From: Streptomyces carpinensis
GTDB taxonomy: Bacteria > Actinomycetota > Actinomycetes > Streptomycetales > Streptomycetaceae
Length of the DNA: 64,000 nucleotides
Direction of reading: 5' to 3'
Assembly (NCBI RefSeq): GCF_002154505.1
Contig: NZ_MUBM01000088.1
Location: 1 to 64,000, forward strand
The notes below the pieces were generated by a model. It made no database searches and had not been told where the DNA came from. It was given only the letters and a program-made list of their open reading frames with translations. Numbering within the stretch: the stretch's first letter is position 1; each line of letters begins with the position of its first letter. This document shows positions 1 to 64,000 of this stretch, in pieces. The translations under genes were made by a program, and so were the position numbers.

Positions 1-92
1 GACAGCTCGGAAACCCCCCCCCGGCCGCCGACTCACCGGCTTCTGACCGCCCCGAGACAGCCCGCCCCGCACAACCGAGAGAGGAAGAGACC

Positions 93-767
93 ATGAAGGA
101 GTTCCTGGTCGAGATCACCACGACCGTGCCCGAGGGCACCGACTCCGCGGAGGTCAGCCGCCGCCGCGCCGAAGAGGCCGCACGGGCCGAGGAACTCGCC
201 GCAGCCGGTCACCTGGTCCGGTTGTGGCGCCCTGTGGGCGAGCTCCGCAGCATCGGTGTGTGGCGCGCCGACAGCGAGGCGGACCTGCACGAGAAGGTCC
301 TCGGAACGCTGCCTCTGTGGCCGTGGATGACCGGGGTGGTCACCGCCCTGGAGCCGCATCCCAACGACCCGGGCTCGACCGGCGGCAGAACCCTGGTGAG
401 CAGCACGACAGCGCAGGAGGCGATCCTGCGTGGCGTCATGGACAGATGGAAGTCCGCCGTGGATGCGCACGAACCGCAGCGGGTCGCCTCCTGCTTCACC
501 GAGGACGCCGTCTTCCAGGGACTACGCCCCTACACCGTCGGCCGTCAGGGTGTCGCCGAGTACTACGACTCCCAGCCCCTCGGGTTGACGGCGGACTACG
601 AGGTGCTGCAGACACGGCAGTTGGCCGAGGACGTCCTGCTCGGCTACCTGGGTGTCGACTTCTCGTTCACCGACCGGCCGACCCTCGAGGTGACTCTCAG
701 CGTGGTCCTCAGGCGCGTCGCCGACCAGTGGCGCATCGCCCACTATCAGGTGTCCCGGCTCGGCTGA
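93..767 (+). CDS. muconolactone isomerase-like domain fused to SnoaL-like (NTF2-fold) domain
   Basis: The 224-residue protein has two parts. Residues 1-92 (start MKEFLVEITTTVPEG, then an Ala/Glu-rich helix and GHLVRLWRPVGELRSIGVW) match the small muconolactone delta-isomerase ferredoxin-like fold. Residues 105-224 (MDRWKSAVDAHEPQRVASCFTEDAVFQG, ending RVADQWRIAHYQVS) match the SnoaL/SgcJ NTF2-like fold used by small ketosteroid-isomerase-type enzymes. The ATG follows a GAGAGAGGAAGAGA purine run, a good ribosome site. Muconolactone isomerase normally acts in the beta-ketoadipate pathway, but none of its partners is nearby, so the substrate cannot be inferred. No signal peptide or membrane segment is visible, so it is probably cytoplasmic. 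Confidence 0.8.
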   Translation: MKEFLVEITTTVPEGTDSAEVSRRRAEEAARAEELAAAGHLVRLWRPVGELRSIGVWRADSEADLHEKVLGTLPLWPWMTGVVTALEPHPNDPGSTGGRTLVSSTTAQEAILRGVMDRWKSAVDAHEPQRVASCFTEDAVFQGLRPYTVGRQGVAEYYDSQPLGLTADYEVLQTRQLAEDVLLGYLGVDFSFTDRPTLEVTLSVVLRRVADQWRIAHYQVSRLG

Positions 768-1051
768 TCGCGAGCCGAGTTCGCCCCGGGCCGAGTCGCC
801 CACAACCTCCGGTAAAAGCGGCGAGTGCCGGAAGTTCCCACGTCCAGAGGCTTCTGGTTGGCGCCCCGATTGATCACCACGGACGATGGTGATCAAGGCG
901 CGGCGGCAGATCTTCTGGGTCCGCGCTTCACACGTGCAGTGCCGCCGGAGACATGCGCTGACCGACGCCGGATCTGCTGGTCCGGTGCCGGTCGTCACCG
1001 TCGGCACAGCAGGAACGTCGCGGCCGGCCGGTGGCCGCAGGAGGTGGTCGC

Positions 1052-2365
1052 ATGGGGACTCCCCCGAGGTCTCACTCCGGCTCGCACCTGAAGGTGCGTC
1101 GGCCCCCACCGGGAACCCTGTGGTCCCGGGTGTCCATGGCAGTGATCCTGCTGGTCCTCCTCATGACGACTCTTCTGCTGAGTCTGTTCGGCCTTGACGA
1201 CTTCTTCCATGCTCTGACTTTCCCCGGGCGCATCACCGGTGCCGTCCTCATCGTGGTCGCGCTCGCCACGTTCCTGGCGGCTGCCGCGGTCGTGGACCAC
1301 TGGTTCCGGCACAGCTTCCCCTACTCCGGCGTGGTCGCGCTGATCGGCGCGTTCGCGGCACTGCTGACCAACACCTGGCTCCTGGGCGAGACAGTGAGGG
1401 ACGGCGATTCCGCGACCTACCGGGCGCTGTTCGCCGCGCTCACGGCTGGTTCGGCATGGGCCGTCTTCGCGGTGTGGCGGACATCGGTCGTGATCCCCGC
1501 TCCGAAGCGGGTGGCCGCGGCAGTGATCGTGTCCTCGGTCATCGCGATCGCCAATTTCGGTTACCAGAACCTCTATCAGCCGTACCAGCGTCAGACCAGG
1601 CCTCTCCTCAAGTTGTCCATGGGCCAGCCCGTGTTGAGTCAGGACCGGAAGGCATTCGCCGTACCGGTCGACATCACGCTCGAAAACCACGGTGACGTGG
1701 GTTTCTACGTACTCGGCACCGAATTCCACGCCATGGGGGAACGGGTTCCGCTGAGCTCGACGGACCGGCTCCGCCAGCAATGGCGAACCGATGCCGAGCA
1801 GTGGGGCAATTCCCAGGAGGTGAACCCCCTCTCCCGTAGGGAAATCCACCAGCCCGGTCAGTTGGTGGAGGCACAACCATGGATGTCCTATGGGGGGTGG
1901 GTCGAGTCGAGTGACATGTTCACCACCCGAGTGGTGGTGCAACTGCCCATCGACACACCGTACGACCAGGTGGCGGTCTATGCCAGCGCAAGCCTCGCCC
2001 GCAAGGACCGGCTCGGCCTCGAGCCACCGCTTCAATTCAAGGCGTACTCCTGGAAGGAGAACAGCAAGGTCCCCGCGTGGGTGAAGGATGAAGAGAAAAA
2101 CGGCCTCGACACCATCGTCTACCAGGCCAGGGTGCATGAGAACAACTCGATCGACGAACATACGAGGGACCCGCGCTACGTGAACGTCTACTGGCAATTC
2201 GGTGCGCACGGCTCAAATGTCTCGTCAGCCGTTGCGCGAAACGGCGAGGACGGCCGCTATCCCACCGGACAGGAACTACGCGAGCTGAACAGCCGGTACG
2301 GTCTCTCCGACGTCGTCACGGGCCCGATCAAACGCACTCTGTGGGACATCAAGAGCCAGCGATGA
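1052..2365 (+). CDS. five-TM membrane protein of unknown function with large C-terminal domain
   Basis: The start is set at the ATG at 1052 because GCAGGAGGTGG lies 5-8 nt upstream; a GTG at 1031 would add 7 residues but has no such site. The 437-residue product begins with a basic tail and five hydrophobic stretches (about residues 27-46, 61-81, 92-111, 125-141, 152-168), followed by a soluble domain of about 260 residues rich in Trp and Tyr. An odd number of spans would put that domain outside the cell if the N-terminus is inside. I do not recognise the family. The 3' end overlaps the convergent cyclase gene (2349-4169) by 17 bp, so transcription of one can interfere with the other. A role in export or immunity for the neighbouring RiPP locus is possible but unsupported. 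Confidence 0.7.
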   Translation: MGTPPRSHSGSHLKVRRPPPGTLWSRVSMAVILLVLLMTTLLLSLFGLDDFFHALTFPGRITGAVLIVVALATFLAAAAVVDHWFRHSFPYSGVVALIGAFAALLTNTWLLGETVRDGDSATYRALFAALTAGSAWAVFAVWRTSVVIPAPKRVAAAVIVSSVIAIANFGYQNLYQPYQRQTRPLLKLSMGQPVLSQDRKAFAVPVDITLENHGDVGFYVLGTEFHAMGERVPLSSTDRLRQQWRTDAEQWGNSQEVNPLSRREIHQPGQLVEAQPWMSYGGWVESSDMFTTRVVVQLPIDTPYDQVAVYASASLARKDRLGLEPPLQFKAYSWKENSKVPAWVKDEEKNGLDTIVYQARVHENNSIDEHTRDPRYVNVYWQFGAHGSNVSSAVARNGEDGRYPTGQELRELNSRYGLSDVVTGPIKRTLWDIKSQR

Positions 2366-4169
2366 CAGGAACTGCCGGGCTGAGCGCGCTGGAGCGCTCG
2401 TCCAGCCGTTCCAGCCACATCACCAGGGCGAGCGAGCTGTTCACACGATCGCAGGCGTATGCGTCCCCCGTGCCGAGCTGAGCCTCCCGCACTGCCTGGC
2501 ACAGCGTCTCCACGTCGAACATCTCCGCGATCAGCGGATGCCGGGCGGAACGGCACAGGTCGATGAGCTCGTCGCAGTGCCGCCGCAATCCGCGGACGTA
2601 GAGATCGTTGAAAGGAATTTTGACCGCCCTGCCGCGGATCCGGGCCGGGAGCAGGTCCGCCATGGCCTCACGCAGAACCTCCTTGGGACGGCTCGCATGG
2701 AACGTGGCGTCGACAGGCAGGCGGCGCATCATGGCGACGACCTCCGGGTCGAGGAAGGGGTGCGAGAGGAAGAACCCGTCCAGTCGGGCGCGGTGCCACG
2801 ACAGCGGGTCAGGAGCGGCGAGGTAGTTGGCCGCGTCGTAGAGCGACTGCTCCGGCTTGCGTCCGAAGACGAAGCGGCTCTCCGCGATGCTGGCCGAACG
2901 GTAGCCGTGGGTTCGGGCGAATCCGGATCGCAGCCATCGTGGGCGGTTGAAGTTGCCGAGGCCGCCCAGCACCGTGCCGCTGCGGGCGAGTGCCGTGATG
3001 CGTTCGGTTGCCAGCGGGAGAGCCGGCTGGACGACGTAGGCGTGGAAGATGTCCCGCGAGCCCCGTTCGCTGCATGCGGCCCAGGCCCGTGCCTGCTTGG
3101 TCAGCTGCCGGAGCCGTCCCGTGCGGGCGAGCCTGTGCAGGTGGAACGGGTTGGCGTCGACCACCGGATCGGCACCGCAACCGGTCAGGAGAGTGTCACA
3201 ACCCAGTTCCGCGGCAGCGGCGTGAAGCCTGGCCCAGAACGGGGCGCGGAAGGCGTGCGCGTACGGCTCGTCCGCGTCTCCCGCGTGGTGCTGGAAGTCG
3301 TCGAAGTCGGTCACATCGTCGGCATCGACGATCACCGGGCGGGCCATGGGTGTCTGACGGGAGATCTCCTCCAACGCCGCGTCGAGGTACGGCCGCTCGC
3401 CTGCCAGCTCTCCACCGGAGAAGCGGCCGGAGAGCAGGAGGAGCTCCCCGGCGCTGACCCGCCCCGCGGCCAGTAGACGTGCTGCGAGCAGCGCGACACT
3501 GGTGGAGTCGGTGCCGCCGGAGACGTGACAGGCCGTCAGCGTTCCCATGCGGCGCCCGACGGCGTGCTCCAGCACGAGGCGCAGGTCCTTCGCGGCCTCA
3601 CGGAGGTGGGGGCGGGCCCCGTCTGCTGTCGCGACGGGCGAGTCGTAGTGTCGGCCACCTCGCAGCACCCGACTGCGCATCCGCCCGGTGAGCGACAGCT
3701 CCACCACCTCGCCGCCGAGGACGCGGTGCACCTCGGCGAAAGGGGTGATGTCCCAGTGCTGTTGGGCCATGTTCCCGGTGAGGTAACGGCAGAAGTAGTC
3801 GCGTTCGAGCTCCGTGACGCTGCCCAGGGAGCGGGCCGAGGTGCTGACGGCGCGCACGCGGCCACCTGACTCCCGGAAGAACAAGGGGACGCGTGCCTGT
3901 TCATCCCGCATCATGAGGATGCGGTCGCGGCACACGAGAACGGCGGCGTAGTCGCCGGCCGGCAGAGGCGGGGCCGATCCCTGTCGGGCGAAGTCGTCGA
4001 GGAGGCCGCGCACGCCCGTCACTCGGTCACGCACCGATCCGGCCCAGCCGACGACGGCCGCCGCGCCGGCCCGCGAAGAGACCGTCGTGACGAGCCCCTG
4101 ACGCTCCATGGCCTCGTCGATCCAGAGCCTCAGTGTGCCCCCCGCCCACTCGAGGCGGAGCGCCTCCAT
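2349..4169 (-). CDS. asparagine-synthetase-like lasso-type macrolactam cyclase (C protein)
   Basis: The 606-residue protein has the layout of lasso peptide cyclases. An N-terminal glutaminase-like domain (about 1-170) lacks the catalytic Cys of real asparagine synthetases. A synthetase domain follows with the ATP-pyrophosphatase loop SGGTDS at residues 217-222 and downstream YLDAALEEI, DTLLTGCGAD and a C-terminal PFLDPEVV/RPKEVLREAM segment. Family members adenylate an Asp or Glu side chain of the precursor and close an amide ring onto the new N-terminus. The start is the ATG at 4169, one base after the stop of the B gene at 4171 and preceded by GAGGACAG, so the two are translationally coupled; an earlier in-frame start at 4268 would run into the B gene. 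I infer it modifies the 4828-4944 peptide. A fatty-acid or amino-sugar amidotransferase of the same superfamily is the alternative. Confidence 0.8.
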   Translation of the reverse strand: MEALRLEWAGGTLRLWIDEAMERQGLVTTVSSRAGAAAVVGWAGSVRDRVTGVRGLLDDFARQGSAPPLPAGDYAAVLVCRDRILMMRDEQARVPLFFRESGGRVRAVSTSARSLGSVTELERDYFCRYLTGNMAQQHWDITPFAEVHRVLGGEVVELSLTGRMRSRVLRGGRHYDSPVATADGARPHLREAAKDLRLVLEHAVGRRMGTLTACHVSGGTDSTSVALLAARLLAAGRVSAGELLLLSGRFSGGELAGERPYLDAALEEISRQTPMARPVIVDADDVTDFDDFQHHAGDADEPYAHAFRAPFWARLHAAAAELGCDTLLTGCGADPVVDANPFHLHRLARTGRLRQLTKQARAWAACSERGSRDIFHAYVVQPALPLATERITALARSGTVLGGLGNFNRPRWLRSGFARTHGYRSASIAESRFVFGRKPEQSLYDAANYLAAPDPLSWHRARLDGFFLSHPFLDPEVVAMMRRLPVDATFHASRPKEVLREAMADLLPARIRGRAVKIPFNDLYVRGLRRHCDELIDLCRSARHPLIAEMFDVETLCQAVREAQLGTGDAYACDRVNSSLALVMWLERLDERSSALSPAVPVIAGS

Positions 4170-4170
4170 G

Positions 4171-4794
4171 TCACTGTCCTCCGCGGTCGATCGCGAGCAC
4201 CGGTGTGAAGGCGTGCCCGCGCGGATCGGCGTCCGGGATGCACAGGCCGGCCGAGGACGTCCAGGCATGCAGAGCGAACGGGTGTTCGCGCACCCCTACG
4301 TGGAGTACCGCCTTCAGGCCGCACCGCCGCAGCAGGACGAAGGCCGTCACGGCCTCCGACTTGCAGTCGCCGTTGACGAGCCAGCTTCTGCGGCTGTGTG
4401 ACTGCACGGCCGCTTTCAGGCGTCCGACCTCGTCCGCGTCGGGAAGATCCGCACGGACGTAGTCCGGGGCTGCCAAGGACAGCATCCGAAGGACGCGCCC
4501 GAATCCCATGGTCCGGATCAGCAGGTGCACTCCACGCAGCCAGAGCCCGATACCGACGTCCGAATACCGCTCCCGGCGGTGGGGCGCGCAGCCGGCACGG
4601 ACGAGGCAGGCGACGAGTTCAGCGCGTTCCTCACGACTTCCTTCGCTGAGCCTGTGGACGTCCGTCGTCGTCATCCCGAGAAAGCGCGTCCGCTTCCAGT
4701 CCGCGATCAGCGCTCCGCTGGACATCCGGGTGACACGGCAATGCGGTGACAGAATGCTCGCCATGGCCACCAGGGCATCGGTGTCATCTGCCAC
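4171..4794 (-). CDS. fused RRE / transglutaminase-like leader peptidase (lasso B1-B2 type)
   Basis: The 207-residue protein combines two lasso maturation parts. Residues about 14-75 (LSPHCRVTRMSSGALIADW, then a helical TTTDVHRLSEG segment) resemble the PqqD-like RiPP recognition element that holds the leader. Residues about 84-205 match the B2 transglutaminase-like protease: catalytic Cys144 in NGDCKSEAVTAFVLLRRCG, His176 in FALHAW, and Asp188 or Asp190 in IPDADP. The usual E after HAW (HAWVE) is replaced by TSS. The start is the GTG at 4794, placed 7 nt after GGAGG. The gene sits 33 bp after the precursor stop and 1 bp before the cyclase. Separate B1 and B2 genes are common in actinobacteria, so the fusion is notable here. 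Confidence 0.8.
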   Translation of the reverse strand: MADDTDALVAMASILSPHCRVTRMSSGALIADWKRTRFLGMTTTDVHRLSEGSREERAELVACLVRAGCAPHRRERYSDVGIGLWLRGVHLLIRTMGFGRVLRMLSLAAPDYVRADLPDADEVGRLKAAVQSHSRRSWLVNGDCKSEAVTAFVLLRRCGLKAVLHVGVREHPFALHAWTSSAGLCIPDADPRGHAFTPVLAIDRGGQ

Positions 4795-4827
4795 CGCACA
4801 TCCTCCGGGGTTCCCTCGCGACCGGTG

Positions 4828-4944
4828 TCAGGAGTGGTATCCGTGACCGTCGAAGAATCCGCCGCTGAACCCCCGGATCAGACGGCCATTGCCGAGAAGG
4901 ACGAGCCGACGCGGCCTACGAAGCCTCAGAAATCGGTGAAACAT
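4828..4944 (-). CDS. candidate lasso-type RiPP precursor peptide, 38 aa
   Basis: This short reading frame begins at the ATG at 4944 with GGAG 7 nt upstream and ends 33 bp before the B gene, the usual place for a lasso precursor. The leader (residues 1-24) is very basic, with an RRPRRLVLLGNGRLIR stretch, and keeps only a partial P..L...G recognition pattern. The Thr normally found two residues before the core is absent (Ile). The tail GFSGGFFDGHGYHS (residues 25-38) would give a Gly1-Asp8 eight-residue macrolactam; Gly25 is the only Gly in register with an acid at ring position 7-9. Its GFxGxxxD start recalls the core of anantin. The assignment rests on position, ribosome site and core register; product formation is inference. 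Confidence 0.68.
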   Translation of the reverse strand: MFHRFLRLRRPRRLVLLGNGRLIRGFSGGFFDGHGYHS

Positions 4945-5346
4945 CGCCTAACTCCATAATCAGGCAGAAACCATCAATTCCAGGCTACTCCGACCTGAGG
5001 AGCCCGCAACCGAACCGCGGCCTTCATTCGGCCGCTTCGACCCCAAGTCCTTGCGTCCTGCGCCAACCTGGCTGCAGGAATAGGGTGGCCGTAGCGGGGC
5101 ACGTCCCGGCGCTCACTGGAGCGCGGAGCGGACGGGTCGCCCGAACTTCGGTCCATCCAGGCTCACTTGTCGGGACCTGCCCTCTCAGACGACTGCTCAT
5201 CGAGCACCAGTCCTTCCAACCGATCCGCGTGAGCCCACCGCGGCTCGCCCCACGAAACGCTTACGGACGACAGGGTGGGGCGAGGGGGACTCGGCGGCGC
5301 GGGCCGACGCGTGCGGGCCCGTGCGTTCGGCGCGAGGAGAACCATC
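4945..5346. other. intergenic region between RiPP operon and divergent DUF6424-like gene
   Basis: About 400 bp without a convincing gene. It must hold the promoters for the leftward RiPP operon and the rightward 5347 gene. A short inverted repeat GCGGCC-N7-GGCCGC lies at 5017-5035. A 60-codon frame on the minus strand (4974-5156) has no ribosome site or family resemblance and was not accepted. Confidence 0.5.
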
Positions 5347-6255
5347 ATGACCACTTCCGGTACCGCGGCACCGCACAGGACTCCGGCCGGGCCGAAACCC
5401 GGCGGCGTGGAGTCGGAGAACCACCCCTGGAAGATACGCCTGGTCGACCATCCCAAGCGTTACGAGTCGGCGTACTTCCGCGCGGCCAAGAGGACGGTGC
5501 ACAAGATTCTCGCTGAGATGGACAATGACGACCTCCCTTACGGGTCCAGGCCGACCGGCGCCCAGCATTGGGAGATGCACCACGGCGGCAGCCTGTGGGT
5601 CAAGGGGAAGAACGGCTGGCGGATGTACCGCGCCAGGGTCGGCATCGAGTGGAGCATGCAGTTCTGCGCCGAGCCGTCGAAGGTCGACCGGCTGCGCGAG
5701 GAAGCGGCTGAGCTCGTCGACGCATTCCCACTCACTCTGCCTGCCCTGGCGGCGCTCGGGTACGAAGAGGCCGAACAGCTGCTGCGTACTCCGATCACGG
5801 ACGCCGATGCCGTCGAACGGTGGACCGACTGCCTGTTCAACGCCTGCGTACCGATGAGCCACGGCAATCACCAGGGGGTCCTGCCTCAGGTTCCCGGGGA
5901 GCACCACTACCCGTGGCCCGTGAAGGGCGCGGACTTCGTCCGGTACCAGGACTTCGAGCTGTGGGTGACCCTGCCCGACGGGACGCACGGCGCGGTCGCG
6001 CCGGTGGACCGGCGAGGCTCGGGCGACGGTCACGTACGTCTGGTCCACGTTTCGGAGGAGAGCGAGGCAGCCGCAGCGTTCGTGGAAGCGCAGGAGCAGG
6101 GAAAGATGGCCGTGCTGCCGCCCAACAGCCCGGTCGCGCTGCAGGCCTTCGCCCAGCAGATCGCCCCTGGACGACGGACCGCGTCCGGCCCGCCGGCGCC
6201 GCACTCCGCGGCGGCGCGGCGATCGCCGACAGGTGTTCGGCGCAAAGCCGAATAA
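5347..6255 (+). CDS. DUF6424-like protein of unknown function
   Basis: The 302-residue product starts at the ATG at 5347, 8 nt after AGGAGA. The central part (residues about 23-190: NHPWKIRLVDHPKRYESAYF, MHHGGSLWVKGKNGWRMYR, GIEWSMQFCAEPSKVDRLR, FNACVPMSHGNHQGVLP) resembles a streptomycete family I remember as DUF6424, whose function is not known. There are no catalytic motifs I can name, no signal peptide and no membrane segment. The C-terminal 40 residues are low-complexity Ala/Pro/Arg. The next small gene begins 11 bp downstream, so the two may be cotranscribed. The DUF number is from memory and should be treated as tentative. Confidence 0.7.
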   Translation: MTTSGTAAPHRTPAGPKPGGVESENHPWKIRLVDHPKRYESAYFRAAKRTVHKILAEMDNDDLPYGSRPTGAQHWEMHHGGSLWVKGKNGWRMYRARVGIEWSMQFCAEPSKVDRLREEAAELVDAFPLTLPALAALGYEEAEQLLRTPITDADAVERWTDCLFNACVPMSHGNHQGVLPQVPGEHHYPWPVKGADFVRYQDFELWVTLPDGTHGAVAPVDRRGSGDGHVRLVHVSEESEAAAAFVEAQEQGKMAVLPPNSPVALQAFAQQIAPGRRTASGPPAPHSAAARRSPTGVRRKAE

Positions 6256-6265
6256 AATACGCTCT

Positions 6266-6496
6266 GTGAGCAAAAACAGTGACGACGGCCGGAGGGGCGC
6301 CGGCGAAGGCGGGCGGAGCGGTGAGGCCGAGCGTGACGACGCCGAGCGCCGGGCGACCGAGAAATTCATCGGTGACCTGCTGGCGAGGGGCGAGGCGGTT
6401 TTCGAGGGCGAGGAGCCCACGGCGCGAACCACGCACGTCATCAAGCGCGAGGACGACGGACGGCTCACCGTCCGCCGTCTGCGCTTCTTCCGCTGA
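6266..6496 (+). CDS. small basic/acidic hypothetical protein
   Basis: A 76-residue frame starting with GTG at 6266 (MSKNSDDGRRG) 11 bp after the DUF6424-like gene. It has a charged, disordered N-terminus and a conserved-looking core ATEKFIGDLLARGEAVFEGE followed by REDDGRLTVRRLRFFR. Small streptomycete proteins of this style are common, but I cannot name a function. No strong ribosome site precedes the GTG, so an in-frame GTG at 6233 overlapping the upstream gene, or coupling to it, is possible. It converges with the metallopeptidase gene ending at 6510. Confidence 0.55.
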   Translation: MSKNSDDGRRGAGEGGRSGEAERDDAERRATEKFIGDLLARGEAVFEGEEPTARTTHVIKREDDGRLTVRRLRFFR

Positions 6497-6509
6497 TCCC
6501 GCTACCCGC

Positions 6510-7943
6510 TCAGTCGAAGCACCGCCGGACCAGGGTGAGACCCTCGCCGGTCGAGCTTCGCGTGATCTGGTGCGTCTTGAGCCGGGAGGGGTTGTCGTCG
6601 ACGAACGCCGCATCGGTGCGGTGCTCCTCGGGTACGTCGACCCGGCCTCGGCGGAAGAGGTCCTCGAGGTACGACGTGGCGACCCGCTCGGGGTCGGCGG
6701 GCCGCAACGAGCCGCCGGCGGGGTCGGAGCCCGCGATGCCGAACCGGCGTTCCTGCGCCGGGGCGGAGAGGGTGAGGGGCTGAGTGACGCCGTACGTCGC
6801 CCCGTGGATCGTGACGGCCGTCAGACCCTCCTCGTCGCCACCGCCCGGCTGCGCCTCGGCCATTCCGGCGCCTCGGCGTGCCACCTCCGGCTCGGTGATG
6901 GACACGGCGGCCTCCAAGGAGAGAATGCCGTGCCGGATGAACGCCGAGCGCAGGGACTGACCGTATTTGCCGCCGTTCCGGCGCTGGTCCGCGGCGATCA
7001 TGTGACCCGCGACCTGCGCGTAGTAGGCGGACACCACGGGCGCGGACACCACAGCATCCACCAGCAGCTGTCCCGCGATGTCGGCCGCAGCGGCCAGACC
7101 GGCCTGGTCCTGCAGGTCCTGCTGCCGGAAGATCCCGGCCACGATCTTCAGGAAGGCTCCGCTGAACACCCTCGAGAACGAGTGCGGCTCGCTGCACAGC
7201 ATGTTCGCGGGACCGTTGGGCGACAGCTCCACCGGGTCCCGGTAGAAGAAGCTGTTCGACAGGTTGCGCAGGCAGTCACGGTCGACCGCGGTCGGGTGAC
7301 CCTGGCGGATCGCCCAGCCCAACTGCTCGGCCATTCTCGACACCCTCGAGGACAGTTCCAGGTCGCCCTGCGTCTCGGCAAGTACCGCGATCCGCAGCGA
7401 TTCCAGCCGCAGTGAGCTCAGCAGGGCGCTGATGTCACCGAAGGCCTCGTGCAAGGCCGCCGTCTCGGCACTCGCCGCGTTGAACAGCTGGGGGCGCAGG
7501 GCGTCGAGGATCGCGTGCCCCGTCTCATGCTCGACGACCTCGTTGCTCTCGCACGCGGCGACGGTGACACCTGCCACCGTGCGACGGAAGAACCACAGAC
7601 CTCTGCGGTCGTAGAAGGCGTTGAGGTCGTCTCCCGCGTTGAGGTGCGCGGTCAGCGCGCGGCCGACCGTCGGATGCCATTGCGTTCCGGCCGGCACCAG
7701 CGGCCCCCAGGTCTGGCTGGCCCGGCTGAGGGCATCGGCCGCCACCCAGTAGCGGAACGCCTCGGTGCCCGGCCCGGCACTGTCCGGCTGCGGCGCGGCC
7801 TCCGCGATGGCCGTCGGGAAGGGCTGTGTGTCGAGCTGTGGGACTGGATGCGGTACGGGCACGTTGACCTGTGGCGGATATCCGGGGTCGTCCTCGTACA
7901 CCAGAACCGTGGGGGTGGTGGGTTGTTGTTGCTGCAACGTCAT
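6510..7943 (-). CDS. thermolysin-like (gluzincin) zinc metallopeptidase, cytoplasmic
   Basis: The 477-residue protein carries HETGH at residues 139-143 in VVEHETGHAILDALRP and a second zinc ligand motif HEAFGDISAL about 23 residues later (Glu166, Asp170), the gluzincin signature of M4-like peptidases. Unlike thermolysin relatives it has no signal peptide or propeptide; it begins MTLQQQQPTTP and a Pro/Gln-rich tract. The start ATG at 7943 lies 5 nt after GGGAGG. Catalysis would use the zinc-bound water and Glu140. The substrate is unknown. It is divergent from the FMN reductase at 8269. The translation extends about 200 residues past the zinc core with no recognised domain. Confidence 0.75.
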   Translation of the reverse strand: MTLQQQQPTTPTVLVYEDDPGYPPQVNVPVPHPVPQLDTQPFPTAIAEAAPQPDSAGPGTEAFRYWVAADALSRASQTWGPLVPAGTQWHPTVGRALTAHLNAGDDLNAFYDRRGLWFFRRTVAGVTVAACESNEVVEHETGHAILDALRPQLFNAASAETAALHEAFGDISALLSSLRLESLRIAVLAETQGDLELSSRVSRMAEQLGWAIRQGHPTAVDRDCLRNLSNSFFYRDPVELSPNGPANMLCSEPHSFSRVFSGAFLKIVAGIFRQQDLQDQAGLAAAADIAGQLLVDAVVSAPVVSAYYAQVAGHMIAADQRRNGGKYGQSLRSAFIRHGILSLEAAVSITEPEVARRGAGMAEAQPGGGDEEGLTAVTIHGATYGVTQPLTLSAPAQERRFGIAGSDPAGGSLRPADPERVATSYLEDLFRRGRVDVPEEHRTDAAFVDDNPSRLKTHQITRSSTGEGLTLVRRCFD

Positions 7944-8268
7944 GGAGCCTCCCTGGTCGGAGAGATCACGGATGGCGGAATCCCCCACAGGAAAACCCTT
8001 GGCCAAGATTTCCTCGTGACCAGTACGAGGCCCTGGCAGGCCGGTGTCAATCCGGGCAGAAGCAGGCGCGGCACCCGCCGACCGGTCGTCGCAGCAGGTG
8101 AGCGGACCGGTGACTGTGGTCCGTGGCCGGTGCACACGCGCCCGTGCCCGAAGCCTCGGGATTGAGCCGATCGGGTGCAGCGCCCGCAAGGGTGAGCGGG
8201 GCCTCTCGAACGGCGGGCCGAGCCCAAGCAGACTGCCCGGCAGAGCACGTCCGACGGAAGGAGGCATC
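7944..8268. other. divergent intergenic region
   Basis: About 325 bp between the divergent metallopeptidase (start 7943) and FMN reductase (start 8269). It must hold both promoters. No inverted repeat of clear strength or small gene was seen. Confidence 0.4.
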
Positions 8269-8928
8269 ATGACAACGGACACCGGGCCCGGCCCTGTGCG
8301 CGTGCTCGTCCTCGGCGCCGCGCTGCGGGCTGAGTCCCTCAACGTCCGCCTCGCCTCCCTCACCGCGCGACTGCTCGTCGAGGCCGGTGCCGAGGTGGAC
8401 CTCGCCCATATGCGCGACTTCGACATGCCGCTGTACGACGGGGACGCCGAAGCAGCACACGGCCTGCCCCAGGGGGCGCTGGCCCTGTTCGACCGGCTGA
8501 ACCGCGCCGAAGCCTTCGTCATCTCCTCCCCCGAGTACAACGCCTCGGTTCCCGGGGTGCTCAAGAACGCCATCGACTGGGTCTCGCGTATCAGACCGCA
8601 ACCCTTCAAGACCAAGCACGCGCTGCTGGTGTCGGCTTCCCCCTCGCTGATCGGCGGGAACCGCGGGCTGTGGACGCTGAGGATCCCCCTGGAGCACCTG
8701 GGCACCCGGGTCTACCCGGACATGTTCAGCCTTCCCGAGGCCCACCACGGCTTCACCAAGGACGGCGAGCTCGCGCATCCCGGGGCGCAGGAGCGGCTGG
8801 CCGAGACCGTCGCGGGCTTCCTCCACCTCGTCGAAGCCGACACCCGGTACATCTGCCTGCGACGCCGCTGGTACGAGTTTCCGGGTGACCACACCGACGC
8901 CCCCGTCACCCATCGCGCCGAGGGCTGA
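8269..8928 (+). CDS. NADPH-dependent FMN reductase-family flavoprotein
   Basis: The 219-residue product has the flavodoxin-like fold of the NADPH-dependent FMN reductase family: an RVLVLGAALRAESLN phosphate-binding start (residues 11-25) and the isoalloxazine-side motif SSPEYNASVPGVLKNAIDW at residues 86-104. Such enzymes supply reduced FMN or reduce quinones and other small substrates. The ATG at 8269 follows AAGGAGG at ideal distance, so the long upstream extension of the frame is rejected. The C-terminal 40 residues, ending in a His/Asp-rich tail, go beyond the usual family length. The partner is unknown; the organosulfur monooxygenases further right have their own reductase. Confidence 0.85.
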   Translation: MTTDTGPGPVRVLVLGAALRAESLNVRLASLTARLLVEAGAEVDLAHMRDFDMPLYDGDAEAAHGLPQGALALFDRLNRAEAFVISSPEYNASVPGVLKNAIDWVSRIRPQPFKTKHALLVSASPSLIGGNRGLWTLRIPLEHLGTRVYPDMFSLPEAHHGFTKDGELAHPGAQERLAETVAGFLHLVEADTRYICLRRRWYEFPGDHTDAPVTHRAEG

Positions 8929-9390
8929 CAACGGCTGCGGCGTCGGCGACCCGGCGTCGGGCGCGCACTCGCGGTCCCACCGCCCGGGCCTCATCGACCT
9001 GCTGCCGGACGAGAGCGTCAGGTTGGAAGGGGCCCAGTGACAACTCGACCAGCAGCCTTCACCGGCCCGGCGGTGCACAGCAGAGCGTCGACGGGCTTGG
9101 GAGCTCCCGAGCGCGTGGAAAGCAGGAGCGTGGGACCTCGTACGCCTACGCCCCTGCGAAGCTGTCCCGCCACCTGAACGGGGAACCGAACCCGAGTCGT
9201 GTGCAGCCCCTCCAAGCCACGCTCGCCAGGCTCACCGCCGTTGCCGTCGCACCGTCCCCGCCAGCCGCCGGCCGGTTCGACTCTTTGAGGTTGCTCCCGC
9301 TATGACGGTCGTCCCTCGATGTGTGCCATGCAGCGCTTACATCGGGACATGTTCGACAGTGCTGCCTCAACCCGGCCTAGGGTCTGGGGA
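8929..9390. other. intergenic, no gene recognised
   Basis: About 460 bp between the FMN reductase and the TDT transporter, both on the plus strand. No conserved coding, transposon remnant or strong hairpin was recognised. A GGCCTAGG palindrome sits just upstream of the transporter start at about 9374-9381. Confidence 0.4.
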
Positions 9391-10791
9391 ATGAATCACT
9401 CCCCGTGCGCCGGCTCTTCGGCGCCTACGGTAAACAGAGAGAAGCGTCCGCTCCTCAGCCCCAGCTGGTTCGCGGCCGTGATGGGCACTGCCATCGTCGC
9501 CAACGCGGCCGCCACTGCGCCATGGAGTTTCCACGGGCTGCAGACTGCCGCCATGGTGGTCTGGCTGGGCGCTGCGGTCCTGCTGATCCTGCTGACCACC
9601 TGTTACCTCCGCCAGCGGGCACTGCGGTTGCACGCCGGTGATCCGGTGATGGCCCAGTTCTTCGGGGCGCCACCGATGGCGCTCCTCACGGTGGGTGCCG
9701 GGGCGCTGCTGTTCGGCCGCCGGCTGATTGGGCTCGATGCGGCGCTGGACGTGGACTGGGTGCTGTGGTCGCTCGGTACGGTGCTCGGTCTTGTCACGGC
9801 GTGCACGGTGCCTTATCTCATGGTCACCCGGCACCGCTTCGCACCGGACGCGGCGTTCGGGGGCTGGCTGATGCCTGTGGTGCCGCCGATGGTGTCGGCT
9901 GCGACGGGTGCGCTGCTCTTCCCTCACGCACCGGCCGGGCAGCTGCGGCTCGCCCTGTTGCTGGGCTGCTACGCGATGCTCGGGCTCGGCCTCGTCGCAG
10001 TGGTGCTGGTGCTGTCCATGATCTACGGCCGCCTGGTGCACCACGAGGCCCCCACGGGAACGGTGGTGCCGACGGTGTGGATCGGGGCGGGGGCGCTGGG
10101 GCAGTCGGTGACGGCGCTCGGCGCGCTGGCCGCGGCAGCGCCGAGCACACTGCCTGCGCCCTACGCGCAGGGCACCGCGGTGTTCGCGCTGCTGGGCGGG
10201 ATTGCGGTGTGGGGCTTCACGATGCTGTGGCTGGCGCTGGCCACGGGGCTGACCATACGGACGATCCGGGCGGGGCTGCCCTTCGCGCCCACCTGGTGGT
10301 CTTTCATCTTCCCGGTCGGCGCCTGCGTGACGGCCACCGGCGCCCTTGCGGCGCGGACCGATTCGCTGGTGCTCACCTGGGTGGCCGCGGTGCTCTATGG
10401 GCTGCTCGTCATCGCCTGGGCGGTGGTGGCCGGCCACTCGCTGCGCCATGCCGCCAGGCACATGTGGCGCAGGTGCGCCGCCGGACACGCGCTCCGGCGA
10501 CCTGTCGTGCCGGAGGGGCGGCTCGACGGGCCGACCGTGCTCAAGGGAACCGTCCGCACCACCACTGACGGCCGCCCGATCTCCCAGGCCCGTGTCACTC
10601 TCCTCGACCCGGCCGGCGACGTCGTCCGCGACACATACACCGCCGAGGACGGCTCCTACGCCTTCTCCGATCTGGAACTCGACCACTACACAGTCGTCGC
10701 TGCGGGCTACCCGGCCCAAGCCACTTCCCTCACCCTCGGCGGCAGCGGCTACGACGCCTTCGATCTGACGCTGACGCACGAGAAGGGCTGA
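9391..10791 (+). CDS. TDT-family (TehA/malic acid type) transporter with C-terminal beta-sandwich
   Basis: The 466-residue protein starts at ATG 9391, 4 nt after GGGGA. Residues about 30-355 contain about ten hydrophobic segments with the pattern of the TDT family (SLAC1/TehA/C4-dicarboxylate carriers), beginning LSPSWFAAVMGTAIVANAA. This family moves small anions or sulfite, tellurite or C4-dicarboxylates; the substrate here is open. Residues 381-466 form a separate domain (LKGTVRTTTDGRPISQARVT, EDGSYAFSDLELDHYTVVAAGY) of the carboxypeptidase-regulatory/Ig-like type, normally found on secreted proteins. A similar tail occurs on the FUSC protein at 57425. The gene stop abuts a 2-oxoglutarate dehydrogenase remnant. 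Confidence 0.83.
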   Translation: MNHSPCAGSSAPTVNREKRPLLSPSWFAAVMGTAIVANAAATAPWSFHGLQTAAMVVWLGAAVLLILLTTCYLRQRALRLHAGDPVMAQFFGAPPMALLTVGAGALLFGRRLIGLDAALDVDWVLWSLGTVLGLVTACTVPYLMVTRHRFAPDAAFGGWLMPVVPPMVSAATGALLFPHAPAGQLRLALLLGCYAMLGLGLVAVVLVLSMIYGRLVHHEAPTGTVVPTVWIGAGALGQSVTALGALAAAAPSTLPAPYAQGTAVFALLGGIAVWGFTMLWLALATGLTIRTIRAGLPFAPTWWSFIFPVGACVTATGALAARTDSLVLTWVAAVLYGLLVIAWAVVAGHSLRHAARHMWRRCAAGHALRRPVVPEGRLDGPTVLKGTVRTTTDGRPISQARVTLLDPAGDVVRDTYTAEDGSYAFSDLELDHYTVVAAGYPAQATSLTLGGSGYDAFDLTLTHEKG

Positions 10792-11048
10792 GCAGCCGCC
10801 TGTCGTCGTTCCCGGAGCAGGAGCTCAATGCGGAACTCGCCCGCTTCCCCGCCGACGCGGAGGTGCGGTGGGTGCAGGAGGAGCCGGAGAACCACGGAGC
10901 CTGGCTCTTCGTGGGGCCGCACGTGCAGCGCCTGGCGAACCGTCCCGTCGAACACATCAGCCGCTCGCAGGCGTCGGCCCCGGCCGTGGCCTCCGCCCGG
11001 CGCCATACCGGCGAGCAGAAGCAACTCGTGGCATCCGCTTTCCACTGA
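10791..11048 (+). pseudogene. 3' remnant of 2-oxoglutarate dehydrogenase E1 (kgd/sucA type)
   Basis: Directly after the transporter stop an open stretch of 85 codons without a start reads FPEQELNAELARFP, EVRWVQEEPENHGAWLFVGPH, RPVEHISRSQASAPAVAS and EQKQLVASAFH. That is the C-terminal end of the E1 component of 2-oxoglutarate dehydrogenase, where the family has a WxQEEPxNxGAW motif and SPAxGS before the last helix. The first 90 percent of the gene is missing. The junction coincides with the transporter stop codon, so this is a recombination scar, not a working gene. Confidence 0.8.
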
Positions 11049-11296
11049 CCACGCCGCCTGCCATCAGCCGCGGAAGGATGCGCAAGGCCGGTCCATCGCG
11101 TCGAGGTGCGGGCGCGCCGTCTTGCCGATCGCCTGCCGCTCGGTGAGGCCGACGCCGTGCCCCTCGGACGCCGTCGTAGGAGGCAAGGCCGCACACCGGC
11201 CTTGTCCACGGACGTTTCCTGAGGCGTTCAACTCGCAAGAACCACGTGTGCCGGGCCGCAGCCGGAGGACAACGGTGACACACATTCGGTCCTCGA

Positions 11297-12349
11297 CTAC
11301 GGCGAGACCGCTTCGGACACCGCATCCTTCGTGCCTGCCCCGGTCGTGCGGAACCTGGCCCGGTACGCACCAGCCGTCACACCCAGGTGCCGCACAAAAG
11401 CTCTGCGCATCGACTCGGGTGAGCCGAATCCTGTCCGCCGCGCCACCACCGGCATGGAGTCATCACCCGTCTCCAGCAGCACCCGGGCGGCTTCCAACCG
11501 GACTTGCTCCACATAACGAGCCGGAGTGGTTCCCACCTCTTCACAGAAGAGCCGGGTCACATGACGGACACTGAGGCCCGCTCGGCGTGCCATGGCCGAC
11601 AGCGTGTGGTTGGCGCCGGGGTTCTCGGCGACCTCGTCCAGCAGCCGCCGGAGCACCTCCTGACGGGAGTGCGGGACCTGGGAGCGGACGCTGAACTGGG
11701 ACTGGCCCCCCGGTCGCTGCATGAAGACGACCATGTCCTTGGCAACCGCTCGAGCAACCTCCGCACCGTAGTGATCTTCAACGAGCGCCAAGGACAGGTC
11801 GATACCTGCGCTGACACCCGCCGAGGTCATCATTCGCCCGTCCCGCACGAAGATCGCATCCGCTTCGACCCTGACAGACGGGAAACGCAGGGCCAATTGC
11901 CGCGAGTGCCGCCAGTGCGTCGCAGCGCGACGCCCCTCCAACAGGCCGGCCGCTGCCAGCAGAAACGCTCCCGTGCACACCGATGCCGTGCAGCGGGCCT
12001 TCTCATGCAGACGCCGGACGACATCCAAGAACGCGTCGTCCTCGACCAAGGTGTCCCATTCCGGACCGCCTGGGATCACCAAAACGTCGCACGGCTCATG
12101 TACGTCTTCGACGGCAAGGTCAGCGCTGATGCGGGTCCCGGCCGAGGTGATCACCTCCGCCCCGTCCTCGGACACCGTCTGCACGCGATAGCGCCCGCCG
12201 AACTCGTTCGCCGAAGTGAACACCTCGATGGGACCGGTCACATCGAGCAACCGCACCCCCGGAAAGACGAACACGGTCACGGTGAGCGCGCCCCTCGCAG
12301 GCCGGTTGCGGTTCACCGGATGCCCCTGGGCCGGGCCCGGTGCGGACAC
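11297..12349 (-). CDS. GlxA-family AraC-type transcriptional regulator with DJ-1/PfpI domain
   Basis: The 350-residue protein has a DJ-1/PfpI-like domain at about 22-195 (FVFPGVRLLDVTGPIEVF, VLVIPGGP, nucleophile-elbow Cys125 in SVCTGAFLLAAAGLL) and an AraC/XylS double helix-turn-helix at about 245-338 (LSVRHVTRLFCEEVGTTPARYVEQVRLEAARVLLE, then FGSPESMRRAFVRHLGVT). GlxA-type regulators sense small metabolites and activate catabolic genes. The start is uncertain: GTG 12349 is used, but GTG codons a few residues later are equally plausible because no strong ribosome site is present. The gene stands alone; no co-oriented target gene is adjacent. Confidence 0.87.
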   Translation of the reverse strand: MSAPGPAQGHPVNRNRPARGALTVTVFVFPGVRLLDVTGPIEVFTSANEFGGRYRVQTVSEDGAEVITSAGTRISADLAVEDVHEPCDVLVIPGGPEWDTLVEDDAFLDVVRRLHEKARCTASVCTGAFLLAAAGLLEGRRAATHWRHSRQLALRFPSVRVEADAIFVRDGRMMTSAGVSAGIDLSLALVEDHYGAEVARAVAKDMVVFMQRPGGQSQFSVRSQVPHSRQEVLRRLLDEVAENPGANHTLSAMARRAGLSVRHVTRLFCEEVGTTPARYVEQVRLEAARVLLETGDDSMPVVARRTGFGSPESMRRAFVRHLGVTAGAYRARFRTTGAGTKDAVSEAVSP

Positions 12350-13092
12350 AGCACGGTCATCAGTGCGTCGCCGCTGACCAGCACCTCGCGGAGGCCCCTG
12401 TGCTGCACGACCGGTTCGCCGACCGTACCGATCACAAGGTCATCAGTGGCCAGTGCCTCCTGCGTGCGGACACCACCCGGCCTGCCGACACCGGCGATGA
12501 AGAACGTCCCGTTCATTGCGAACTCCTACGCGACGAGGGATGTGCGCGGGGACTCCCTCGTCCAGCGCCCGCCCGGCGACCCCCTACCGAGTGCCGGTGG
12601 TGGCAGACACGCCATCCCACAGCCTCCGCCGCGGGCCGCACGAATCCCGCCCACGAGCCACAGCCCACTCGTTGAGGCGCCGGTCCACGAGAGCTCCAGA
12701 TCAGACGAGAGCGGATCACAGCCGACTCCGGAGCACGCTCACGAGACTTCCCGGGGTCCATCCTGCGCCTGCCACCGGCACCAATGCCATGACCGGCAAA
12801 CTCCCAGCCAGGAGGTAAAACCTCCCAGTCCGCGAGAAGATCACAAGCGGCCAGATGGCGGCCTGGGCCAGCTGGCCGATGTGGAGGAAGACACCCGCGC
12901 TCGGATCACCAGGCATCTCCTGCCACGTATGCGGACCATGATCACCGATGGAAAGCAGCTGCTCCGGAGGCCTGCCGGGTAGACATGCTGGGGGCCTGTG
13001 GACGGTGTACGGTCGCAATACGTCGTTCGTGGGCGCGTGGACTTCGCTGCCGACGAACAAGGCCGGTGGCCGACACGTGCCCGGGAGTGCCT
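12350..13092. other. intergenic, no gene accepted
   Basis: About 740 bp between the GlxA-like regulator and the SnoaL-like gene. Several open frames exist on both strands, for example a 67-codon frame at 12313-12516 on the minus strand, but none has a ribosome site, third-position G+C bias or family resemblance that I could defend. The stretch may be decayed coding DNA. Confidence 0.4.
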
Positions 13093-13509
13093 ATGTCTCA
13101 GCAAACAAACATCGCCGCACAAACTGCTTTCGCAGAGGCCGTCGTCACCGGCAACCTCGGGGCCCTCGACGAGATCGTCGCACGCGACTCGGTCGATCAT
13201 GATCCCGCCCCAGGCCAGGTGCCGGGGCCCGAGGGGTACAAGGCCATGTTCGGCGAATTGCGAGCAGCCTTTCCCGATCTGCACGTCGAGGTGGAACATC
13301 TGGTGGCCACCGACGACGAGTTGGCGTTCGCCTACACCCTCACCGGGACGCATCGGGGACCGCTGATGGGGCAACGGGCGACCGGCAAGAAGGTGAGCTA
13401 CCGAGGCATGCAGATCAGCCGCTTCGACAGCGACGGCAAGCTCGTCGAACGTTGGGGCAGCAGCGACGAACTCGGCATGCTGCGTCAACTAGGCCTCGCC
13501 GAGGTGTGA
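13093..13509 (+). CDS. SnoaL-like ester cyclase family protein
   Basis: The 138-residue protein (MSQQTNIAAQTAFAEAVVTGNLGALDEIVA) has the SnoaL/NTF2 fold signature: a first helix, an ARDSVDHDPAPGQVPGPEGYKAM segment with the family's V.HDP.P...G motif, and the end strand MQISRFDSDGKLVERWGSSDE. Members include polyketide cyclases and limonene-epoxide-hydrolase-like proteins, but most are of unknown substrate. The ATG at 13093 was chosen because family alignment begins there; the longer frame adds sequence unlike the family. No neighbour suggests a pathway. Confidence 0.83.
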   Translation: MSQQTNIAAQTAFAEAVVTGNLGALDEIVARDSVDHDPAPGQVPGPEGYKAMFGELRAAFPDLHVEVEHLVATDDELAFAYTLTGTHRGPLMGQRATGKKVSYRGMQISRFDSDGKLVERWGSSDELGMLRQLGLAEV

Positions 13510-13669
13510 TCCACGAGCGGGCATCCAAATGTGGATCACGGCTTCGTAACCGCCGGGCAGAGCCTCGTGGTCACAGGCCAGGCATCGGCAGAGCGTGATC
13601 CATTGAGGCGCGGCCACACCGCTCTCCGCGAACTCCTCGCCCTCACAGGAGGACCAGCCCGAACTCTCC

Positions 13670-13924
13670 GTGTCCCGACCCCACTTGACCGACCGCGAGC
13701 CCGCTGTCCGCCGAACGGCCGTCGCCGTCCTGACGGAGACCACATCGCCGGGAACCGGACCGGCACTGGCAGCGGCTCTCGCCGACCGCGACGCCGCCGT
13801 CCGCAAGGCCGCAATACCGGCCCTGACCCGGCGCCGTGCCGCCGAGGAGGCCCGAGCAGCCCTGGCCGCGGCGACGGCGGACGCGGACGCGGACGTCAGG
13901 GCCTACGCGGCGCGGGCACTGTGA
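13670..13924 (+). pseudogene. HEAT-repeat protein fragment
   Basis: An 84-codon frame reads two to three HEAT-like repeats: LTDREPAVRRTAVAVLTE, ALADRDAAVRKAAIPALTR, TADADADVRAYAARAL. Streptomycete HEAT proteins are several hundred residues long, so this looks like the 3' end of a lost gene. No convincing start is present (GTG 13670 lacks a ribosome site), although a tiny functional protein cannot be excluded. Confidence 0.5.
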
Positions 13925-13976
13925 CGGCGTCCCGGTGTCGGACCGGAAGTCGTGTCGCGTTCCGGGACCACGTGGG

Positions 13977-15134
13977 TCATCGCGGGTTCCCGGCGGCGGC
14001 GAAGGGCGTGTGAACCGAGGGTACTGCCTGCCGGCCGTACGGATGCCGCCACAGGCCCTGCGCCTGAAGCCTCGGCAGGACGCCCTCGCCGAACCAGTAC
14101 GCCTCCTCCAAGTGCGGGTAACCGGAGAGGACGAACTCCTCGATGCCCAGGTCGTGGTACTCCTTGATCCGTTCGGCCACCTCGGCGTGGCTGCCGACCA
14201 GCGCTGTCCCCGCCCCGCCGCGCACCAGGCCGATGCCGGCCCACAGGTTGGGGTGGATCTCCAGGGCCTCGCCGCTGCCGCCGTGCAGGGCGAGCATGCG
14301 CTGCTGGCCCTCGGACTCGCTGTGGGCGAGCCCGGCCTGCACCGACCGTACCGTCTCCAGGTCGAAGCCCTCCAGGAGCCGGTTCGCCTCCGCCCACGCC
14401 TGTTCGGAGGTGTCGCGGGTGATCACGTGCAGCCGGATTCCGAAGCGAAGGGCACGGCCCTGCTCGGCGGCCAGCCCCTTGATCCAAGCGGTCTTCCCGG
14501 CGACCTGGGGGGGCGGCTCCCCCCAGGTGAGATAGACGTCGGCGTACCGCGCCGCGACCTCACCGGCGATCGGCGACGAGCCGCCGAAGTACACGTCGGG
14601 GACGGGGGCGGGCAGCCGCGAGAGCCTGGCGTCCTCGACCCGCAGGTGCTCGCCGCCCAGGTCGACGGTCCTGCCTTTCCACAACTCGCGTACGATCTGC
14701 AGGAATTCGCCGGTACGGCGATACCGCGCGTCCTTGTCGAGGAAGTCACCGTAGGCGCGCTGCTCGTGGCTCTCTCCTCCGGTGACCACGTTGAGCAGCA
14801 GCCGGCCACCGGTCTGCCGCTGGAAGGTGGACGCCATCTGCGCGGCCAGTGTCGGTGAGACGAACCCAGGTCTGAAGGCGACCAGGAACTTCAGCCGCTC
14901 GGTGTTCTGGCTGACCATCGCGGTGGTCAGCCAGGCGTCCTCGCACCAGGCGCCGGTGGGGGTCAGGGCACCGGTGAAGCCGAGGTCCTCTGCGGCGCGG
15001 GCGATCTGGCTCAGGTAGGCCACCGTCGGCGGTCGGTCCTGTCCCGATGCGGTGGCCGGGGTGCCGTGGCCGCCGCCGACGACATGACGGCTGTCGCCGT
15101 TGGTGGGCAGGAACCAGTGGAAGGTGAGGCTCAC
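13977..15134 (-). CDS. ssuD: LLM-class FMN-dependent monooxygenase, alkanesulfonate type
   Basis: The 385-residue protein has the bacterial luciferase-like TIM barrel of SsuD-type monooxygenases: FHWFLPTNGDSRHV at the N-terminus, FLVAFRPGFVSPTLAAQMASTFQ, LNVVTGGESHEQRAYGD, DVYFGGSSP and ADVYLTWGEP. These enzymes use FMNH2 and oxygen to cleave carbon-sulfur bonds and release sulfite from sulfonates. It lies 50 bp downstream of the SsuE-type reductase on the same strand, the expected two-component system. SfnG-like or S-alkylcysteine monooxygenases share the fold, so the substrate is open. Confidence 0.85.
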   Translation of the reverse strand: MSLTFHWFLPTNGDSRHVVGGGHGTPATASGQDRPPTVAYLSQIARAAEDLGFTGALTPTGAWCEDAWLTTAMVSQNTERLKFLVAFRPGFVSPTLAAQMASTFQRQTGGRLLLNVVTGGESHEQRAYGDFLDKDARYRRTGEFLQIVRELWKGRTVDLGGEHLRVEDARLSRLPAPVPDVYFGGSSPIAGEVAARYADVYLTWGEPPPQVAGKTAWIKGLAAEQGRALRFGIRLHVITRDTSEQAWAEANRLLEGFDLETVRSVQAGLAHSESEGQQRMLALHGGSGEALEIHPNLWAGIGLVRGGAGTALVGSHAEVAERIKEYHDLGIEEFVLSGYPHLEEAYWFGEGVLPRLQAQGLWRHPYGRQAVPSVHTPFAAAGNPR

Positions 15135-15184
15135 GGCAACTCACGCCTTTCTATCAGCGTCGTCGGCGGTCACGATCAGGGCGT

Positions 15185-15742
15185 TCATCCGGCGGCCGCC
15201 AGCAGGGCCGTACGACTGCCGAGGGCTTCGGAGAACTGGTCGACGACCTGTGCGAGGGCCTCGGCCGGGCCCGGCGCGACGGTCAGTGTGCCGTCGTCGC
15301 CCACCGCGATGTCCTTGTCCAGCGTGAACCAGCCCTGGACGATGTGCCCGGCGCCCATGGAACTGAGCACCGGGCGCAGGGCGTAGTCGATCGCCAGGAC
15401 GTGCGCCGTGGTTCCGCCGGTTGCGAGTGGAAGGACGGTCTTGCCGGCCAGACCGTACTGCGGCAGCAGATCGAGCAAGGACTTCAGCAGCCCGGAGTAG
15501 GCGGCCTTGTAGACGGGAGTACCGATCACGACTCCGTCGGCACGTTCGAACAGCGCGGTCGCCTCGACGATCGCCGGGTGCCGGAAGTCTGCGCCGAGCA
15601 GGGCCTCGGCGGGGATCGTGCGGACGTCCAGCGGAATCACCTCGTGTCCCTGGGCCGTGAGCCGCCTGTCCAGGTGGCGCAGCAGGCGGGCGGTACGAGA
15701 AGTGGCGGAGGGACTTCCCGAGACGGACAGGACGGTGGCCAT
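15185..15742 (-). CDS. ssuE: NAD(P)H-dependent FMN reductase, SsuE/MsuE type
   Basis: The 185-residue flavoprotein begins VLSVSGSPSATSRTARLL, the phosphate-binding loop of the SsuE family, and has GVVIGTPVYKAAYSGLLKSLLDLLP at about residues 72-96 plus the TGGTTAHVLAIDYALRPVL dimer segment typical of SsuE/MsuE. It would provide FMNH2 to the monooxygenase immediately downstream (13977-15134). Upstream lies a fragment of an amino-acid transporter binding protein and then the GNAT gene, all on the minus strand. Confidence 0.88.
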   Translation of the reverse strand: MATVLSVSGSPSATSRTARLLRHLDRRLTAQGHEVIPLDVRTIPAEALLGADFRHPAIVEATALFERADGVVIGTPVYKAAYSGLLKSLLDLLPQYGLAGKTVLPLATGGTTAHVLAIDYALRPVLSSMGAGHIVQGWFTLDKDIAVGDDGTLTVAPGPAEALAQVVDQFSEALGSRTALLAAAG

Positions 15743-15771
15743 GGCGAATCCTTCGGAGCGTGGAGCGGGAT

Positions 15772-15866
15772 GGCCGCGTGGTAGGCGCGGTCGGGCTGGG
15801 GCCGAGGTAGAAGTCGATCCGGCCGGACTGGAGGGCGAGGTGGGTGTCGCTGTCGTAGTGGTGTTC
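15772..15866 (-). pseudogene. remnant of polar-amino-acid ABC transporter binding protein
   Basis: Between the GNAT stop and the ssuE start, the minus strand reads HYDSDTHLALQSGRIDFYLG then PSPTA, followed after a frame change by YHAAI. This matches the hinge region of family-3 solute-binding proteins (DTxLALxSGRxDxYxGxxPT). Only about 30 codons remain and there is no start. In related sulfur clusters a complete amino-acid ABC transporter sits in this position, so a deletion is inferred. Confidence 0.6.
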
Positions 15867-15881
15867 TGACCGCTTCGAGGT

Positions 15882-16424
15882 TCACCGGCCGGCTGCCATT
15901 CCCGTGCGCGCTGTACGTGCTTCGGCCGGCAGGTGCTTCTCGAAGGGCAGCGGGCCGATCGTTTCCGGGTCGGTCTCCGTGTCGAACAGCGGGGTGTAGC
16001 CGGTGGCCAGGTACAGGCCGCGGGCCTCGGGCTGTCTCGGACCTGTGGTCAGGTAGATCCGCCGGTAGCCGCGGGTGCTTGCCTCGCGTTCCAGTTCGGC
16101 GACGACACGTCGGGCCAGACCGCGCCGCCGGTGGGCGGAGTGCGTCCAGATCCGCTTCAGTTCGGCGGTGGTCGCGTCGTAGCGGCGGAAGGCACCACCC
16201 GCGACAGGCTCGCCGTGCTCCAGCAGCAGCAGGAGCAGTCCTCCGTACGGCGGGGTGAACTCCTCGTCGGGGTAGCGGGCGATCTCGGCGTGAGCGTCCT
16301 TGCCGTAGCGCGTCGAGTACTCGTGGCCGAGTTCGCGCAGCAGTGGTCCGACACGCGGGTCGGAGACCGGGACGTGAATGACGCTGAAGTCGGCTGAGGA
16401 CGGTGGCCGGGCCACGGAAGTCAT
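15882..16424 (-). CDS. GNAT N-acetyltransferase in organosulfur operon
   Basis: The 180-residue protein carries the GNAT acetyl-CoA loop in ELKRIWTHSAHRRRGLARRVVAELE, followed by the YRRIYLTTGPRQPEARGLYLATGY segment typical of motif B. Its ATG overlaps the stop of the upstream monooxygenase gene by 4 nt (ATGA), so they are one operon. In Bacillus, GNAT enzymes paired with LLM monooxygenases and an amino-acid transporter (snaA/snaB, ytm and yxe operons) N-acetylate S-substituted cysteines before C-S cleavage. The same pairing here suggests S-alkylcysteine salvage; that is inference from context. Confidence 0.85.
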   Translation of the reverse strand: MTSVARPPSSADFSVIHVPVSDPRVGPLLRELGHEYSTRYGKDAHAEIARYPDEEFTPPYGGLLLLLLEHGEPVAGGAFRRYDATTAELKRIWTHSAHRRRGLARRVVAELEREASTRGYRRIYLTTGPRQPEARGLYLATGYTPLFDTETDPETIGPLPFEKHLPAEARTARTGMAAGR

Positions 16425-17548
16425 TCGCCCACCGCCGCCAGGGTCTGCGTACCCCGTGCCACCCGCTCGGCGTCGCGCTTGGCGACCTCCTCACGGACGA
16501 TCGGGATCACGTACCGGCCGAAGTCGATGGCGTCGCCCAGCAGGTCGTAGCCGCGGGCGGAGAGGACGTCGACGCCGAGGTCGTAGTAGTCCAGCAGGGC
16601 CTGGGCGACCGTCTCCGGGGTGCCGACCAGGGCGTTGGAGTTGCCTGCGCCACCGGTGGCGGCGGCGGTCGGCGTCCACAGGGCTCGGTCGTAACGCTCC
16701 CCCGCCTCGGCGATGGCGATCAGTCGCTGCGAGCCGGTGTTCTCCGGGGCGCCGCTGCGGCGGTGGCGTGCAGGACCGGCCTCGCGCCGCTCCCGAATGG
16801 CACCGACCGTACGGTGGGCCTTCTCCCAGGCCAGTTCCTCGGTCGGGGCGATGATCGGGCGGAACGCCACCTGGATGCGCGGCACGTCGGTACGGCCCGC
16901 GGCCCTCGCGGCGGCCTTCACCTTCTCGATCTGCTCGGCGGTCTTCTCCAGGGGTTCCCCCCACAGGCAGTAGATGTCCGCCTCGGCGCCCCCAGCGGCG
17001 TGGGCGGCAGGCGACGAGCCGCCGAACGACACCTTCGGACGGGGCTGTTGAACGGGGAAGACGTCGCTGACGAAGTCGTGGAAGCGGTAGTGCTCGCCCT
17101 CGTGGTCGAAGGGCTCGTGGCTGGTCCAGATCCTCTTCACGATCCGGATGTACTCGCGGGTGCGGGCGTAGCGCTCGTCCTTGGAGAGGGTGTCGCCCTC
17201 GCGGCCCTGCTCGTGGTCGTTGCCGCCGGTGATGAAGTGCACCGTCAGCCGGCCCTCGCTGATCTGGTCGAGGGTGGCGAAGGTCTTCGCGGCGAAGGTC
17301 GGGTACGAGACGTTCGGGCGGTGGGCGAGCAGGATCTGCAGACGGTCCAGCCTGCTCGCGATGAACGCGGCGGCCGGCGCCGGATCCGGCGATCCGGAAC
17401 CGTAGGCGAACAGCACCCGGTCCCACCCGTGCTCCTCGTGCGCACGGGCGAGCCGGAGCGTGTACTCCTTGTCGAAGGCGGCGCCGGAGCGCGGGGTGGT
17501 TTCGGAGCCGTCGTTGGTGGCGGCGATGCCGAGGAACTCCACTGGCAT
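16421..17548 (-). CDS. LLM-class flavin monooxygenase (SsuD/SnaB-like), first gene of sulfur operon
   Basis: The 375-residue protein (start MPVEFLGIAATNDGSE, ATG 17548) shows the luciferase-like barrel: WDRVLFAYGSGSPDP, ILLAHRPNVSYPTFAAKTFATLDQ, VHFITGGNDHEQGREGD, VSFGGSSPAA and ADIYCLWGEP. It heads a minus-strand operon that overlaps the GNAT gene by 4 nt. The upstream frame extension to 17755 is Pro/Arg-rich and lacks family similarity. A cysteine-containing leader peptide lies 313 bp upstream (17862-17939), implying control by cysteine supply. The likely role is oxygenolytic C-S cleavage of a sulfonate or N-acetyl-S-alkylcysteine. Confidence 0.85.
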   Translation of the reverse strand: MPVEFLGIAATNDGSETTPRSGAAFDKEYTLRLARAHEEHGWDRVLFAYGSGSPDPAPAAAFIASRLDRLQILLAHRPNVSYPTFAAKTFATLDQISEGRLTVHFITGGNDHEQGREGDTLSKDERYARTREYIRIVKRIWTSHEPFDHEGEHYRFHDFVSDVFPVQQPRPKVSFGGSSPAAHAAGGAEADIYCLWGEPLEKTAEQIEKVKAAARAAGRTDVPRIQVAFRPIIAPTEELAWEKAHRTVGAIRERREAGPARHRRSGAPENTGSQRLIAIAEAGERYDRALWTPTAAATGGAGNSNALVGTPETVAQALLDYYDLGVDVLSARGYDLLGDAIDFGRYVIPIVREEVAKRDAERVARGTQTLAAVGE

Positions 17549-17861
17549 GGGAGATGGCCTTTCCTCAAGTCTTCGGTGCCGTGCCCGGACAAGCAGGGCA
17601 GCATGCGGGCACGGTGGAACAGCCCTGCGGCCCGTGCGACGGCACGCCTCGGGTGCTGGGAGAGGGGGTGAGCAGGTGTGACGACGCCGGGGCAATGGAC
17701 CTCGGCGAGGCAGGGCGGCGGCAGCGCGTGTCCGGTCTCGCAGGACCGTTCCCACGCGGGTTCAGCGCGCGTCAGCGCGGGCGTGCGACGGTGCTACGAG
17801 AGGAGGAACCGACCCGATGCGCGGTGACCGAGGGAGGCCGATCAGACAGCCCGCCGCCGCT

Positions 17862-17939
17862 TCAGGCGCAACACGCGGCGGACCACACCCGACCGAAGTC
17901 GATGTGGCCACGGGTGACCAGGCGCTGCTCGGCATTCAT
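17862..17939 (-). CDS. leaderless cysteine-containing leader peptide (sulfur attenuator), 25 aa
   Basis: A 25-codon frame begins at the ATG at 17939 and ends with TGA at 17862. Its second half, TRGHIDFGRVWSAACCA, fits the actinobacterial leader-peptide pattern RxHIDLxRV...C seen before sulfur-assimilation genes, with a CysCys pair near the end. Work in mycobacteria showed that such leaderless Cys-rich frames attenuate downstream genes in response to cysteine. It sits upstream of the LLM-GNAT operon. A promoter places transcription start at or next to the ATG, so the peptide would be translated from a leaderless mRNA. Confidence 0.75.
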   Translation of the reverse strand: MNAEQRLVTRGHIDFGRVWSAACCA

Positions 17940-17946
17940 GCAATCA

Positions 17947-17975
17947 ATTGAGCAGTACATCTCGCGTCTCGTCAA
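17947..17975 (-). promoter_or_regulatory. sigma70-type promoter of the leader peptide
   Basis: On the minus strand TTGACG (17975-17970) is separated by 17 bp from CTCAAT (17952-17947), with the leader ATG starting 7 nt after the -10 box. The geometry predicts a leaderless transcript. Confidence 0.6.
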
Positions 17976-18263
17976 CTACGGCCCGGATGCCGGACGAAGG
18001 CCGGGCAACTCCCGCGCGGTCGGCACCTGCGCGCCGTGGCCGCATACGACCGAGGAGGGACCGGCTCCGCCGCGCGTGGCAGCCGCACCGGCCGATGGTG
18101 CACACCACTACGCGCGCGGCTCCGCCCGCAGCCTGCCGCGCACACCTCTTCAGAGGCTCAAGGCGCGTGGGGCCGAACTCCGCGCCCGGATGGAGAGGGC
18201 GACCGCACTCGAGGCCCGGGCCGGCCGTCGACGGTGACCGGGGATCCCGGCCGCCGTGTGGGC

Positions 18264-18295
18264 TTCCCTACGTTTCCTATGGATTTACTAGGGAA
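18264..18295. promoter_or_regulatory. 32-bp inverted-repeat operator, site 1 (probable Rrf2 site)
   Basis: TTCCCTAC (18264-18271) and CTAGGGAA (18288-18295) flank a 16-bp centre that contains TTTCCTAT. The same architecture occurs at 20674-20705. A TTGACG -35-like hexamer follows at 18299-18304, so a bound repressor would block the promoter of the 18336 and 18646 genes. The Rrf2 gene at 20123 is the obvious candidate regulator. Confidence 0.65.
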
Positions 18296-18335
18296 GCGTT
18301 GACGTTTCCCCAGCGCGGTGCGCAGGATGAGACAC

Positions 18336-18632
18336 ATGTCCGCCGAGCTCTTCGCGACGGACGTGACACGGCCGGAGACCGGGCCGGTCGCCTACACGGA
18401 CTCACCTCCCTTGCGGCAGAGGGGAAGCGAGACCGTCCGCATCGACCCCGCGCGACATGCAGCGGCGGTGGACGGACACGAACTCGATCTCACCTACCTG
18501 GAGTTCGCGCTGTTGGAACACCTTGTTCCGTATCCCCGCCGAGTGCACTCACGCGAGCAACCGATGGTCGGCACACGGGGCTGCGACCACATCGGCGAGA
18601 GCCCCGACACCCGATCGTGCCATCGACCTTGA
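18336..18632 (+). pseudogene. truncated OmpR-type winged-helix regulator
   Basis: The 98-residue frame starts at ATG 18336 after AGGATGAG. Residues about 38-75 (VRIDPARHAAAVDGHELDLTYLEFALLEHL, then RRVHSREQ) are the first half of an OmpR/PhoB DNA-binding domain of the stand-alone streptomycete type. The recognition helix and wing that should follow (VWGxxHIGxxRTVDVHIxRLRRKL) are reduced to TRGCDHIGESPDTRSCHRP and a stop, with the Trp lost. DNA binding is therefore unlikely. The frame lies between operator site 1 and the monooxygenase gene, so it may survive only as transcribed leader. Confidence 0.65.
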
Positions 18633-18645
18633 GGAGATCATCGCC

Positions 18646-19884
18646 ATGGGCGTTGCCACTGCGCCGTCCGGCCCCACTTCGGACTCCGACCGGAACGGGC
18701 CAGGCCGTGCGCACTGGCTGCGCGTGGCCCGCGAGACGGCGGACGACCTGGCCACGGACGCAGCGGCCCGGGAGCAGGCCGGCAAGGTCCCGTTCGACGA
18801 GGTGTTCCGACTGCGCGAGGCGGGACTGCTGACGCTCCTCATCCCGGCCGAGTCGCAGGGAGGCGGCGCGGACTGGCCCACGGCCTACGCCGTGGTCCGG
18901 GAGATCGCCGCAGCCGACGGCGCGATCGGTCAACTGCTCGGCTGTCACTACTTCCTGTCGTGGAGCGCCCGGTTTCTCACCGACCCCTCCCGCGCCGCCC
19001 GGCTCGAGCGACGGTTCGCGGCGGAGCAGTGGTGCTGGGGTGGTGGTCTGGCCCGTCAGGAATTCCCTCTGACGTTGACCAGGGCTCGCGGCGGCCATGT
19101 GCTCAACGGCCGGCAGAGCTACTCCACCGGAGTCCTGGTCGCCGACCGCCTCGCCGTGCGGGCCGTGCGGGCCGTGCGGGCCGACACCGGCGAAACACTC
19201 GCCGTCGTCGTCGATCCCGCCCACCACGGCGTCGGTGTCGATGGCGACGCCGATACCTTCGGCCAGCGCCTCGCGGCCGGCGGGAGCGTGGAGTTCGACG
19301 CCGTACCGGTTGCCGCCGACGACGTACTCGGTTCCCTGTCCGCGGACGAGGACGTCCTGTCTCCCCTGACCGCCCTGGCCTCTCCGGTCGGGCGCCTCCT
19401 CTCCGTCCAGCTCCGCCTCGGCATGGCGGAGGGAGTACTCGCCGAAGCCCGGGAGTACAACCGGGTGAGTCGCTCGTCCCGGCACCCCGCCTGGCCGGGC
19501 GACTGTCCCCAGGACCCGCTGGCGCTGGCGGCTTACGGGGAGCTCACCGTCCTCACCCGCTCCGCGTCCGCACTCGCCGATCAGGCGCTGGAAGCCGTGC
19601 ACCGCGGGCTGGCACGCGGCGAAGACCTCACCTACGACGAGTACGCGGACATCTCCGTCCTCGTGGCCATGGCCGAAGCCGCCGCCTCCCGGGCCGCGCA
19701 GGAGTCCACCGCCCGCGCCCTCGACATCGTCGGCGCCCGCTCCGCGTCCTCGCGGCTGGGCTTCGACCGCTTCTGGCGCAACGCCAGGACCCACACCTTG
19801 TACGAGCCCGTCGCCCACCGGCTCCGGGATGTGGGGGACTACTTCCTCAACGGCGCGCATCCGCCGTTCGTCCTGCCTGTCTGA
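18646..19884 (+). CDS. acyl-CoA dehydrogenase-fold monooxygenase, DszC/SfnB-like
   Basis: The 412-residue protein starts at ATG 18646 after GAGGAG. It has the acyl-CoA dehydrogenase fold: an N-terminal helical domain (FRLREAGLLTLLIPAESQGGG, VVREIAAADGAIGQLLGCHY), a central beta domain (GGLARQEFPLT, HVLNGRQSYSTGVLVADRL) and a C-terminal four-helix bundle ending RFWRNARTHTLYEPVAHRL. The end motif RNARTHTLxEP is typical of the DszC/SfnB flavin monooxygenases that oxidise sulfur compounds rather than acyl-CoA. Position between sulfur genes and behind operator site 1 supports that. An imperfect RAVRAVRA repeat occurs around residue 170. Confidence 0.83.
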   Translation: MGVATAPSGPTSDSDRNGPGRAHWLRVARETADDLATDAAAREQAGKVPFDEVFRLREAGLLTLLIPAESQGGGADWPTAYAVVREIAAADGAIGQLLGCHYFLSWSARFLTDPSRAARLERRFAAEQWCWGGGLARQEFPLTLTRARGGHVLNGRQSYSTGVLVADRLAVRAVRAVRADTGETLAVVVDPAHHGVGVDGDADTFGQRLAAGGSVEFDAVPVAADDVLGSLSADEDVLSPLTALASPVGRLLSVQLRLGMAEGVLAEAREYNRVSRSSRHPAWPGDCPQDPLALAAYGELTVLTRSASALADQALEAVHRGLARGEDLTYDEYADISVLVAMAEAAASRAAQESTARALDIVGARSASSRLGFDRFWRNARTHTLYEPVAHRLRDVGDYFLNGAHPPFVLPV

Positions 19885-20122
19885 CCGTTGACCGGCCGCC
19901 GCCCCGGGAGGGCGGGGAACCCCCGGGCGGACACCCGGCCGACCAGCGCTACGTCCTCGCTGGTGTCGACGGCACCTTCAGCCATGTCATCGAGGGCGGC
20001 GACGCCTCGCACTACACCCCGCCGCGGCCAGAGGGCTCAGGGTGACCGGCCGGCGGGAACCGCCTCACCCGGTGGCCCGCCCACAGCCGATACCGACCGA
20101 AGCCGTACGGGATAATGGGCAC

Positions 20123-20581
20123 ATGCGGATCTCAGCCAGGGCGGATTACGCGGTACGTGCCGCGCTGCAACTCGCCGCGTCACGGGACGACGGTCCGATG
20201 AAAGCCGAGGCCATCGCCGACGCTCAGGACATCCCGCACAAGTTCCTCGAAGGCATCCTCAACGACATGCGCCGGGGCGGTCTCGTCCTCAGCCAGCGCG
20301 GCGGCAACGGCGGCTACCGGCTGGCCAGGCCCGCCGAGTCCATCAGCATCGCCGACGTCATCCGCGTCGTGGACGGACCGCTTGTCTCGGTGCGCGGGGT
20401 CCGCCCTCCGGAGCTGTCCTACACCGGCCCCGCCGAGTCGCTACTGCCCTTGTGGATCGCCCTGCGCTCCAACGTGCGCGCGATTCTCGATGGCGTGTCG
20501 CTGGCCGACGTCGCGGCCGCCCGACTGCCTGCCGAAGTGTCGGCGTTGAGCGACGCCCCGGGAGCGTGGGTGAACCCCTGA
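20123..20581 (+). CDS. Rrf2-family transcriptional regulator without Fe-S cysteines (CymR-like)
   Basis: The 152-residue protein begins MRISARADYAVRAALQLAA, the Rrf2 signature, with winged-helix residues DIPHKFLEGILNDMRRGGLVLSQRGGNGGYRLARP (about 41-75). It contains no cysteine at all, so it cannot bind the Fe-S cluster used by IscR, NsrR or RsrR. Cluster-free Rrf2 proteins include CymR, the cysteine-metabolism repressor of Bacillus and Staphylococcus, which senses O-acetylserine and CysK. Its location between two sulfur genes, each with the same inverted repeat upstream, makes it the likely regulator. The start is the ATG at 20123. Confidence 0.88.
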   Translation: MRISARADYAVRAALQLAASRDDGPMKAEAIADAQDIPHKFLEGILNDMRRGGLVLSQRGGNGGYRLARPAESISIADVIRVVDGPLVSVRGVRPPELSYTGPAESLLPLWIALRSNVRAILDGVSLADVAAARLPAEVSALSDAPGAWVNP

Positions 20582-20673
20582 CAGGCTGAGCGGTTCGCCA
20601 ACATCTCAGAACGCGAGATGCCCTCGTCCATGATGCGAACTCCCTCTTGGGATGGGCGCATCCTTCTGCCACG

Positions 20674-20705
20674 ATCCCTAGCAGCCAGGTAGGAAAACTA
20701 GGGAA
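20674..20705. promoter_or_regulatory. 32-bp inverted-repeat operator, site 2 (probable Rrf2 site)
   Basis: ATCCCTAG (20674-20681) and CTAGGGAA (20698-20705) with a 16-bp centre containing TAGGAAAA. Length, arm sequence and spacing equal those at 18264-18295. It ends on the first base of the leader peptide start, so it covers the expected promoter. Confidence 0.68.
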
Positions 20706-20821
20706 TGCGGGGTGGGGTCATGGGATCGCTGGACCGCACACTCCTGTTGCCGCCCCCGCTGACCTCGCGTCGCCACATCGACTTCGGCCGCACGTCCAGT
20801 GCCATGTGTCAGCCTGTCTGA
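20705..20821 (+). CDS. cysteine-containing leader peptide (sulfur attenuator)
   Basis: The frame starts at ATG 20705, overlapping the operator, or at an in-frame ATG at 20720, and ends with TGA at 20819-20821. Its C-terminal part LTSRRHIDFGRTSSAMCQPV closely matches the actinobacterial sulfur leader pattern LTSRRHIDLxRVxSAxC and the second copy at 17862-17939. It lies 299 bp before the sulfonate-binding lipoprotein gene. By analogy with Cys-rich leaders in mycobacteria it should tune the downstream gene to cysteine or charged tRNA-Cys supply. Confidence 0.75.
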   Translation: MRGGVMGSLDRTLLLPPPLTSRRHIDFGRTSSAMCQPV

Positions 20822-21120
20822 GCCGTCCGCGGAACCCGCCGACACCGCACGGAAAACCCGGTGCTGCCCCACCGTCCCACCGACTTCGGCGGGCCGGGTC
20901 ACCTTCGCCTGACAACACCGCCGGCATTCCCCACCCGCGTGCTCGACGCGCGGCACGGCTGTGACGAAGGCGCAACACCCGCTTCCCCCCAACGATTCTC
21001 AGCCCGAGACGGCATTCCTGCCGCCACGGGTCGGCGAGTCGAGCGCACAGGTGCCCACCCGTAGCCCCCGCATCGCCTTGCCGTACCTCCCTGATCGTCC
21101 ATCCTCGAGAGGACACCGAC

Positions 21121-22227
21121 GTGTCTGCCGCCAGACCGCTCACCACCCTGCGCACCATCGCCGTCATAGCGGCGCTCCCCCTCCTGCTGACCGCCTGCGG
21201 GTACGGTTCCAATTCCACCGACGACGGGAAGAAGACCGCGGTCGCGGCGGGCGCCAAGAAGCTCTCCACCGACGACGTGAAGATCGGCTACTTCCCCAAC
21301 CTCACGCACGCCACCGCTCTCGTGGGCGTCCAGGAGGGCTTGTTCCAGAGGGAGCTCGGCGGCACCACGATCAAGACCTCCACCTTCAACGCCGGCCCCT
21401 CCGAGATCGAGGCGCTCAACGCCGGTTCCATCGACATCGGCTGGATCGGCCCCTCCCCCGCCATCAACGGCTACACCAAGTCGGGCGGCAAGAACTTGCG
21501 GATCATCGGCGGTTCCGCCTCCGGCGGCGTGAAGCTGGTCGTGAACCCGAAGAGAATCAAGTCCCTGAAGGACGTCAAGGGCAAGAGGATCGCCACGCCG
21601 CAGCTCGGCAACACCCAGGACGTCGCATTCCTCAACTGGATCGCCGGCCAGGGCTGGAAGGTCGACGCCCCGAGCGGCAAGGGCGACGTCTCCGTCGTCC
21701 GCACCGACAACAAGATCACTCCGGACGCCTACAAGTCCGGCTCCATCGACGGCGCCTGGGTGCCCGAACCCACCGCGTCCAAGCTGGTCGCCGAAGGCGC
21801 GAAGGTACTGCTCGACGAGTCGACACTGTGGCCCGCCGAGAAGTTCGTGATCACGAACATCGTCGTGCGGCAGGACTTCCTCAAGAAGCACCCGGACGTC
21901 GTCGAGGCCGTGCTGCGCGGCTCGGTGAAGACCAATGAGTGGATCAACGCCAACCCCGAGAAGGCGAAGGCGTCCGCCAACACGGCGCTGGAGAAGCTGT
22001 CGGGCAAGGCACTGCCCGCAGACGTCATCGACCCGGCCTGGAAGTCCATCACCTTCCTCGACGACCCGCTGGCCTCGACTCTCGACACCGAGGCGGAGCA
22101 CGCGGTGACGGCCGGCCTGCTGGACAAGCCCGACCTGAAGGGCATCTACGACCTCACGCTGCTCAACAAGGTCCTCAAGGCCGAGGGCAAGGAAAACGTC
22201 GACGACGCCGGTCTCGGCGCCAAGTAG
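21121..22227 (+). CDS. ssuA: sulfonate-type ABC transporter substrate-binding lipoprotein
   Basis: The 368-residue protein starts with GTG and has a lipoprotein signal ending LPLLLTAC (lipid Cys26). The mature part has the SsuA/TauA/NrtA pattern: KIGYFPNLTHATALVGVQEG, FNAGPSEIEALNAGSIDIGW, GPSPAINGY and GAWVPEPTASKLV. It should capture aliphatic sulfonates or related organosulfur compounds at the membrane. No permease or ATPase gene follows: downstream are a recombinase scrap, a strong hairpin and a phosphatase. It must use a distant transporter or be a relic. Expression is probably controlled by the leader peptide and operator upstream. Confidence 0.87.
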   Translation: MSAARPLTTLRTIAVIAALPLLLTACGYGSNSTDDGKKTAVAAGAKKLSTDDVKIGYFPNLTHATALVGVQEGLFQRELGGTTIKTSTFNAGPSEIEALNAGSIDIGWIGPSPAINGYTKSGGKNLRIIGGSASGGVKLVVNPKRIKSLKDVKGKRIATPQLGNTQDVAFLNWIAGQGWKVDAPSGKGDVSVVRTDNKITPDAYKSGSIDGAWVPEPTASKLVAEGAKVLLDESTLWPAEKFVITNIVVRQDFLKKHPDVVEAVLRGSVKTNEWINANPEKAKASANTALEKLSGKALPADVIDPAWKSITFLDDPLASTLDTEAEHAVTAGLLDKPDLKGIYDLTLLNKVLKAEGKENVDDAGLGAK

Positions 22228-22251
22228 CGACAGCCGGACCGATGAGTTCCG

Positions 22252-22335
22252 CGTCGCATCGAGGACATCGATGGACTTGTGACCCATCCGCTCCGCCACG
22301 TCGGTGGCCGGTGTCCCGTTGCCGCGACTCAAACC
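22252..22335 (-). pseudogene. tyrosine recombinase C-terminal scrap
   Basis: The minus strand reads SRGNGTPATDVAERMGHKSI then DVLDAT, resembling the end of phage-type integrases (GvPAtxVAerlGHksvdVL), which carry the GH motif just before the catalytic Tyr. Only about 28 codons are readable and the Tyr box is missing. It marks a possible recombination junction where the rest of the sulfonate transporter operon would be expected. Confidence 0.4.
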
Positions 22336-22384
22336 GCTTGAGGGTGGGAAAGCCGACCGCGCCGGCGCCCAGTGATCCTCCGGC

Positions 22385-22433
22385 GGCCGTGCTCACCTGG
22401 CCGGCAACGGCCCCCGGCCAGGTGAGCACGGCC
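22385..22433. terminator. 20-bp perfect inverted repeat, probable hairpin terminator
   Basis: GGCCGTGCTCACCTGGCCGG (22385-22404) is the exact reverse complement of 22414-22433, with a 9-nt loop. A 20-bp perfect stem is exceptional. It lies 157 bp after the lipoprotein stop and would end transcription in either direction, as U-free hairpins often do in actinobacteria. Recombination relic is the alternative. Confidence 0.6.
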
Positions 22434-22604
22434 CCACCGGTCGCGGCATTTCCTCACTGTCCGTGTTCACCACGCCATCCGCTGGTGTGGGCGCGGCGCC
22501 CCCTGGTGTTATTGAATGAGGTGTGCGGTCAGGGATCTCGGGGCCCCGCCGCACGGGTCCGAACACGGCCCCGGCGCTGCGCCGGGGATTGCTGAGAGAG
22601 CCGC

Positions 22605-24767
22605 ATGGACTCCACACCCTCCTCTTCGTCCTCCTCGGCGTTCGACCTGGTCAGCAGCGCCCTGGGGCGCTACCTCCCGCGCAACGGAGCGGCAGCGGCA
22701 TCCGGCCCTGCCGACGCGCAGGGCGATCGGACCACCCGCCGGCGCGTACCCGACGACACGGCAGCCGGCCGTCAGGACCAGATTCTCGGCGCGGTCAACC
22801 TGGACAGGGATCTGAGAATCACCCGCTGCAATCTGGAGGCCCCCGTATTCGCGGGTCTGGACGCCATGCCCGGGAGTCCCTTCGTCGATCTCCTGCCCCC
22901 CGGGGACGTACCGACGGTCACACGGCGGTTGCGGCAGGTCCTGGAGACCGGTGAGGCGCACGTCGCCCGGATCCAGCGCCTGCGGCGCGGCGACGGGTCG
23001 GAGCTGGTGGTGTCGATGAGCATCCTGCCCGCCGCGGTGCCTCAGGAGGGCCTGACCGTCTCCGTGATCGCCATGGCCAGGAGGCTGCACCTGTACGCCG
23101 CCGAGACCGCGATCGGCACCTCGCTGGACATCGGCGAGACCGCGCAGTCACTGGCGCAGTCCCTGCTGGCCTGGGGAGACGTGGCCGCCGTCGACCTCGA
23201 CTTCGCCGTGTGGACGGGCGAGGGAGTCACCGGGCAGCCGCACGGGCGCATCCGGCTACGGCGGGCGGCGCTGGTGCCGGACCGGCCATGGCCCGAGGGC
23301 TATGTGACTCCGGGCGACGATCTTCCCAGCGACGCGAGTCGCCTGCTGGCGCAGGCGGTACGGCGGGACGACGCCCCGCAGGCCATCGTCATACCCGACC
23401 GGGAGGCGGTCGAGCGGGTCCTCGGCAGTCCGCGAGTGATGCGTGCCCTGGTGCCCGGTGACCGTTCGGCGGGTGTGGCGTGCATACCGCTGGTCCTGGA
23501 CGGGCCGCCGCCCGTAGTGCTGGGCGTGGCGGAGATCTGGCGGCGGGCGGACTGCCCCTTCCGCGACAGCGAGCTGTTCGACCTGCAGGAACTGGTTGCC
23601 AGGACCGCCCATCACGTCGACCTGGCCCGTCAGCACCAGCGCGAGCACACGCAGGTGCTGGCGTTGCAGCGCCGGCTGCTGCCACGGCCCGGCGGCGACA
23701 CCATCGAGATCGCCAGCATCTACCAGCCCGCCACGCCCGACAGCGCGGGCGTCGGCGGCGACTGGGTCAACAGCTTTCCGCTGCCGGACGGCCGTACCGC
23801 GCTGGTGGTCGGTGACGTCGTCGGGCACGGCCTGGGAGCCGCGGCAACCATGGGCCAGCTGAGCACGGAGGCCCGCGCGCTGCTGTCCGCGGGTCTCGCT
23901 CCCAGCGAGGTACTGGAGCACCTGGACGCGACCGTGACGCTGCTGGACGACGCGGAGTCCGGGCTGGCGGCCGGCTACAGCGCCCTCGGGTCGACCTGTT
24001 GCATCGCCCTCTACGACCCGGTCAGCCACCACGTGGCGCTGGCCAGCGCCGGGCACCTGCCCCCGGTCCTGGTCTCCCCGGACGGGCGCGTGAGCCCGCT
24101 CGCGGTCCGCCCTCACCCCGGCCTGGGCGCCGAGTTCGCGCTGAGGGAACCGTTCGACGTGCACACGTTCGGCGCACCCCCGGGCTCCCTGCTCGCCCTC
24201 TACACCGACGGTCTGGTGGAGGACCCCGCCGTGTCGATCGACGAGGGCATCGGCAGGCTGGCGGACGCCGTGTCCACGGTGCACCCCTGGGACGCCCTGC
24301 AGCAGGCCGCACGGCACGTCGTCTCCGTGCTGGCACCCGTGCGTCAGCGTGACGACGTGACCCTGCTGCTCGCGCGGCTGATCGGCTACCGCAAGGGGGA
24401 CACATCGACCTGGCGGCTGCCCGCCCGCGACGACGCCCCCGCCCGTGCCCGCGCGCAGGTGTCCGCGCTGCTGCGGCAATGGCGCACCAAGGACGACACC
24501 CGGGACAACGTCCTGCTGCTGGTCAGCGAGCTGGTCACGAACGCGGTGCGCTTCGCCACCGGTCCCATCACGGTGCGGCTGATCAGGGCCGGTCACGGCC
24601 TGCTGTGCGAGGTGGGCGACACCGGCAACGGCAGGCCACGTGTGAGCCGGGGCGACCTCCTCGACGACGGCGGTCGTGGCCTGCACATCGTGCACCGGCT
24701 CACCAGCCGGTGGGGAGTGCGGTGGACGGACACCGGCAAGGTGGTCTGGGCGAAAGTCGCGAGGTGA
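22605..24767 (+). CDS. SpoIIE-family PP2C phosphatase with PAS, GAF and anti-sigma-type kinase domains
   Basis: The 720-residue protein has four parts: a PAS-like sensor (about 55-158), a GAF-like domain (165-345), a PP2C/SpoIIE phosphatase (350-592; metal motifs GVGGDW at 382-387, GDVVGHG at 403-409, TDG at 534-536, DD at 583-584) and a C-terminal RsbW-like HATPase (600-718; SELVTNAVRFA at 641-651, DTGNGRP at 672-678). Such proteins switch anti-sigma-factor antagonists on by dephosphorylation and can phosphorylate them, steering stress or development sigma factors. It is cytoplasmic, with no membrane segment. No sigma or antagonist gene is adjacent. Confidence 0.9.
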   Translation: MDSTPSSSSSSAFDLVSSALGRYLPRNGAAAASGPADAQGDRTTRRRVPDDTAAGRQDQILGAVNLDRDLRITRCNLEAPVFAGLDAMPGSPFVDLLPPGDVPTVTRRLRQVLETGEAHVARIQRLRRGDGSELVVSMSILPAAVPQEGLTVSVIAMARRLHLYAAETAIGTSLDIGETAQSLAQSLLAWGDVAAVDLDFAVWTGEGVTGQPHGRIRLRRAALVPDRPWPEGYVTPGDDLPSDASRLLAQAVRRDDAPQAIVIPDREAVERVLGSPRVMRALVPGDRSAGVACIPLVLDGPPPVVLGVAEIWRRADCPFRDSELFDLQELVARTAHHVDLARQHQREHTQVLALQRRLLPRPGGDTIEIASIYQPATPDSAGVGGDWVNSFPLPDGRTALVVGDVVGHGLGAAATMGQLSTEARALLSAGLAPSEVLEHLDATVTLLDDAESGLAAGYSALGSTCCIALYDPVSHHVALASAGHLPPVLVSPDGRVSPLAVRPHPGLGAEFALREPFDVHTFGAPPGSLLALYTDGLVEDPAVSIDEGIGRLADAVSTVHPWDALQQAARHVVSVLAPVRQRDDVTLLLARLIGYRKGDTSTWRLPARDDAPARARAQVSALLRQWRTKDDTRDNVLLLVSELVTNAVRFATGPITVRLIRAGHGLLCEVGDTGNGRPRVSRGDLLDDGGRGLHIVHRLTSRWGVRWTDTGKVVWAKVAR

Positions 24768-24934
24768 CGCGGCTGCCGGGCGGGGGCACGGCAGCCGTAC
24801 GGGAGCGCGGCGAGGATACGGGCGGCGTGCTCGTCACCCACGCCGCAGACGGTACGGGCGGTGCCCTCAGCGGTACGTGACATGACCGGTGATGCGGACG
24901 GCCCGTGTGCCGGCGCGGGTGGCGCGGTCTCGCA

Positions 24935-26125
24935 CTACAGCCACTCCCCGTCCAGGGCGGTGGCGGTGAGGCCCGGCGCCGCCGCGTACAGGACGGCGCG
25001 ACTGCCCGGCTTCTGCCCGGCGTCGTGCGCCCGCCGCATGATGTCGAACACGGCGGCGCCTCCGCGGTTGCCGGTGGTGTAGCTCTCCCGGCTGTAGTCC
25101 AGCAGCCCCGACGGCCACGCGTCGGGCATCGTCTGCTCCATGTACTCAAGCACCCGGGTCCCGCCGGGGTGCGCGAGCAGCACGTCGGGGTGCCAGGAGT
25201 CAGGGTGGTCCTGGTAACGGACGCGCAGCCACTCCCACATCGCGGTGACCGTCTCCTGCACGGCGCGCGGCCCGCGCCGGTCCATCACGAAGTGGGTGCC
25301 GTCCTCCCTCGTCTCCAGTCGGTGCAGGTCCTGGGTGCCGGGCAGGGTGTGGTGCCAGGCGGCGTCCAGCCGCAGCACCGACTCGCGGCGCGGGCGGCCC
25401 GTCACCACCGCGGCGACCGCGGTGTCCGCGAACAGCAACCGGACGATCAGAGACTCGAGAGTGTCGTCCCCGGGCTGGTAGGTCGTGCTCAGCGCCTCCG
25501 AGATCACGACCAGGACCACCCGGTCGGGGTCCGCGGCCACGAGATCCGCCGCCAGCGCCAGGGAGCGGGTCCCCGCGATACAGGCCCACTGCGTGGCCGG
25601 CAGCAGCATCACGTCGTCGCGGAGCGGAAGCTTGTTGGCCAGGGCGATGTCCAGACCCGGCAGCGCCGGGGTGGTGGAGTGACTGGTGATCAGGCAGTCG
25701 ATGTCTGCGGCGTCCAGCCCGGCGATCTGCAGGGCCCCACGGGCCGCACGCTCCCCGTAGGACTGCACGGCCTCCCAGGCCGGCGCGGTGCGCTCCTGAA
25801 CGGTCTGCGGTCCGGGTATCGCCTCAAGTGCGGCGATCGCGCGGTCCACGTCCTGCTGAGTGAAACCGTCGCGCGCCAACGCCTCTTGCGCCGATCCGAT
25901 GCCGAAAGCCCGCAGGCCGCCGCCGTTGCCGTTGCCGGGCGCGACGGCGGCCTCCAGCGGCAGCATCCATCCGCGGGTCTCGATGCCCGTGCCGGCCGCG
26001 ATGCCGTCGATCCGCGGCGCCCACGCCGCGTGCGGATGCCGATCGCGCACCTCCGCCACGATCTGGCTGGTCTCCACGGCGTGCTCGCCGTGTATCACGG
26101 CAGGAGGACAGAGGTAAGCGGCCAT
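24935..26125 (-). CDS. type III polyketide synthase
   Basis: The 396-residue protein starts at ATG 26125 after AAAGG. It has the thiolase fold of chalcone-synthase-like enzymes with all three catalytic residues: Cys182 in QWACIAGTRSLALAAD, His319 in LLAHPGGTRVLEYM and Asn353 in YTTGNRGGAAVFDIM. The N-terminal AVIHGEHAVETSQIV and TGIETRGWMLPLE segments also fit. Such homodimeric enzymes condense malonyl-CoA units onto a starter without an acyl carrier protein and make pyrones, resorcinols or tetrahydroxynaphthalene. No tailoring oxidase, methyltransferase or P450 is adjacent, so the product cannot be predicted. The long antisense frame over the gene is a codon-bias shadow. Confidence 0.88.
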   Translation of the reverse strand: MAAYLCPPAVIHGEHAVETSQIVAEVRDRHPHAAWAPRIDGIAAGTGIETRGWMLPLEAAVAPGNGNGGGLRAFGIGSAQEALARDGFTQQDVDRAIAALEAIPGPQTVQERTAPAWEAVQSYGERAARGALQIAGLDAADIDCLITSHSTTPALPGLDIALANKLPLRDDVMLLPATQWACIAGTRSLALAADLVAADPDRVVLVVISEALSTTYQPGDDTLESLIVRLLFADTAVAAVVTGRPRRESVLRLDAAWHHTLPGTQDLHRLETREDGTHFVMDRRGPRAVQETVTAMWEWLRVRYQDHPDSWHPDVLLAHPGGTRVLEYMEQTMPDAWPSGLLDYSRESYTTGNRGGAAVFDIMRRAHDAGQKPGSRAVLYAAAPGLTATALDGEWL

Positions 26126-26530
26126 AATGCGGCACCTTTCCGAGGGAACAAGCAGGAATGTCACGAGTGCTGTGTTATAGGTCACTTTGGAACGTTGCGC
26201 CCAAGAGGTCGCCGACAAGCTCCACTTCGGGCGTCGATGTCCGTTTCGAGCATGGACGCCAAAAGAACATTTCCGCTGTGATGCAGACAACTTAGACAGC
26301 CCTCGGAATGCGTGACACGGCACACACCGCTCAAACAGCGGCCCTCAGAGCGGTTCCGAGGTCTGACCCGACTTGCCGTCGGCCAGGAGGCCACCTGGTC
26401 ACTGCCGCCGATGCCGTGCGACACCTCTGGTGGCACGGCACACTGAAGCACGGGAACTGTGTCCGCGTGGCTGGAGCATGTACCTGGCGGACAGGTCGAG
26501 ATCGGGGTCGATCAGGACGCGCTCGACGTT
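26126..26530. other. intergenic, upstream of type III PKS
   Basis: Contains the PKS promoter region and otherwise no recognised coding or repeat. Base composition is slightly less G+C rich near 26160-26330. Confidence 0.35.
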
Positions 26531-26828
26531 GAGCGCCTCGCCCCCCGGAGTGGGTGAGGAAGCAGGTGCCGAGCACCTTGGTGCCTCCCGCACCACGATC
26601 TACAAGTACGTACCAGAACTGGCCGCCGGGCGGGACTCGTTGGTTGCCGAACGCTCCTGGGGCCTGCCTTCTTCGGCCCGATCACGACCCGTCAGAACAC
26701 CCGCCGGCTCCGCCTGCCGTCGAAGCCGGGCCCGCGGCGAGTGGCGACGCCTGCTCGCCGCCTGCCACAACCTCCGCAGGAACTTCCGGCACGCCAGGGC
26801 CGCCGGACTCGCCACCACATTCGCCTGA
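26531..26828 (+). pseudogene. recombinase helix-turn-helix and transposase scraps
   Basis: Two short coding scraps share one frame here. First, EHLGASRTTIYKYVPELAAG (about 26565-26630) looks like the C-terminal helix-turn-helix of a serine recombinase. Second, GEWRRLLAACHNLRRNFRHA (about 26735-26800) resembles the C-terminal end of DDE transposases. Neither has a start or a catalytic core. Family calls are weak. Confidence 0.35.
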
Positions 26829-26944
26829 TAGCCGGGCCACCGGCCTCAGGACCCGCCCAGGGCGGACAGAGGAGCTCCCGACCAGGCGCAACACCGAGCA
26901 GGCGGCCACAACCCCTGGCTCACACTCAACCAACCGCTTGTCCG

Positions 26945-27394
26945 TTACCGACCCACGGTCCCAGGCCGGTGCGATGGTCTTGGGTAGGACATCCTGCTGA
27001 GACCCGAGTCACAATGTGGGCTCTGGTCTGCTTCACGGGGTGCCCGGCGCGCGTCGCCGATGGTGGTCAGCCCCTCGTCGCCGAACCAGTCACGTTCTGG
27101 GTTCCCTATGGCGATCTCGAAGCGAAGCGAAGCCGCAGGGCCAGTCGTAGTCCAAACCGATCCGGCCCCAGGTCCTGCACACGCCGTCATCGACTGTCCG
27201 GCCTCGTCCTGAGAGACGATCCAGGCCCCGAGTGCCGGCACAGTGCTCTAATCCCGCGGCAGGCCAGACCTCCTTCGTCCACAACTCGACGACTTCGTCA
27301 TCGCGCTCGATCGCCCGTCGAGCAGGCCGCTGCCACGACCAGCCGTTCCGCTTCAGCAGCCACCAGGTGCCTGCCTTCCACGGTGTACGAGACG
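26945..27394 (-). pseudogene. IS630-family transposase, C-terminal half (interrupted and frameshifted)
   Basis: Reading the minus strand from 27394, HVSYTVEG, then after a frame change TWWLLKRNGWSWQRPARRAI and ERDDEVVELWTKEVWP, then after another change LGAWIVSQDEAGQSMT. These are consecutive pieces of an IS630 transposase, including the DDE-domain FEDEAGQ region (here SQDEAGQ). The N-terminal half is found on the far side of the IS605 element at 29229-29581, so both belong to one interrupted gene. Multiple frameshifts show it was or became inactive. Confidence 0.75.
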
Positions 27395-27395
27395 T

Positions 27396-27560
27396 GACTC
27401 CACCCACGCGTAAACGCGCGGGCTTCCTGTGTCGGTGGCTAGGCCACGTCTCAGAGGACCAGCCCGGCCCTGTTGATGACGTTCTTCGCGCCGACGTGGT
27501 CCGCGTTGGCAGTGAAGCCGCATGCGGTGCACGTGAAGTCGGCTTGGGTGACCCGGTTCT
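27396..27560 (-). ncRNA. predicted omega RNA (TnpB guide scaffold) at the right end
   Basis: TnpB proteins of IS605 elements use an RNA transcribed through the 3' end of tnpB and the right end, whose last bases outside the element act as guide. The equivalent region here covers the tnpB 3' end and the right-end hairpin CCCGCGCG-TTTA-CGCGTGGG. The 5' boundary is not known and is a guess. The guide would derive from the flank CACGTCTCGTACACCGTGGA. Confidence 0.4.
27403..27422 (-). repeat. right-end subterminal hairpin of IS605 element
   Basis: On the minus strand CCCGCGCG, loop TTTA, CGCGTGGG: an 8-bp stem with one G-T pair, located 7-10 nt inside the element end. TnpA recognises such hairpins. 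Confidence 0.7.
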
Positions 27561-28647
27561 CCTTGGCGACGTGCCCGCAGGCGGGGCAGGTGCGGGAGGT
27601 GTTGCGGGCGTCCACCGGGATCACGCGGCGAGCGGCACTCTCAGCCTTCTGCGCCAGGATGCCGAGGAACAGTCCCCAACCCGCGTCGAGGATGCTGCGG
27701 TTGAGCCCGGCCTTGGCGGCGGCACCGTTCGGGATGAACGCGCCGTCACGTGCGGGGTCGGGTTTGGGTGCGGGCGACTTGGTCATGCCCGCTGTGTTCA
27801 GCTTCTCGTGGGCGATCACGTCGTGACCGCGGATCAGTTCGTTCGCCCGCTTGTGGTGGTGGTCCAGGCGTTGCCGCCGGATCTTCGCGTGAATCGTGGC
27901 GACCTTGCGGGCGGCTGCCCGGTGCTTCTTGGTGCGCCGGCGGGTGCGCTTGGGGAAGGTGGCAAGGTGCTGCTGGGCGGCGGCCAGCTCGGCGGCCATC
28001 GCCTGGAGGAAGCGCGGGTTTTCGACGTGCTCACCGTTGGACGTGGTGAGGAAGCGTGTCACGCCCATGTCGATGCCGATGATGCGGCCCGTTGCCGGAA
28101 GCGGCTCGGCAGCCACCTGGTCGCAGGCGAGGACGACGTACCAGCGGCGGCCTTCCCGCTTGATACTGATCGTCTTTACGCGGCCCTTGACGGGCCGGTG
28201 CTGGTGCACGCGGACGTGCCCGACACCTTGCAGGCGGACGCGGGTCTGCGCATCGTGCGGGGTGGAGTCCCAGCGGCAGCCGTCGCCGTCCTTCGGAAAG
28301 GTCACGGTGTCGAAGTGCCCGACGCCCTTGAACCTTGGGTATCCGGGCGTGAGACCGGCCTTCACCCGCTTGAAGAAGGCTTGGAACGCCTTGTCCAGGC
28401 GGCGCAAGGTCGCCTGCTGCGAGCTGAAGGACCAGCGGCCCTGCCGCTCAGGGTCGAACGCCCGGATCTCCTTGAGCTGCGCGGACTGATCCCCGTACCT
28501 GATCGAGGTCTTCGAGGCGTGCCGGTAGGCGTCGCGGCGTTCCTGCAAAGCCCCGTTGTAGAGCGAGCAGTGATCCCGCAGCATCTCGGCAAGGGCCTGC
28601 TCCTGGCGCACAGTCGGCCTGAGAAGGAACGTGTGGGCGCGTATCAA
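27451..28647 (-). CDS. tnpB: TnpB RNA-guided endonuclease (IS605 OrfB)
   Basis: The start is the TTG at 28647, 7 nt after AAGGAGG and overlapping the tnpA stop by 3 nt (TTGA); the listed upstream extension reads into tnpA. The 398-residue protein keeps the RuvC acidic triad: Asp193 in GIDMGVTRF, Glu281 in IAHEKLN and Asp383 in ANADHVGAKN, plus the zinc ribbon CPAC (354-357) and CTAC (373-376). Residues 1-110 have the OrfB helix-turn-helix/WED features (QGRWSFSSQQATLRRLDKAF). TnpB cuts DNA at sites specified by omega RNA and the transposon-associated motif, helping the element persist. Confidence 0.93.
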   Translation of the reverse strand: MIRAHTFLLRPTVRQEQALAEMLRDHCSLYNGALQERRDAYRHASKTSIRYGDQSAQLKEIRAFDPERQGRWSFSSQQATLRRLDKAFQAFFKRVKAGLTPGYPRFKGVGHFDTVTFPKDGDGCRWDSTPHDAQTRVRLQGVGHVRVHQHRPVKGRVKTISIKREGRRWYVVLACDQVAAEPLPATGRIIGIDMGVTRFLTTSNGEHVENPRFLQAMAAELAAAQQHLATFPKRTRRRTKKHRAAARKVATIHAKIRRQRLDHHHKRANELIRGHDVIAHEKLNTAGMTKSPAPKPDPARDGAFIPNGAAAKAGLNRSILDAGWGLFLGILAQKAESAARRVIPVDARNTSRTCPACGHVAKENRVTQADFTCTACGFTANADHVGAKNVINRAGLVL

Positions 28648-29093
28648 CCCCGCGCCTCCTTGTCCTTCTTCCCGGGACGTTCCCACTGGGTGTTGATGTA
28701 GTTCTCTACCGTCGCCGCGCTCACGGCGCCGACCGATGCGGCGAAGTACGACGATGACCACAGCGTGGGCATCCGCGACTTCAGGTGCGGGAACTCCGCC
28801 CGCAGGACGCCGGAGGTGAAGCCCTTGAACTGGTTGGCCACGTATGAGGCAGAAGACTTCGGGTCGTGCTTGACGAACAGGTGGACGTGGTCGGGCATCA
28901 CCTCAAGGTCGATGATCTCCCACCCGCGCTCGTCGGCCTTCTGCCGGATCAGCTCGTCCAGGCGTTCCGCGACCCGGCCGCCGAGGACCGGACGGCGGTA
29001 CTTCGGGCACCACACCACATGGAGGCCGAGGTCGTACACGCCGCCGGAAAACCGGCGAACCTTCCTGGTCACAGTCACACGATCACTATACAC
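28644..29093 (-). CDS. tnpA: TnpA Y1 single-strand transposase (IS200/IS605)
   Basis: The 149-residue enzyme has the HUH pair His69-x-His71 in MPDHVHLFV and the single catalytic Tyr132 in TVENYINTQ, with RKVRRFSGGVYDLGLHVVWCPKYRR at the N-terminus. It cuts and joins single-stranded element ends during replication. Length and motifs are complete, so it should be functional. The gene lies upstream of tnpB in the same orientation with a short overlap at the stop. Confidence 0.93.
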   Translation of the reverse strand: MYSDRVTVTRKVRRFSGGVYDLGLHVVWCPKYRRPVLGGRVAERLDELIRQKADERGWEIIDLEVMPDHVHLFVKHDPKSSASYVANQFKGFTSGVLRAEFPHLKSRMPTLWSSSYFAASVGAVSAATVENYINTQWERPGKKDKEARG

Positions 29094-29191
29094 ATGCGAC
29101 AGATCTAGTGCGGCAGAGAGACTACACAGGTGAACAGTGCAGATCCGTGCACCGAGTTGAGGTCAGAGCAGCTCAGAGAAGCCATTCCCCA

Positions 29192-29207
29192 CCCCGCTAA
29201 AGCGGGG
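29192..29207 (-). repeat. left-end subterminal hairpin of IS605 element
   Basis: CCCCGC-TAAA-GCGGGG on the plus strand, 21 nt inside the deduced left end at 29228, the usual position for TnpA recognition. Confidence 0.7.
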
Positions 29208-29228
29208 CGTCCCCTGGCTAGGTCCTGA

Positions 29229-29581
29229 TGGAAGAGTCGGCCGATCAGGGTCTTCACTCGCGCCAGCGTCCACCGCCGATCGGCCCAACCGAGAACCGGC
29301 GGTCCCCTCTCCAACTCATGTTCAAGCCGGTCGACCTGGGCCGCGCTGAGCTCGGGCCGTCCGGGCGAGCCTGCGGACAGCTACCGCAACCTCATCTCGC
29401 CCCGCTCCCGCCAGGCCCTGCGCCATCGCTCGATCGACCGCTCGCTGACCCGTAGCGCGGCCACGATCTCCCGGTTCTTCTCCCCCGGTTCGCAGCGTTC
29501 CACGGCCTGCGGCCGGACCCCCTCCCACGCGGCCTGCCCGCAGCGGTCAACCCGCCACCCTGCGCCTATCTGACGCACCAA
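29229..29581 (-). pseudogene. IS630-family transposase, N-terminal half
   Basis: On the minus strand one frame reads AAWEGVRPQAVERCEPGEKN, REIVAALRVSERSIERWRRA, a TAG stop at 29383-29381, then SAGSPGRPELSAAQVDRLEH, ELERGPPVLGWADRRWTLAR and VKTLIGRLF, ending where the IS605 element begins. This is the helix-turn-helix half of an IS630 transposase; the rest is at 26945-27394. A single nonsense mutation and the insertion inactivate it. Confidence 0.8.
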
Positions 29582-29741
29582 GTGGCTACCAGCGCCGACC
29601 GGCCCGCAGGCAACATCACCCGTGCAAGTTCAGCAGCTGCGACGGCCCACGCCCGCTACGCCCTCGAATAGAACCACTTGACCTTCGGATCCATATCCTC
29701 TGGCCGACCTGGCTGCCGCCGGTAATCGTCCCGTTTTCGGT

Positions 29742-30164
29742 TCACTGGCCGACGCTGGTTTCGATATAGAACCTCGTGAGCGCAAACAGAATCAGGAGAT
29801 CGAGTGTCATCATGGGAATGGACCATGCCGGATAGTGTGGGACGAACATGAACTGGGTGATCAGGCTGATCGCTGCCACCGCTGCGCCAGCCCCGCGGCC
29901 CCAGCTCTTTTCCGCCAGGACTGCCACGCCGGTGATGACGAGCAGCACACCGACGATGAGGTGGATAACGCCCCAGGTGGTCAGGTCGAACCAGTAGGTG
30001 TAGCTGGACGAGGTGGCGAACAGGCTGTCCTGTGCGATGCCGGATACGCCCATGAGGATGCTGAACGACCCGCTGAGCGTCATCATGGCCCCACCGGCCA
30101 AGGTGGCGCCGCTGAGCGTTTTGCCGCCGCGCGCTCGCTGTGTCTTGTCGGGTATCGCTGTCAT
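29742..30164 (-). CDS. small four-TM membrane protein (DUF7144-like)
   Basis: The 140-residue protein has a short basic N-terminus and four hydrophobic segments (about residues 19-42, 57-81, 87-105, 111-132), with FDLTTWGVIHLIVGVLLVITG and FVPHYPAWSIPMMTLDLLILFAL. Streptomycete genomes carry many of these small proteins; I recall the family as DUF7144, of unknown role. ATG 30164 is chosen over ATG 30170 because GGGAGG is then 8 rather than 2 nt away. It ends 160 bp from IS630 debris. Confidence 0.75.
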   Translation of the reverse strand: MTAIPDKTQRARGGKTLSGATLAGGAMMTLSGSFSILMGVSGIAQDSLFATSSSYTYWFDLTTWGVIHLIVGVLLVITGVAVLAEKSWGRGAGAAVAAISLITQFMFVPHYPAWSIPMMTLDLLILFALTRFYIETSVGQ

Positions 30165-30295
30165 GGTCATCGCCTCCCTGCCGGCGCGGTCAGCGACGCA
30201 CAGTGGAGTACGCGAAGCCGGCCACGCCTCCCTGCCAGGATCGCCGTAATCGTTCGGTATCGCGACTGCGATCTCGGGCATGCGGCGTGGAAGGT

Positions 30296-30445
30296 AACCC
30301 CCGCAGCAACTTCGGCGTGAAGTGGCCGGTGCTGTGGTCGATCCGTTCCACCAGCAGTTCGTGGTCCGCTTTCAGGTGCAGGAAGAAGACGCCGGGGCAG
30401 GCCGCTCGCAACGTGTCCCGGTCCTGCAACACGCGGCACTCGACA
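30296..30445 (-). pseudogene. gluconokinase fragment
   Basis: The minus strand reads CRVLQDRDTLRAACPGVFFL, HLKADHELLVERIDHSTGHF and TPKLL. This matches the middle of bacterial gluconokinase (CSALKRxYRDxLRxxxPxVxFVHLxGxxELLxxRxxxRxGHFMPxxLL). The P-loop N-terminus and the C-terminal third are missing, and there is no start. It is a gene scrap, next to the DUF7144-like gene. Confidence 0.65.
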
Positions 30446-30980
30446 GGGAACTTCAGACGCCTCGATGACCCCGGGCCTTGGACGTCACCCTCGTACAACC
30501 CGAGCTGGTCGTGGCAGTCGCGTCAACGGCGCACCGCCTCGCTACCTGGCCCCGATCCCGATCACGGTAGAGGTCATTTGGTCATAGCCGCGGTTGCGGC
30601 CGGTGCACAGGACTTGCGGCAGGGACGACCGACCCGGCCGACGGACCGGCGGGACCACGTCGAGCAGTGGCAGCAGCTGAGTGATATGACTGCGGTTGCT
30701 GCCGTCAGCGGGACCGTGAGCGGAATGCCGCGCCCGTCGGTGATGAACTGAGGGAGGCGCCGTCTCCCTGACCTTGTCCGCTCAGTTCCTCGGCGGGCCC
30801 TGTGCGGCCCCACTTCGGCTGCGCACCCGTCACGCCTGGGCGATCGTGGGTCCGCCCCGATGGCTGCGGTACCGCCGGCGCCTGCCGCGATGGTCGTGCG
30901 GAGCGCTGACGGCTGGGCCAGAGGTCCCGGACCTGGAGCCTTCACGCAGCGCGTCGGCCCGTTCCACCATGCGACCAGAT
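30446..30980. other. intergenic, no gene recognised
   Basis: About 530 bp. Short open frames on both strands lack ribosome sites and family resemblance. A 12-base sequence TTCACGCAGCG plus flanking GAGC occurs at about 30936 and again at about 31027, a direct repeat about 90 bp apart. Confidence 0.35.
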
Positions 30981-31010
30981 TTGACATTAGGCAATCTTAT
31001 GGGCGATAAA
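30981..31010 (+). promoter_or_regulatory. sigma70-type promoter for the DUF1684/peptide-transporter operon
   Basis: TTGACA (30981-30986) and GATAAA (31005-31010) are 18 bp apart in an AT-rich patch, upstream of the 31098 gene. Close agreement with the vegetative consensus is unusual for this G+C-rich DNA. Confidence 0.6.
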
Positions 31011-31097
31011 GAAGCTCCTTTGGGTTGAGCTTCACGCAGCGTGATTTACAGCGCGTGATCGGGCGAGACCCCTCTGCTCCATGAATCGGGTGTCACC

Positions 31098-31823
31098 GTG
31101 TCCCACGCCGCCGTCTCCCTCCAGCCGACCGACCCCGCCGGGGAGTGGCAGGCGTGGTGCGAGGACCGGCGGCGTGCCGTCACCTCGCCCACCGGGAACC
31201 TGGCACTGGTCGAGACCCGCTGGCTCCCCGCCGGCGAGCGGCCCGACCTCGCCGCCGCCGGTGACGCACAGCCGCCGCAGGTGACGGTGACGGCGCTCGA
31301 GCGCGCGGACCTGGTCACCGGTGAACCCGAGTACGGCCTGCGGTTCTGGGACGCCCAGTCGCCCGCGATCCAGCACTTCGAGGGCATCGACACCTTCCCG
31401 TACGACCCGGCGTGGGTCCTGGAGGCCACATACACCCCGGTGTCCGGTGCCCGGAAGGTGGCCTTCGAGCACATCCGGGACAACGGCGGCACCCGTGAGC
31501 TCGTGGTGCCCGGTGACATCTCCCTCACCGTGGACGGCCGCGACTACACACTGAGCGCCTTCGACGACGACGGCACCCTGCTCCTCGTCTTCGGCGACCC
31601 CACCAACGGCGACAGCACCTACGGAGCCGGGCGCTTCCTCTTCGTCACCCACACCGGAGAGGGTCGCGTCCTCCTCGACTTCAACCGGGCCTTCGTGCCG
31701 CCCTGCGGATTCTCCGACCAGTACAACTGTCCGATGCCGCCGCGGCAGAACCGCTTCCACCTGCCCGTCGAGGCCGGCGAGAAGCGCCCCGTCTTCCGCG
31801 ACGGCTTCCTCGAGCAGCACTGA
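31098..31823 (+). CDS. DUF1684 protein
   Basis: The 241-residue protein starts with GTG. It has the DUF1684 end pattern TYGAGRFLFVTHTGEGRVLL, DFNRAFVPPCGFSDQYNCPMPP and NRFHLPVEAGEK. The function of the family is not known to me. It is first in a run leading into a peptide-type ABC transporter (31892-36927); 68 bp separate it from the binding protein. A longer paralogue with the same C-terminal motifs is at 40521. A role in processing what the transporter brings in is inference from linkage. Confidence 0.83.
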   Translation: MSHAAVSLQPTDPAGEWQAWCEDRRRAVTSPTGNLALVETRWLPAGERPDLAAAGDAQPPQVTVTALERADLVTGEPEYGLRFWDAQSPAIQHFEGIDTFPYDPAWVLEATYTPVSGARKVAFEHIRDNGGTRELVVPGDISLTVDGRDYTLSAFDDDGTLLLVFGDPTNGDSTYGAGRFLFVTHTGEGRVLLDFNRAFVPPCGFSDQYNCPMPPRQNRFHLPVEAGEKRPVFRDGFLEQH

Positions 31824-31891
31824 CCATCCGCTCCACCTGAGCTCTCCTCCCGGGCTTCCGCAGTCCCGCAGCACGAAAGCGCGTACTTCCG

Positions 31892-33409
31892 ATGAGCATC
31901 AAGAAGACCTCCGTGTTCTCCGTGGCCACCGCCGCCGCCCTCGCGGTGACCCTCACCGCCTGCGGCGGTGGGACGGGCGCCGGGAGCGCCTCCGGCGCGT
32001 ACGACAAGAACGCCACGGTCAACATCGGCTCGCTCTACGAGCCGCAGAACCTCGACAACACCGCCGGCGGTGGCCAGGGCGTGACCGAGGCCCTGAACGG
32101 CAACGTCTACGAGGGGCTGTTCCGGCTCACCGACGACGGCAAGGTCGAGAAACTGCTCGCCCAGGACTACAAGGTGAGCGACGACGGGCTCACCTACACC
32201 TTCACCCTCCGCGACGGTGTGAAGTTCCACAGCGGCAAGACGCTCACCAGTGCCGACGTCAAGTACAGCCTGGAGAAGGTGCTCGGGAAGGACTCTCAGT
32301 CCGCGCGCAAGAGCAACCTCGAGGTCGTCAAGGACATCGCCACCCCGGACGCCAGGACCGTCAAGGTCACCCTCTCAAAGAAGTCGATCTCCTTCGTCTA
32401 CAACCTCTCCTACGTCTGGATCATCAACTCCCAGGCGAAGAACCTGAAGTCGACCGAGGACGGCACCGGGCCGTACAAGCTGAACAAGTGGACCCGCGGC
32501 TCGGCCCTCAGCCTCGACCGGTTCGCGGGCTACTGGGGCCACGCGGCCGCCAGCAAGCAGGTCGTCTTCCACTACTACAAGGACGCCACCGCGCTGAACA
32601 ACGCGCTGCTGACCAATGCCGTCGACGTCGTCACCAGCGAGCAGTCCCCGGACGCCCTGGCGCAGTTCAAGAACAACCAGAACTACAAGATCACCGACGG
32701 CAACTCGACCACCAAGCTGCTGCTCGCCTTCAACGACAAGGCGAAGCCCTTCACCGACGTCAGGGTCCGCCAGGCCGTCTCCGCCGCCATCGACGACAAG
32801 AAGCTCCTCGAATCCGTCTGGGGCGGCTACGGCAAGCTCATCGGCTCGATGGTGCCGCCTACCGACCCGTGGTACGAGGACCTCACCAAGGTCAACGCGT
32901 ACGACCCCGCGAAGGCCAAGCAGCTGCTCGCCGAGGCCGGTTACAAGAACGGCTTCGACATCACCCTGGACACTCCCAACTACGACCCGCACCCGACCGC
33001 CGCGACCTTCATCAAGTCGCAGCTCGCCAAGGTCGGCATCACGGTCAAGATCAACACCATCACGCCGGACGAGTGGTACACGAAGGTCTACCAGAACCAC
33101 GACTTCACGGCCACGCTCCAGGAGCACGTCAACGACCGCGACCTGGTCTGGTACGGCAACCCCGACTTCTACTGGGGGTACGACAACAAGCAGGTCCAGC
33201 AGTGGGTGGCGCAGTCCGAGGAGGCGTCCACCGCGGCCGGGCAGACCGCGCTGCTGAAGAAGGTCAACCGCAAGACCGCCGAGGACGCGGCCAGCGACTG
33301 GCTGTACCTGTACCCGCAGATCGTGGTCGCGAGCAGCAAGCTGTCCGGCTACCCGCACAACGGTCTCAACTCCCAGTTCTTCGCGTACGACATCAAGAAG
33401 ACGGGCTGA
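31892..33409 (+). CDS. peptide/nickel-type ABC transporter substrate-binding lipoprotein
   Basis: The 505-residue protein has a lipoprotein signal (TAAALAVTLTAC, lipid Cys24) and the family-5 solute-binding fold: NIGSLYEPQNLDNTA, VTEALNGNVYEGLFRLTDDG, YTFTLRDGVKFHSGKTLTSADVKYS, and VRVRQAVSAAIDDKKLLE. Family members bind oligopeptides, opines, sugars or metal chelates. Its stop overlaps the first permease start by one base (TGATG), so the five transporter genes form one operon. The ligand is unknown. Confidence 0.92.
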   Translation: MSIKKTSVFSVATAAALAVTLTACGGGTGAGSASGAYDKNATVNIGSLYEPQNLDNTAGGGQGVTEALNGNVYEGLFRLTDDGKVEKLLAQDYKVSDDGLTYTFTLRDGVKFHSGKTLTSADVKYSLEKVLGKDSQSARKSNLEVVKDIATPDARTVKVTLSKKSISFVYNLSYVWIINSQAKNLKSTEDGTGPYKLNKWTRGSALSLDRFAGYWGHAAASKQVVFHYYKDATALNNALLTNAVDVVTSEQSPDALAQFKNNQNYKITDGNSTTKLLLAFNDKAKPFTDVRVRQAVSAAIDDKKLLESVWGGYGKLIGSMVPPTDPWYEDLTKVNAYDPAKAKQLLAEAGYKNGFDITLDTPNYDPHPTAATFIKSQLAKVGITVKINTITPDEWYTKVYQNHDFTATLQEHVNDRDLVWYGNPDFYWGYDNKQVQQWVAQSEEASTAAGQTALLKKVNRKTAEDAASDWLYLYPQIVVASSKLSGYPHNGLNSQFFAYDIKKTG

Positions 33410-34374
33410 TGACGCGTTACCTTCTGCGTCGCCTGGCCTTCCTGGTGGTGTCGCTGGTGCTGGCGAGCGTCGTGCTGTTCTTGCTGCTGCGCATGCTGCC
33501 CGGTGACCCCGCCAACGCCCTCACCTCGGTGGGGGCGAGCCCCGAACAGATCGCGGCGGCACGGCACTCCATCGGTTCCGACAAGCCGCTGCCCGAGCAG
33601 TTCACCCACTGGATCGGGCAGTTGGCGAGCGGTGACCTCGGCACGTCCTTCGTCAGCTCGCTGCCGGTCGGGCCCGAGGTCCTGGCGCGGCTGAACGTCA
33701 CGGTCCCGCTCACGCTCGCGGCCTTCGTGCTGGCCGTCGTCATCGCGGTCCCGGCCGGCTTCGCCGCCGCGTACAAACGGCACACCTGGTACGGCGCGCT
33801 GCTCAGCGGGATCTCCCAGCTGGGCATCGCCGTCCCCGTGTTCTGGCTCGGCATGATCCTGATCGCGGTGTTCGCGCTGAACGCCGGCTGGCTGCCCGCG
33901 GGCGGCTTCCCGCCCGACGGTTGGGCCCAGCCCGCCGAGGCGGTCCGCTCCCTCATCCTGCCCGTCGTCACCATCGCACTGGTGATGAGCGCCTCGCTCA
34001 TCCGCTACGTCCGCTCCGCCACGCTCGACGTCCTGGACAGCGACTACTTGCGCACTGCCCGCGCCCTGGGCTCCTCCTTCTCAGGGGCCATGTGGCGGCA
34101 CGGCCTGCGCAACGCCTCCGTGCCGGTGATCTCCGTCCTCGGTATGGAACTGGCGTCCACGCTGCTCGGAGCGGTCGTCGTGGAGTCCGTGTACGCTCTG
34201 CCCGGCCTTGGCTCCTTCCTCGCCACCGGCATCTCCCAGCACGACTATCCCGTCATCCAGGGCGTGCTGTTCGTGTCCACGCTGGCAGTGCTGGTCATCG
34301 GCTTCGCCGCCGACCTCGTCCAGCGGATCATCGACCCGCGGCTGCGGGACAGGCTTTCCGGAGGCGCCCGATGA
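33409..34374 (+). CDS. peptide-type ABC transporter permease (DppB-like)
   Basis: The 321-residue protein begins MTRYLLRRLAFLVVSLVLAS and contains RMLPGDPAN, a large periplasmic loop, and the EAA-type cytoplasmic motif YLRTARALGSSFSGAMWRHGLRNA before the last two spans, as in DppB/OppB. It forms half of the channel with the next gene. Its ATG overlaps the binding protein stop, and its stop overlaps the next start by 4 nt (ATGA). Confidence 0.93.
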   Translation: MTRYLLRRLAFLVVSLVLASVVLFLLLRMLPGDPANALTSVGASPEQIAAARHSIGSDKPLPEQFTHWIGQLASGDLGTSFVSSLPVGPEVLARLNVTVPLTLAAFVLAVVIAVPAGFAAAYKRHTWYGALLSGISQLGIAVPVFWLGMILIAVFALNAGWLPAGGFPPDGWAQPAEAVRSLILPVVTIALVMSASLIRYVRSATLDVLDSDYLRTARALGSSFSGAMWRHGLRNASVPVISVLGMELASTLLGAVVVESVYALPGLGSFLATGISQHDYPVIQGVLFVSTLAVLVIGFAADLVQRIIDPRLRDRLSGGAR

Positions 34375-35291
34375 CAGGCGTGCAGAAGACCGGCCAGGCA
34401 CCCGAGGAGACGGGCCGCACACCCGGGACGTCGTCGGCCACGCCGGCCAAGTCCGTCGAGTCGGCGAAGCAGGGGGCCCGGCGCTCGTACACGCTGATCG
34501 CCGGCTGTGTCCTGGCGGGCCTGATCGTCCTGCTCGCGGCCGTGTCGTTCGTATGGCTGCCGTACGCCCCCGACGACACGTCCGGCACCCGGCTCGCGGC
34601 ACCCGGCGCGGGCCATCTGCTGGGCACCGACAAGCTCGGCCGGGATCTGTTCACCCAGCTGATGACCGGCTCCCGGATCGCCGTCGAGGCGGGCCTCGGC
34701 TCGGTCCTGACCGCCGCCTTGATCGGCGTCAGCCTGGGCGTGCTCAGCGCGTTCGCACTGGGCTGGCTCGACGACACGCTCGCCGCGTTCCTCGACATCC
34801 TCATCGCCTTCCCGACGCTCCTGCTCGCGATGCTCATCGTCGCCGCGCGCTCCGCCACTCTCGGCTCGGCCGTGCTGGCGATCGGGCTCGCCCAGAGCGC
34901 GGTCGTCGCACGGCTGGTGCGCATCCTGGTCAAACGGGTCCTGGCGCAGGACTACATCACGGCCGCACGCACCTCCGGCACCTCCTGGCCCAGGGTCGTG
35001 GCCGGACATGTGCTGCCCAACATATGGCCCACGCTGGTGGTGAACCTGGCCCTCCAGTTCGGCCTCGCGGTCCTCGCCGAGGCAAGCCTGTCGTACCTGG
35101 GCCTGGGCGCGCCGCCACCCAACGCCTCGTGGGGCCGCATGCTTCAGGAGGCCCAGGCCACCTTCACCACGGCCCCGGCCGGGGCCCTCGCCCCCGGCGT
35201 CCTGCTCGTGCTGCTCGTCATCGGCGTGAACCTGATCGCCGACGGCCTGCGCGACACCCTCGACCCCACGGCACGGCGGAGGCGAGCGTGA
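34371..35291 (+). CDS. peptide-type ABC transporter permease (DppC-like)
   Basis: The 306-residue protein has a long hydrophilic N-terminus (about 40 residues), then HLLGTDKLGRDLFTQLMTGSR, the DppC/OppC hallmark, and the EAA loop YITAARTSGTSWPRVVAGHVLPNIW. It pairs with the DppB-like permease. The ATG at 34371 overlaps the previous stop (ATGA); the GTG of the following ATPase overlaps its stop (GTGA). The longer frame upstream is antisense-like noise. Confidence 0.93.
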   Translation: MTGVQKTGQAPEETGRTPGTSSATPAKSVESAKQGARRSYTLIAGCVLAGLIVLLAAVSFVWLPYAPDDTSGTRLAAPGAGHLLGTDKLGRDLFTQLMTGSRIAVEAGLGSVLTAALIGVSLGVLSAFALGWLDDTLAAFLDILIAFPTLLLAMLIVAARSATLGSAVLAIGLAQSAVVARLVRILVKRVLAQDYITAARTSGTSWPRVVAGHVLPNIWPTLVVNLALQFGLAVLAEASLSYLGLGAPPPNASWGRMLQEAQATFTTAPAGALAPGVLLVLLVIGVNLIADGLRDTLDPTARRRRA

Positions 35292-36084
35292 CCCTTCTCG
35301 ACATACGCGACCTGACCATCCGCACGGCCGACGGGCGCGTCCTCGTCGACCGCCTGTCCCTGACCGTCTCCCCCGGCGAACGGCTCGGGCTCATCGGCGA
35401 GTCCGGCTCCGGGAAGTCGTTGACCACGCTCGCCGTGCTCGGCCTGCTGCCCGAGGGCATGACCGCCACCGGCAGCGTCGAACTCGCCGGCACCCAGATC
35501 GTGGAGGCGAGCGAGAAGCAGCTGAACGGCGTGCGCGGCCGGGACGCCGCGATCGTCTTCCAGGAACCGCTCACCGCGCTCGACCCCCTGATGCGTGTCG
35601 GCCGGCAGCTCGCCGAACCCCTGCGGCGACGGCGGGGGCTGCGGGGCACCGAGCTCAAGCGGGCCGTGACGCAGGCGCTGGAACAGGTGCGGCTGCCCGA
35701 GCCCGGCCGGATCGCGCGTGCCTTCCCGCACCAGATCTCCGGCGGCCAGCGCCAGCGCGCCGCGCTCGCCCTGGCGCTGGCCTGCGAGCCGAAACTGCTC
35801 ATCGCCGACGAACCGACCACGGCCCTCGACGTCTCCGTGCAGGCCGAGATGCTCGACCTCGTCGACACCCTGGTACGTGAGCGGGAGATGGCCGTCCTCT
35901 TCGTCAGCCATGACCTCGCGGTCGTCGCCCGGATCACCGACCGCGCCGTGGTCATGAAGGACGGCCGGGCCGTCGAGCGGGGCGACGTGCGGGAGATCGT
36001 CCGGCACCCACGCCAGGAGTACACCAAGGCCCTGGTGGGAAGCGCCCGGCGGCTGGAGTCCGCCCTGGACGTCAGGAGCGCCCG

Positions 36085-36088
<4 letters not shown>
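35288..36088 (+). CDS. ABC transporter ATP-binding protein (DppD-like)
   Basis: The 266-residue ATPase has Walker A GESGSGKS at residues 37-44, Q-loop VFQEPLTALDP, signature SGGQRQRAALALALA, Walker B LLIADEPTTALDV and switch His in VSHDLAVVA. It lacks the Cys-rich C-terminal extension of many DppD proteins. It starts at GTG 35288 within the previous stop and ends overlapping the next ATPase start (ATGA). It powers import through the two permeases. Confidence 0.92.
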
Positions 36089-36927
<839 letters not shown>

Positions 36928-37044
36928 GGCAGGGTGCCGCGTGAGCCGTCGGGTCAGCAGGTGCGGACAGACCTACGCCAGGGCCGCGCTCGCGAACGCG
37001 GTCCGAGAGTCGGTGTTGCGCCGGCCCGTCACCCGAATGCGGAG

Positions 37045-37165
37045 CGTGCCCCCCATGCTGCTGCGCTCCCAGGTGATGCCGGCCAGTTCGCGGCGGCCGA
37101 AGTGGCCATGGGCCGCGGTCTGGTGGCACGGGCTCGGTTCGCCTTGATCTCGGCAGAATGACGTC
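37045..37165 (-). pseudogene. S-adenosylmethionine synthetase (metK) C-terminal remnant
   Basis: The minus strand reads RDQGEPSPCHQTAAHGHFGR followed by RELAGITWERS. MetK proteins end RDLDLLRPIYxxTAAYGHFGRELPxFTWERTD, so this is the last 35 or so codons with substitutions. The body of the gene is absent. The flanks on both sides (36928-37044 and 37166-37467) hold no recognisable gene. Confidence 0.6.
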
Positions 37166-37467
37166 GTGCCGCTCGGCGCTGATGCGGACGGGCGGGACTC
37201 AGGTAGCGCACCGGGTTGGTGCCGCCGCGGCGCACGACCTGCTGCCGCTTCCACGCCTCTTGGCCGGTCACTCTGCATACCCCGAAGGCTCAGCCACCGC
37301 GCCTCCACCAGTCGGATCGGAGTCACCGCACATTCCACCAGCACGAACAGCTGCCGGGTCGGCCCGCCCGGCGACTCGGTAGTGGTGCCGCGCCCTCGCC
37401 CCCCGATCAGAGCCACCTCGGCTCCGTGCGCGGCGCCCGGACGGTGGAGCTCGGCGCGCGTGGCCGC

Positions 37468-38082
37468 TCAGGCGACCTCCACCCGGGCGCGGCGTGCCTG
37501 GCGGAGGAGTTCGCCCCACCACCGCAGCTCGTCGAGCATCGCCTTCGCGGCGCTGTTCGGGCCCGCCGGGTCCCGTAGCTCGCCCTCCGGGCCGAAGAGC
37601 TCGTAGTAGCGGGGGAACGTCACGGCGTTGCGCACCGTGTGGGCCTGGAGTTCGGCGAAGATCTGGCGGAGCTGCTCGATGGCGAGCAGGCCGCCGCTGG
37701 CTCCGCTGTAGCCGACGAAGCCGATCGGCTTGGCCTCCCACTCCGTGTAGTGCCAGTCGATCGCGGCCTTCAGGGAGGCGGGGAAGCTGCGGTTGTAGTC
37801 GGGTGTCACCACGACCACCACGTCGGCCTCCTCGAGCCGGCGGGTGAGGTCCGCCATCCCGGCGGGGCGGGCCATACGGGGTTCGAGGGCGGGCGGCACC
37901 GCCGGGAGGGCGAGGGTCAGGGTCGTGTCGGCGAGATCGACGAGGTTCACCGTGAAGCGGCCGTACGCCTCGGCCCGTTCCGCGAACCACTTCGCGACCA
38001 CCGGGCCGAAGCGGCCCTCCCGGACGCTGCCGATGATGATCGCGAGGTTGAGGGGCTCATCGCTCCGTGGCTCAGTGCGCAT
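37468..38082 (-). CDS. NADPH-dependent FMN reductase-family protein
   Basis: The 204-residue flavoprotein has LAIIIGSVREGRFGPVVAKWF at the N-terminus, VVVVVTPDYNRSFPASLKAAIDW for the flavin ring side and GFVGYSGASGGLLAIEQLRQIF for the dimer face. Such proteins are quinone or azo reductases or supply FMNH2. It is divergent from the XRE regulator at 38225, which may control it. There is no adjacent FMN-dependent monooxygenase, though an F420-type LLM enzyme is 1.4 kb away. Confidence 0.88.
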   Translation of the reverse strand: MRTEPRSDEPLNLAIIIGSVREGRFGPVVAKWFAERAEAYGRFTVNLVDLADTTLTLALPAVPPALEPRMARPAGMADLTRRLEEADVVVVVTPDYNRSFPASLKAAIDWHYTEWEAKPIGFVGYSGASGGLLAIEQLRQIFAELQAHTVRNAVTFPRYYELFGPEGELRDPAGPNSAAKAMLDELRWWGELLRQARRARVEVA

Positions 38083-38224
38083 GATGGTCCGGCACCTTTC
38101 CTTGTGCTGGGGTCTGCTGGATCTCCTTCGAATCTGCCCGCGCTGCCGGGTGCAGGGGAGGCCGGGCCGAGGCTGGTAGTGCCAGGGCCACGATCCGGAC
38201 GGGCGTGGCTGTTACGTTCACCGG

Positions 38225-39103
38225 GTGAGCGACAACGAGCTGGGACTCTTCCTCCGCAGCCGCCGCGAGGCCGTCGCCCCCGCCGACGTGGGGCTGCCCA
38301 CCGGGCCGCGCCGCCGGACGCCGGGGTTGCGCCGGGCCGAGCTGGCCACGCTCGCCGGGGTCAGCGTGGAGTATGTGACCCGGCTCGAGCAGGGGCGCGA
38401 CCGCAGGCCGTCCGCGCCCGTGCTCTCGGCGCTCGCCGACGCGCTGCGGCTGACCGCGAGCGAGCGGGTCCATCTGCACCGGCTCTCCAAGGGGGCCGAG
38501 GCCGGGTTCACCTGCCGGGGCGGCGCGGTGCCCGGCCGCACGGTGCGGCCCACCGTGCGGGCGCTGCTGGACCGCCTCGAACCCACCCCGGCCGTTCTGC
38601 TCAACGGGCTGGGCGAGCTCCTTGCCTGGACCGAGGCGTACGAGCGGCTCACCCGGCCGCTGGGTCTCCTCGATGCCCACGGCTCGGACGGAGGGCCGCC
38701 CAGCCTCGTCCGCTACGTCTTCACCGACGCGCGGGCACGCACCGCCTACCCCGACTGGGACCGAATCGCCGACGACCAGGTGGCCGCACTCAAGCGGGGG
38801 CCGTTCCGCGCGGACCCCCACATCGCCGCGGTCGCCGACGAGCTGACCGTGACCGCCGGTCCGGACTTCGCCGAGCGGGTGGCGACCCTGCCCGGCCTGC
38901 CGAGGGCGAGCGGCGTCCTGCGTCTGATCCACCCCGAGGAGGGGGAACTCCGCCTGGGCTACGAGACACTGGAGTTGCCCGCCGACGACGATCAGCGCCT
39001 GGTGGTGCACATCCCCGCCGACGACGCCTCCACCGCCGCGCTGGACCGGCTCACGGGCCGCCGGTCAGGGGCGCTGCGCGCGGTGTCCGGCTGGGACCGC
39101 TGA
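38225..39103 (+). CDS. XRE-family regulator with MmyB-like ligand domain
   Basis: The 292-residue protein starts with GTG. Residues 1-80 form an XRE helix-turn-helix (LGLFLRSRREAVAPADVGLP, TPGLRRAELATLAGVSVEYVTRLEQGRD). Residues about 105-285 match the MmyB-like PAS-type domain (PTPAVLLNGLGELLAWTEAY, DWDRIADDQVAALKRG, FRLIHPEEGEL-like strand). Family members in Streptomyces often bind fatty acids and regulate an adjacent divergent oxidoreductase; the divergent FMN reductase at 37468-38082 fits that scheme. Confidence 0.9.
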   Translation: MSDNELGLFLRSRREAVAPADVGLPTGPRRRTPGLRRAELATLAGVSVEYVTRLEQGRDRRPSAPVLSALADALRLTASERVHLHRLSKGAEAGFTCRGGAVPGRTVRPTVRALLDRLEPTPAVLLNGLGELLAWTEAYERLTRPLGLLDAHGSDGGPPSLVRYVFTDARARTAYPDWDRIADDQVAALKRGPFRADPHIAAVADELTVTAGPDFAERVATLPGLPRASGVLRLIHPEEGELRLGYETLELPADDDQRLVVHIPADDASTAALDRLTGRRSGALRAVSGWDR

Positions 39104-39517
39104 AGCCACTCGGCCATCCAGTCAGCGCAAGCCCGGCCGGGGACGCGTCAGGAAGCCGCGGTGCCGCGGCACGAGCGCTACGGGGCCGGGCGCAGGATCG
39201 CCCCGGCAGGTGAGCGATTGGGGCGGTTCACCTCGCCACGGTACGTGGGACGTCGTCCGGGACGGCCACGTGGTCCCAAACCCGGAGGCCTCATCCGACG
39301 AACTGCAATGCGCACCCGGCATCCAGCGGTCAGGGCTTCTCCGGCTTCTTCGGCGGTGGCACCGCACCGACGGCGGGACCGGCACGCATGAAGGCCGTCA
39401 CGGAGTTCACACCGGACGTGACGCCCGGGGTGAGCGGTGTCCCCGTACACATGACTGACAAGAAGCTGTCACACGCGGACCGGAATGCCGGTTCGGCCGC
39501 CGGCCGTTCTGACTGAC
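39104..39517. other. intergenic, weak small frames only
   Basis: About 410 bp. Two small plus-strand frames (39210-39458 and 39388-39516) are open, the second ending just before the LLM start, but neither has a clear ribosome site or known relatives, so they are not called. Confidence 0.35.
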
Positions 39518-40441
39518 ATGACCGTAGGAGTAGCGCTCAACGCGTCCGACGCACGCAACCAGGTCGACGCCACCGTGGAGCTGGCCCGCGAGGCCGCGGC
39601 GGCCGGTCTGCGGTCGGCCTGGTTCGGCCAGACCTTCGGCGCGGACTCACCCCAGCTGGCGGCGATCGTCGGGCGCGAGGTACCCGGACTGCAGGTGGGT
39701 ACCTCCGCGATCCCTGTCTTCGGCCGGCACCCGCTGCTCGTCTCCAGCCAGGCCCAGACCGCCCAGGCCGCGACGCGCGGCCGCTACCACCTCGGGCTGG
39801 CCCTGGGCACCAAGCTGCTGACGGAGACCGGGTTCGGCCTGCCTTTCGAGCGGCCCATCGCCCGTCTGCGTGAATTCCTCACCGCTCTGAGGCAGTTGAC
39901 GCAGACCGGTACGGCCGACTTCCACGGTGAGCTGCTCACCGCCGCCACGCCGGTCCCCGCGCGCGTACCGGGCGCCGAGAGCGGTGTTCCCCTGCTGGTC
40001 GCCGCGATGGGGCCGCAGGCGCTGCGCGTCAGCGGTGCGCTGGCCGACGGGATCCTCCCGTATCTGGCCGGACCGCGCGCTCTGGCGGAACACATCGTTC
40101 CGGCCGTGACCGCCGCGGCCGAGGACGCGGGCCGTCCCGCCCCTCGGATCGTGGCCCTGGTGTCCGGCGTGGTCACGGACGACGTGGAGCCGGTGCGGAC
40201 GAAGGTCGCCGAGCAGCTCGCCTTCTACGAACAGATCCCGTCCTACGCACGGGTCATCGAACTCTCCGGCGGCCGACGGGCCGCCGACGTGGCCGTGATC
40301 GGCGACGAGAAGACGGTCGCCGCCGAGGTACGGCGTTACCGGGACGCCGGGGCCACCGAGGTCGTCTTCTCGGGCACCGAGATCGCTGGAGAGGCGGACC
40401 GGCGACGCACCTGGGCGCTGCTCGGCGAACTGGCCGACTGA
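39518..40441 (+). CDS. F420-type LLM-class oxidoreductase
   Basis: The 307-residue protein has the luciferase-like barrel of the small F420-dependent group: MTVGVALNASDARNQVD, SAWFGQTFGADSPQLAAIVG, VGTSAIPVFGRHPLLVSSQA, YHLGLALGTKLL, VPLLVAAMGPQALRVSGALADG. These features point to F420H2 rather than FMNH2 as cofactor. ATG 39518 starts the conserved part; ATG 39485 is possible but has no ribosome site. It is followed 79 bp downstream by a DUF1684 gene. Confidence 0.82.
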   Translation: MTVGVALNASDARNQVDATVELAREAAAAGLRSAWFGQTFGADSPQLAAIVGREVPGLQVGTSAIPVFGRHPLLVSSQAQTAQAATRGRYHLGLALGTKLLTETGFGLPFERPIARLREFLTALRQLTQTGTADFHGELLTAATPVPARVPGAESGVPLLVAAMGPQALRVSGALADGILPYLAGPRALAEHIVPAVTAAAEDAGRPAPRIVALVSGVVTDDVEPVRTKVAEQLAFYEQIPSYARVIELSGGRRAADVAVIGDEKTVAAEVRRYRDAGATEVVFSGTEIAGEADRRRTWALLGELAD

Positions 40442-40520
40442 GTGCGGGCGGCGGGAGCCGACCCGACACATGCCCGGCACACCATGGCGAGGCCGAGCCT
40501 CGCGGGACGAAGGAGTATCC

Positions 40521-41345
40521 ATGACCACTGAAGTCACCACGACGGATCTTGAGGCCTTCACCGAGGACTGGCTGGACTGGTACCGCGTCCAGGAGGCCCG
40601 GCTCGCCGACCCGCACGGGTTTCTGGCGGTCACCGGCCTGCACTGGCTCGACGACCGGCCGCAGCGCTTCCCCGACGCCCCCGGCGCCTGGCGTACCGGC
40701 CGCGACGGGGTCGTCGTCACCCTCGACGACGGTGAGGAACTGGTTGTCGAGGGAAGGCCGGTGCAGGGCGAGTACCGCTTCGGTGTGCTTCCCGAGCGCG
40801 GTGGCGTCGACACGGCCTGGGGAGACGCCGTGATCGAGGTTGCCAAGCGCGGTGGAAACGACATCGTGCGTCCCCGGCACCCGGACGCGCCGTTGCGTGC
40901 CGCCTTCACCGGAACGCCCGCCTACGCACCCCACCCGCGCTGGGTCGTGACGGGCCGTTATCTCCCCTTCGACGAGCCGAGGCCGACCACCGTGGGCGCC
41001 GCGGTAGAGGGGCTTGAGCATGTGTACGACGCCCCGGGCCGGATCGAATTCGACCTGGCCGGGCGCCGATTGTCCCTCACCGCCTTCCCCGGTCACGGTG
41101 CGGGCCGACTGATGGTGCTGTTCACCGATGCGACCTCCGGGGTCACCACCTACGCCGCGAACCGGGTCCTGGCCGTGGAGCCGCCCGCCCCCGACGGCAC
41201 GGTCGTGCTGGACTTCAACCGCGCGGCGAACCTTCCATGCGCGTACACGGACCTGGCCACCTGCCCGCTGCCGCCGGCGGAGAACCGACTGCCCGTGGCG
41301 ATCGAGGCCGGCCAGAAGATCCCTCGCGAGCGCCGCGGGTCCTGA
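40521..41345 (+). CDS. DUF1684 protein (long form)
   Basis: The 274-residue protein starts at ATG 40521, 7 nt after AAGGAG. It is a full-length DUF1684: EDWLDWYRVQEARLADPHGF, LAVTGLHWLDDRPQRFPDAP, TTYAANRVLAVEPP, VVLDFNRAANLPCAYTDLAT and CPLPPAENRLPVAIEAGQK. It shares the DFNRAxxxPC and NRxPxxxEAGxK motifs with the shorter 31098 protein. Function unknown; it sits beside an F420-type oxidoreductase. Confidence 0.85.
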   Translation: MTTEVTTTDLEAFTEDWLDWYRVQEARLADPHGFLAVTGLHWLDDRPQRFPDAPGAWRTGRDGVVVTLDDGEELVVEGRPVQGEYRFGVLPERGGVDTAWGDAVIEVAKRGGNDIVRPRHPDAPLRAAFTGTPAYAPHPRWVVTGRYLPFDEPRPTTVGAAVEGLEHVYDAPGRIEFDLAGRRLSLTAFPGHGAGRLMVLFTDATSGVTTYAANRVLAVEPPAPDGTVVLDFNRAANLPCAYTDLATCPLPPAENRLPVAIEAGQKIPRERRGS

Positions 41346-41576
41346 CCGGCCCGAGCCGCGCCGGCAGACTCAAGATCGCTGTCGTCGAGGTCCGACCTGC
41401 CAACGCTCACCGGCAAGGGAGGTCGGCACCGGTCCGAAGCCGGATGCCTGCTGCTCCGGAACCCCCACGTACGTGTGGACGCGAATGATGTCGGCGTCTG
41501 CGAACAGATCCGCAAGCGTCAGCTCCGCGGCGATCTGCGGCGCCTGGGGCGCGGGGTGAACCGGATAGTGGAGCAG

Positions 41577-41888
41577 CTATCGCTGTTCACCGGCGAGGTG
41601 ACCCGAGTGCCCGGTCAGCCGACACATGAACGCATGGGCGGGAGACCGCAGTTGGCACACATCACCCCGGGGGAACGCGTGCAGGCAACTGCCGAGGGTG
41701 GATGGAGCACGCATCCCGGCGAACGCCCTGACCGTCGCGTCGCGCCGCAGTACGTCGGTGTCGTCGATACCATCCGCGCCCGCGAGCATCGCGGTGACCA
41801 GCGGCATCACCTTCGCGTCCGGTGCTGCCCCGGCCCCGTCGCCCGCTAGTACGAACGGACCCTCATGCGCACTGGTTCGGGCAAACAC
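41577..41888 (-). pseudogene. IS1380-family transposase, N-terminal fragment
   Basis: The minus-strand frame reads KVMPLVTAMLAGADGIDDTD, VLRRDATVRAFAGMRAPSTL and GSCLHAFPRGDVCQL. This is the conserved first section of IS1380 transposases (KvxxLVxgMvAGADSIDDxxxLRhGxxxxxFxgxrAPSTLGxFLRxFtxGxVrQL). The catalytic part is missing and no inverted repeats were found nearby. The 230 bp between 41346 and 41576 hold nothing recognisable. Confidence 0.75.
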
Positions 41889-41929
41889 ACTGCTCGGCCA
41901 GGCTGTGAGCTCGACGGTGAGTGGTCACG

Positions 41930-41951
41930 TTCGAATCATACTCGATTTGAA
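41930..41951. promoter_or_regulatory. 22-bp imperfect palindrome upstream of GtrA fusion gene
   Basis: TTCGAATC-N6-GATTTGAA matches its own complement at 14 of 16 arm positions. It lies in an AT-rich patch 35 bp before the ATG at 41986, a likely operator site. No regulator gene is adjacent. Confidence 0.5.
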
Positions 41952-41985
41952 TGATGTCCTTAATCAATACGTTTACCTTCCCGCC

Positions 41986-43983
41986 ATGCTGCACTTGACG
42001 GCCTTGACGGCCTGGGGCCGACGTATGCCCTCATGGGTACGGAACATCTGGCGAGAGGTCGTGGCCTTCGGCCTGGTCGGCGCCGTCGCGTTCGTGGTGG
42101 AGACGGCGAGCTTCAACTTCCTGATCTTCGGTTCGCCGCACCACGGCGGGCCGTTGGGCTCCACACCGGTCCTCGCCTCCGCGATCGCCACGCTCCTGGC
42201 CATGGTGGTCAGCTGGCTGGGCAATCGCTACTGGACGTATCGGGACCGTAAGAGAACGGTCGACCGACGCGAGGTCGCCTGGTTCATCGCCGTCAACCTG
42301 GCCGGGCTGGCGGTCACCGCCTTCCCCGTCTACGTCGCGCACGAAGTGTTCGCGCTGTCCTCCCCGTGGAGCGACAACGCGGCCCGCCTGGTGGGGTGGG
42401 CGGCGGCGACGCTGATGCGGTTCGCCGCGTACCGCGCCCTCGTCTTCACCCCATACCGAGAGGACTCCCCGGACGTGCCCGCGACGACCGACCGTCGGCG
42501 TGCGATCTCCCGTGCCGCTCGGCCGGACGACCTCCTCTGGCCCTGCTTCCTGGCCGTGGTGGCCGCGATCTGCGGCTGGGCCGTCTCCGTGGCGTTCCAC
42601 CCCGGCTTCCTCAGCCAGGACAGCCTCGAGCAGCTGACACAGGCACAGGGGGTGCGGCCGGTGACCGACTGGCACCCGCCGGTCATGGCTCTGCTCTGGC
42701 GCACTCTCATCGACATCACCGGCGCACTGTCGGCGATGGCTGCGCTCCAGACCGCCGTGCTGTGGGGCACCCTCTGGGTGCTTGCGGTCGTGCTGTGGCG
42801 CCGGACCGGCAGCCGCCCCTTGTCGCTGCTGATGCTCGGCTTCGGCCTCGCCCCGCATGTCCTCACCTTCACCGGGGTGGTGTGGAAGGACGTGCACATG
42901 GCGTACGCACTGCTGGCCGTGTGCGCTGTCGCGCTCGTCGCGCGAGAGCTGCCGGAGGGACGGGAGCGGGCCCGTTGGGGGTTGTTGGTCCTCGGCATGC
43001 TCTTGCTCACCTACGCGATGCTGGTGCGCAAGAACGGGCTCCCGGCCGTCGTACCGATCTTCCTGCTGCTGGTGTTCGCGCTCTGGCCGCGTCCCGGGCG
43101 GCGCCGCTGGCTGGTCGCCGCGGGGTCACTGCTGGCGATCGCCGCCGTCGGCAGCCTGGGGGTGTCCTCGGCCGCCCACCCGCTCGCGGTGCGCCAGTAC
43201 GCGCAGATTCCCCTCGACGACCTGGTCCACGTACTCACCCCGCAGCAGGTGCGCTCCGCCGCGACGAAGGCCGGTGCGACCCCCGAGTTCACCGACGACC
43301 TGTGGGCGACCGCGCGGACCTGCCAACACGAGGACATCCTCTGGGACGCCTACTTCGCCTGCTACCCGCACAAGCCGGGCGATCGGGCTGCGGTCGGCCC
43401 CCACATCGAGGCCGACCAGGCCGACGTCCTGCTGAAGATGTGGACGCAGCAGATGCCGCACCACGCGACCCGCTACCTCGAGTACCGCTCGCGTACCTTC
43501 ACCCGGCTGCTGTTCCAGGGCAATCTCCAGTACCTCGGCGGTGATTCCGCCGTCATGCCGAAGGACGTCCGGGTCAACAAGACACTGGACGCGGCCATGA
43601 AGTCCTATGTGATGGGCTTCGACCGCGACTTCCCCTGGCTGTTCCAGGGTTGGTTCTGGCTGGTGGTCTCGCTGGTGCTGGCACTGCGCCGCCGCTGGGC
43701 CGGCCCGTGGTCGCGAGAGCTGCGGCTGCTCGGGATGAGTGGTGTCCTCTACATCGCCACCTACCTGCCCACCGCCCCCCAGGCCAACTACCGCTACGTG
43801 TACTGGCCCGCGATCGCCGGCACCCTCGGGATACTGCTGGCGGTGAGCGGGGCGATCGTGGCGCGGCTCACGGCCCACCCCACCCAGGACACCGGGTCCA
43901 CCGCGGCGGCCGAGGCCCTCGTGAGCGGTCCGTCCACTGCGGACCCGCCCGCGCCGCACCGGTCGGCACCGGTCCTCGCCTGA
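41986..43983 (+). CDS. GtrA domain fused to multispanning glycosyltransferase-like protein
   Basis: The 665-residue protein begins with a GtrA domain (about residues 20-155: REVVAFGLVGAVAFVVETAS, LGNRYWTYRDRKR, MRFAAYRALVF), four spans that in GtrA proteins help flip or hold polyprenyl-linked sugars. A second unit (about 185-640) has ten or more spans and a loop with LSQDSLEQLTQAQGVRPVTD then WHPPVMALLW, resembling GT-C type glycosyltransferases. The pair suggests transfer of lipid-linked sugars outside the membrane. It is followed by a GT2 enzyme that could supply the polyprenyl sugar. ATG 41986 is preferred; ATG 42028 is possible. Confidence 0.78.
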   Translation: MLHLTALTAWGRRMPSWVRNIWREVVAFGLVGAVAFVVETASFNFLIFGSPHHGGPLGSTPVLASAIATLLAMVVSWLGNRYWTYRDRKRTVDRREVAWFIAVNLAGLAVTAFPVYVAHEVFALSSPWSDNAARLVGWAAATLMRFAAYRALVFTPYREDSPDVPATTDRRRAISRAARPDDLLWPCFLAVVAAICGWAVSVAFHPGFLSQDSLEQLTQAQGVRPVTDWHPPVMALLWRTLIDITGALSAMAALQTAVLWGTLWVLAVVLWRRTGSRPLSLLMLGFGLAPHVLTFTGVVWKDVHMAYALLAVCAVALVARELPEGRERARWGLLVLGMLLLTYAMLVRKNGLPAVVPIFLLLVFALWPRPGRRRWLVAAGSLLAIAAVGSLGVSSAAHPLAVRQYAQIPLDDLVHVLTPQQVRSAATKAGATPEFTDDLWATARTCQHEDILWDAYFACYPHKPGDRAAVGPHIEADQADVLLKMWTQQMPHHATRYLEYRSRTFTRLLFQGNLQYLGGDSAVMPKDVRVNKTLDAAMKSYVMGFDRDFPWLFQGWFWLVVSLVLALRRRWAGPWSRELRLLGMSGVLYIATYLPTAPQANYRYVYWPAIAGTLGILLAVSGAIVARLTAHPTQDTGSTAAAEALVSGPSTADPPAPHRSAPVLA

Positions 43984-44009
43984 ACATCACCACCGGCTGA
44001 TCCCGGCAC

Positions 44010-44192
44010 CGGGCGCGCCCGTGCCGGGTGGCTGTCGAAGCTCTCCGGCACGTCCTGCCAGGGGGCTGCCACTACGGAACCGCCACATCACCGCGTCGAA
44101 GTGGCCGCGCCGGTCAGGGATCGGTTCAACGCTCCCAGCCGCAGGTGCGGCTCGATCAACTCCCACTCGGCATCTGTCAGATCACCCCACAT
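44010..44192 (-). pseudogene. IS5-family transposase N-terminal remnant
   Basis: From ATG 44192 the minus strand reads MWGDLTDAEWELIEPHLRLG then, after frame changes, VMWRFRSGSP and WQDVPESFDSHP. This is the opening of IS5-like transposases (DLTDAEWxLIEPHLP, GVIWRFRTGxxWRxxPxxFGPW). Frameshifts and loss of the DDE core make it inactive. Confidence 0.75.
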
Positions 44193-44284
44193 CACGCGAC
44201 CGGTCTACCGCACCCGGCACCACCCGGTTGCGGGGAGGACCGATCCCGTGATCTCAACTCAGAACACTCCTAGAGGACCACGGA

Positions 44285-45274
44285 ATGAACCCTACAATCG
44301 CGTGCGTCGTCCCCTGCTACAACGAGGAGGCTGCCGTAGGCAAGGTCGTGCGCGATCTGCGTGCGTCGCTGCCCGAGGCGGCCATCTACGTCTACGACAA
44401 CGCCTCGACGGACAACACGGTCGCCGAGGCTCTGGCGGCGGGCGCGATCGTGCGCCAGGAGCCGCGCAAGGGCAAGGGCAACGTGATTCGACGGGCGTTC
44501 GCCGACGTCGAGGCCGACGCACTGCTGATCATCGACGGCGACGACACCTATGACGCCTCCCGTGCCCGAGAGATGGTCGACCTGCTCTTCGAAGGCCCCT
44601 ACGACCAGGTGGTCGGCGCCCGTCGAGAGATCGAGGAGACGGCCTACCGGCCCGGGCACGCGGTCGGCAACAAGATGCTGACGGGCGCCGTCCGGACGCT
44701 GTTCGGCAACGACGTGAGCGACATGCTCAGCGGTTATCGCGTGTTCTCGCGGCGGTACATAAAGTCCTTCCCGGCACTGTCACGCGAGTTCGAGACAGAG
44801 ACCGAGATGACGGTGCACGCCCTCAGTCTGCGTCTGCCCACCACCGAGCTGGAGATCGACTTCAAGGACCGGCCCGCCGGAAGCGTGAGCAAGCTGCGCA
44901 CGTACCGCGACGGTTGGCGCATCCTGAAGCTCATCCTGGGCCTGGCCCGGCGCCAGCGCCCCTCGCAGTTCCACGCAGCGATCGCCGGCCTGTTGACGAT
45001 CATCTCGCTCGCCCTGGGCCTGCCGGTGGTCGTCGACTTCGTGCGGACCGGCATCGTGCCGCGGCTTCCGACCGCCGTGCTGGCCGCCGCCATCATGATC
45101 ATCGCGGTGCTCGTGCTGCTGGTCGGCTACATACTCGAGTCATTCATGCACATGCGCCAGGAACAGGCACGCCTCGCCCACCTGTGTTATCTCGCACCGT
45201 CCCGCGGCGTCGACTTCGTGCCGGAGGAGCTGAGCAGCGCGCCGCAGGAGTCCGGGCCGGAGGCCGTTGCCTGA
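44285..45274 (+). CDS. GT2 glycosyltransferase, polyprenyl-phosphate sugar synthase type
   Basis: The 329-residue protein has a GT-A domain (CVVPCYNEEAAVGKVVRDLR, nucleotide site IIDGDDTYDAS at about 77-87, SGYRVFSRRYIKSFP, EFETETEMTVHALSL) and two C-terminal membrane spans (about 236-260 and 268-290). This layout fits enzymes that move a sugar from a nucleotide to polyprenyl phosphate, such as dolichol-phosphate mannosyltransferase relatives. Together with the GtrA fusion upstream it suggests a small envelope glycosylation module. The ATG follows AGAGGACCACGGA. Confidence 0.88.
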   Translation: MNPTIACVVPCYNEEAAVGKVVRDLRASLPEAAIYVYDNASTDNTVAEALAAGAIVRQEPRKGKGNVIRRAFADVEADALLIIDGDDTYDASRAREMVDLLFEGPYDQVVGARREIEETAYRPGHAVGNKMLTGAVRTLFGNDVSDMLSGYRVFSRRYIKSFPALSREFETETEMTVHALSLRLPTTELEIDFKDRPAGSVSKLRTYRDGWRILKLILGLARRQRPSQFHAAIAGLLTIISLALGLPVVVDFVRTGIVPRLPTAVLAAAIMIIAVLVLLVGYILESFMHMRQEQARLAHLCYLAPSRGVDFVPEELSSAPQESGPEAVA

Positions 45275-46714
45275 GTCGGGTCGGAGGTCGGCGCGGTGGC
45301 GGCGGCCTCCTCCCTGTCTGGGCCGCCTCAGGGACGTGCCGCCCCCTGATGGGACCGAGTCCCGCACCGCCCGGAACACCGTTCCACGGGCACTGTCGGC
45401 ACGGGCCCGTGCCGCTCCGTCGGCCGGGTTCGGCGCCGCGCCCGCATGAGGGGCTTCGAACGGACGTCAACATCTTGGAGGCGGCACCCCACACAGCGTG
45501 CCGCCTCAGATACGAGAAGTCAGCGGCCCCGTGCTGGAGCGCCGCCTTCTGCGTACGTCGGCCGGCTCGCACGACGAGGCCGGGCTTGACCTTGTCTGCC
45601 TTGGCGAAGTGCGTACCGCCCACCGGGTGCAGGGGCGTCTTCGCGATGTGATCGCCGTGGTTCCAGAGGAGCTTCTTCTCTTTGCCGATGCCCCTGGAAC
45701 ACTACGAGGCAGCCAAAGGCGACTGCTGGTCCCCTGTGGCCTTGCGGGGAGTCCGTCCTTCGCTGATCAGGGTCCGACAGGTCGGTCGGGCGCACGTGGC
45801 CATGACCTCGCCGGTTGCCCCGTCGGTGAGGGTGATGCGGGCGCCGGGCATGCTGTCGTAATCGCCTGTCAGTGCGTAGTCGACGACGCCGCCGTCTGCT
45901 GCCTGCACCTGCACCACAAAGCCCACGACGAGCGACCGGAAGCCGACTGATCGGCGTACCCAAGCAGCAGAGAGCTCCGGCGACCGCTGTGAACCAGGTT
46001 CCCGCCGGAGTAGATGTCGGAGGCGCACGAAGTCCACTGGCGTTCCTCCTCGTCCGGGGTACGAGCGCGACGCTCGGACGTTGGGACGCGCCGCATCTCG
46101 AACAGCGAGGTGATCTCGGCGAAGTCCTGGTCGGCCGGCGGAATGCCCCGCGCCAGGCCGTTGCGGTAGGCGGGGTCGTGATCGACCGGCCGCGGGGCGG
46201 TGGGCCTTCCGCGCAGGCATAGTGCGCGCGGGTGGTCGAGTCCGCCCGGCTCGGATGCCAGGTCGGCCTCGACCTCCTCGACCTCGACCCCGCGCTCGGC
46301 CGCGAATGCGCGCGGGTAGGGCACGAACGGCGTGCCCCATACCGCGACCACGTGCGCCGGGGCGCGGCTCGGGGCGCTGGGAGTCGCCTCGGACAAGATC
46401 GGGCGGCCGCACGCAGAGCTCGGGCAGGCTCGCGCCACGGGCGTCGACGACCAGCTCGTCCGGACCGTCGCCGACGATGCGGGCACGGGCCGCGGCGTTC
46501 ACAACAGCCGGGCCCGGTTGCGGCGCACGAACGCGAGCGCCCGGCCACCGGTGGCCTCGGTCCAGACGAGCAGGTCGGCCGTCTCGTCGGCTTGGCCGAG
46601 AGCGCCCGCCCACGGGCCGCGGTGCGCGAGCTCCCGTCCCCCGGCCCCCCGTCGCCTCGCCGCCTGCCTCCATCAATCCGCAGCTCATATTTTGCGCCAG
46701 AGTATTGACCTTTA
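45275..46714. other. decayed coding DNA, no intact gene
   Basis: About 1.4 kb. The minus strand contains stretches that look once-coding, for example LLVWTEATGGRALAFVRRNR (near 46520-46580), VDYALTGDYDSMPGARITLT (near 45830-45890) and HIAKTPLHPVGGTHFAKADK (near 45590-45650), but they change frame repeatedly and have no shared start. I cannot name the families. No repeats or hairpins stand out until the AT-rich promoter of the permease. Confidence 0.45.
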
Positions 46715-46741
46715 ATTCATTCGATCTCATCCTGAATGAAT
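46705..46741 (+). promoter_or_regulatory. promoter with overlapping inverted repeat for NCS1 permease
   Basis: TTGACC (46705-46710) is followed by the perfect inverted repeat ATTCATTC (46715-46722) and GAATGAAT (46734-46741) with an 11-bp spacer. The repeat overlaps the expected -10 region, so it is a likely repressor or activator site. Confidence 0.55.
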
Positions 46742-46776
46742 CTATGCAGCTCGGATCCGTGGAAGAGGGCATACCT

Positions 46777-48201
46777 ATGACAGGTGTGGTCGAACAACGC
46801 TCGATCGATGTCGTCCCCGATGCCGAACGGCACGGCAACGCGTTCAGCCAGTTCACTCTCTGGCTGGGCGCCAACCTCCAGATCACCGCGGTCGTCACCG
46901 GGGCACTCGCCGTCGTCTTCGGCGGTGACGCCTTCTGGTCGATCATCGGCCTGCTGCTCGGCAACCTGCTCGGCGGCGCCGTGATGGCCTTGCACTCCGC
47001 CCAGGGTCCCCGCCTCGGCCTCCCGCAGATGATCTCCAGCCGGGCCCAGTTCGGCGTCCGCGGAGCCGTCGTCCCGCTGGCCCTGGTCGTCGTCATGTAC
47101 GTCGGCTTCTTCGCCAGCGGCAGCGTGCTGGCCGGGCAGGCGGTCGGCGAACTCACCCACCTCGGCGACACCACGGGCATCGTGATCTTCGCCCTCGTCA
47201 CCGCGGCCACCACGCTCGTCGGCTACCGGCTCATCCACACCCTTGGGCGGGTGGCCAGCATCGTGTGCGCACTGGCCTTCGTCTACCTCGGAATCCGCCT
47301 CCTGCAGCGCGCCGACCTGACCGCCCTCCTCGCCGACCGCTCCTTCCACCTGCCGCTGTTCCTCCTCGCCGTCTCCCTCTCCGCCTCCTGGCAGCTCGCT
47401 TTCGGCCCGTACGTCGCCGACTACTCGCGCTACCTGCCCCGCACCACCTCGCCTCGCGCCACCTTCTGGTGGACCCTCGGCGGCTCGGCCCTCGGCTCCC
47501 AGTGGTCCATGACGTTCGGCGCGCTCGCGGCGGCCGCGGCCGGCAGCGCCTTCGTCGACAACCAGGTCGGCTACATCGTCGGTCTGGGCGGCGCCGGCCT
47601 GGCGGCCTCGTTCCTGTATTTCGTCGTCGCCCTGGGCAAGCTGACGGTGAACGTGCTCAACACCTACGGCGGTTTCATGTCGGTGGTCACCGGCATCAGC
47701 GGCTTCCGCGGGCAGCGCGCGCTGTCCACACGCGGCCGTGCCGCCTACATCGCCGGGATCATGATCGCGGGAACCGCGGTCGCCCTCCTGGGCAAGGACA
47801 GCTTCCTGTCCTCCTTCAAGGACTTCCTGCTCTTCCTGCTCACCGCTTTCACCCCCTGGTCGGCGATCAATCTGGTGGACTACTACCTGATCGCCAAGGA
47901 GCGCTACGACCTGCCGGCCCTGAGCGACCCGCACGGCCGCTACGGCGCCTGGCGCATCAAGGCACTCATCGTCTACGGCATAGGCCTTCTGGCCCAGCTG
48001 CCGTTCCTGGCCACCAGCTTCTACACCGGCCCGCTGGTGGCGCCACTCGGCGGTACGGACATCTCCTGGATCGTCGGCCTGGTCGTACCGGCCTCCCTCT
48101 ACTGGCTCGCGGCCCGTCGGGACACCGCTCACGTACCGGACCGAATGATCGTCAGCGCCGAGACGGGGACGAGGACCGGGTCCCCCTCCCCCACCCTCTG
48201 A
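46777..48201 (+). CDS. NCS1-family purine/cytosine permease
   Basis: The 474-residue protein has about 12 spans and NCS1 features: NAFSQFTLWLGANLQITAVV, GNLLGGAVMALHSAQGPRLG, PQMISSRAQFGVRG, SASWQLAFGPYVADYSRYLP and PWSAINLVDYYLI. It should import cytosine, a purine or a related base with a cation. ATG 46777 follows GAAGAGG by 10 nt; ATG 46744 would add 11 residues. The remains of a PucR-type regulator, a family that controls purine catabolism, lie downstream on the opposite strand. Confidence 0.9.
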   Translation: MTGVVEQRSIDVVPDAERHGNAFSQFTLWLGANLQITAVVTGALAVVFGGDAFWSIIGLLLGNLLGGAVMALHSAQGPRLGLPQMISSRAQFGVRGAVVPLALVVVMYVGFFASGSVLAGQAVGELTHLGDTTGIVIFALVTAATTLVGYRLIHTLGRVASIVCALAFVYLGIRLLQRADLTALLADRSFHLPLFLLAVSLSASWQLAFGPYVADYSRYLPRTTSPRATFWWTLGGSALGSQWSMTFGALAAAAAGSAFVDNQVGYIVGLGGAGLAASFLYFVVALGKLTVNVLNTYGGFMSVVTGISGFRGQRALSTRGRAAYIAGIMIAGTAVALLGKDSFLSSFKDFLLFLLTAFTPWSAINLVDYYLIAKERYDLPALSDPHGRYGAWRIKALIVYGIGLLAQLPFLATSFYTGPLVAPLGGTDISWIVGLVVPASLYWLAARRDTAHVPDRMIVSAETGTRTGSPSPTL

Positions 48202-48299
48202 GCGCGGCGGGGCGGGTCGAGCACCGCGCGAACGCGAGATCCGCCGGCACCGCCCCGGACCCGGTCACTCCGGCCGTCGTGGCGGTGAGGCGCGCCGGT

Positions 48300-48622
48300 T
48301 CACTGCCCTGGCTGCACACCGGCGGGGTCGGCCTCCAGCGCGAGCAGGGCGAGCCACAGCTCCGTTCGGTAGGCAGGCGGTCGAGGTCACGCCCGGTGAG
48401 CTGCTCGATCAGTCGCAGCCCGTAGCGCGGGCTGTGGCGGTGCAGCGTCAGCACTCGGGCCGTCGCAGCGGGCGCGCAGTCGTGGGCGAGGCGGTACCTG
48501 AGCGTGGTGACGAGTTCGACCCCGTGCGCCTCGTCGTGCCGCAGCAGCGGGACGGGCACCGCGTGGCCCAGCTCCCGCAGCGGCAGGTCGAGATTGCCCG
48601 TCAGCGGGCCGGCGATGCTCAC
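48300..48622 (-). pseudogene. PucR-family regulator, C-terminal remnant with frameshift
   Basis: From GTG 48622 the minus strand reads GPLTGNLDLPLRELGHAVPV, ELVTTLRYRLAHDCAPAATA, RVLTLHRHSPRYGLRLIEQL and TGRDLDRLPT, then after a frameshift near 48365 TELWLALLALEADPAG to a stop at 48300. This is the PucR helix-turn-helix end, where the family has LHVHRNTVRYRLxRIEELTGRDL. The N-terminal sensor domain is missing. It faces the NCS1 permease, its likely former target. Confidence 0.75.
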
Positions 48623-49099
48623 TCGATGACACCCCCGGCCGGACCGGCCAGGACACAGTCCGGACAGACGAGGACGACGTCCCGACATGGCGGCCTCTTC
48701 CCGCCCGCCGCCGACGACACCGAGGGCGAGCTGACCAGCGCGGACACTGTCCGGACAATGCCCGAGGACACCGGCGCGGACAGTCCGGACACCGGGATGT
48801 CCGGGTTCCGGTTCGGGTACCGAGCAAGGGTGCTCCGCCACCTCGCCGGGGCCGCGCTCGCCGAAGCGTTCGGCTTCCTGGACATGGCGATGGACGCCCA
48901 GCAGGTCCAGCCTGCCCCCGGCACCCAGCCGAGCCCGGACGAGGACCTGGAGCTGCCCAGAACGGCCGATCAGCGGCGCGGCGGACGGCCAGGGGCGGGC
49001 CCGCAGCCACCCCGGGACGCTGTCGGCGAAACAGCAGCCGGGGCTCCGTCCCGGCGACCTCACGGTCGGTACGGAGCCCCGGCGCATGCTCCCGCATCG
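48623..49099. other. no gene recognised
   Basis: About 480 bp between the PucR remnant and the cold-shock gene. Open frames on both strands lack family resemblance; part may be the decayed 5' section of the PucR gene. ACGGCCGATC-type short palindromes occur but none is strong. Confidence 0.35.
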
Positions 49100-49306
49100 T
49101 TACGTCTGCCGAACGACGTTCTCCGCCTGCGGTCCCTTCGGCCCCTGCGTCACCGTGTACTCGACCTTGTCGCCCTCGTACAACTCCTTGAATCCGGTGG
49201 ACTGGATGGCCGAGAAGTGGACGAACACGTCCGGTCCGCCGTCATCCTGCTGGATGAACCCGAATCCCTTGTCGGCGTTGAACCACTTCACTACGCCTGT
49301 TGCCAT
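49100..49306 (-). CDS. CspA-type cold-shock protein
   Basis: The 68-residue protein [20 protein letters not shown] then [15 protein letters not shown] is a typical cold-shock OB-fold protein with both RNA-binding motifs (KGFGFI and VFVHF). It binds single-stranded nucleic acid and melts RNA structure. ATG 49306 follows AAGGAGAG. The longer frame to 49357 adds an unrelated tail. The RNP1 motif has the usual Phe residues and the C-terminus is complete (QAENVVRQT). Confidence 0.95.
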
Positions 49307-50013
49307 CGGTATGAGTCTCTCCTTCAACGCCGCCGCACGGGCGGCACCCGAGGCCAAGGCAGCCCGCTGCTGCCTGCCTTCACCCTTGAATACCCGTCAT
49401 GGAGCGGATCTCCAAGCATCGGCAGACAGCGATTCGCGGACGTCGTCCCACCCCGGCTACGGGACCTCACGCCGTCCTGGGGCAGCCCAGTCGGCCGGCG
49501 GCACGCGCCAGTGCCTCGAAGACCTGCACGGCGGTGGAAGGACGGTCGTGGTGGTGATGCCAGACAGCGGCGGTCCCGTGGTCGCCCACGTACTTGCCGA
49601 CGCCGCCGGCTGCGCCCAGGAGCAAGGCGTCGGCGATGCGGCGGTTGAGCCGGGGGACGGTCGTCGTGCTCGTTGATCAAGAGGTCTCCCCCAGAGGCCC
49701 GGCGGTTCCGGGCGTTGAACGACAAATGCCGGTCGTCCCAGGGACCGACGGACACGTCCGGCAACTTCGCGGGTGGACACCTCCCGAGCACGCCGCCGTC
49801 CTTGTCCAGGTACTCCGATTGAACGAAGTAGTCAGCGCCGGCCTTGCCGTGGTTGGTCATCACGTCAGCCCGCTCGACCGACGGTCGGCTGGGGTGGCCC
49901 GTGCGTCCATGACGGGGCCGCGACCGAACTGCCCGCCATGGTGCCGTGCTCGCGCCCGTGCTCGGCCACCGGTGTCAGGTCGACCGGCGTCGTCGGCGGC
50001 CCATGAGGGCCGG
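49307..50013. other. decayed or non-coding, no gene recognised
   Basis: About 700 bp. The minus strand shows broken stretches such as MTNHGKAGADYFVQSEYLD (from 49860) and GKYVGDHGTAAVWHHHHDRP (near 49550-49600) in different frames. I cannot identify the family. Confidence 0.35.
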
Positions 50014-50790
50014 TCACTCGTACACCTCACCGGGCCGGGGCTTGGACGGGGCGAGGAGCTGTGTGACGGTGACGAAGGTGTAGCCGCGGGCCTCGAGGCC
50101 GGAGACGATGCCGGGAATCGCGGCGACCGTACCGTTGTAGCCGCGGTTGGTGGGGTCCACCCGATCGTGCAGCAGGATGATCCCGCCGGGTCCGGTTCGG
50201 GCCAGGATCCGGCTGGTGATGAGCGCCGAGTCGGTGGTTTGGTAGTCGGACGCGCTGGCGCTCCACAGCACCTGCGCCATGCCGAGCCGCCGGCAGATCG
50301 CTGTGACGGTCGGGCTCGTATGCCCCTGCGGCGGGCGCAGCATGACCGGACGGCGCCCGATGACCGTTGCCACGGCATCACGGCCCCGGGTGATCTCCTC
50401 GCGCACGTCTGCCGGGCTGATCTCGGTGAGGATCCGGTGGGACCAGGTGAGTGTCTCCACCTCGTGGCCTTGCGCAGCCATCCGCCTGACCGTTCCCGGG
50501 TATTTCACGACGTGGTATTTGCCCAGCGTGAAAAACGTGGCATGGACGCCGTACCGCCGCAGGATGTCCAGGATCTGGGGGGTGCGGACGCTCGGCGAGT
50601 CGTCGAAGGTGAGCGCCACGCATCTCGCCTTGCGGCAGTCGACGGACCCGCTGGGGCTCCGGGCGGGCCCGGCCGCAGCGGCGCTCGCCGACGGCACGTG
50701 CTGCGTGGCCCCGGCCCTCGGCGCGAGGCTGCAGCCGGAAAGGCCGACCGCCAGCGCCGCCACGGTCACCAGAGTGGTCGGCGCGCGCAT
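50014..50790 (-). CDS. NodB-type polysaccharide deacetylase lipoprotein with altered metal site
   Basis: The 258-residue protein starts at ATG 50790 with a lipoprotein signal (ALAVGLSGC, lipid Cys20). The NodB domain covers about 52-250: ALTFDDSPS (Asp63-Asp64), GHEVETLTWSHRIL, LRPPQGHTSP and GIILLHDR. The usual motif 2 is H-S/T-x-x-H; here the first His is Leu114 (codon CTC versus CAC), leaving only His118, and TFDDG is TFDDS. Loss of one of three metal ligands makes deacetylation doubtful. It would act on envelope peptidoglycan or glycan. The longer frame to 50898 masks the signal. Confidence 0.8.
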   Translation of the reverse strand: MRAPTTLVTVAALAVGLSGCSLAPRAGATQHVPSASAAAAGPARSPSGSVDCRKARCVALTFDDSPSVRTPQILDILRRYGVHATFFTLGKYHVVKYPGTVRRMAAQGHEVETLTWSHRILTEISPADVREEITRGRDAVATVIGRRPVMLRPPQGHTSPTVTAICRRLGMAQVLWSASASDYQTTDSALITSRILARTGPGGIILLHDRVDPTNRGYNGTVAAIPGIVSGLEARGYTFVTVTQLLAPSKPRPGEVYE

Positions 50791-51152
50791 CCGGTTCGGT
50801 GCCGTCGTCTTCTTCGGCGGGCAACGATCCCTGTCTGCCGAAGATGGAGCCCGAGCCCGCTTGGGCGGGAAAACGCCCCGATGGCATGGACGAGGCATAT
50901 GGGGAGCTTAGCCCGGGCGCGGGCCGCGGGCACCCGGAGCCGGACGACTCGGAGGCGACACAGCCTGCCGGTGCGCGCAGCCGTCAGGGTGCCCTCCGGG
51001 GACAAGGCGAGTGGTCGGCTGCCGAACAGCCGCTCCGGTCGTCCGGCAGACCTGCTCGGTGATCCGCAGGACGCCGTCCGCGACGGTGTTGTCGTCGTTG
51101 ACGGCCGCTGCCTCGCCCTCGCGCATATCGCGGGCTCAGTTGCCGAGAGGAG
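50791..51152. other. intergenic, no gene recognised
   Basis: About 360 bp between two minus-strand genes (deacetylase and LuxR regulator). It should contain the deacetylase promoter. Nothing else is recognised. Confidence 0.35.
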
Positions 51153-52190
51153 TCACCTGACGAACGGCTCAGGGGGCCACGGTGACGAGGGCGGCAGGCC
51201 GTGGGCCTTCGGCTCCAGGCCCCAGGCCGTGGCACGGCTCGCGGCCGCCACCCGGTTGGGCACGTCCAGCTTGACCAGGATGTGCTCGACGTGCGTGGCT
51301 ACGGTACGCACGCTCACGAAGAGGCGTTCGGCGATCTCCCGGTTGGTGAGCCCGGTGGTGAGCTCGGCCAGGACGTCCAGTTCCCGGGGAGTGAGCCCGC
51401 CCGGGGGCGCCACGCGACGGCACACCGCGAGCGTCGCGGTGCCCCGCCGGCTGAGCCGCAGCTCGAGCAGCTGCTGCCCGTGGGGCACCAGGATCGTGGC
51501 GGGCAGCGTCCGCCGCGCGGCCGCACGCCGTACGACGTCGCCCAGCGGCACCGTGTCACCGAGCCAGGCCGGGAAGCAACCGCTGAGGAGCAGGGTGGCA
51601 GCCCCCGGCGCATCGGGCACGGCCAGCGTCCACGTATCGGCCGAGGAGTCCGCCGGCAGGCCGACGGTGCCTGTCGGCGCGAGGACGTCGACGGCCGCCG
51701 CCAGGCAGTCGCCGAGCAGACCCAGGACGAGGTCGGAGGGCCGAAGCTGCTGCCGCCGCCGCTTCATGCTCAGGTTCAGCACACCCACGTACCGGCCGTC
51801 CGGGGAGAACAGACACTGGGTCACACCGTCCTGAAACCCGGACGGTTCGAGGACGTCGCGGATGGTGGTGGAGGTGGCCCGCAGGCCCGACGGCACGTCA
51901 TGCAGCCACAGCAGCCCGCCGGGCCGGCGCACCAGGGCGAACAGCGGATCCTCGTGGAGCCCTTCGCTCAGGTACTCCCGCGCCCGCTCCGGGTAGTTGT
52001 TCGACAGACTGATGTGGCGGCGGTGCGCGGGATCCCACCGGGCCAGGGACGCGTGATCACAGTCGACCACCTCGGACAGCGCCGAGAGCACCGCGTGGGC
52101 GCTCCCGGCCTCGTACGTGCCCCGTCGCGCGGCCTCGCGCACCCGCAGTGCCGCCTCCAGGACTTCTTCCACCCGGGCTGCTGCCTCCAT
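51153..52190 (-). CDS. LuxR-family transcriptional regulator with GAF-like domain
   Basis: The 345-residue protein has an N-terminal GAF/PAS-like region (about 20-170: SALSEVVDCDHASLARWDPA, LSNNYPERAREYLSEGLHED) and a C-terminal LuxR helix-turn-helix (about 268-330: GLTPRELDVLAELTTGLTNR, EIAERLFVSVRTVATHVEHI then LVKLDVPNR). It lies 42 bp downstream of the amidohydrolase gene on the same strand, so both are probably one operon with the regulator second. The signal is unknown. Confidence 0.88.
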   Translation of the reverse strand: MEAAARVEEVLEAALRVREAARRGTYEAGSAHAVLSALSEVVDCDHASLARWDPAHRRHISLSNNYPERAREYLSEGLHEDPLFALVRRPGGLLWLHDVPSGLRATSTTIRDVLEPSGFQDGVTQCLFSPDGRYVGVLNLSMKRRRQQLRPSDLVLGLLGDCLAAAVDVLAPTGTVGLPADSSADTWTLAVPDAPGAATLLLSGCFPAWLGDTVPLGDVVRRAAARRTLPATILVPHGQQLLELRLSRRGTATLAVCRRVAPPGGLTPRELDVLAELTTGLTNREIAERLFVSVRTVATHVEHILVKLDVPNRVAAASRATAWGLEPKAHGLPPSSPWPPEPFVR

Positions 52191-52232
52191 CCGCGTAGCA
52201 TCGGCGGCCGCGCGGCCCTCGTCAACGCCTGT

Positions 52233-53936
52233 TCAGCCGGTGAGAAGGTCGTGCACGATCTCACCGCCGAACACGGTCAGTGTCACCGGCAGGCCCGGTA
52301 TGTCGTGCGGATCGGCGGTCAGCAGGTCGCCGCCCAGCACACACAGGTCGGCGACCTTGCCGGCCTCCAGCGTGCCCTTCCAGTCGTCCGCGAAGTCCTG
52401 CCAGGCACCGTTGGCCGTGTAGGTGCGCAGGGCCTCGGCGAGGGTGATGCGCTGATCGGGACCGCTGACCCGGCCGCTGGCCTTCGACTCGCGCAGCAGC
52501 ATGGTGGCGATGCCCTGCCGCCAGTCGGGGAGCGTGACGGGCGCGTCGGAACTGCTGGCCACCGTGACTCCGGCGTCGATGGCGTCCCGGTAGGGCCACT
52601 CGTACGCGGCCCTCTCCGGGCCGACGAGTTCCTCCTCCAGATCGGCGATCGTCCACTTGATGGTGGGGTTCATGTTGGCCCCGAATCCGTGCTCGGCCAG
52701 CCGCTCCATGCTGCGGGGCGTGAGGAAGTCACCGTGGATGACGTAGTGCCGGGCATCGGGACGAGGGTGCGCGTCGGTCGCGGCGGCGAAAGCGTCGACG
52801 ACGGTGTCGATGCCCCGGTCCCCGGTCACATGGACGCCGACCTGGTAGCCGGCGGCGTGCGCGTGCCGCACCATCTCGCGGATCTCGGCGACGCGCTCGT
52901 CGTCGGTCCCGACGCCGACGCACAGGGCACCGCAGCCGCCGCCGAGGTACGCCTCGTGCATCCACGCCGTCTTGTTCGGCGGGATGCCGTCGGCGAAGAG
53001 CTTCACGCCGATGACGTTCAGCCGGCGCGGGTCCTCGCTCGCCGGCACGTCCGTCCCCCTCAGGGCGCGGATGAACTCCGTCGCCGTGCCGGACATGCCG
53101 ACCGGCAGGAGCAGCACGCTGACCCGGGCGGTGAGTTCGCCGTCGGCCAGAAGCTGCCGGTAGACGTCGAGGGTCTCCCCCGCCAGCGCACCGCCCATGA
53201 TCTGCTCACCGCCGGGACCGAGGCCCGGTTCGGTGTAACTGGTGATGCCGAGAGCGCGCAGCTTCGCCAGCGTGGAGCGGATCGCCGTGGCCCGGGCCTC
53301 ACGGGTGAGCGGGGGAAGCACCCGCTGGACGCACACCTGGGCACCCTCCTGCAACAGCCCGGTGGGCTCTCCGGACACGTCCGTGACGATGACCCCGCCA
53401 GGGGGCGTCGTGGTGGCCCGGTCCACGCCGGCACGCGCGAGCGCGGCGGAGTTCACCCAGCAGGCATGCCCGGAGAAGTCCTGCAGAAGGACGGGGTGGT
53501 GCGGGCTGACGACGTCGAGGTCGTGACGGGTGGGCAGCCGCGAGGGATCGGCCACACACTCGGCGAGATAGCCGGCGTCCCAGCCGACACCGGTGATCCA
53601 CTGACCGGTCGGGGTGCGCTCGGCGGCCTCGCGGACCGCTTCGGCGACGTCGGCGATCGACCCCACGGCGGGGTGGCCGAGGTCGAGCGCCAGCGGGGGC
53701 GAGCTCACGCCGAAGGCACAGCCGTGCAGGTGGGAGTCGTTGATACCGGGCAGGAGCGTACCGCCCTTGAGATCGATGACCCGAGTGTCGGGGCCGGTCA
53801 GAGCGTCGATCTCGCCGCGTCCGCCGACGGCCGTGATGGTGTCCCCGGTGACCGCGAGGGCGGATGCGATGGTGAAGCGGGCGTCGACGGTCAGCACGGA
53901 ACCGTTGACGAAGGCCAGGTCGGCGAAGGCGGGCAA
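52233..53936 (-). CDS. YtcJ-like metal-dependent amidohydrolase
   Basis: The 567-residue protein is a complete amidohydrolase: N-terminal composite domain (FVNGSVLTVDARFTIASALA), GGTLLPGINDSHLHG with metal ligands His69 and His71, later VGVHVTGDRGIDTVVDAF and RHYVIHGDFLT with further His ligands, SSSDAPVTLPDWRQGIATML for the catalytic Asp, and the C-terminal FADDWKGTLEAGKVADLCVL strand. Relatives hydrolyse formamides, N-acyl amino acids or cyclic imides. The substrate is not evident. It starts with ATG and is followed by a LuxR-type regulator. Confidence 0.88.
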   Translation of the reverse strand: MPAFADLAFVNGSVLTVDARFTIASALAVTGDTITAVGGRGEIDALTGPDTRVIDLKGGTLLPGINDSHLHGCAFGVSSPPLALDLGHPAVGSIADVAEAVREAAERTPTGQWITGVGWDAGYLAECVADPSRLPTRHDLDVVSPHHPVLLQDFSGHACWVNSAALARAGVDRATTTPPGGVIVTDVSGEPTGLLQEGAQVCVQRVLPPLTREARATAIRSTLAKLRALGITSYTEPGLGPGGEQIMGGALAGETLDVYRQLLADGELTARVSVLLLPVGMSGTATEFIRALRGTDVPASEDPRRLNVIGVKLFADGIPPNKTAWMHEAYLGGGCGALCVGVGTDDERVAEIREMVRHAHAAGYQVGVHVTGDRGIDTVVDAFAAATDAHPRPDARHYVIHGDFLTPRSMERLAEHGFGANMNPTIKWTIADLEEELVGPERAAYEWPYRDAIDAGVTVASSSDAPVTLPDWRQGIATMLLRESKASGRVSGPDQRITLAEALRTYTANGAWQDFADDWKGTLEAGKVADLCVLGGDLLTADPHDIPGLPVTLTVFGGEIVHDLLTG

Positions 53937-54149
53937 GGCGACTCCCGGACAGGACGCGGATGGATGACGGGACGCTCAGGGGCGCACCCGGAGTGGGAGT
54001 GACTCTGCGATGTCACCCAGGCGTCGCACATCGGTCATTCAACCGATGCGTCAGGATGCCGACCCGTGGAAGCGCCGCTGACTCTCCGCATCGTCCGGCC
54101 CCCCACGGCGGGCACGCGTTCGTGTCGGCGTCGCCACCGGGTCGACGTG

Positions 54150-54345
54150 ACCGTGATAGGGCTGTGTGGGCAGTGGCTCAAGGTCTCGGTTCGGGGCGCC
54201 CTGTTCGGCGGCGTCGACGCTGAGGCCCCAGCGGGTCTTGTCGGCCACCCGGTCGGTGACGTACGTGCACCGGTGGCCCTCGGCCGGCGGCAGCCAGGTG
54301 GTCCGGGCCTGGTCCGCCTTCGACCGGTCCGACCCAGCCGAGACC
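54150..54345 (-). pseudogene. HNH endonuclease (DUF1524/GmrSD type) C-terminal remnant
   Basis: The minus strand reads SDRSKADQARTTWLPPAEGH, RCTYVTDRVADKTRWGLSVD then AAEQGA, and after a frame change TETLSHCPHSP. This matches the end of secreted streptomycete HNH proteins (NxSKGDxDxxxWLPPxxxxxCxYxxxxVxVKxRWxLTVD). The catalytic DHVV core is missing. It is a gene scrap between the amidohydrolase and the phosphoesterase. Confidence 0.7.
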
Positions 54346-54509
54346 GCGATCTTACGGGCGAAGCGCATCGCCGGTGGTCGTCAGGTCCAGCTGTTGCACC
54401 CACGATGCCGTTGCAGCCGGAGTGGAGGCAGGACGGCGGCGCGGCGCCGATGTCGCGCGCACGTGGTTCCGCGAGCGGCCGGGGGGACCGGTCAACGGCA
54501 CGAGCCCCG

Positions 54510-55616
54510 TCAGTCGTTCACGGGTCCGTGGCAGCGGGCGCTGCCCTCGTCTGTGTAGTCCGTGCCGTTGGCGGCCCGGTAGCTCCAGGTGTAGCCGGTG
54601 GGCTGTAGGGAGAACCGGATGACGCCGTAGGAGGTGTCGTTGCCGGTGACGCGGTTGGGGGCCTTCTCCGCGGGAGCGAGAGTGTCGAGGGCCTCGCCGC
54701 CGGTGCCGACAACGAACTGGGAGATCCCCTTCTTCGGGTCGGGACGGCCGTCCGGGTCCTGCGGCGCGAAACGGGCGTACAGGTGCTCGTGTGCGTTGAG
54801 CACGACGTCCACCCCGGACCGGTAGAGCATCGGCCACCAGGTGCTGCGGGACAACCGGCCCTCGTCCGAGAGGTTGTCCATGGCGGTGAAGGCCGGCTGG
54901 TGCCAATAGGCCAAGGTGCAGGGCGCGTGGTCGTCGGCGAGGTCCTGGCGCAGCCACTCCGTCTCCTGCTTGACCCAGTCGCCGTCGGGGGAGCAGCCGC
55001 CCGCCTGGTCCTTGCACTCGGCGTTCAGCGAGATGATGTGCCAGGCGCCCAGGTCGTAGGAGTACCAGCCCTCGCCCGTGGTGCCGGCCTGGCCGTGCGT
55101 CCGCGGGATGGGCTGCCCCTGGGCGTCGACGAGCGGGTTCCCCTGGCCGTCGAGGCTGAGGCCGTTGTAGTAGGCGTAGTAGCCGGCCCCGTCGACGCCC
55201 TTCTCGCCGTCCTTGTAGTCGTAGAACTCGTGATTGCCTGGAACAGGGCGCTGGAGATACTTGAAGGCACCATAGGTGCGGTCGAAGGAGCCCATGAAGT
55301 CGTCGTAGCGGCCGACTTGGTACTGCTGGTCGCCGAGCAGGGCGACCAGATCCGGCTGCAGGGCCTCGATCTGGTCGGCGGTCGCGGCCTGGGCGCTGCG
55401 TTTGGTGTCGTTGCACAGGTACTTCTGGTTGACCGCCGGCGCGTCACCGTCGGGCTCGCAGGAGATGTCGCCGACGGCGGCGAGGACGGCCGTCTTCCCG
55501 GACGGGGCGTCGTACGGCCAGGGATTATGCTCGGTCACGGCCGAGTTGGCGGTCGCCGCGAGCAGCAGGACGCCGCCGACGGCGGCGGCCGAAGCGGCGA
55601 GGGTACGACGTCGCAT
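54510..55616 (-). CDS. secreted calcineurin-like metallophosphoesterase
   Basis: The 368-residue protein has a cleavable signal peptide (MRRRTLAASAAAVGGVLLLA, then ATANSA). Metal-site motifs are in order: AVGDIS (Asp50), LLGDQQY (Asp96), PGNHEFYD (Asn128-His129), LAYWHQP and VLNAHEHLYAR. It also has Cys-rich loops expected to form disulfides. It resembles the alkaline phosphatase D/purple phosphatase-like group that scavenges phosphate outside the cell. The gene is monocistronic as far as can be seen. Confidence 0.9.
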   Translation of the reverse strand: MRRRTLAASAAAVGGVLLLAATANSAVTEHNPWPYDAPSGKTAVLAAVGDISCEPDGDAPAVNQKYLCNDTKRSAQAATADQIEALQPDLVALLGDQQYQVGRYDDFMGSFDRTYGAFKYLQRPVPGNHEFYDYKDGEKGVDGAGYYAYYNGLSLDGQGNPLVDAQGQPIPRTHGQAGTTGEGWYSYDLGAWHIISLNAECKDQAGGCSPDGDWVKQETEWLRQDLADDHAPCTLAYWHQPAFTAMDNLSDEGRLSRSTWWPMLYRSGVDVVLNAHEHLYARFAPQDPDGRPDPKKGISQFVVGTGGEALDTLAPAEKAPNRVTGNDTSYGVIRFSLQPTGYTWSYRAANGTDYTDEGSARCHGPVND

Positions 55617-55875
55617 CCGGTGCTCCTTCCCCGCTCCGCCTGCGGGAGCGGGCTTCTGAGGTCAGGTCAGCGTGGGCGGCTTCTCCGGTGTGCCGTGAGC
55701 AGCCTCGTCCGCGGGAAGAGTCGATGGGAATTTCCTGTGGAGACAACGTGCACAGTATGTGCCTGAGGCTGCTATGTGTCAGCCAGTTCCGCGAACCGGA
55801 ACGTATCAGGGCAGACAAGCCTCCTACGACGTCCGGCGGTCGCACGGTCGAACCCGTTACCGAGGAGGACTTCTG
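55617..55875. other. divergent intergenic region
   Basis: About 260 bp between the phosphoesterase (minus) and the broken DHFR-family gene (plus). No PHO-box-like direct repeats were recognised. Confidence 0.35.
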
Positions 55876-56459
55876 ATGCGCAGCGTGACCTGTTCGATGA
55901 GCGTCTCACTCGACGGCTACATCGTCGGGCCGGACGGCGAATTCGACTGGACGACGCCCGACGAGGAGATCTTTCGCTCCTGCATCGACGAGATCCGAGA
56001 GGTCGGCGTCCACCTGTTGGGACGACGGCTGTACGAGACGATGCTGTACGGGGAGACCGCCGACCCGGATCCCTCGCTCGACGACTCGATGCTCGAGTGG
56101 ACCGCGATCTGGAAGCGGCTCCCGAAGGTGGTGTTCTCCACCACGCCGTCGGCGGTGCAGGGCAATGCCCGCCTGGCCTCCGGCGGCCTGGCGGAGGAGA
56201 TCGAGCGCTTGCGAGCCGAGCCGGGGGAGGGCGACATCGCGATCGGCGCCGCGCTCTCGCCGCCGAGGCGGCCGCGTTGGATCTGATCGACGAGTACCGG
56301 CCCAGGGTCTACGCGGTACTGGTCGGCGGCGGCATTCCGTTCTCTCCCCAGCGCGAGCGCCGGGTGGACCTCGAACTCGTCGAGACCCGCACCTTCAACT
56401 CGAGAATCGTCTACCTCCGCTACCGCGTGGCGCGCCAAGAGGGCGTTCGGTCTGGGTAG
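55876..56459 (+). pseudogene. dihydrofolate-reductase-family protein disrupted by frameshift
   Basis: ATG 55876 follows GAGGAGG. The first frame reads MRSVTCSMSVSLDGYIVGPD then GEFDWTTPDEEIF, LLGRRLYETMLYGET and GDIAIGAALSPPRRPRWI, stopping at 56286. The second frame continues the family from about 56253: ALAAEAAALDLIDEYRPRVY, AVLVGGGIPFSPQ and VETRTFNSRIVYLRYRV to 56459. Intact relatives read GDIAIGGAALAAEA across the junction, so a single-base indel near 56248 breaks the gene. A sequencing error is the alternative. Confidence 0.78.
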
Positions 56460-56514
56460 TTGGTGTTCTGGGATGTTTTCGTGACGGGTGGCGTCAGCGG
56501 TCGTCGCACGGTGT

Positions 56515-56700
56515 GTGAGTGCTCGCCGTCCGTACCACAGTGATGTGTCCGACGCCCGCTGGGCTCTGATCGAGCCGGTCATCACCGCATGGCGGGCGAA
56601 AGGAACCAGTCCCGGCACGGCGGCCCGGGTGCACGACCTGCGGGAGATCGTCAACGCCGTCCTCTACGCAGTTCGCCGATGGCGGCGGCGTCGAGTCCGT
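56515..56700 (+). pseudogene. IS5-family transposase N-terminal remnant
   Basis: From GTG 56515 the plus strand reads VSARRPYHSDVSDARWALIE then PVITAWRAKG and VHDLREIVNAVLYAVRRW. This is the beginning of an IS5-like transposase (SARRxYxSDLSDARWxLIEPxLxAWR, VHDLRxIxDAILYVxRTG). It stops before the DDE domain. It is a different subgroup from the remnant at 44010. Confidence 0.75.
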
Positions 56701-56951
56701 ACGCACCGAACTCGGTGTCGTCGGTCCAGCCACATGGCTCGCGGAGAGCACGACGGGACTGGAGCCGGCCACAGCAACGTGACACCGGCCACCTTGTCTC
56801 GACGCCGGCCATGCGGGACCGTGCCGAGCCGACGGGCCGTTTGCTGACCTGGGCGAACCTCCGCCGGCCGGTCTTCACCGGAGGGCGTGCGAACCGGCTG
56901 CGCATGGGGGCCGCCGACGAAGCCCGAGAGAGGCAAATATATACTTTCCAT
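56701..56951. promoter_or_regulatory. MarR-FUSC operon promoter region
   Basis: An AT-rich patch GGCAAATATATACTTTCC ends at the MarR start. TATACT at 56940-56945 is a near-consensus -10 box; start of transcription 7 nt later would be at the ATG at 56952, a leaderless mRNA. No good -35 box is visible. An autorepressor site for the MarR protein is likely here. Confidence 0.5.
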
Positions 56952-57428
56952 ATGCATGTAACTACCGGCGTCGGCGGTGGCCTGTCGGACGAGCAGCGCA
57001 TCGAGAGCGCTGCCCACGGCCTGCTGCGCGACCTCGGCAGGCTCACCCGTGCGCTGTTCCGCGCCGGCGAGTTCGGACTGACCCGCAGTGAGGTGTCCGT
57101 GCTCGACGCCCTGGCGGACGCGCCTCTGCGAGTAACCGAACTCGCCGCGCGCACCGGCATGGTCCAACCCCGCGTCACCGTGTTGCTGCAGAAGCTGGAG
57201 GACCGGGAACTGGTCACGCGTCGGCGCTGCGCGACCGACCGGCGTGCGGTGGAGACCAGCCTCACCCCCGCCGGGCGGCGGCTGCTCGACCAGGGACGGC
57301 AGCGCATGGCCGCAGCCCTGCTGAGCGCACTGCACACCACCACCGTCGACGACTGCGAGCGCGCCGTGTGCGCGGCCCGGGAGTCCGTCGCGACACTCGC
57401 CGAAGCCATGGAACCGGAGGCCACTTGA
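56952..57428 (+). CDS. MarR-family transcriptional regulator
   Basis: The 158-residue protein has a MarR winged helix: RAGEFGLTRSEVSVLDALAD, LRVTELAARTGMVQPRVTVL, LQKLEDRELVTRRRCATDRR and the wing AVETSLTPAGRRLLDQG. Such dimers usually repress their own operon and dissociate on binding small aromatic acids. The downstream FUSC exporter overlaps its stop codon (TTGA), so the pair forms a classic ligand-induced efflux operon. The longer upstream frame covers the transposase remnant and promoter and is not used. Confidence 0.9.
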   Translation: MHVTTGVGGGLSDEQRIESAAHGLLRDLGRLTRALFRAGEFGLTRSEVSVLDALADAPLRVTELAARTGMVQPRVTVLLQKLEDRELVTRRRCATDRRAVETSLTPAGRRLLDQGRQRMAAALLSALHTTTVDDCERAVCAARESVATLAEAMEPEAT

Positions 57429-60124
57429 CCAGCCCCAGATCCGCCCGTCAGGAACTCGATCACAGCACGGGCGCGAACACCGCCAAGGCCGTGCGTACCG
57501 ACGTCGCCCCCCGACGGGTCGCCGGTCCGCACAGATGGTGGGACTGGGTGCTGGTCGCCGACCCCGGACTGGGGCAGCTGCAGGCCGGCTGGCGGACGCT
57601 GGTCGCCATGGTCACCTCCCTCGCGGTCGGCTACGGCATGGCCCAGGCCCTCGCCGTCCCGACCATGATCGGCATGATGGTCGCCGGGATGATGGGCCTG
57701 ATGAGCGCCTTCGCGGTGGCCGGCAACGACTGGATCCAGCTGGCCAGGCCCATCCTGTGGATGCCGTTCCCCTACACCGCGGTGCTCTGGCTCGCCGCGA
57801 CCCTGCACGACGACCGTGCCCTGGAGATCGGCCTCGACGCCGCCGCGCTCGCCCTCACGTTCCTGCTGGCCCGGTTCGGCCCGCTGGCTCTGCTGACCGG
57901 CATGATGCTGTTCAACGGCCTGATGGTCGGCATCATCGCGGGCATTCCCCTGGCGATGGTGGGCAAGGCGTTCGCCGTCGCGCTGGTGTCCGCCGCCACG
58001 GTGCTGGTCACCCGGCTGCTGCTGTGCCACCCGATGCCGCGCGAGGACCTGCTCCGTACGCAGCGTGCCTTCGTCGTGGAGGCTCGTCGGCTGGCCGACA
58101 TCACGGTCGACGCGCTGGACCCCGACGCCGACCTGAACCGGGTTGAGCGCCGGATGAACCGCTCGCTGCGCCGCCTGAACATCGTGACGGTCACGATCGA
58201 CGCGCGCCTCGCCCAGCCGGAGACCGCCACCGACCCCGCCGTGGCCGAACTGCTGCACCGGCACCTGTTCGACGCAGAGCTGGCCCTGCGCGGCATCGCC
58301 CAGGCGGTGCAGGCGCTCGCGGCCCAGTCGCCGCCCGAACAGCTACGCCGGACGCTGGTGGTGGGTCTGCTGCTGGCCCGCGACACACCGCCGGCTCAGG
58401 CCAGTGGGCTGCGGCCCGCGGTGGAGATGATCCGCGAGCAGGCCGACACGATCCTGCGGGATTCGCGGGCCGACCCGCAGGCCGCCGAGTCCGCCGCCCT
58501 CGCCCGCCGGGTCGCCGAACTGCTGGACTCCCTGGCCGACTCTCTCGTCAGCTGGCTGACGCTGGGCGAGCAGACACCCAGCAGCCCCACCGCGGTGCCG
58601 TTCCAGCCCGCCGTCGCGCTGGAGAACAACCGGATCCCCGGCTCGGCCGAGCCGATGCGGCGGGCACTCACCGCCCGGACGCAGAGCGGCTGGCAGCGCG
58701 CCATCCCCTTCCTACGCGCCCCAGTGCACGCAGCCGTGGCCGCCGCGATCGTCTGCCCGATCGCCGACGCCATCGACCCGCGGCGCTTCTACTGGGGTTT
58801 GGTCGGTGTGATGATCACGCTGTTCGGGACCAACACCACCCACGAGCGGCTGCGCAAGTTCGGCCACCGCATGATCGGCACCGCCGCCGGCGCGGTGATC
58901 GGCGTGCTCCTGCTGCATGTGACCGGCCAGCACGTCTACTGGACGCTCACCGTCATCGTTCTGGGCCTCTCGTTCGGCGCCTGGGGCATGCAGCGGGCCT
59001 ACGCCCTGTGGGTCTTCGGGTTGGTCGTCGCGCTGGTCCAGCTCTACGGGCTGACCACGCCGGACGGCACGATGAACCACCTGCTCGGCGAACGCCTGCT
59101 TGAGAACGGCGTCGGCATCCTGATCGCGACGGCGTGCGCCGCGCTGATCTTCCCGCTGTCCACCCGGGCGGTCGTGCGCGAAGCCGAGCACGGGTATGTG
59201 CAGGCGATCCAGAAACTCCTCACCCAGGTCTCGGCCCGCTGGGAGGAGCCGGAGAGCCCGGTACGGCTGCGGGGCGCGGCACGAGCCGTCGACGTCGCGC
59301 TGTTCCAGGTCGCGGAGGCGTCCCGGCCCGTGGTGCGCATGCCGCTCGGCGTGCGCGGGCGCGGCCCGCACCACCGTATGGCCCTGCTGAACACGGCCGC
59401 CGCACACGCCAGGGCGCTGGCGGCCGCCGCGGACGTCGACATCGACCTCGCACCGGACCTGTCGGAGCGGGCCCGGTTCATCACACGCACCTTCACCGAT
59501 TCCCTGCGTGCGCTCGACCACCACCTCGCCAACGGCACCGCCCAGGGAGTCTGGCGCCGCGTCAGTCCGCTCGTCTGGGAGCTCCAGGCGGAGCTGCGGC
59601 ACGCCGTTCCCGGTCCCCGCGTGCGACGGCTGCAGACCGCCCTGCACGAGCTGGACGCCCTCGACGAGGCACTGGCCGCGTTCGCCGAACAGTGCGGCCT
59701 TCCCCTGGCGGCCGACGCCGGCTGGGAACGCGGGCAGCCCGGTGCCATGAAGTGGCAGACTCACGCTGCGGCAACGGGCCGGGGCCGGCCACGCTCCTCG
59801 CAGCCCGCGGCCGCCCCTGCCGCCCACGCCGCGACGCCCACCATTACGCACGGTGCGGCCCGGACGGACCCCGCAGCCGCGGTGCCCGTAACCGGCTCGG
59901 TCCGCTGTGCCGCCCACCCCGGCGGGTGCCGCGCCCAGATCACCGTCATCAACGCGCGCGGGCAACGGGTCGCCCACACATACACCGACACGGGCCGCTA
60001 CCGGCTCAGCCTGCCGCCGGGACACCACACCGTCGTCGTGTCGGCGCCCGAACACTCCCCGCTCGCCGAACCTGTCACGGTACGGGCGCCGCAACCGCAC
60101 ATACGGCTCGACATCCGCCTTTAG
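57425..60124 (+). CDS. FUSC-family (aromatic acid exporter-like) membrane protein with C-terminal beta-sandwich
   Basis: The start is TTG 57425, overlapping the MarR stop and 5 nt after GGAGG. The 899-residue protein has an N-terminal membrane block (about 55-205), a cytoplasmic helical region, a second membrane block with the FUSC signature (about 430-580: RFYWGLVGVMITLFGTNTTH, GTAAGAVIGVLLLHVTG), and another helical region to about 770. The last 80 residues (PVTGSVRCAAHPGGCRAQIT, YTDTGRYRLSLPPGHHTVVV) form a carboxypeptidase-regulatory/Ig-like domain similar to the tail of the 9391 transporter. FUSC proteins export aromatic acids and related compounds. Confidence 0.87.
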   Translation: MTSPRSARQELDHSTGANTAKAVRTDVAPRRVAGPHRWWDWVLVADPGLGQLQAGWRTLVAMVTSLAVGYGMAQALAVPTMIGMMVAGMMGLMSAFAVAGNDWIQLARPILWMPFPYTAVLWLAATLHDDRALEIGLDAAALALTFLLARFGPLALLTGMMLFNGLMVGIIAGIPLAMVGKAFAVALVSAATVLVTRLLLCHPMPREDLLRTQRAFVVEARRLADITVDALDPDADLNRVERRMNRSLRRLNIVTVTIDARLAQPETATDPAVAELLHRHLFDAELALRGIAQAVQALAAQSPPEQLRRTLVVGLLLARDTPPAQASGLRPAVEMIREQADTILRDSRADPQAAESAALARRVAELLDSLADSLVSWLTLGEQTPSSPTAVPFQPAVALENNRIPGSAEPMRRALTARTQSGWQRAIPFLRAPVHAAVAAAIVCPIADAIDPRRFYWGLVGVMITLFGTNTTHERLRKFGHRMIGTAAGAVIGVLLLHVTGQHVYWTLTVIVLGLSFGAWGMQRAYALWVFGLVVALVQLYGLTTPDGTMNHLLGERLLENGVGILIATACAALIFPLSTRAVVREAEHGYVQAIQKLLTQVSARWEEPESPVRLRGAARAVDVALFQVAEASRPVVRMPLGVRGRGPHHRMALLNTAAAHARALAAAADVDIDLAPDLSERARFITRTFTDSLRALDHHLANGTAQGVWRRVSPLVWELQAELRHAVPGPRVRRLQTALHELDALDEALAAFAEQCGLPLAADAGWERGQPGAMKWQTHAAATGRGRPRSSQPAAAPAAHAATPTITHGAARTDPAAAVPVTGSVRCAAHPGGCRAQITVINARGQRVAHTYTDTGRYRLSLPPGHHTVVVSAPEHSPLAEPVTVRAPQPHIRLDIRL

Positions 60125-60266
60125 ACGCAGTGCCGTTGCATTGGTGCTCCAGCGGCGTTTCGCCATCTGGCCTGGTCAGAGGCGGCGGAGGTGGTGAGGG
60201 GCGGTCCGGCAAGATCGCCCCTGGGGCAGCACCGGCTGCCTGCATCCCGGCGAGCCCGCGGCTCGG

Positions 60267-60440
60267 GTGCGGCATCGGCTTGGCTGGAACAAGGTGCCCG
60301 AGGTCACCGTCTGGTTCTGGATCACCAAGGTGTTGTGCACGACGGTCGGCGAGACCGCGGCCGACCTGTCGAACGGGAAGGCCGGCCTCGGGCTCACCGG
60401 CGTGTCGGTGCTGATGAGCGCCCTGCTGGCCTTCGTACTG
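60267..60440 (+). pseudogene. COG4705 (DUF347-type) membrane protein fragment
   Basis: The plus strand reads WNKVPEVTVWFWITKVLCTT, VGETAADLSNGKAGLGLTGV then SVLMSALLAFVLV. This is the first of several repeats in COG4705 membrane proteins (KVPEVTxxFWxxKVLxTTVGETAADxxxxxLGLGLT). It runs into unrelated sequence and has no start codon at the right place. The rest of 60125-60636 holds no recognised gene. Confidence 0.65.
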
Positions 60441-60636
60441 GTTTGCGTCGGCAGCCCGCCTGCGATGACGTTTGCACACCGTCTGCCAGGGGCCGAACGC
60501 CTCGCGGGGCAGCATTGCGCAACCGCACGGCACAGCCGCTTGAAAGCGCCGCGACTGTGTCATGGCAGGCGGATGCGTGAGGTGGAGCCGTGACACGAAG
60601 CGCACAACGTGTCAGCCGGGTCTGAGCCGACTCTCC

Positions 60637-61653
60637 TCATGCGCGGTGCCTGCCGCGTTGCAGGCGGTCGTGACCGCCGCAGCAGAAGTCGGGCTCGCGC
60701 TGGTCATCTGCCGCCCGCGGTGCACTCGCGGTGCTGACGTGCGCCGCGCACAGCACCCGGTGCGCGCTGTCCATCATGTGATCACTGTCGGAAGCGGCAT
60801 TGGCCAGGCTCGCGCAGCACACGGCCAGCAGGAGACCGCCCGTCACAAAGGGCAGCCTTCGGCGTGCGGGAGGCGGGGCCAGCAGTGCCCGTACGCGCTG
60901 CGGCACTGCCCCACCGGTCACGGCGAGTGCGGTGGGACGGGACGCACCGGCGGATGCAAGCGCGGCCCGCCCGACGGCGTGGGCGACGACCGTGCGGTCG
61001 CCGACACGTTCCGCGGCTTCCTCGTCGGCCCAGCGTTCCAGGACAAATCCGCCGGCGGCGGCCAGCGGCCGCAGCAGTGGGTTCAGGGCGGCCGTGAGGC
61101 GCCAGAGGCCTTGGAAGAGGTGGTGACGGCCGCGCAGATGCGCCCGCTCGTGCGCGAGCAGTGCCTCGCGCTCGTCGTTGCCCAGACAGCGCAGCATCCC
61201 GCGGGAGACCACGATCCGTCCTGGCGCGCCGGGCAACGCGAAGGCCAGCGGAGTGTCGTCGTCGACCACAGCCAGCTCAATCTCCCCGGGCAGGTCGGCA
61301 CACTCCCGCCGCGCCCGGATGAGGTGACGGGCCTGGCGTATCGCCGCCACGCCCAGCGAGACGATGCCTGCGGTGAGCACCAGGGCGCTGCCGACCGCGA
61401 CGACGAGGTAGACCGGGTCTTCGGCGCGCAGTGCGGCCACGGACCAGCGGCCCTCCTCCGCGATCTGCGGGATCTGTGCCACGCCGGTGAAGGCCAGCAG
61501 GGCGAGCGATCCTGTCCAGCCGACCGCTGTGACAAGCGCGGCGCAGGCCAGGGCCCAGGCAGCGGGGCGTGGGGGCAGCCGGCGCACCATGCGGGGCGCG
61601 AGCACCGTGAGTGTGGCCGTGACGACGAACGGGACGTAGACGCTGATCAGCAC
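60637..61653 (-). CDS. BlaR1-like M56 membrane metallopeptidase
   Basis: The 338-residue protein starts at GTG 61653, 4 bp after the BlaI stop. It has four spans (about 4-22, 30-52, 82-106, 285-305) and the zinc motif HERAH at residues 168-172 in EALLAHERAHLRGRHHLFQ, with a third ligand Glu in ERWADEEAAERVGD. It lacks the beta-lactam sensor domain of BlaR1. M56 proteases of this type are thought to cleave the partner BlaI repressor. The tail after the last span is His/Cys-rich (FCCGGHDRL), which could bind metal. Confidence 0.9.
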   Translation of the reverse strand: MLISVYVPFVVTATLTVLAPRMVRRLPPRPAAWALACAALVTAVGWTGSLALLAFTGVAQIPQIAEEGRWSVAALRAEDPVYLVVAVGSALVLTAGIVSLGVAAIRQARHLIRARRECADLPGEIELAVVDDDTPLAFALPGAPGRIVVSRGMLRCLGNDEREALLAHERAHLRGRHHLFQGLWRLTAALNPLLRPLAAAGGFVLERWADEEAAERVGDRTVVAHAVGRAALASAGASRPTALAVTGGAVPQRVRALLAPPPARRRLPFVTGGLLLAVCCASLANAASDSDHMMDSAHRVLCAAHVSTASAPRAADDQREPDFCCGGHDRLQRGRHRA

Positions 61654-61657
61654 CGGC

Positions 61658-62071
61658 TCACCGTTTCCTGCGCTCACCCTCGCCGTGTCCGCCGTGTTCG
61701 GACAGCAGCTGGTGCAACACATGCTCGTCCTGCGCGGAGAGTTCCGAGACGAAGCGGGCCAGCACCGCCTCGCGGTCGGGGATGCCCTCCAGCAGGGACC
61801 GCATGCGTTGGGCGGTGTGGGATGCCTCGTCGCGGGCCGGCTCGTAGACGTATCCGCGACCTTCGCGGTGCCTGACGACCATGCCCTTGTCGTGCAGCCG
61901 GGACAGAATGGTCAGGACTGTTGTGTAGGCCAGGTCGCCCGTCAGCCGTTCCCGGACCCGGCGTGCGGGCAGCGGGCCGTCCGCGGCCCAGAGCGCGGCG
62001 AGCACATCGTTTTCCAGCCGGCCTCGCGCCCGCCTGCCAGTCGCCCCGCGGGCTTCTCCTCGGTCTTCCAC
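61658..62071 (-). CDS. BlaI/MecI-family transcriptional repressor
   Basis: The 137-residue protein starts at GTG 62071, 7 nt after AAGGAAGG. It has the BlaI winged helix (LENDVLAALWAADGPLPARR, VRERLTGDLAYTTVLTILSR then LHDKGMVVRHREGRGYVYEP) and the C-terminal dimerisation helices (LSAQDEHVLHQLLSEHG). The M56 protease gene is next in the operon; in the known system proteolysis of BlaI lifts repression. No beta-lactamase or copper gene is adjacent, so the regulon is unknown. Confidence 0.92.
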   Translation of the reverse strand: MEDRGEARGATGRRARGRLENDVLAALWAADGPLPARRVRERLTGDLAYTTVLTILSRLHDKGMVVRHREGRGYVYEPARDEASHTAQRMRSLLEGIPDREAVLARFVSELSAQDEHVLHQLLSEHGGHGEGERRKR

Positions 62072-62208
62072 CGTCCGCCTTCCTTCGCCAAGCGCCCGCA
62101 AAGAGTACCCGGCCGCTACTACGCCCCGGTGCTGTGGACCTGCTGGAACGGGGGCCGGAGAGCACACGCCACCCCGGAGTCCGTGCACCGCAATCGCGGT
62201 GAGGCCCT

Positions 62209-63102
62209 CTACGGCCGTCCGTACGGCACCGGTCGACCGGTGAACGCGTCCAGCAGCACACGGTCGCCGAGCGGCCGGTCCAGGTTCACCGTCACCATCT
62301 CGCGGAGCGCCTGGTCGGTGCAGGGACCCTCCTTCGTCCCGACGACGGACGCGGACAGCACGACGCTCCCGTCCGTCTCCAGCACATCCACGGCAGGACC
62401 GTCGTCGCAGGCCCCGTGGTCGGCGATCACCGTGACGGACCGGCCGTCCCCCGCCGTCCCGACCAGCCGCGGAAGCGGCTGCAACGTGTCGCTGGGCCCC
62501 TGCGCGACCGGCTCGACCGGCGGCGTGGAAGGCTTGAACGGGTGGACGGCGGCCTGCTTGAGCGGAGTGTCGTAGCCGTCCAGGGTGAAAAGCCAGGCCG
62601 GGACGGTCGCCGGGCCGCGGCTGGTGGCCAGGGTCATCTCCCCCAGCTTCGCCCCGGTCACGATCAAGCGCGGTCCGTCGTCGCTGCCATGGGCCACTGC
62701 CTCGTACGCCTCCTGCGCCTCCATCAGCGGCAGCGTGAGCGAGTCTCCGCTCTCCCACTTCACCCGGCCGTCCTTCCGCGGCGCGGCGGGGAGTCGGCCG
62801 TGCAGGGTGAAGTTGTGGTTCCCGTAGGCCTGCTTGTCGGCTGCGTCATGGAAGGCGTCCTCGGGCAGTTGGACCCCCTCTTCGGTCGGGTAGTAGCCCT
62901 TCCGCCAAGCCCGGGCGGCCTCGGAGCCGTCCCAAGCGTCGGCGACCTGACGAGCGCGGGCCTCCGCCACGGGGCTGGGGCCAAAGACGCGGGACTGAGC
63001 GCCACGACCGCTGCCCTGTTCGCTGCCGCAGCCGGTGACGGCCCCGCCCGCTGCGGCGGACAGGGCGAGGACGAGGAACAATCGGGCGGTGCGTGCGGAC
63101 AT
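62209..63102 (-). CDS. lipoprotein of unknown function
   Basis: The 297-residue protein starts at ATG 63102 after AGGGGGA and has a lipoprotein signal (LALSAAAGGAVTGC, lipid Cys25). The mature part contains AWRKGYYPTEEGVQLPEDAF, PAWLFTLDGYDTPLKQAAV and a region with ADHGACDDGPAVDVLETDGS. I do not recognise the family beyond streptomycete hypothetical lipoproteins. It should sit on the outer face of the membrane. It lies 138 bp upstream of the BlaI gene on the same strand but is probably separate. Confidence 0.78.
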   Translation of the reverse strand: MSARTARLFLVLALSAAAGGAVTGCGSEQGSGRGAQSRVFGPSPVAEARARQVADAWDGSEAARAWRKGYYPTEEGVQLPEDAFHDAADKQAYGNHNFTLHGRLPAAPRKDGRVKWESGDSLTLPLMEAQEAYEAVAHGSDDGPRLIVTGAKLGEMTLATSRGPATVPAWLFTLDGYDTPLKQAAVHPFKPSTPPVEPVAQGPSDTLQPLPRLVGTAGDGRSVTVIADHGACDDGPAVDVLETDGSVVLSASVVGTKEGPCTDQALREMVTVNLDRPLGDRVLLDAFTGRPVPYGRP

Positions 63103-63634
63103 GGGTCCCCCTGAAGCCGATGGTGACGAGCACACGCTTCGCGGTGTGGGCTCGCGGCGTGTCGCTCCTATGACGTGACACACCGGGACCGGGTTTCGTT
63201 CGGCGCGCCCCGGAGGTCCCTGCCCCTAGCTGGTGGTGCCGGCCTCGGCGTGATCAGAGCGAGCTGTAGGCCGCAGGAGACGCGGCCTCGCTAAGCAGTC
63301 GGCCCGCTGGAGGTGCACAGTGCTGCGCAGGCCACCAGCGTCCATTGCGCACTCCACGGCACAGCAGGAACTACCCATTGCGCAGGCCCGACCATGACGG
63401 CCAGGACCCCGCCAGGCACGACAACAACACGTCAGCGCAGTGCGCAGCCCGCCGACCGGAGATTGCGCGGCACCCGGCACCGCTGCGCATCGGCCCGGCC
63501 GGTGGCGCCGCGCGCGACTGCACGGCCGCGCAGCCACGGCGGGGTCTGTGGGGGATTCGTCCGGCTGATGGTGCCGGCGCGTCATCGACGTGGATCAATG
63601 CAGACCGTGGCGGGACGCGGGAGTGCTCAGAGCA
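63103..63634. other. intergenic region with clustered TGCGCA motifs
   Basis: No gene was accepted. The palindrome TGCGCA occurs five times between 63324 and 63489 (starts 63324, 63346, 63379, 63441, 63484), often as ATTGCGCA. This lies between two minus-strand lipoprotein genes. Confidence 0.45.
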
Positions 63635-64000
63635 TCACTCCGGCACCGTGTCCTCGCAGCTCTCCGAAACTCTCACCACGCCGAAGACCACCGGGAAATG
63701 AGTGATCTGCTGGTTCGGGTCCGGCTTGGAGTTGCAGATCTTCCACTCAGCCGGGTCGTCCACCGGACGGTCCCGCCCGCTCGCGTCCTCGAAGATCATG
63801 TCGATTTCGGAACTCATCTGCTCCTGCGCACGCCCGGCGTTGCCACCGACGACGTCGGGCATGACGGCGGCGACCGGCTCCGGGTTTGCCGAGCGGTGCG
63901 TCTCGCCCGATCCCGAGCCGGCAGACGTGCCCGCAGGGACCGCCGGCGCGGACGACGCGCCGCAGGCGGTGACCGAGGCCAGGAGCGTGACGGCGAAGGC
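63635..64000 (-). CDS. PASTA-domain lipoprotein (partial, start beyond window)
   Basis: The frame is open to the window edge and lacks its start. It begins inside a lipoprotein signal (AFAVTLLASVTAC), then an Ala/Ser/Gly-rich linker, and from about 63862 PDVVGGNAGRAQEQM, the beginning of a PASTA domain, with a Cys in EWKICNSKPDPNQQI and a second near the end (SESCEDTVPE). PASTA lipoproteins of this kind are common in Streptomyces and are thought to bind cell-wall fragments. No numbering from the start is possible. Confidence 0.75.
   Translation of the reverse strand, partial: AFAVTLLASVTACGASSAPAVPAGTSAGSGSGETHRSANPEPVAAVMPDVVGGNAGRAQEQMSSEIDMIFEDASGRDRPVDDPAEWKICNSKPDPNQQITHFPVVFGVVRVSESCEDTVPE

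Follow-up and report, generated by a model that had tools for sequence, protein, structure and literature searches.

A probable divergent lasso-peptide locus and its linked membrane-protein candidate in Streptomyces carpinensis

Organization and distribution of the locus

The window analyzed here, forward-strand positions 1–64,000 of Streptomyces carpinensis contig NZ_MUBM01000088.1 (assembly GCF_002154505.1), is 64,000 nucleotides long and carries on its minus strand three contiguous genes in the order A (38 aa), B (207 aa) and C (606 aa). The preliminary description had given this order together with gaps of 33 bp between A and B and 1 bp between B and C, and the window coordinates agree. 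The neighbors of this block are a DUF6424 gene (Pfam search) and gene M, which is convergent with C and overlaps its last 17 bp. The extent first proposed, 2349–4944, is right for A-B-C but misses M as a fourth linked gene (1052–2365, plus strand). The features are:

1052–2365, plus strand: M, 437-aa protein; start codon taken from the aligned GGAGGTG and start
2349–4169, minus strand: C, predicted asparagine-synthetase-like macrolactam cyclase, 606 aa; ATG at 4169, stop at 2349
4171–4794, minus strand: B, predicted RRE (residues ~13–72) joined to a lasso B2 cysteine peptidase (residues ~86–201), 207 aa; GTG start
4828–4944, minus strand: A, 38-aa precursor; ATG start; in all 18 genus genomes that have a close B, 34 of 34 named B loci and one plasmid
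4944–4873, minus strand: predicted leader of A, 24 aa
4872–4831, minus strand: predicted core of A, GFSGGFFDGHGYHS; Gly25 to Asp32 of A are core positions 1 to 8
4952–4955, minus strand: ribosome-binding site of A, GGAG, read from the sequence; GGAGGT in most relatives
4982–5010, minus strand: promoter-like element GTTGCG-N17-TAGCCT, from an alignment of 18 upstream regions; its end lies 37 nt upstream of the ATG of A

A longer mechanical frame for C, beginning at 4268, overlaps B and differs from the aligned start; it was set aside.

Comparisons drew on 392 genomes of the genus, 34 named loci with B and 13 further B-positive genomes; the 18 genus genomes with a close B, which include that of the window, overlap the 34 named loci, and the sets are not additive. 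A and B occur together in 18 of the 392 sampled genus genomes. A copy of A also lies on a Streptomyces plasmid. A plasmid search with C returned two records, one belonging to the A-B-C family and the other, at 28.8%, from Nostoc. S. echinatus has a second locus that follows the S. musisoli locus collinearly (86–96% identity) but lacks B and C, with a second A and M intact, and the A-B-C genes of this species, which have no M beside them, sit on a separate contig from the A and M locus.

The element upstream of A, in the form GTTGC...TAGCnT with a 17-base spacer, is found in 31 of 35 loci, a count made in the same loci from which the motif was derived, and probably acts as the promoter of A. 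The exact motif occurs once in the 10.4-Mb genome of the strain, only at A, which speaks against a regulon under this motif in that genome. Nor does M share the promoter of A, as none of 31 upstream regions of M matches it.

The precursor and its predicted modification enzymes

The preliminary description had proposed a search for homologous short frames beside related B and C genes. All 18 genus genomes with a close B and all 34 named B loci have a small frame upstream of B, indicating that it is a real gene; A is thus kept in every B locus examined, and inspection of the 18 genus listings by eye revealed no alternative conserved frame upstream of B. Neither of the outcomes that the preliminary description had named as refuting was therefore observed. 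The core is 14 residues long in the 34 named loci and in the window (35/35), with Gly1, Ser3, Gly4, Asp8, Gly9, His10 and Gly11 invariant in all 35 cores. The placement of Asp at ring position 8, counted from the first Gly, therefore holds across the family. The core in the window begins with GFxGxxxD, a possible likeness to anantin-type lasso peptides, although its tail is the shorter.

The leader keeps Pro(−14) in 34 of 35 loci, with Ser in one, and departs from the usual lasso pattern elsewhere. Position −2 is Ile in 34 loci and Val in one in place of Thr; position −17 is Arg, Leu or Ile, never Tyr; and position −12 is Arg in 19, Gly in 15 and Leu in one. The absence of the canonical Tyr and of Thr(−2), first remarked in the window, extends to all 35 loci. 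The oddity at −2 has a precedent: PMC10368454 notes Ile or Val(−2) in some other lasso groups, and in its account of the Bradymonas sediminis bsf system the precursor BsfA, with Ile(−2), was shown to be processed by B1/B2.

B was described from the outset as a fused RRE and peptidase, and the evidence bears this out, the RRE half resting on modest structural matches. It scores 66 bits against the lasso B2 model NF033537 (curated cut-off 33), which all 35 B members match at E ≤ 0.01, and matches PF13471 at E 9.4e-21. Among B members Cys144 and His176 are invariant and Asp188 nearly so. In the AlphaFold model of B, residues 13–72 match the lasso B1 structure 6jx3 by VIA (Z 4.9, rmsd 2.8, 60 aligned), followed by TbiB1 (5v1u, Z 4.5), the PbtF RRE (8t19, Z 4.0) and MccB (3h9j, Z 3.8); an unrelated Cas13 chain also scores Z 3.8 on these residues. 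The remainder of the model resembles papain/transglutaminase-like folds by VIA. Foldseek gave no match to B at E ≤ 0.001, with low probabilities at the top, and a sequence search of the PDB with B returned nothing at E ≤ 0.001. Taken together, these results suggest that B unites an RRE and a lasso B2 peptidase in one protein, and leader binding is predicted for it.

C matches PF00733 over its cut-off (E 1e-23). Its best NCBIfam match, nearly full length, is to NF033561, the albusnodin/ikarugamycin family macrolactam cyclases, but its 146.7 bits fall short of the cut-off of 300; the places listed above that of the window score 190 to 737 bits. A second NCBIfam cyclase model gives 86.8 bits against a cut-off of 525, a value reached in none of 99 genomes of the order, and both cut-offs are model thresholds that do not define the class. 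The ATP motif SGGxDS is present in all 18 aligned C members as SGGTDS, but for SGGIDS or SGGLDS in three. Residue 2 is Glu, Asp or Gln in all 18, with no Cys there. Identity to asparagine-synthetase-like proteins fetched from the order is 23–29% (alignments of 300 residues or more). These features are those of a divergent lasso-type cyclase, whose activity is predicted from its sequence.

M and its association with A-B-C

The model of M has five long N-terminal helices plus a beta-sandwich domain, and the helices are taken as putatively transmembrane because of their length and hydrophobic sequence. M of the window has no Pfam match at E ≤ 0.01; scattered weak Pfam matches occur in a few of 31 M members (PHO4 in two, best E 6e-4). 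Foldseek on the domain gave six matches at E ≤ 0.001, the best being Spo0M (E 2e-5, 10% identity, TM 0.19/0.30), while the best VIA match was the factor XIII beta-sandwich domain (Z 8.6, 113 aligned). To judge from the model, this likeness is that of a beta-sandwich in general, without a functional clue.

M adjoins C in 31 of the 34 named loci, and the other three carry it elsewhere in the genome. A close, intact M is present in 18 of 18 A/B-positive genus genomes and was seen in none of the 374 others, in a search that at first scored at most four candidates per genome. All 13 further B-positive genomes likewise have it, G458 and G462 being among those without M beside C. No A-B-C-positive genome without a close M was found among those examined. 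A B-negative genome (G033) has a close M only as a fragment with a stop, and one genome (L156) retains M beside a piece of C. Covariation between core and M was not seen (partial Mantel r 0.09, p 0.26, n = 31), leaving core-M coevolution unsupported.

The preliminary description had also stated that no ABC exporter is adjacent, and an ABC motif scan of the window confirms this. The scan, confined to the ABC type, sought a Walker A and an LSGG-type signature in frames of at least 60 aa in loci L055–L089 (up to about 6 kb on each side) and in the first 15 kb of the window. With an ABC-transporter-like frame near only one of the 36 sequences scanned (L059), a clustered ABC exporter was rejected as part of the system. 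No kinase gene adjoins A-B-C in the window, as a bsf-type cluster would have, and the gene table of the plasmid record, which is incomplete, has none up to 8 kb from that copy.

Since each A-B genome examined also has a matching M, the distribution points to a peptide that has its own partner and is not simply an antibiotic released by the cell. Judged from linkage alone, M is most likely a dedicated membrane partner, either an exporter/immunity protein or a receptor.

Proposed pathway, alternative readings and significance

The data presented above have led us to regard the four genes as probably forming a divergent lasso-peptide locus that is complete in its functional parts, with M as putative dedicated membrane partner, the threading and the product being predicted. 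A divergent lasso lineage had been suggested at first reading, and that suggestion is strengthened by the score of B over the lasso B2 cut-off, its RRE-like N-terminus, the ATP motif of C and the Pro(−14)/Gly1/Asp8 register. Against the lasso reading count the position of C under both NCBIfam cyclase cut-offs, its low identity to the proteins fetched from the order, the modest RRE match of B and the lack of three leader residues usual in lasso precursors: Tyr(−17), Thr(−2) and, except at one locus, Leu(−12). In the pathway we propose, the RRE half of B would bind the Arg-rich leader in the Pro(−14) register and the peptidase half would cut before Gly1, with Ile(−2) replacing Thr. C would then adenylate Asp8 and join it to the freed Gly1 amine. 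The predicted product is a class II lasso peptide whose ring has 8 residues and whose tail has 6; for the window core minus water the calculated [M+H]+ is 1453.592 and [M+2H]2+ 727.300, against 1460.587 for the consensus core of the family. This peptide would be independent of a clustered ABC exporter and work with M instead.

As a role for M, immunity is possible, though less likely than not: M would protect the producer from an antibacterial product, from outside or in the membrane. Its strict genetic linkage to A-B-C, its five long helices plus beta domain, and its retention beside a piece of C in L156 and beside A without B and C in S. echinatus are consistent with such a role. However, immunity genes are often retained on their own in strains that do not make the product, whereas none of the 374 B-negative genus genomes showed an intact close M in the search described above. 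An autocrine or housekeeping module, in which a near-invariant lasso peptide acts with the producer's own M as receptor or co-factor in signalling or at the envelope, is put forward tentatively, as a minority possibility.

It is improbable that the product is instead a branched-cyclic macrolactam RiPP with the same ring, unthreaded. The Gly-rich tail of six residues, which offers little bulk for a plug beyond His10 and Tyr12, and the distance of C from the other cyclases fetched would suit an unthreaded product, but B falls within the lasso B2 family by the curated cut-off, ring position and leader register both agree with lasso peptides, and lasso peptides of similar length exist, huascopeptin being one.

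Very improbable is the reading of M as an unrelated neighbor that travels with the operon through shared location. Among the 374 B-negative genus genomes, 48 do contain members of a wider M-like family (≤ 39% identity), and the 15 distant loci examined all lack a match to A, B or C at E ≤ 0.001 in the 9–16 kb fetched, which speaks against a tie of that wider family to lasso genes. Position alone nevertheless fails to explain M, because genomes without M next to C still hold a close M elsewhere (the three named ones, G458 and G462). Finally, the view that A arose by chance, or that another frame is the true precursor, can be dismissed: A goes unlisted in the plasmid record's gene table, incomplete by its own account, and no Pfam or NCBIfam model matches its 38 aa, but it is conserved across the B-bearing loci with a ribosome-binding site, a fixed core length and purifying selection (median dN/dS 0.34).

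The favored lasso-peptide reading sets the locus beside the actinobacterial class II clusters (A-B1-B2-C), with which it shares a short precursor, an RRE, a B2 peptidase, an asparagine-synthetase-like cyclase, the Gly1-Asp8 register and Pro(−14). It differs from them in the fusion of RRE and peptidase, the lack of Thr(−2) and Tyr(−17), the near-invariant core, the linked M and a cyclase only 23–29% identical to those fetched; such clusters usually include an ABC exporter, D, whereas here an ABC-like frame lies near only one of 35 B-bearing loci. According to PMC10368454, B1 and B2 are usually split in actinobacteria. Like A, the bsf precursor of that account has Ile(−2), Gly1 and Asp8; unlike that of A, its leader keeps YxxPxL, and the cluster as described there has discrete B1 and B2, a Ser kinase, a nucleotidyltransferase and an ABC exporter, none of them adjacent in the window. 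Among the matches listed in the literature search (titles and abstract openings), the A-B-C-M family was not found, and an entry in a mining table within subscription or supplementary material is possible; no publication matched the core string, nor "GFSGG" with lasso peptide.

If the lasso-peptide reading is right, the locus represents a coherent lasso lineage whose leader breaks with the usual pattern, and one that may be overlooked because of that leader, a precursor unannotated in the examined record and a cyclase in the window below the curated cut-offs. It would also mean that, in Streptomyces, Ile(−2) is recognized by a protein in which RRE and peptidase are fused. Were the autocrine reading true, the lasso peptide would have a membrane partner in the same cell rather than being an antibiotic with exporter immunity, and the maturation genes and M could occupy separate loci, acting in trans. 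Because co-occurrence names M as the candidate partner, the family would offer a genetically simple, direct test of how a lasso peptide serves its maker.

Conservation of the locus and of precursor A

Judged by its conservation, the 38-aa frame A, a putative lasso precursor, is a real gene. It stands at the head of a minus-strand operon and is linked to a fourth gene, M, which converges on the last gene of the operon.

Genes of the locus in the window
4944-4828, minus strand: A, putative lasso precursor, 38 aa
4794-4171, minus strand: B, lasso B2 peptidase with predicted fused RRE, 207 aa
4169-2349, minus strand: C, Asn-synthetase-like putative cyclase, 606 aa
1052-2365, plus strand: M, predicted membrane protein, 437 aa, convergent with C and overlapping its end by 17 bp

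The preliminary description had placed A, B and C in this order with gaps of 33 bp (A-B) and 1 bp (B-C), and the same coordinates were recovered on the minus strand. The genome itself is assembled into 824 contigs (10.4 Mb in total) and the window begins at a contig end. Neighboring frames encode a muconolactone-isomerase-like domain fused to a SnoaL-like domain (93-767, plus strand) and, upstream of A, a DUF6424 protein (5347-6255, plus strand) and a protein containing the stretch HETGH (6510-8087, minus strand) that matches Pfam M36 only at E 0.32.

The search for homologous short frames beside relatives of the B-C pair, proposed in the same description, found them directly upstream of B in all 18 genus genomes with a close B and at 34 of 34 B-bearing loci from named genomes, two sets that overlap, so that their counts are not additive. 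Counted from the aligned ATG, the length of A is 38 residues at 33 of the 34 named loci and 39 at the S. musisoli locus (L069); the core has 14 residues in all 35 sequences (34 named loci and the window). Gly1, Ser3, Gly4, Asp8, Gly9, His10 and Gly11 are invariant among these 35, while Tyr7 and Tyr12 each occur in 33, the window core having Phe7. Median pairwise dN/dS is 0.34 (558 of 561 pairs from 34 sequences, with L069 excluded for length and three pairs whose dS fell outside the accepted range). At 31 of 35 loci a promoter-like element, GTTGC(G)-N17-TAGCnT, precedes A by 34-39 nt, and L055, L062, L069 and L080 have only looser versions.

The register of the core can be judged from the leader. 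Duan et al. 2023 (PMC10368454) give Tyr -17, Pro -14 and Leu -12 as leader positions. With Gly25 of A as core residue 1, Pro lands exactly at -14 (34/35), which, without recourse to the ring count, supports the proposed core and an Asp8 ring. The Asp counted at ring position 8 from the first Gly is present in 35/35. Arg occupies -1 in 35/35, and His is found there in two sequences outside this set, at L039 and in a second S. echinatus A. The reported absence of Thr(-2) was borne out, the position being Ile in 34 sequences and Val in one. According to the same paper (PMC10368454), Ile(-2) is functional in BsfA, the precursor of the Bradymonas sediminis bsf lasso cluster, and Ile/Val(-2) occurs in other putative precursors, so the lack of Thr is variation of a known type. 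The bsf-type clusters share Ile/Val(-2) with the window locus but carry a kinase gene, of which none is adjacent here.

Enzymes B and C

The B of the window passes the curated lasso B2 cut-off (66 against 33 bits), and this model matches 35 of 35 aligned members at E ≤ 0.01. In its AlphaFold structure (pLDDT 76, with lower values over the N-terminal third), strands at 19-24, 27-32 and 38-42 are followed by helices. The lasso B1-leader complex 6jx3 can be superposed on residues 13-72 (Z 4.9, rmsd 2.8, 60 aligned), and the same stretch matches TbiB1 (Z 4.5), the PbtF RRE (Z 4.0) and MccB (Z 3.8); an unrelated Cas13 chain scores Z 3.8 on about the same stretch, and Z values of such size can arise by chance. 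Because four leader-binding domains match one stretch within a lasso B protein, this N-terminal part of the model is best read as a putative RRE.

Among 18 aligned members, C carries the motif SGGTDS (SGGIDS or SGGLDS in three), and residue 2 is Glu, Asp or Gln in all. The top NCBIfam model is albusnodin/ikarugamycin cyclase (146.7 bits, under the 300 cut-off), and a sequence search of the PDB matched beta-lactam synthetase at E 1.6e-13 as well as asparagine synthetases. Identity to the Asn-synthetase-like proteins retrieved from the order is 23-29% over alignments of at least 300 residues, and higher in short pieces.

Distribution of the locus and linkage of M

B has matches of any kind in 44 of 392 genus genomes; 18, own genome counted, are close (≥70% identity) and the rest reach ≤40%. 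The A profile matches this identical set of 18 and none besides, and M at ≥52% identity over nearly full length occurs in exactly the same genomes. M matches of any kind occur in 67, and 48 of the other 49 (all but G033) hold only relatives of ≤39% identity; at 15 of 15 loci examined, these distant relatives had no A, B or C match at E ≤ 0.001 in the 9-16 kb around them. Among 391 genomes drawn from across the order, 19 have a close B, 13 of them new, every one in the same genus; each of the 13 carries a close M (49-74%), beside B in 11 and elsewhere in G458 and G462. Searching named genomes with the C alignment yielded 35 loci, of which 34 carry B: 32 are filed under Streptomyces, one under 'Actinobacteria bacterium OV450' and one under Peterkaempfera. 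M adjoins C at 31 of these 34 (in two pieces at L087); L066, L073 and L084 have none beside C and a close M (51-63% identity) elsewhere in the genome.

At L073, S. echinatus has A-B-C without M on one contig, and on contig C6 a second intact A (L154:8927-9043, minus strand) lies about 70-75 bp from M (L154:7516-8850, plus strand) without B or C. Apart from lacking the 2.4 kb with B and C, this stretch of C6 runs collinear with the S. musisoli locus, at 86-96% identity on either flank. The parts can thus occupy different loci in a genome that still holds all of them. In G130, which also has a full locus, a second M copy faces a partial C match (L156:2668-3195, 47.6% identity, residues 408-589).

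A 114-kb linear Streptomyces plasmid also carries the operon, annotated as lasso B2 (B), asparagine synthase-related (C) and hypothetical (M, 47% identity); its 39-aa A can be read in the sequence but has no entry in the gene table, which declares itself incomplete. Near the plasmid locus, on the flank opposite to the one that holds the HETGH protein in the window, an M4 peptidase and a protealysin inhibitor (emfourin) are annotated. Two B copies with identical scores lie on opposite strands near both ends of one large contig, C1, of G617 (217611-218228 and 8054697-8055314), which suggests a locus in terminal inverted repeats. L089, the one locus of the 35 without B, holds a partial C (6001-6804, 51% identity, residues 165-410), a decayed or distant copy; A, B and M were not found in the surrounding 12.8 kb, nor any M match in that genome. 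In G033, without a close B, an M fragment on contig C53 (L219:9480-9737, 51-55% identity) contains a stop, and the 14 kb fetched around it gave no match to A, B or C; it is possibly the remnant of a lost locus.

Proposed pathway and role of M

We classify the locus as a divergent variant of lasso peptide clusters, not previously described as such in the literature searched; the core string occurs in no paper of the open literature searched, mining tables in supplements and subscription journals lying outside that search. With the presence and conservation of the parts established, we infer as the most likely course that B would bind the leader and cut it off, C would close the ring from Gly1 to Asp8, and the 14-mer would be threaded, fold as a lasso and act with M.

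The M model (pLDDT 79) shows five long helices at the N-terminus plus a beta domain, with fold matches of the general beta-sandwich kind. Immunity genes are often kept alone. The 374 B-negative genus genomes yielded no intact close M, in a search that scored at most four candidates per genome and whose absences are as good as its first look; this speaks somewhat against simple immunity. It favors M as a partner that only producers of the peptide require, in export or in reception of the cell's own product. Against this, no co-variation of core and M was detected after removing C divergence (n=31), a test that is not strong, as the core varies little. A core so highly conserved would fit a fixed target in the producing cell better than an arms race.
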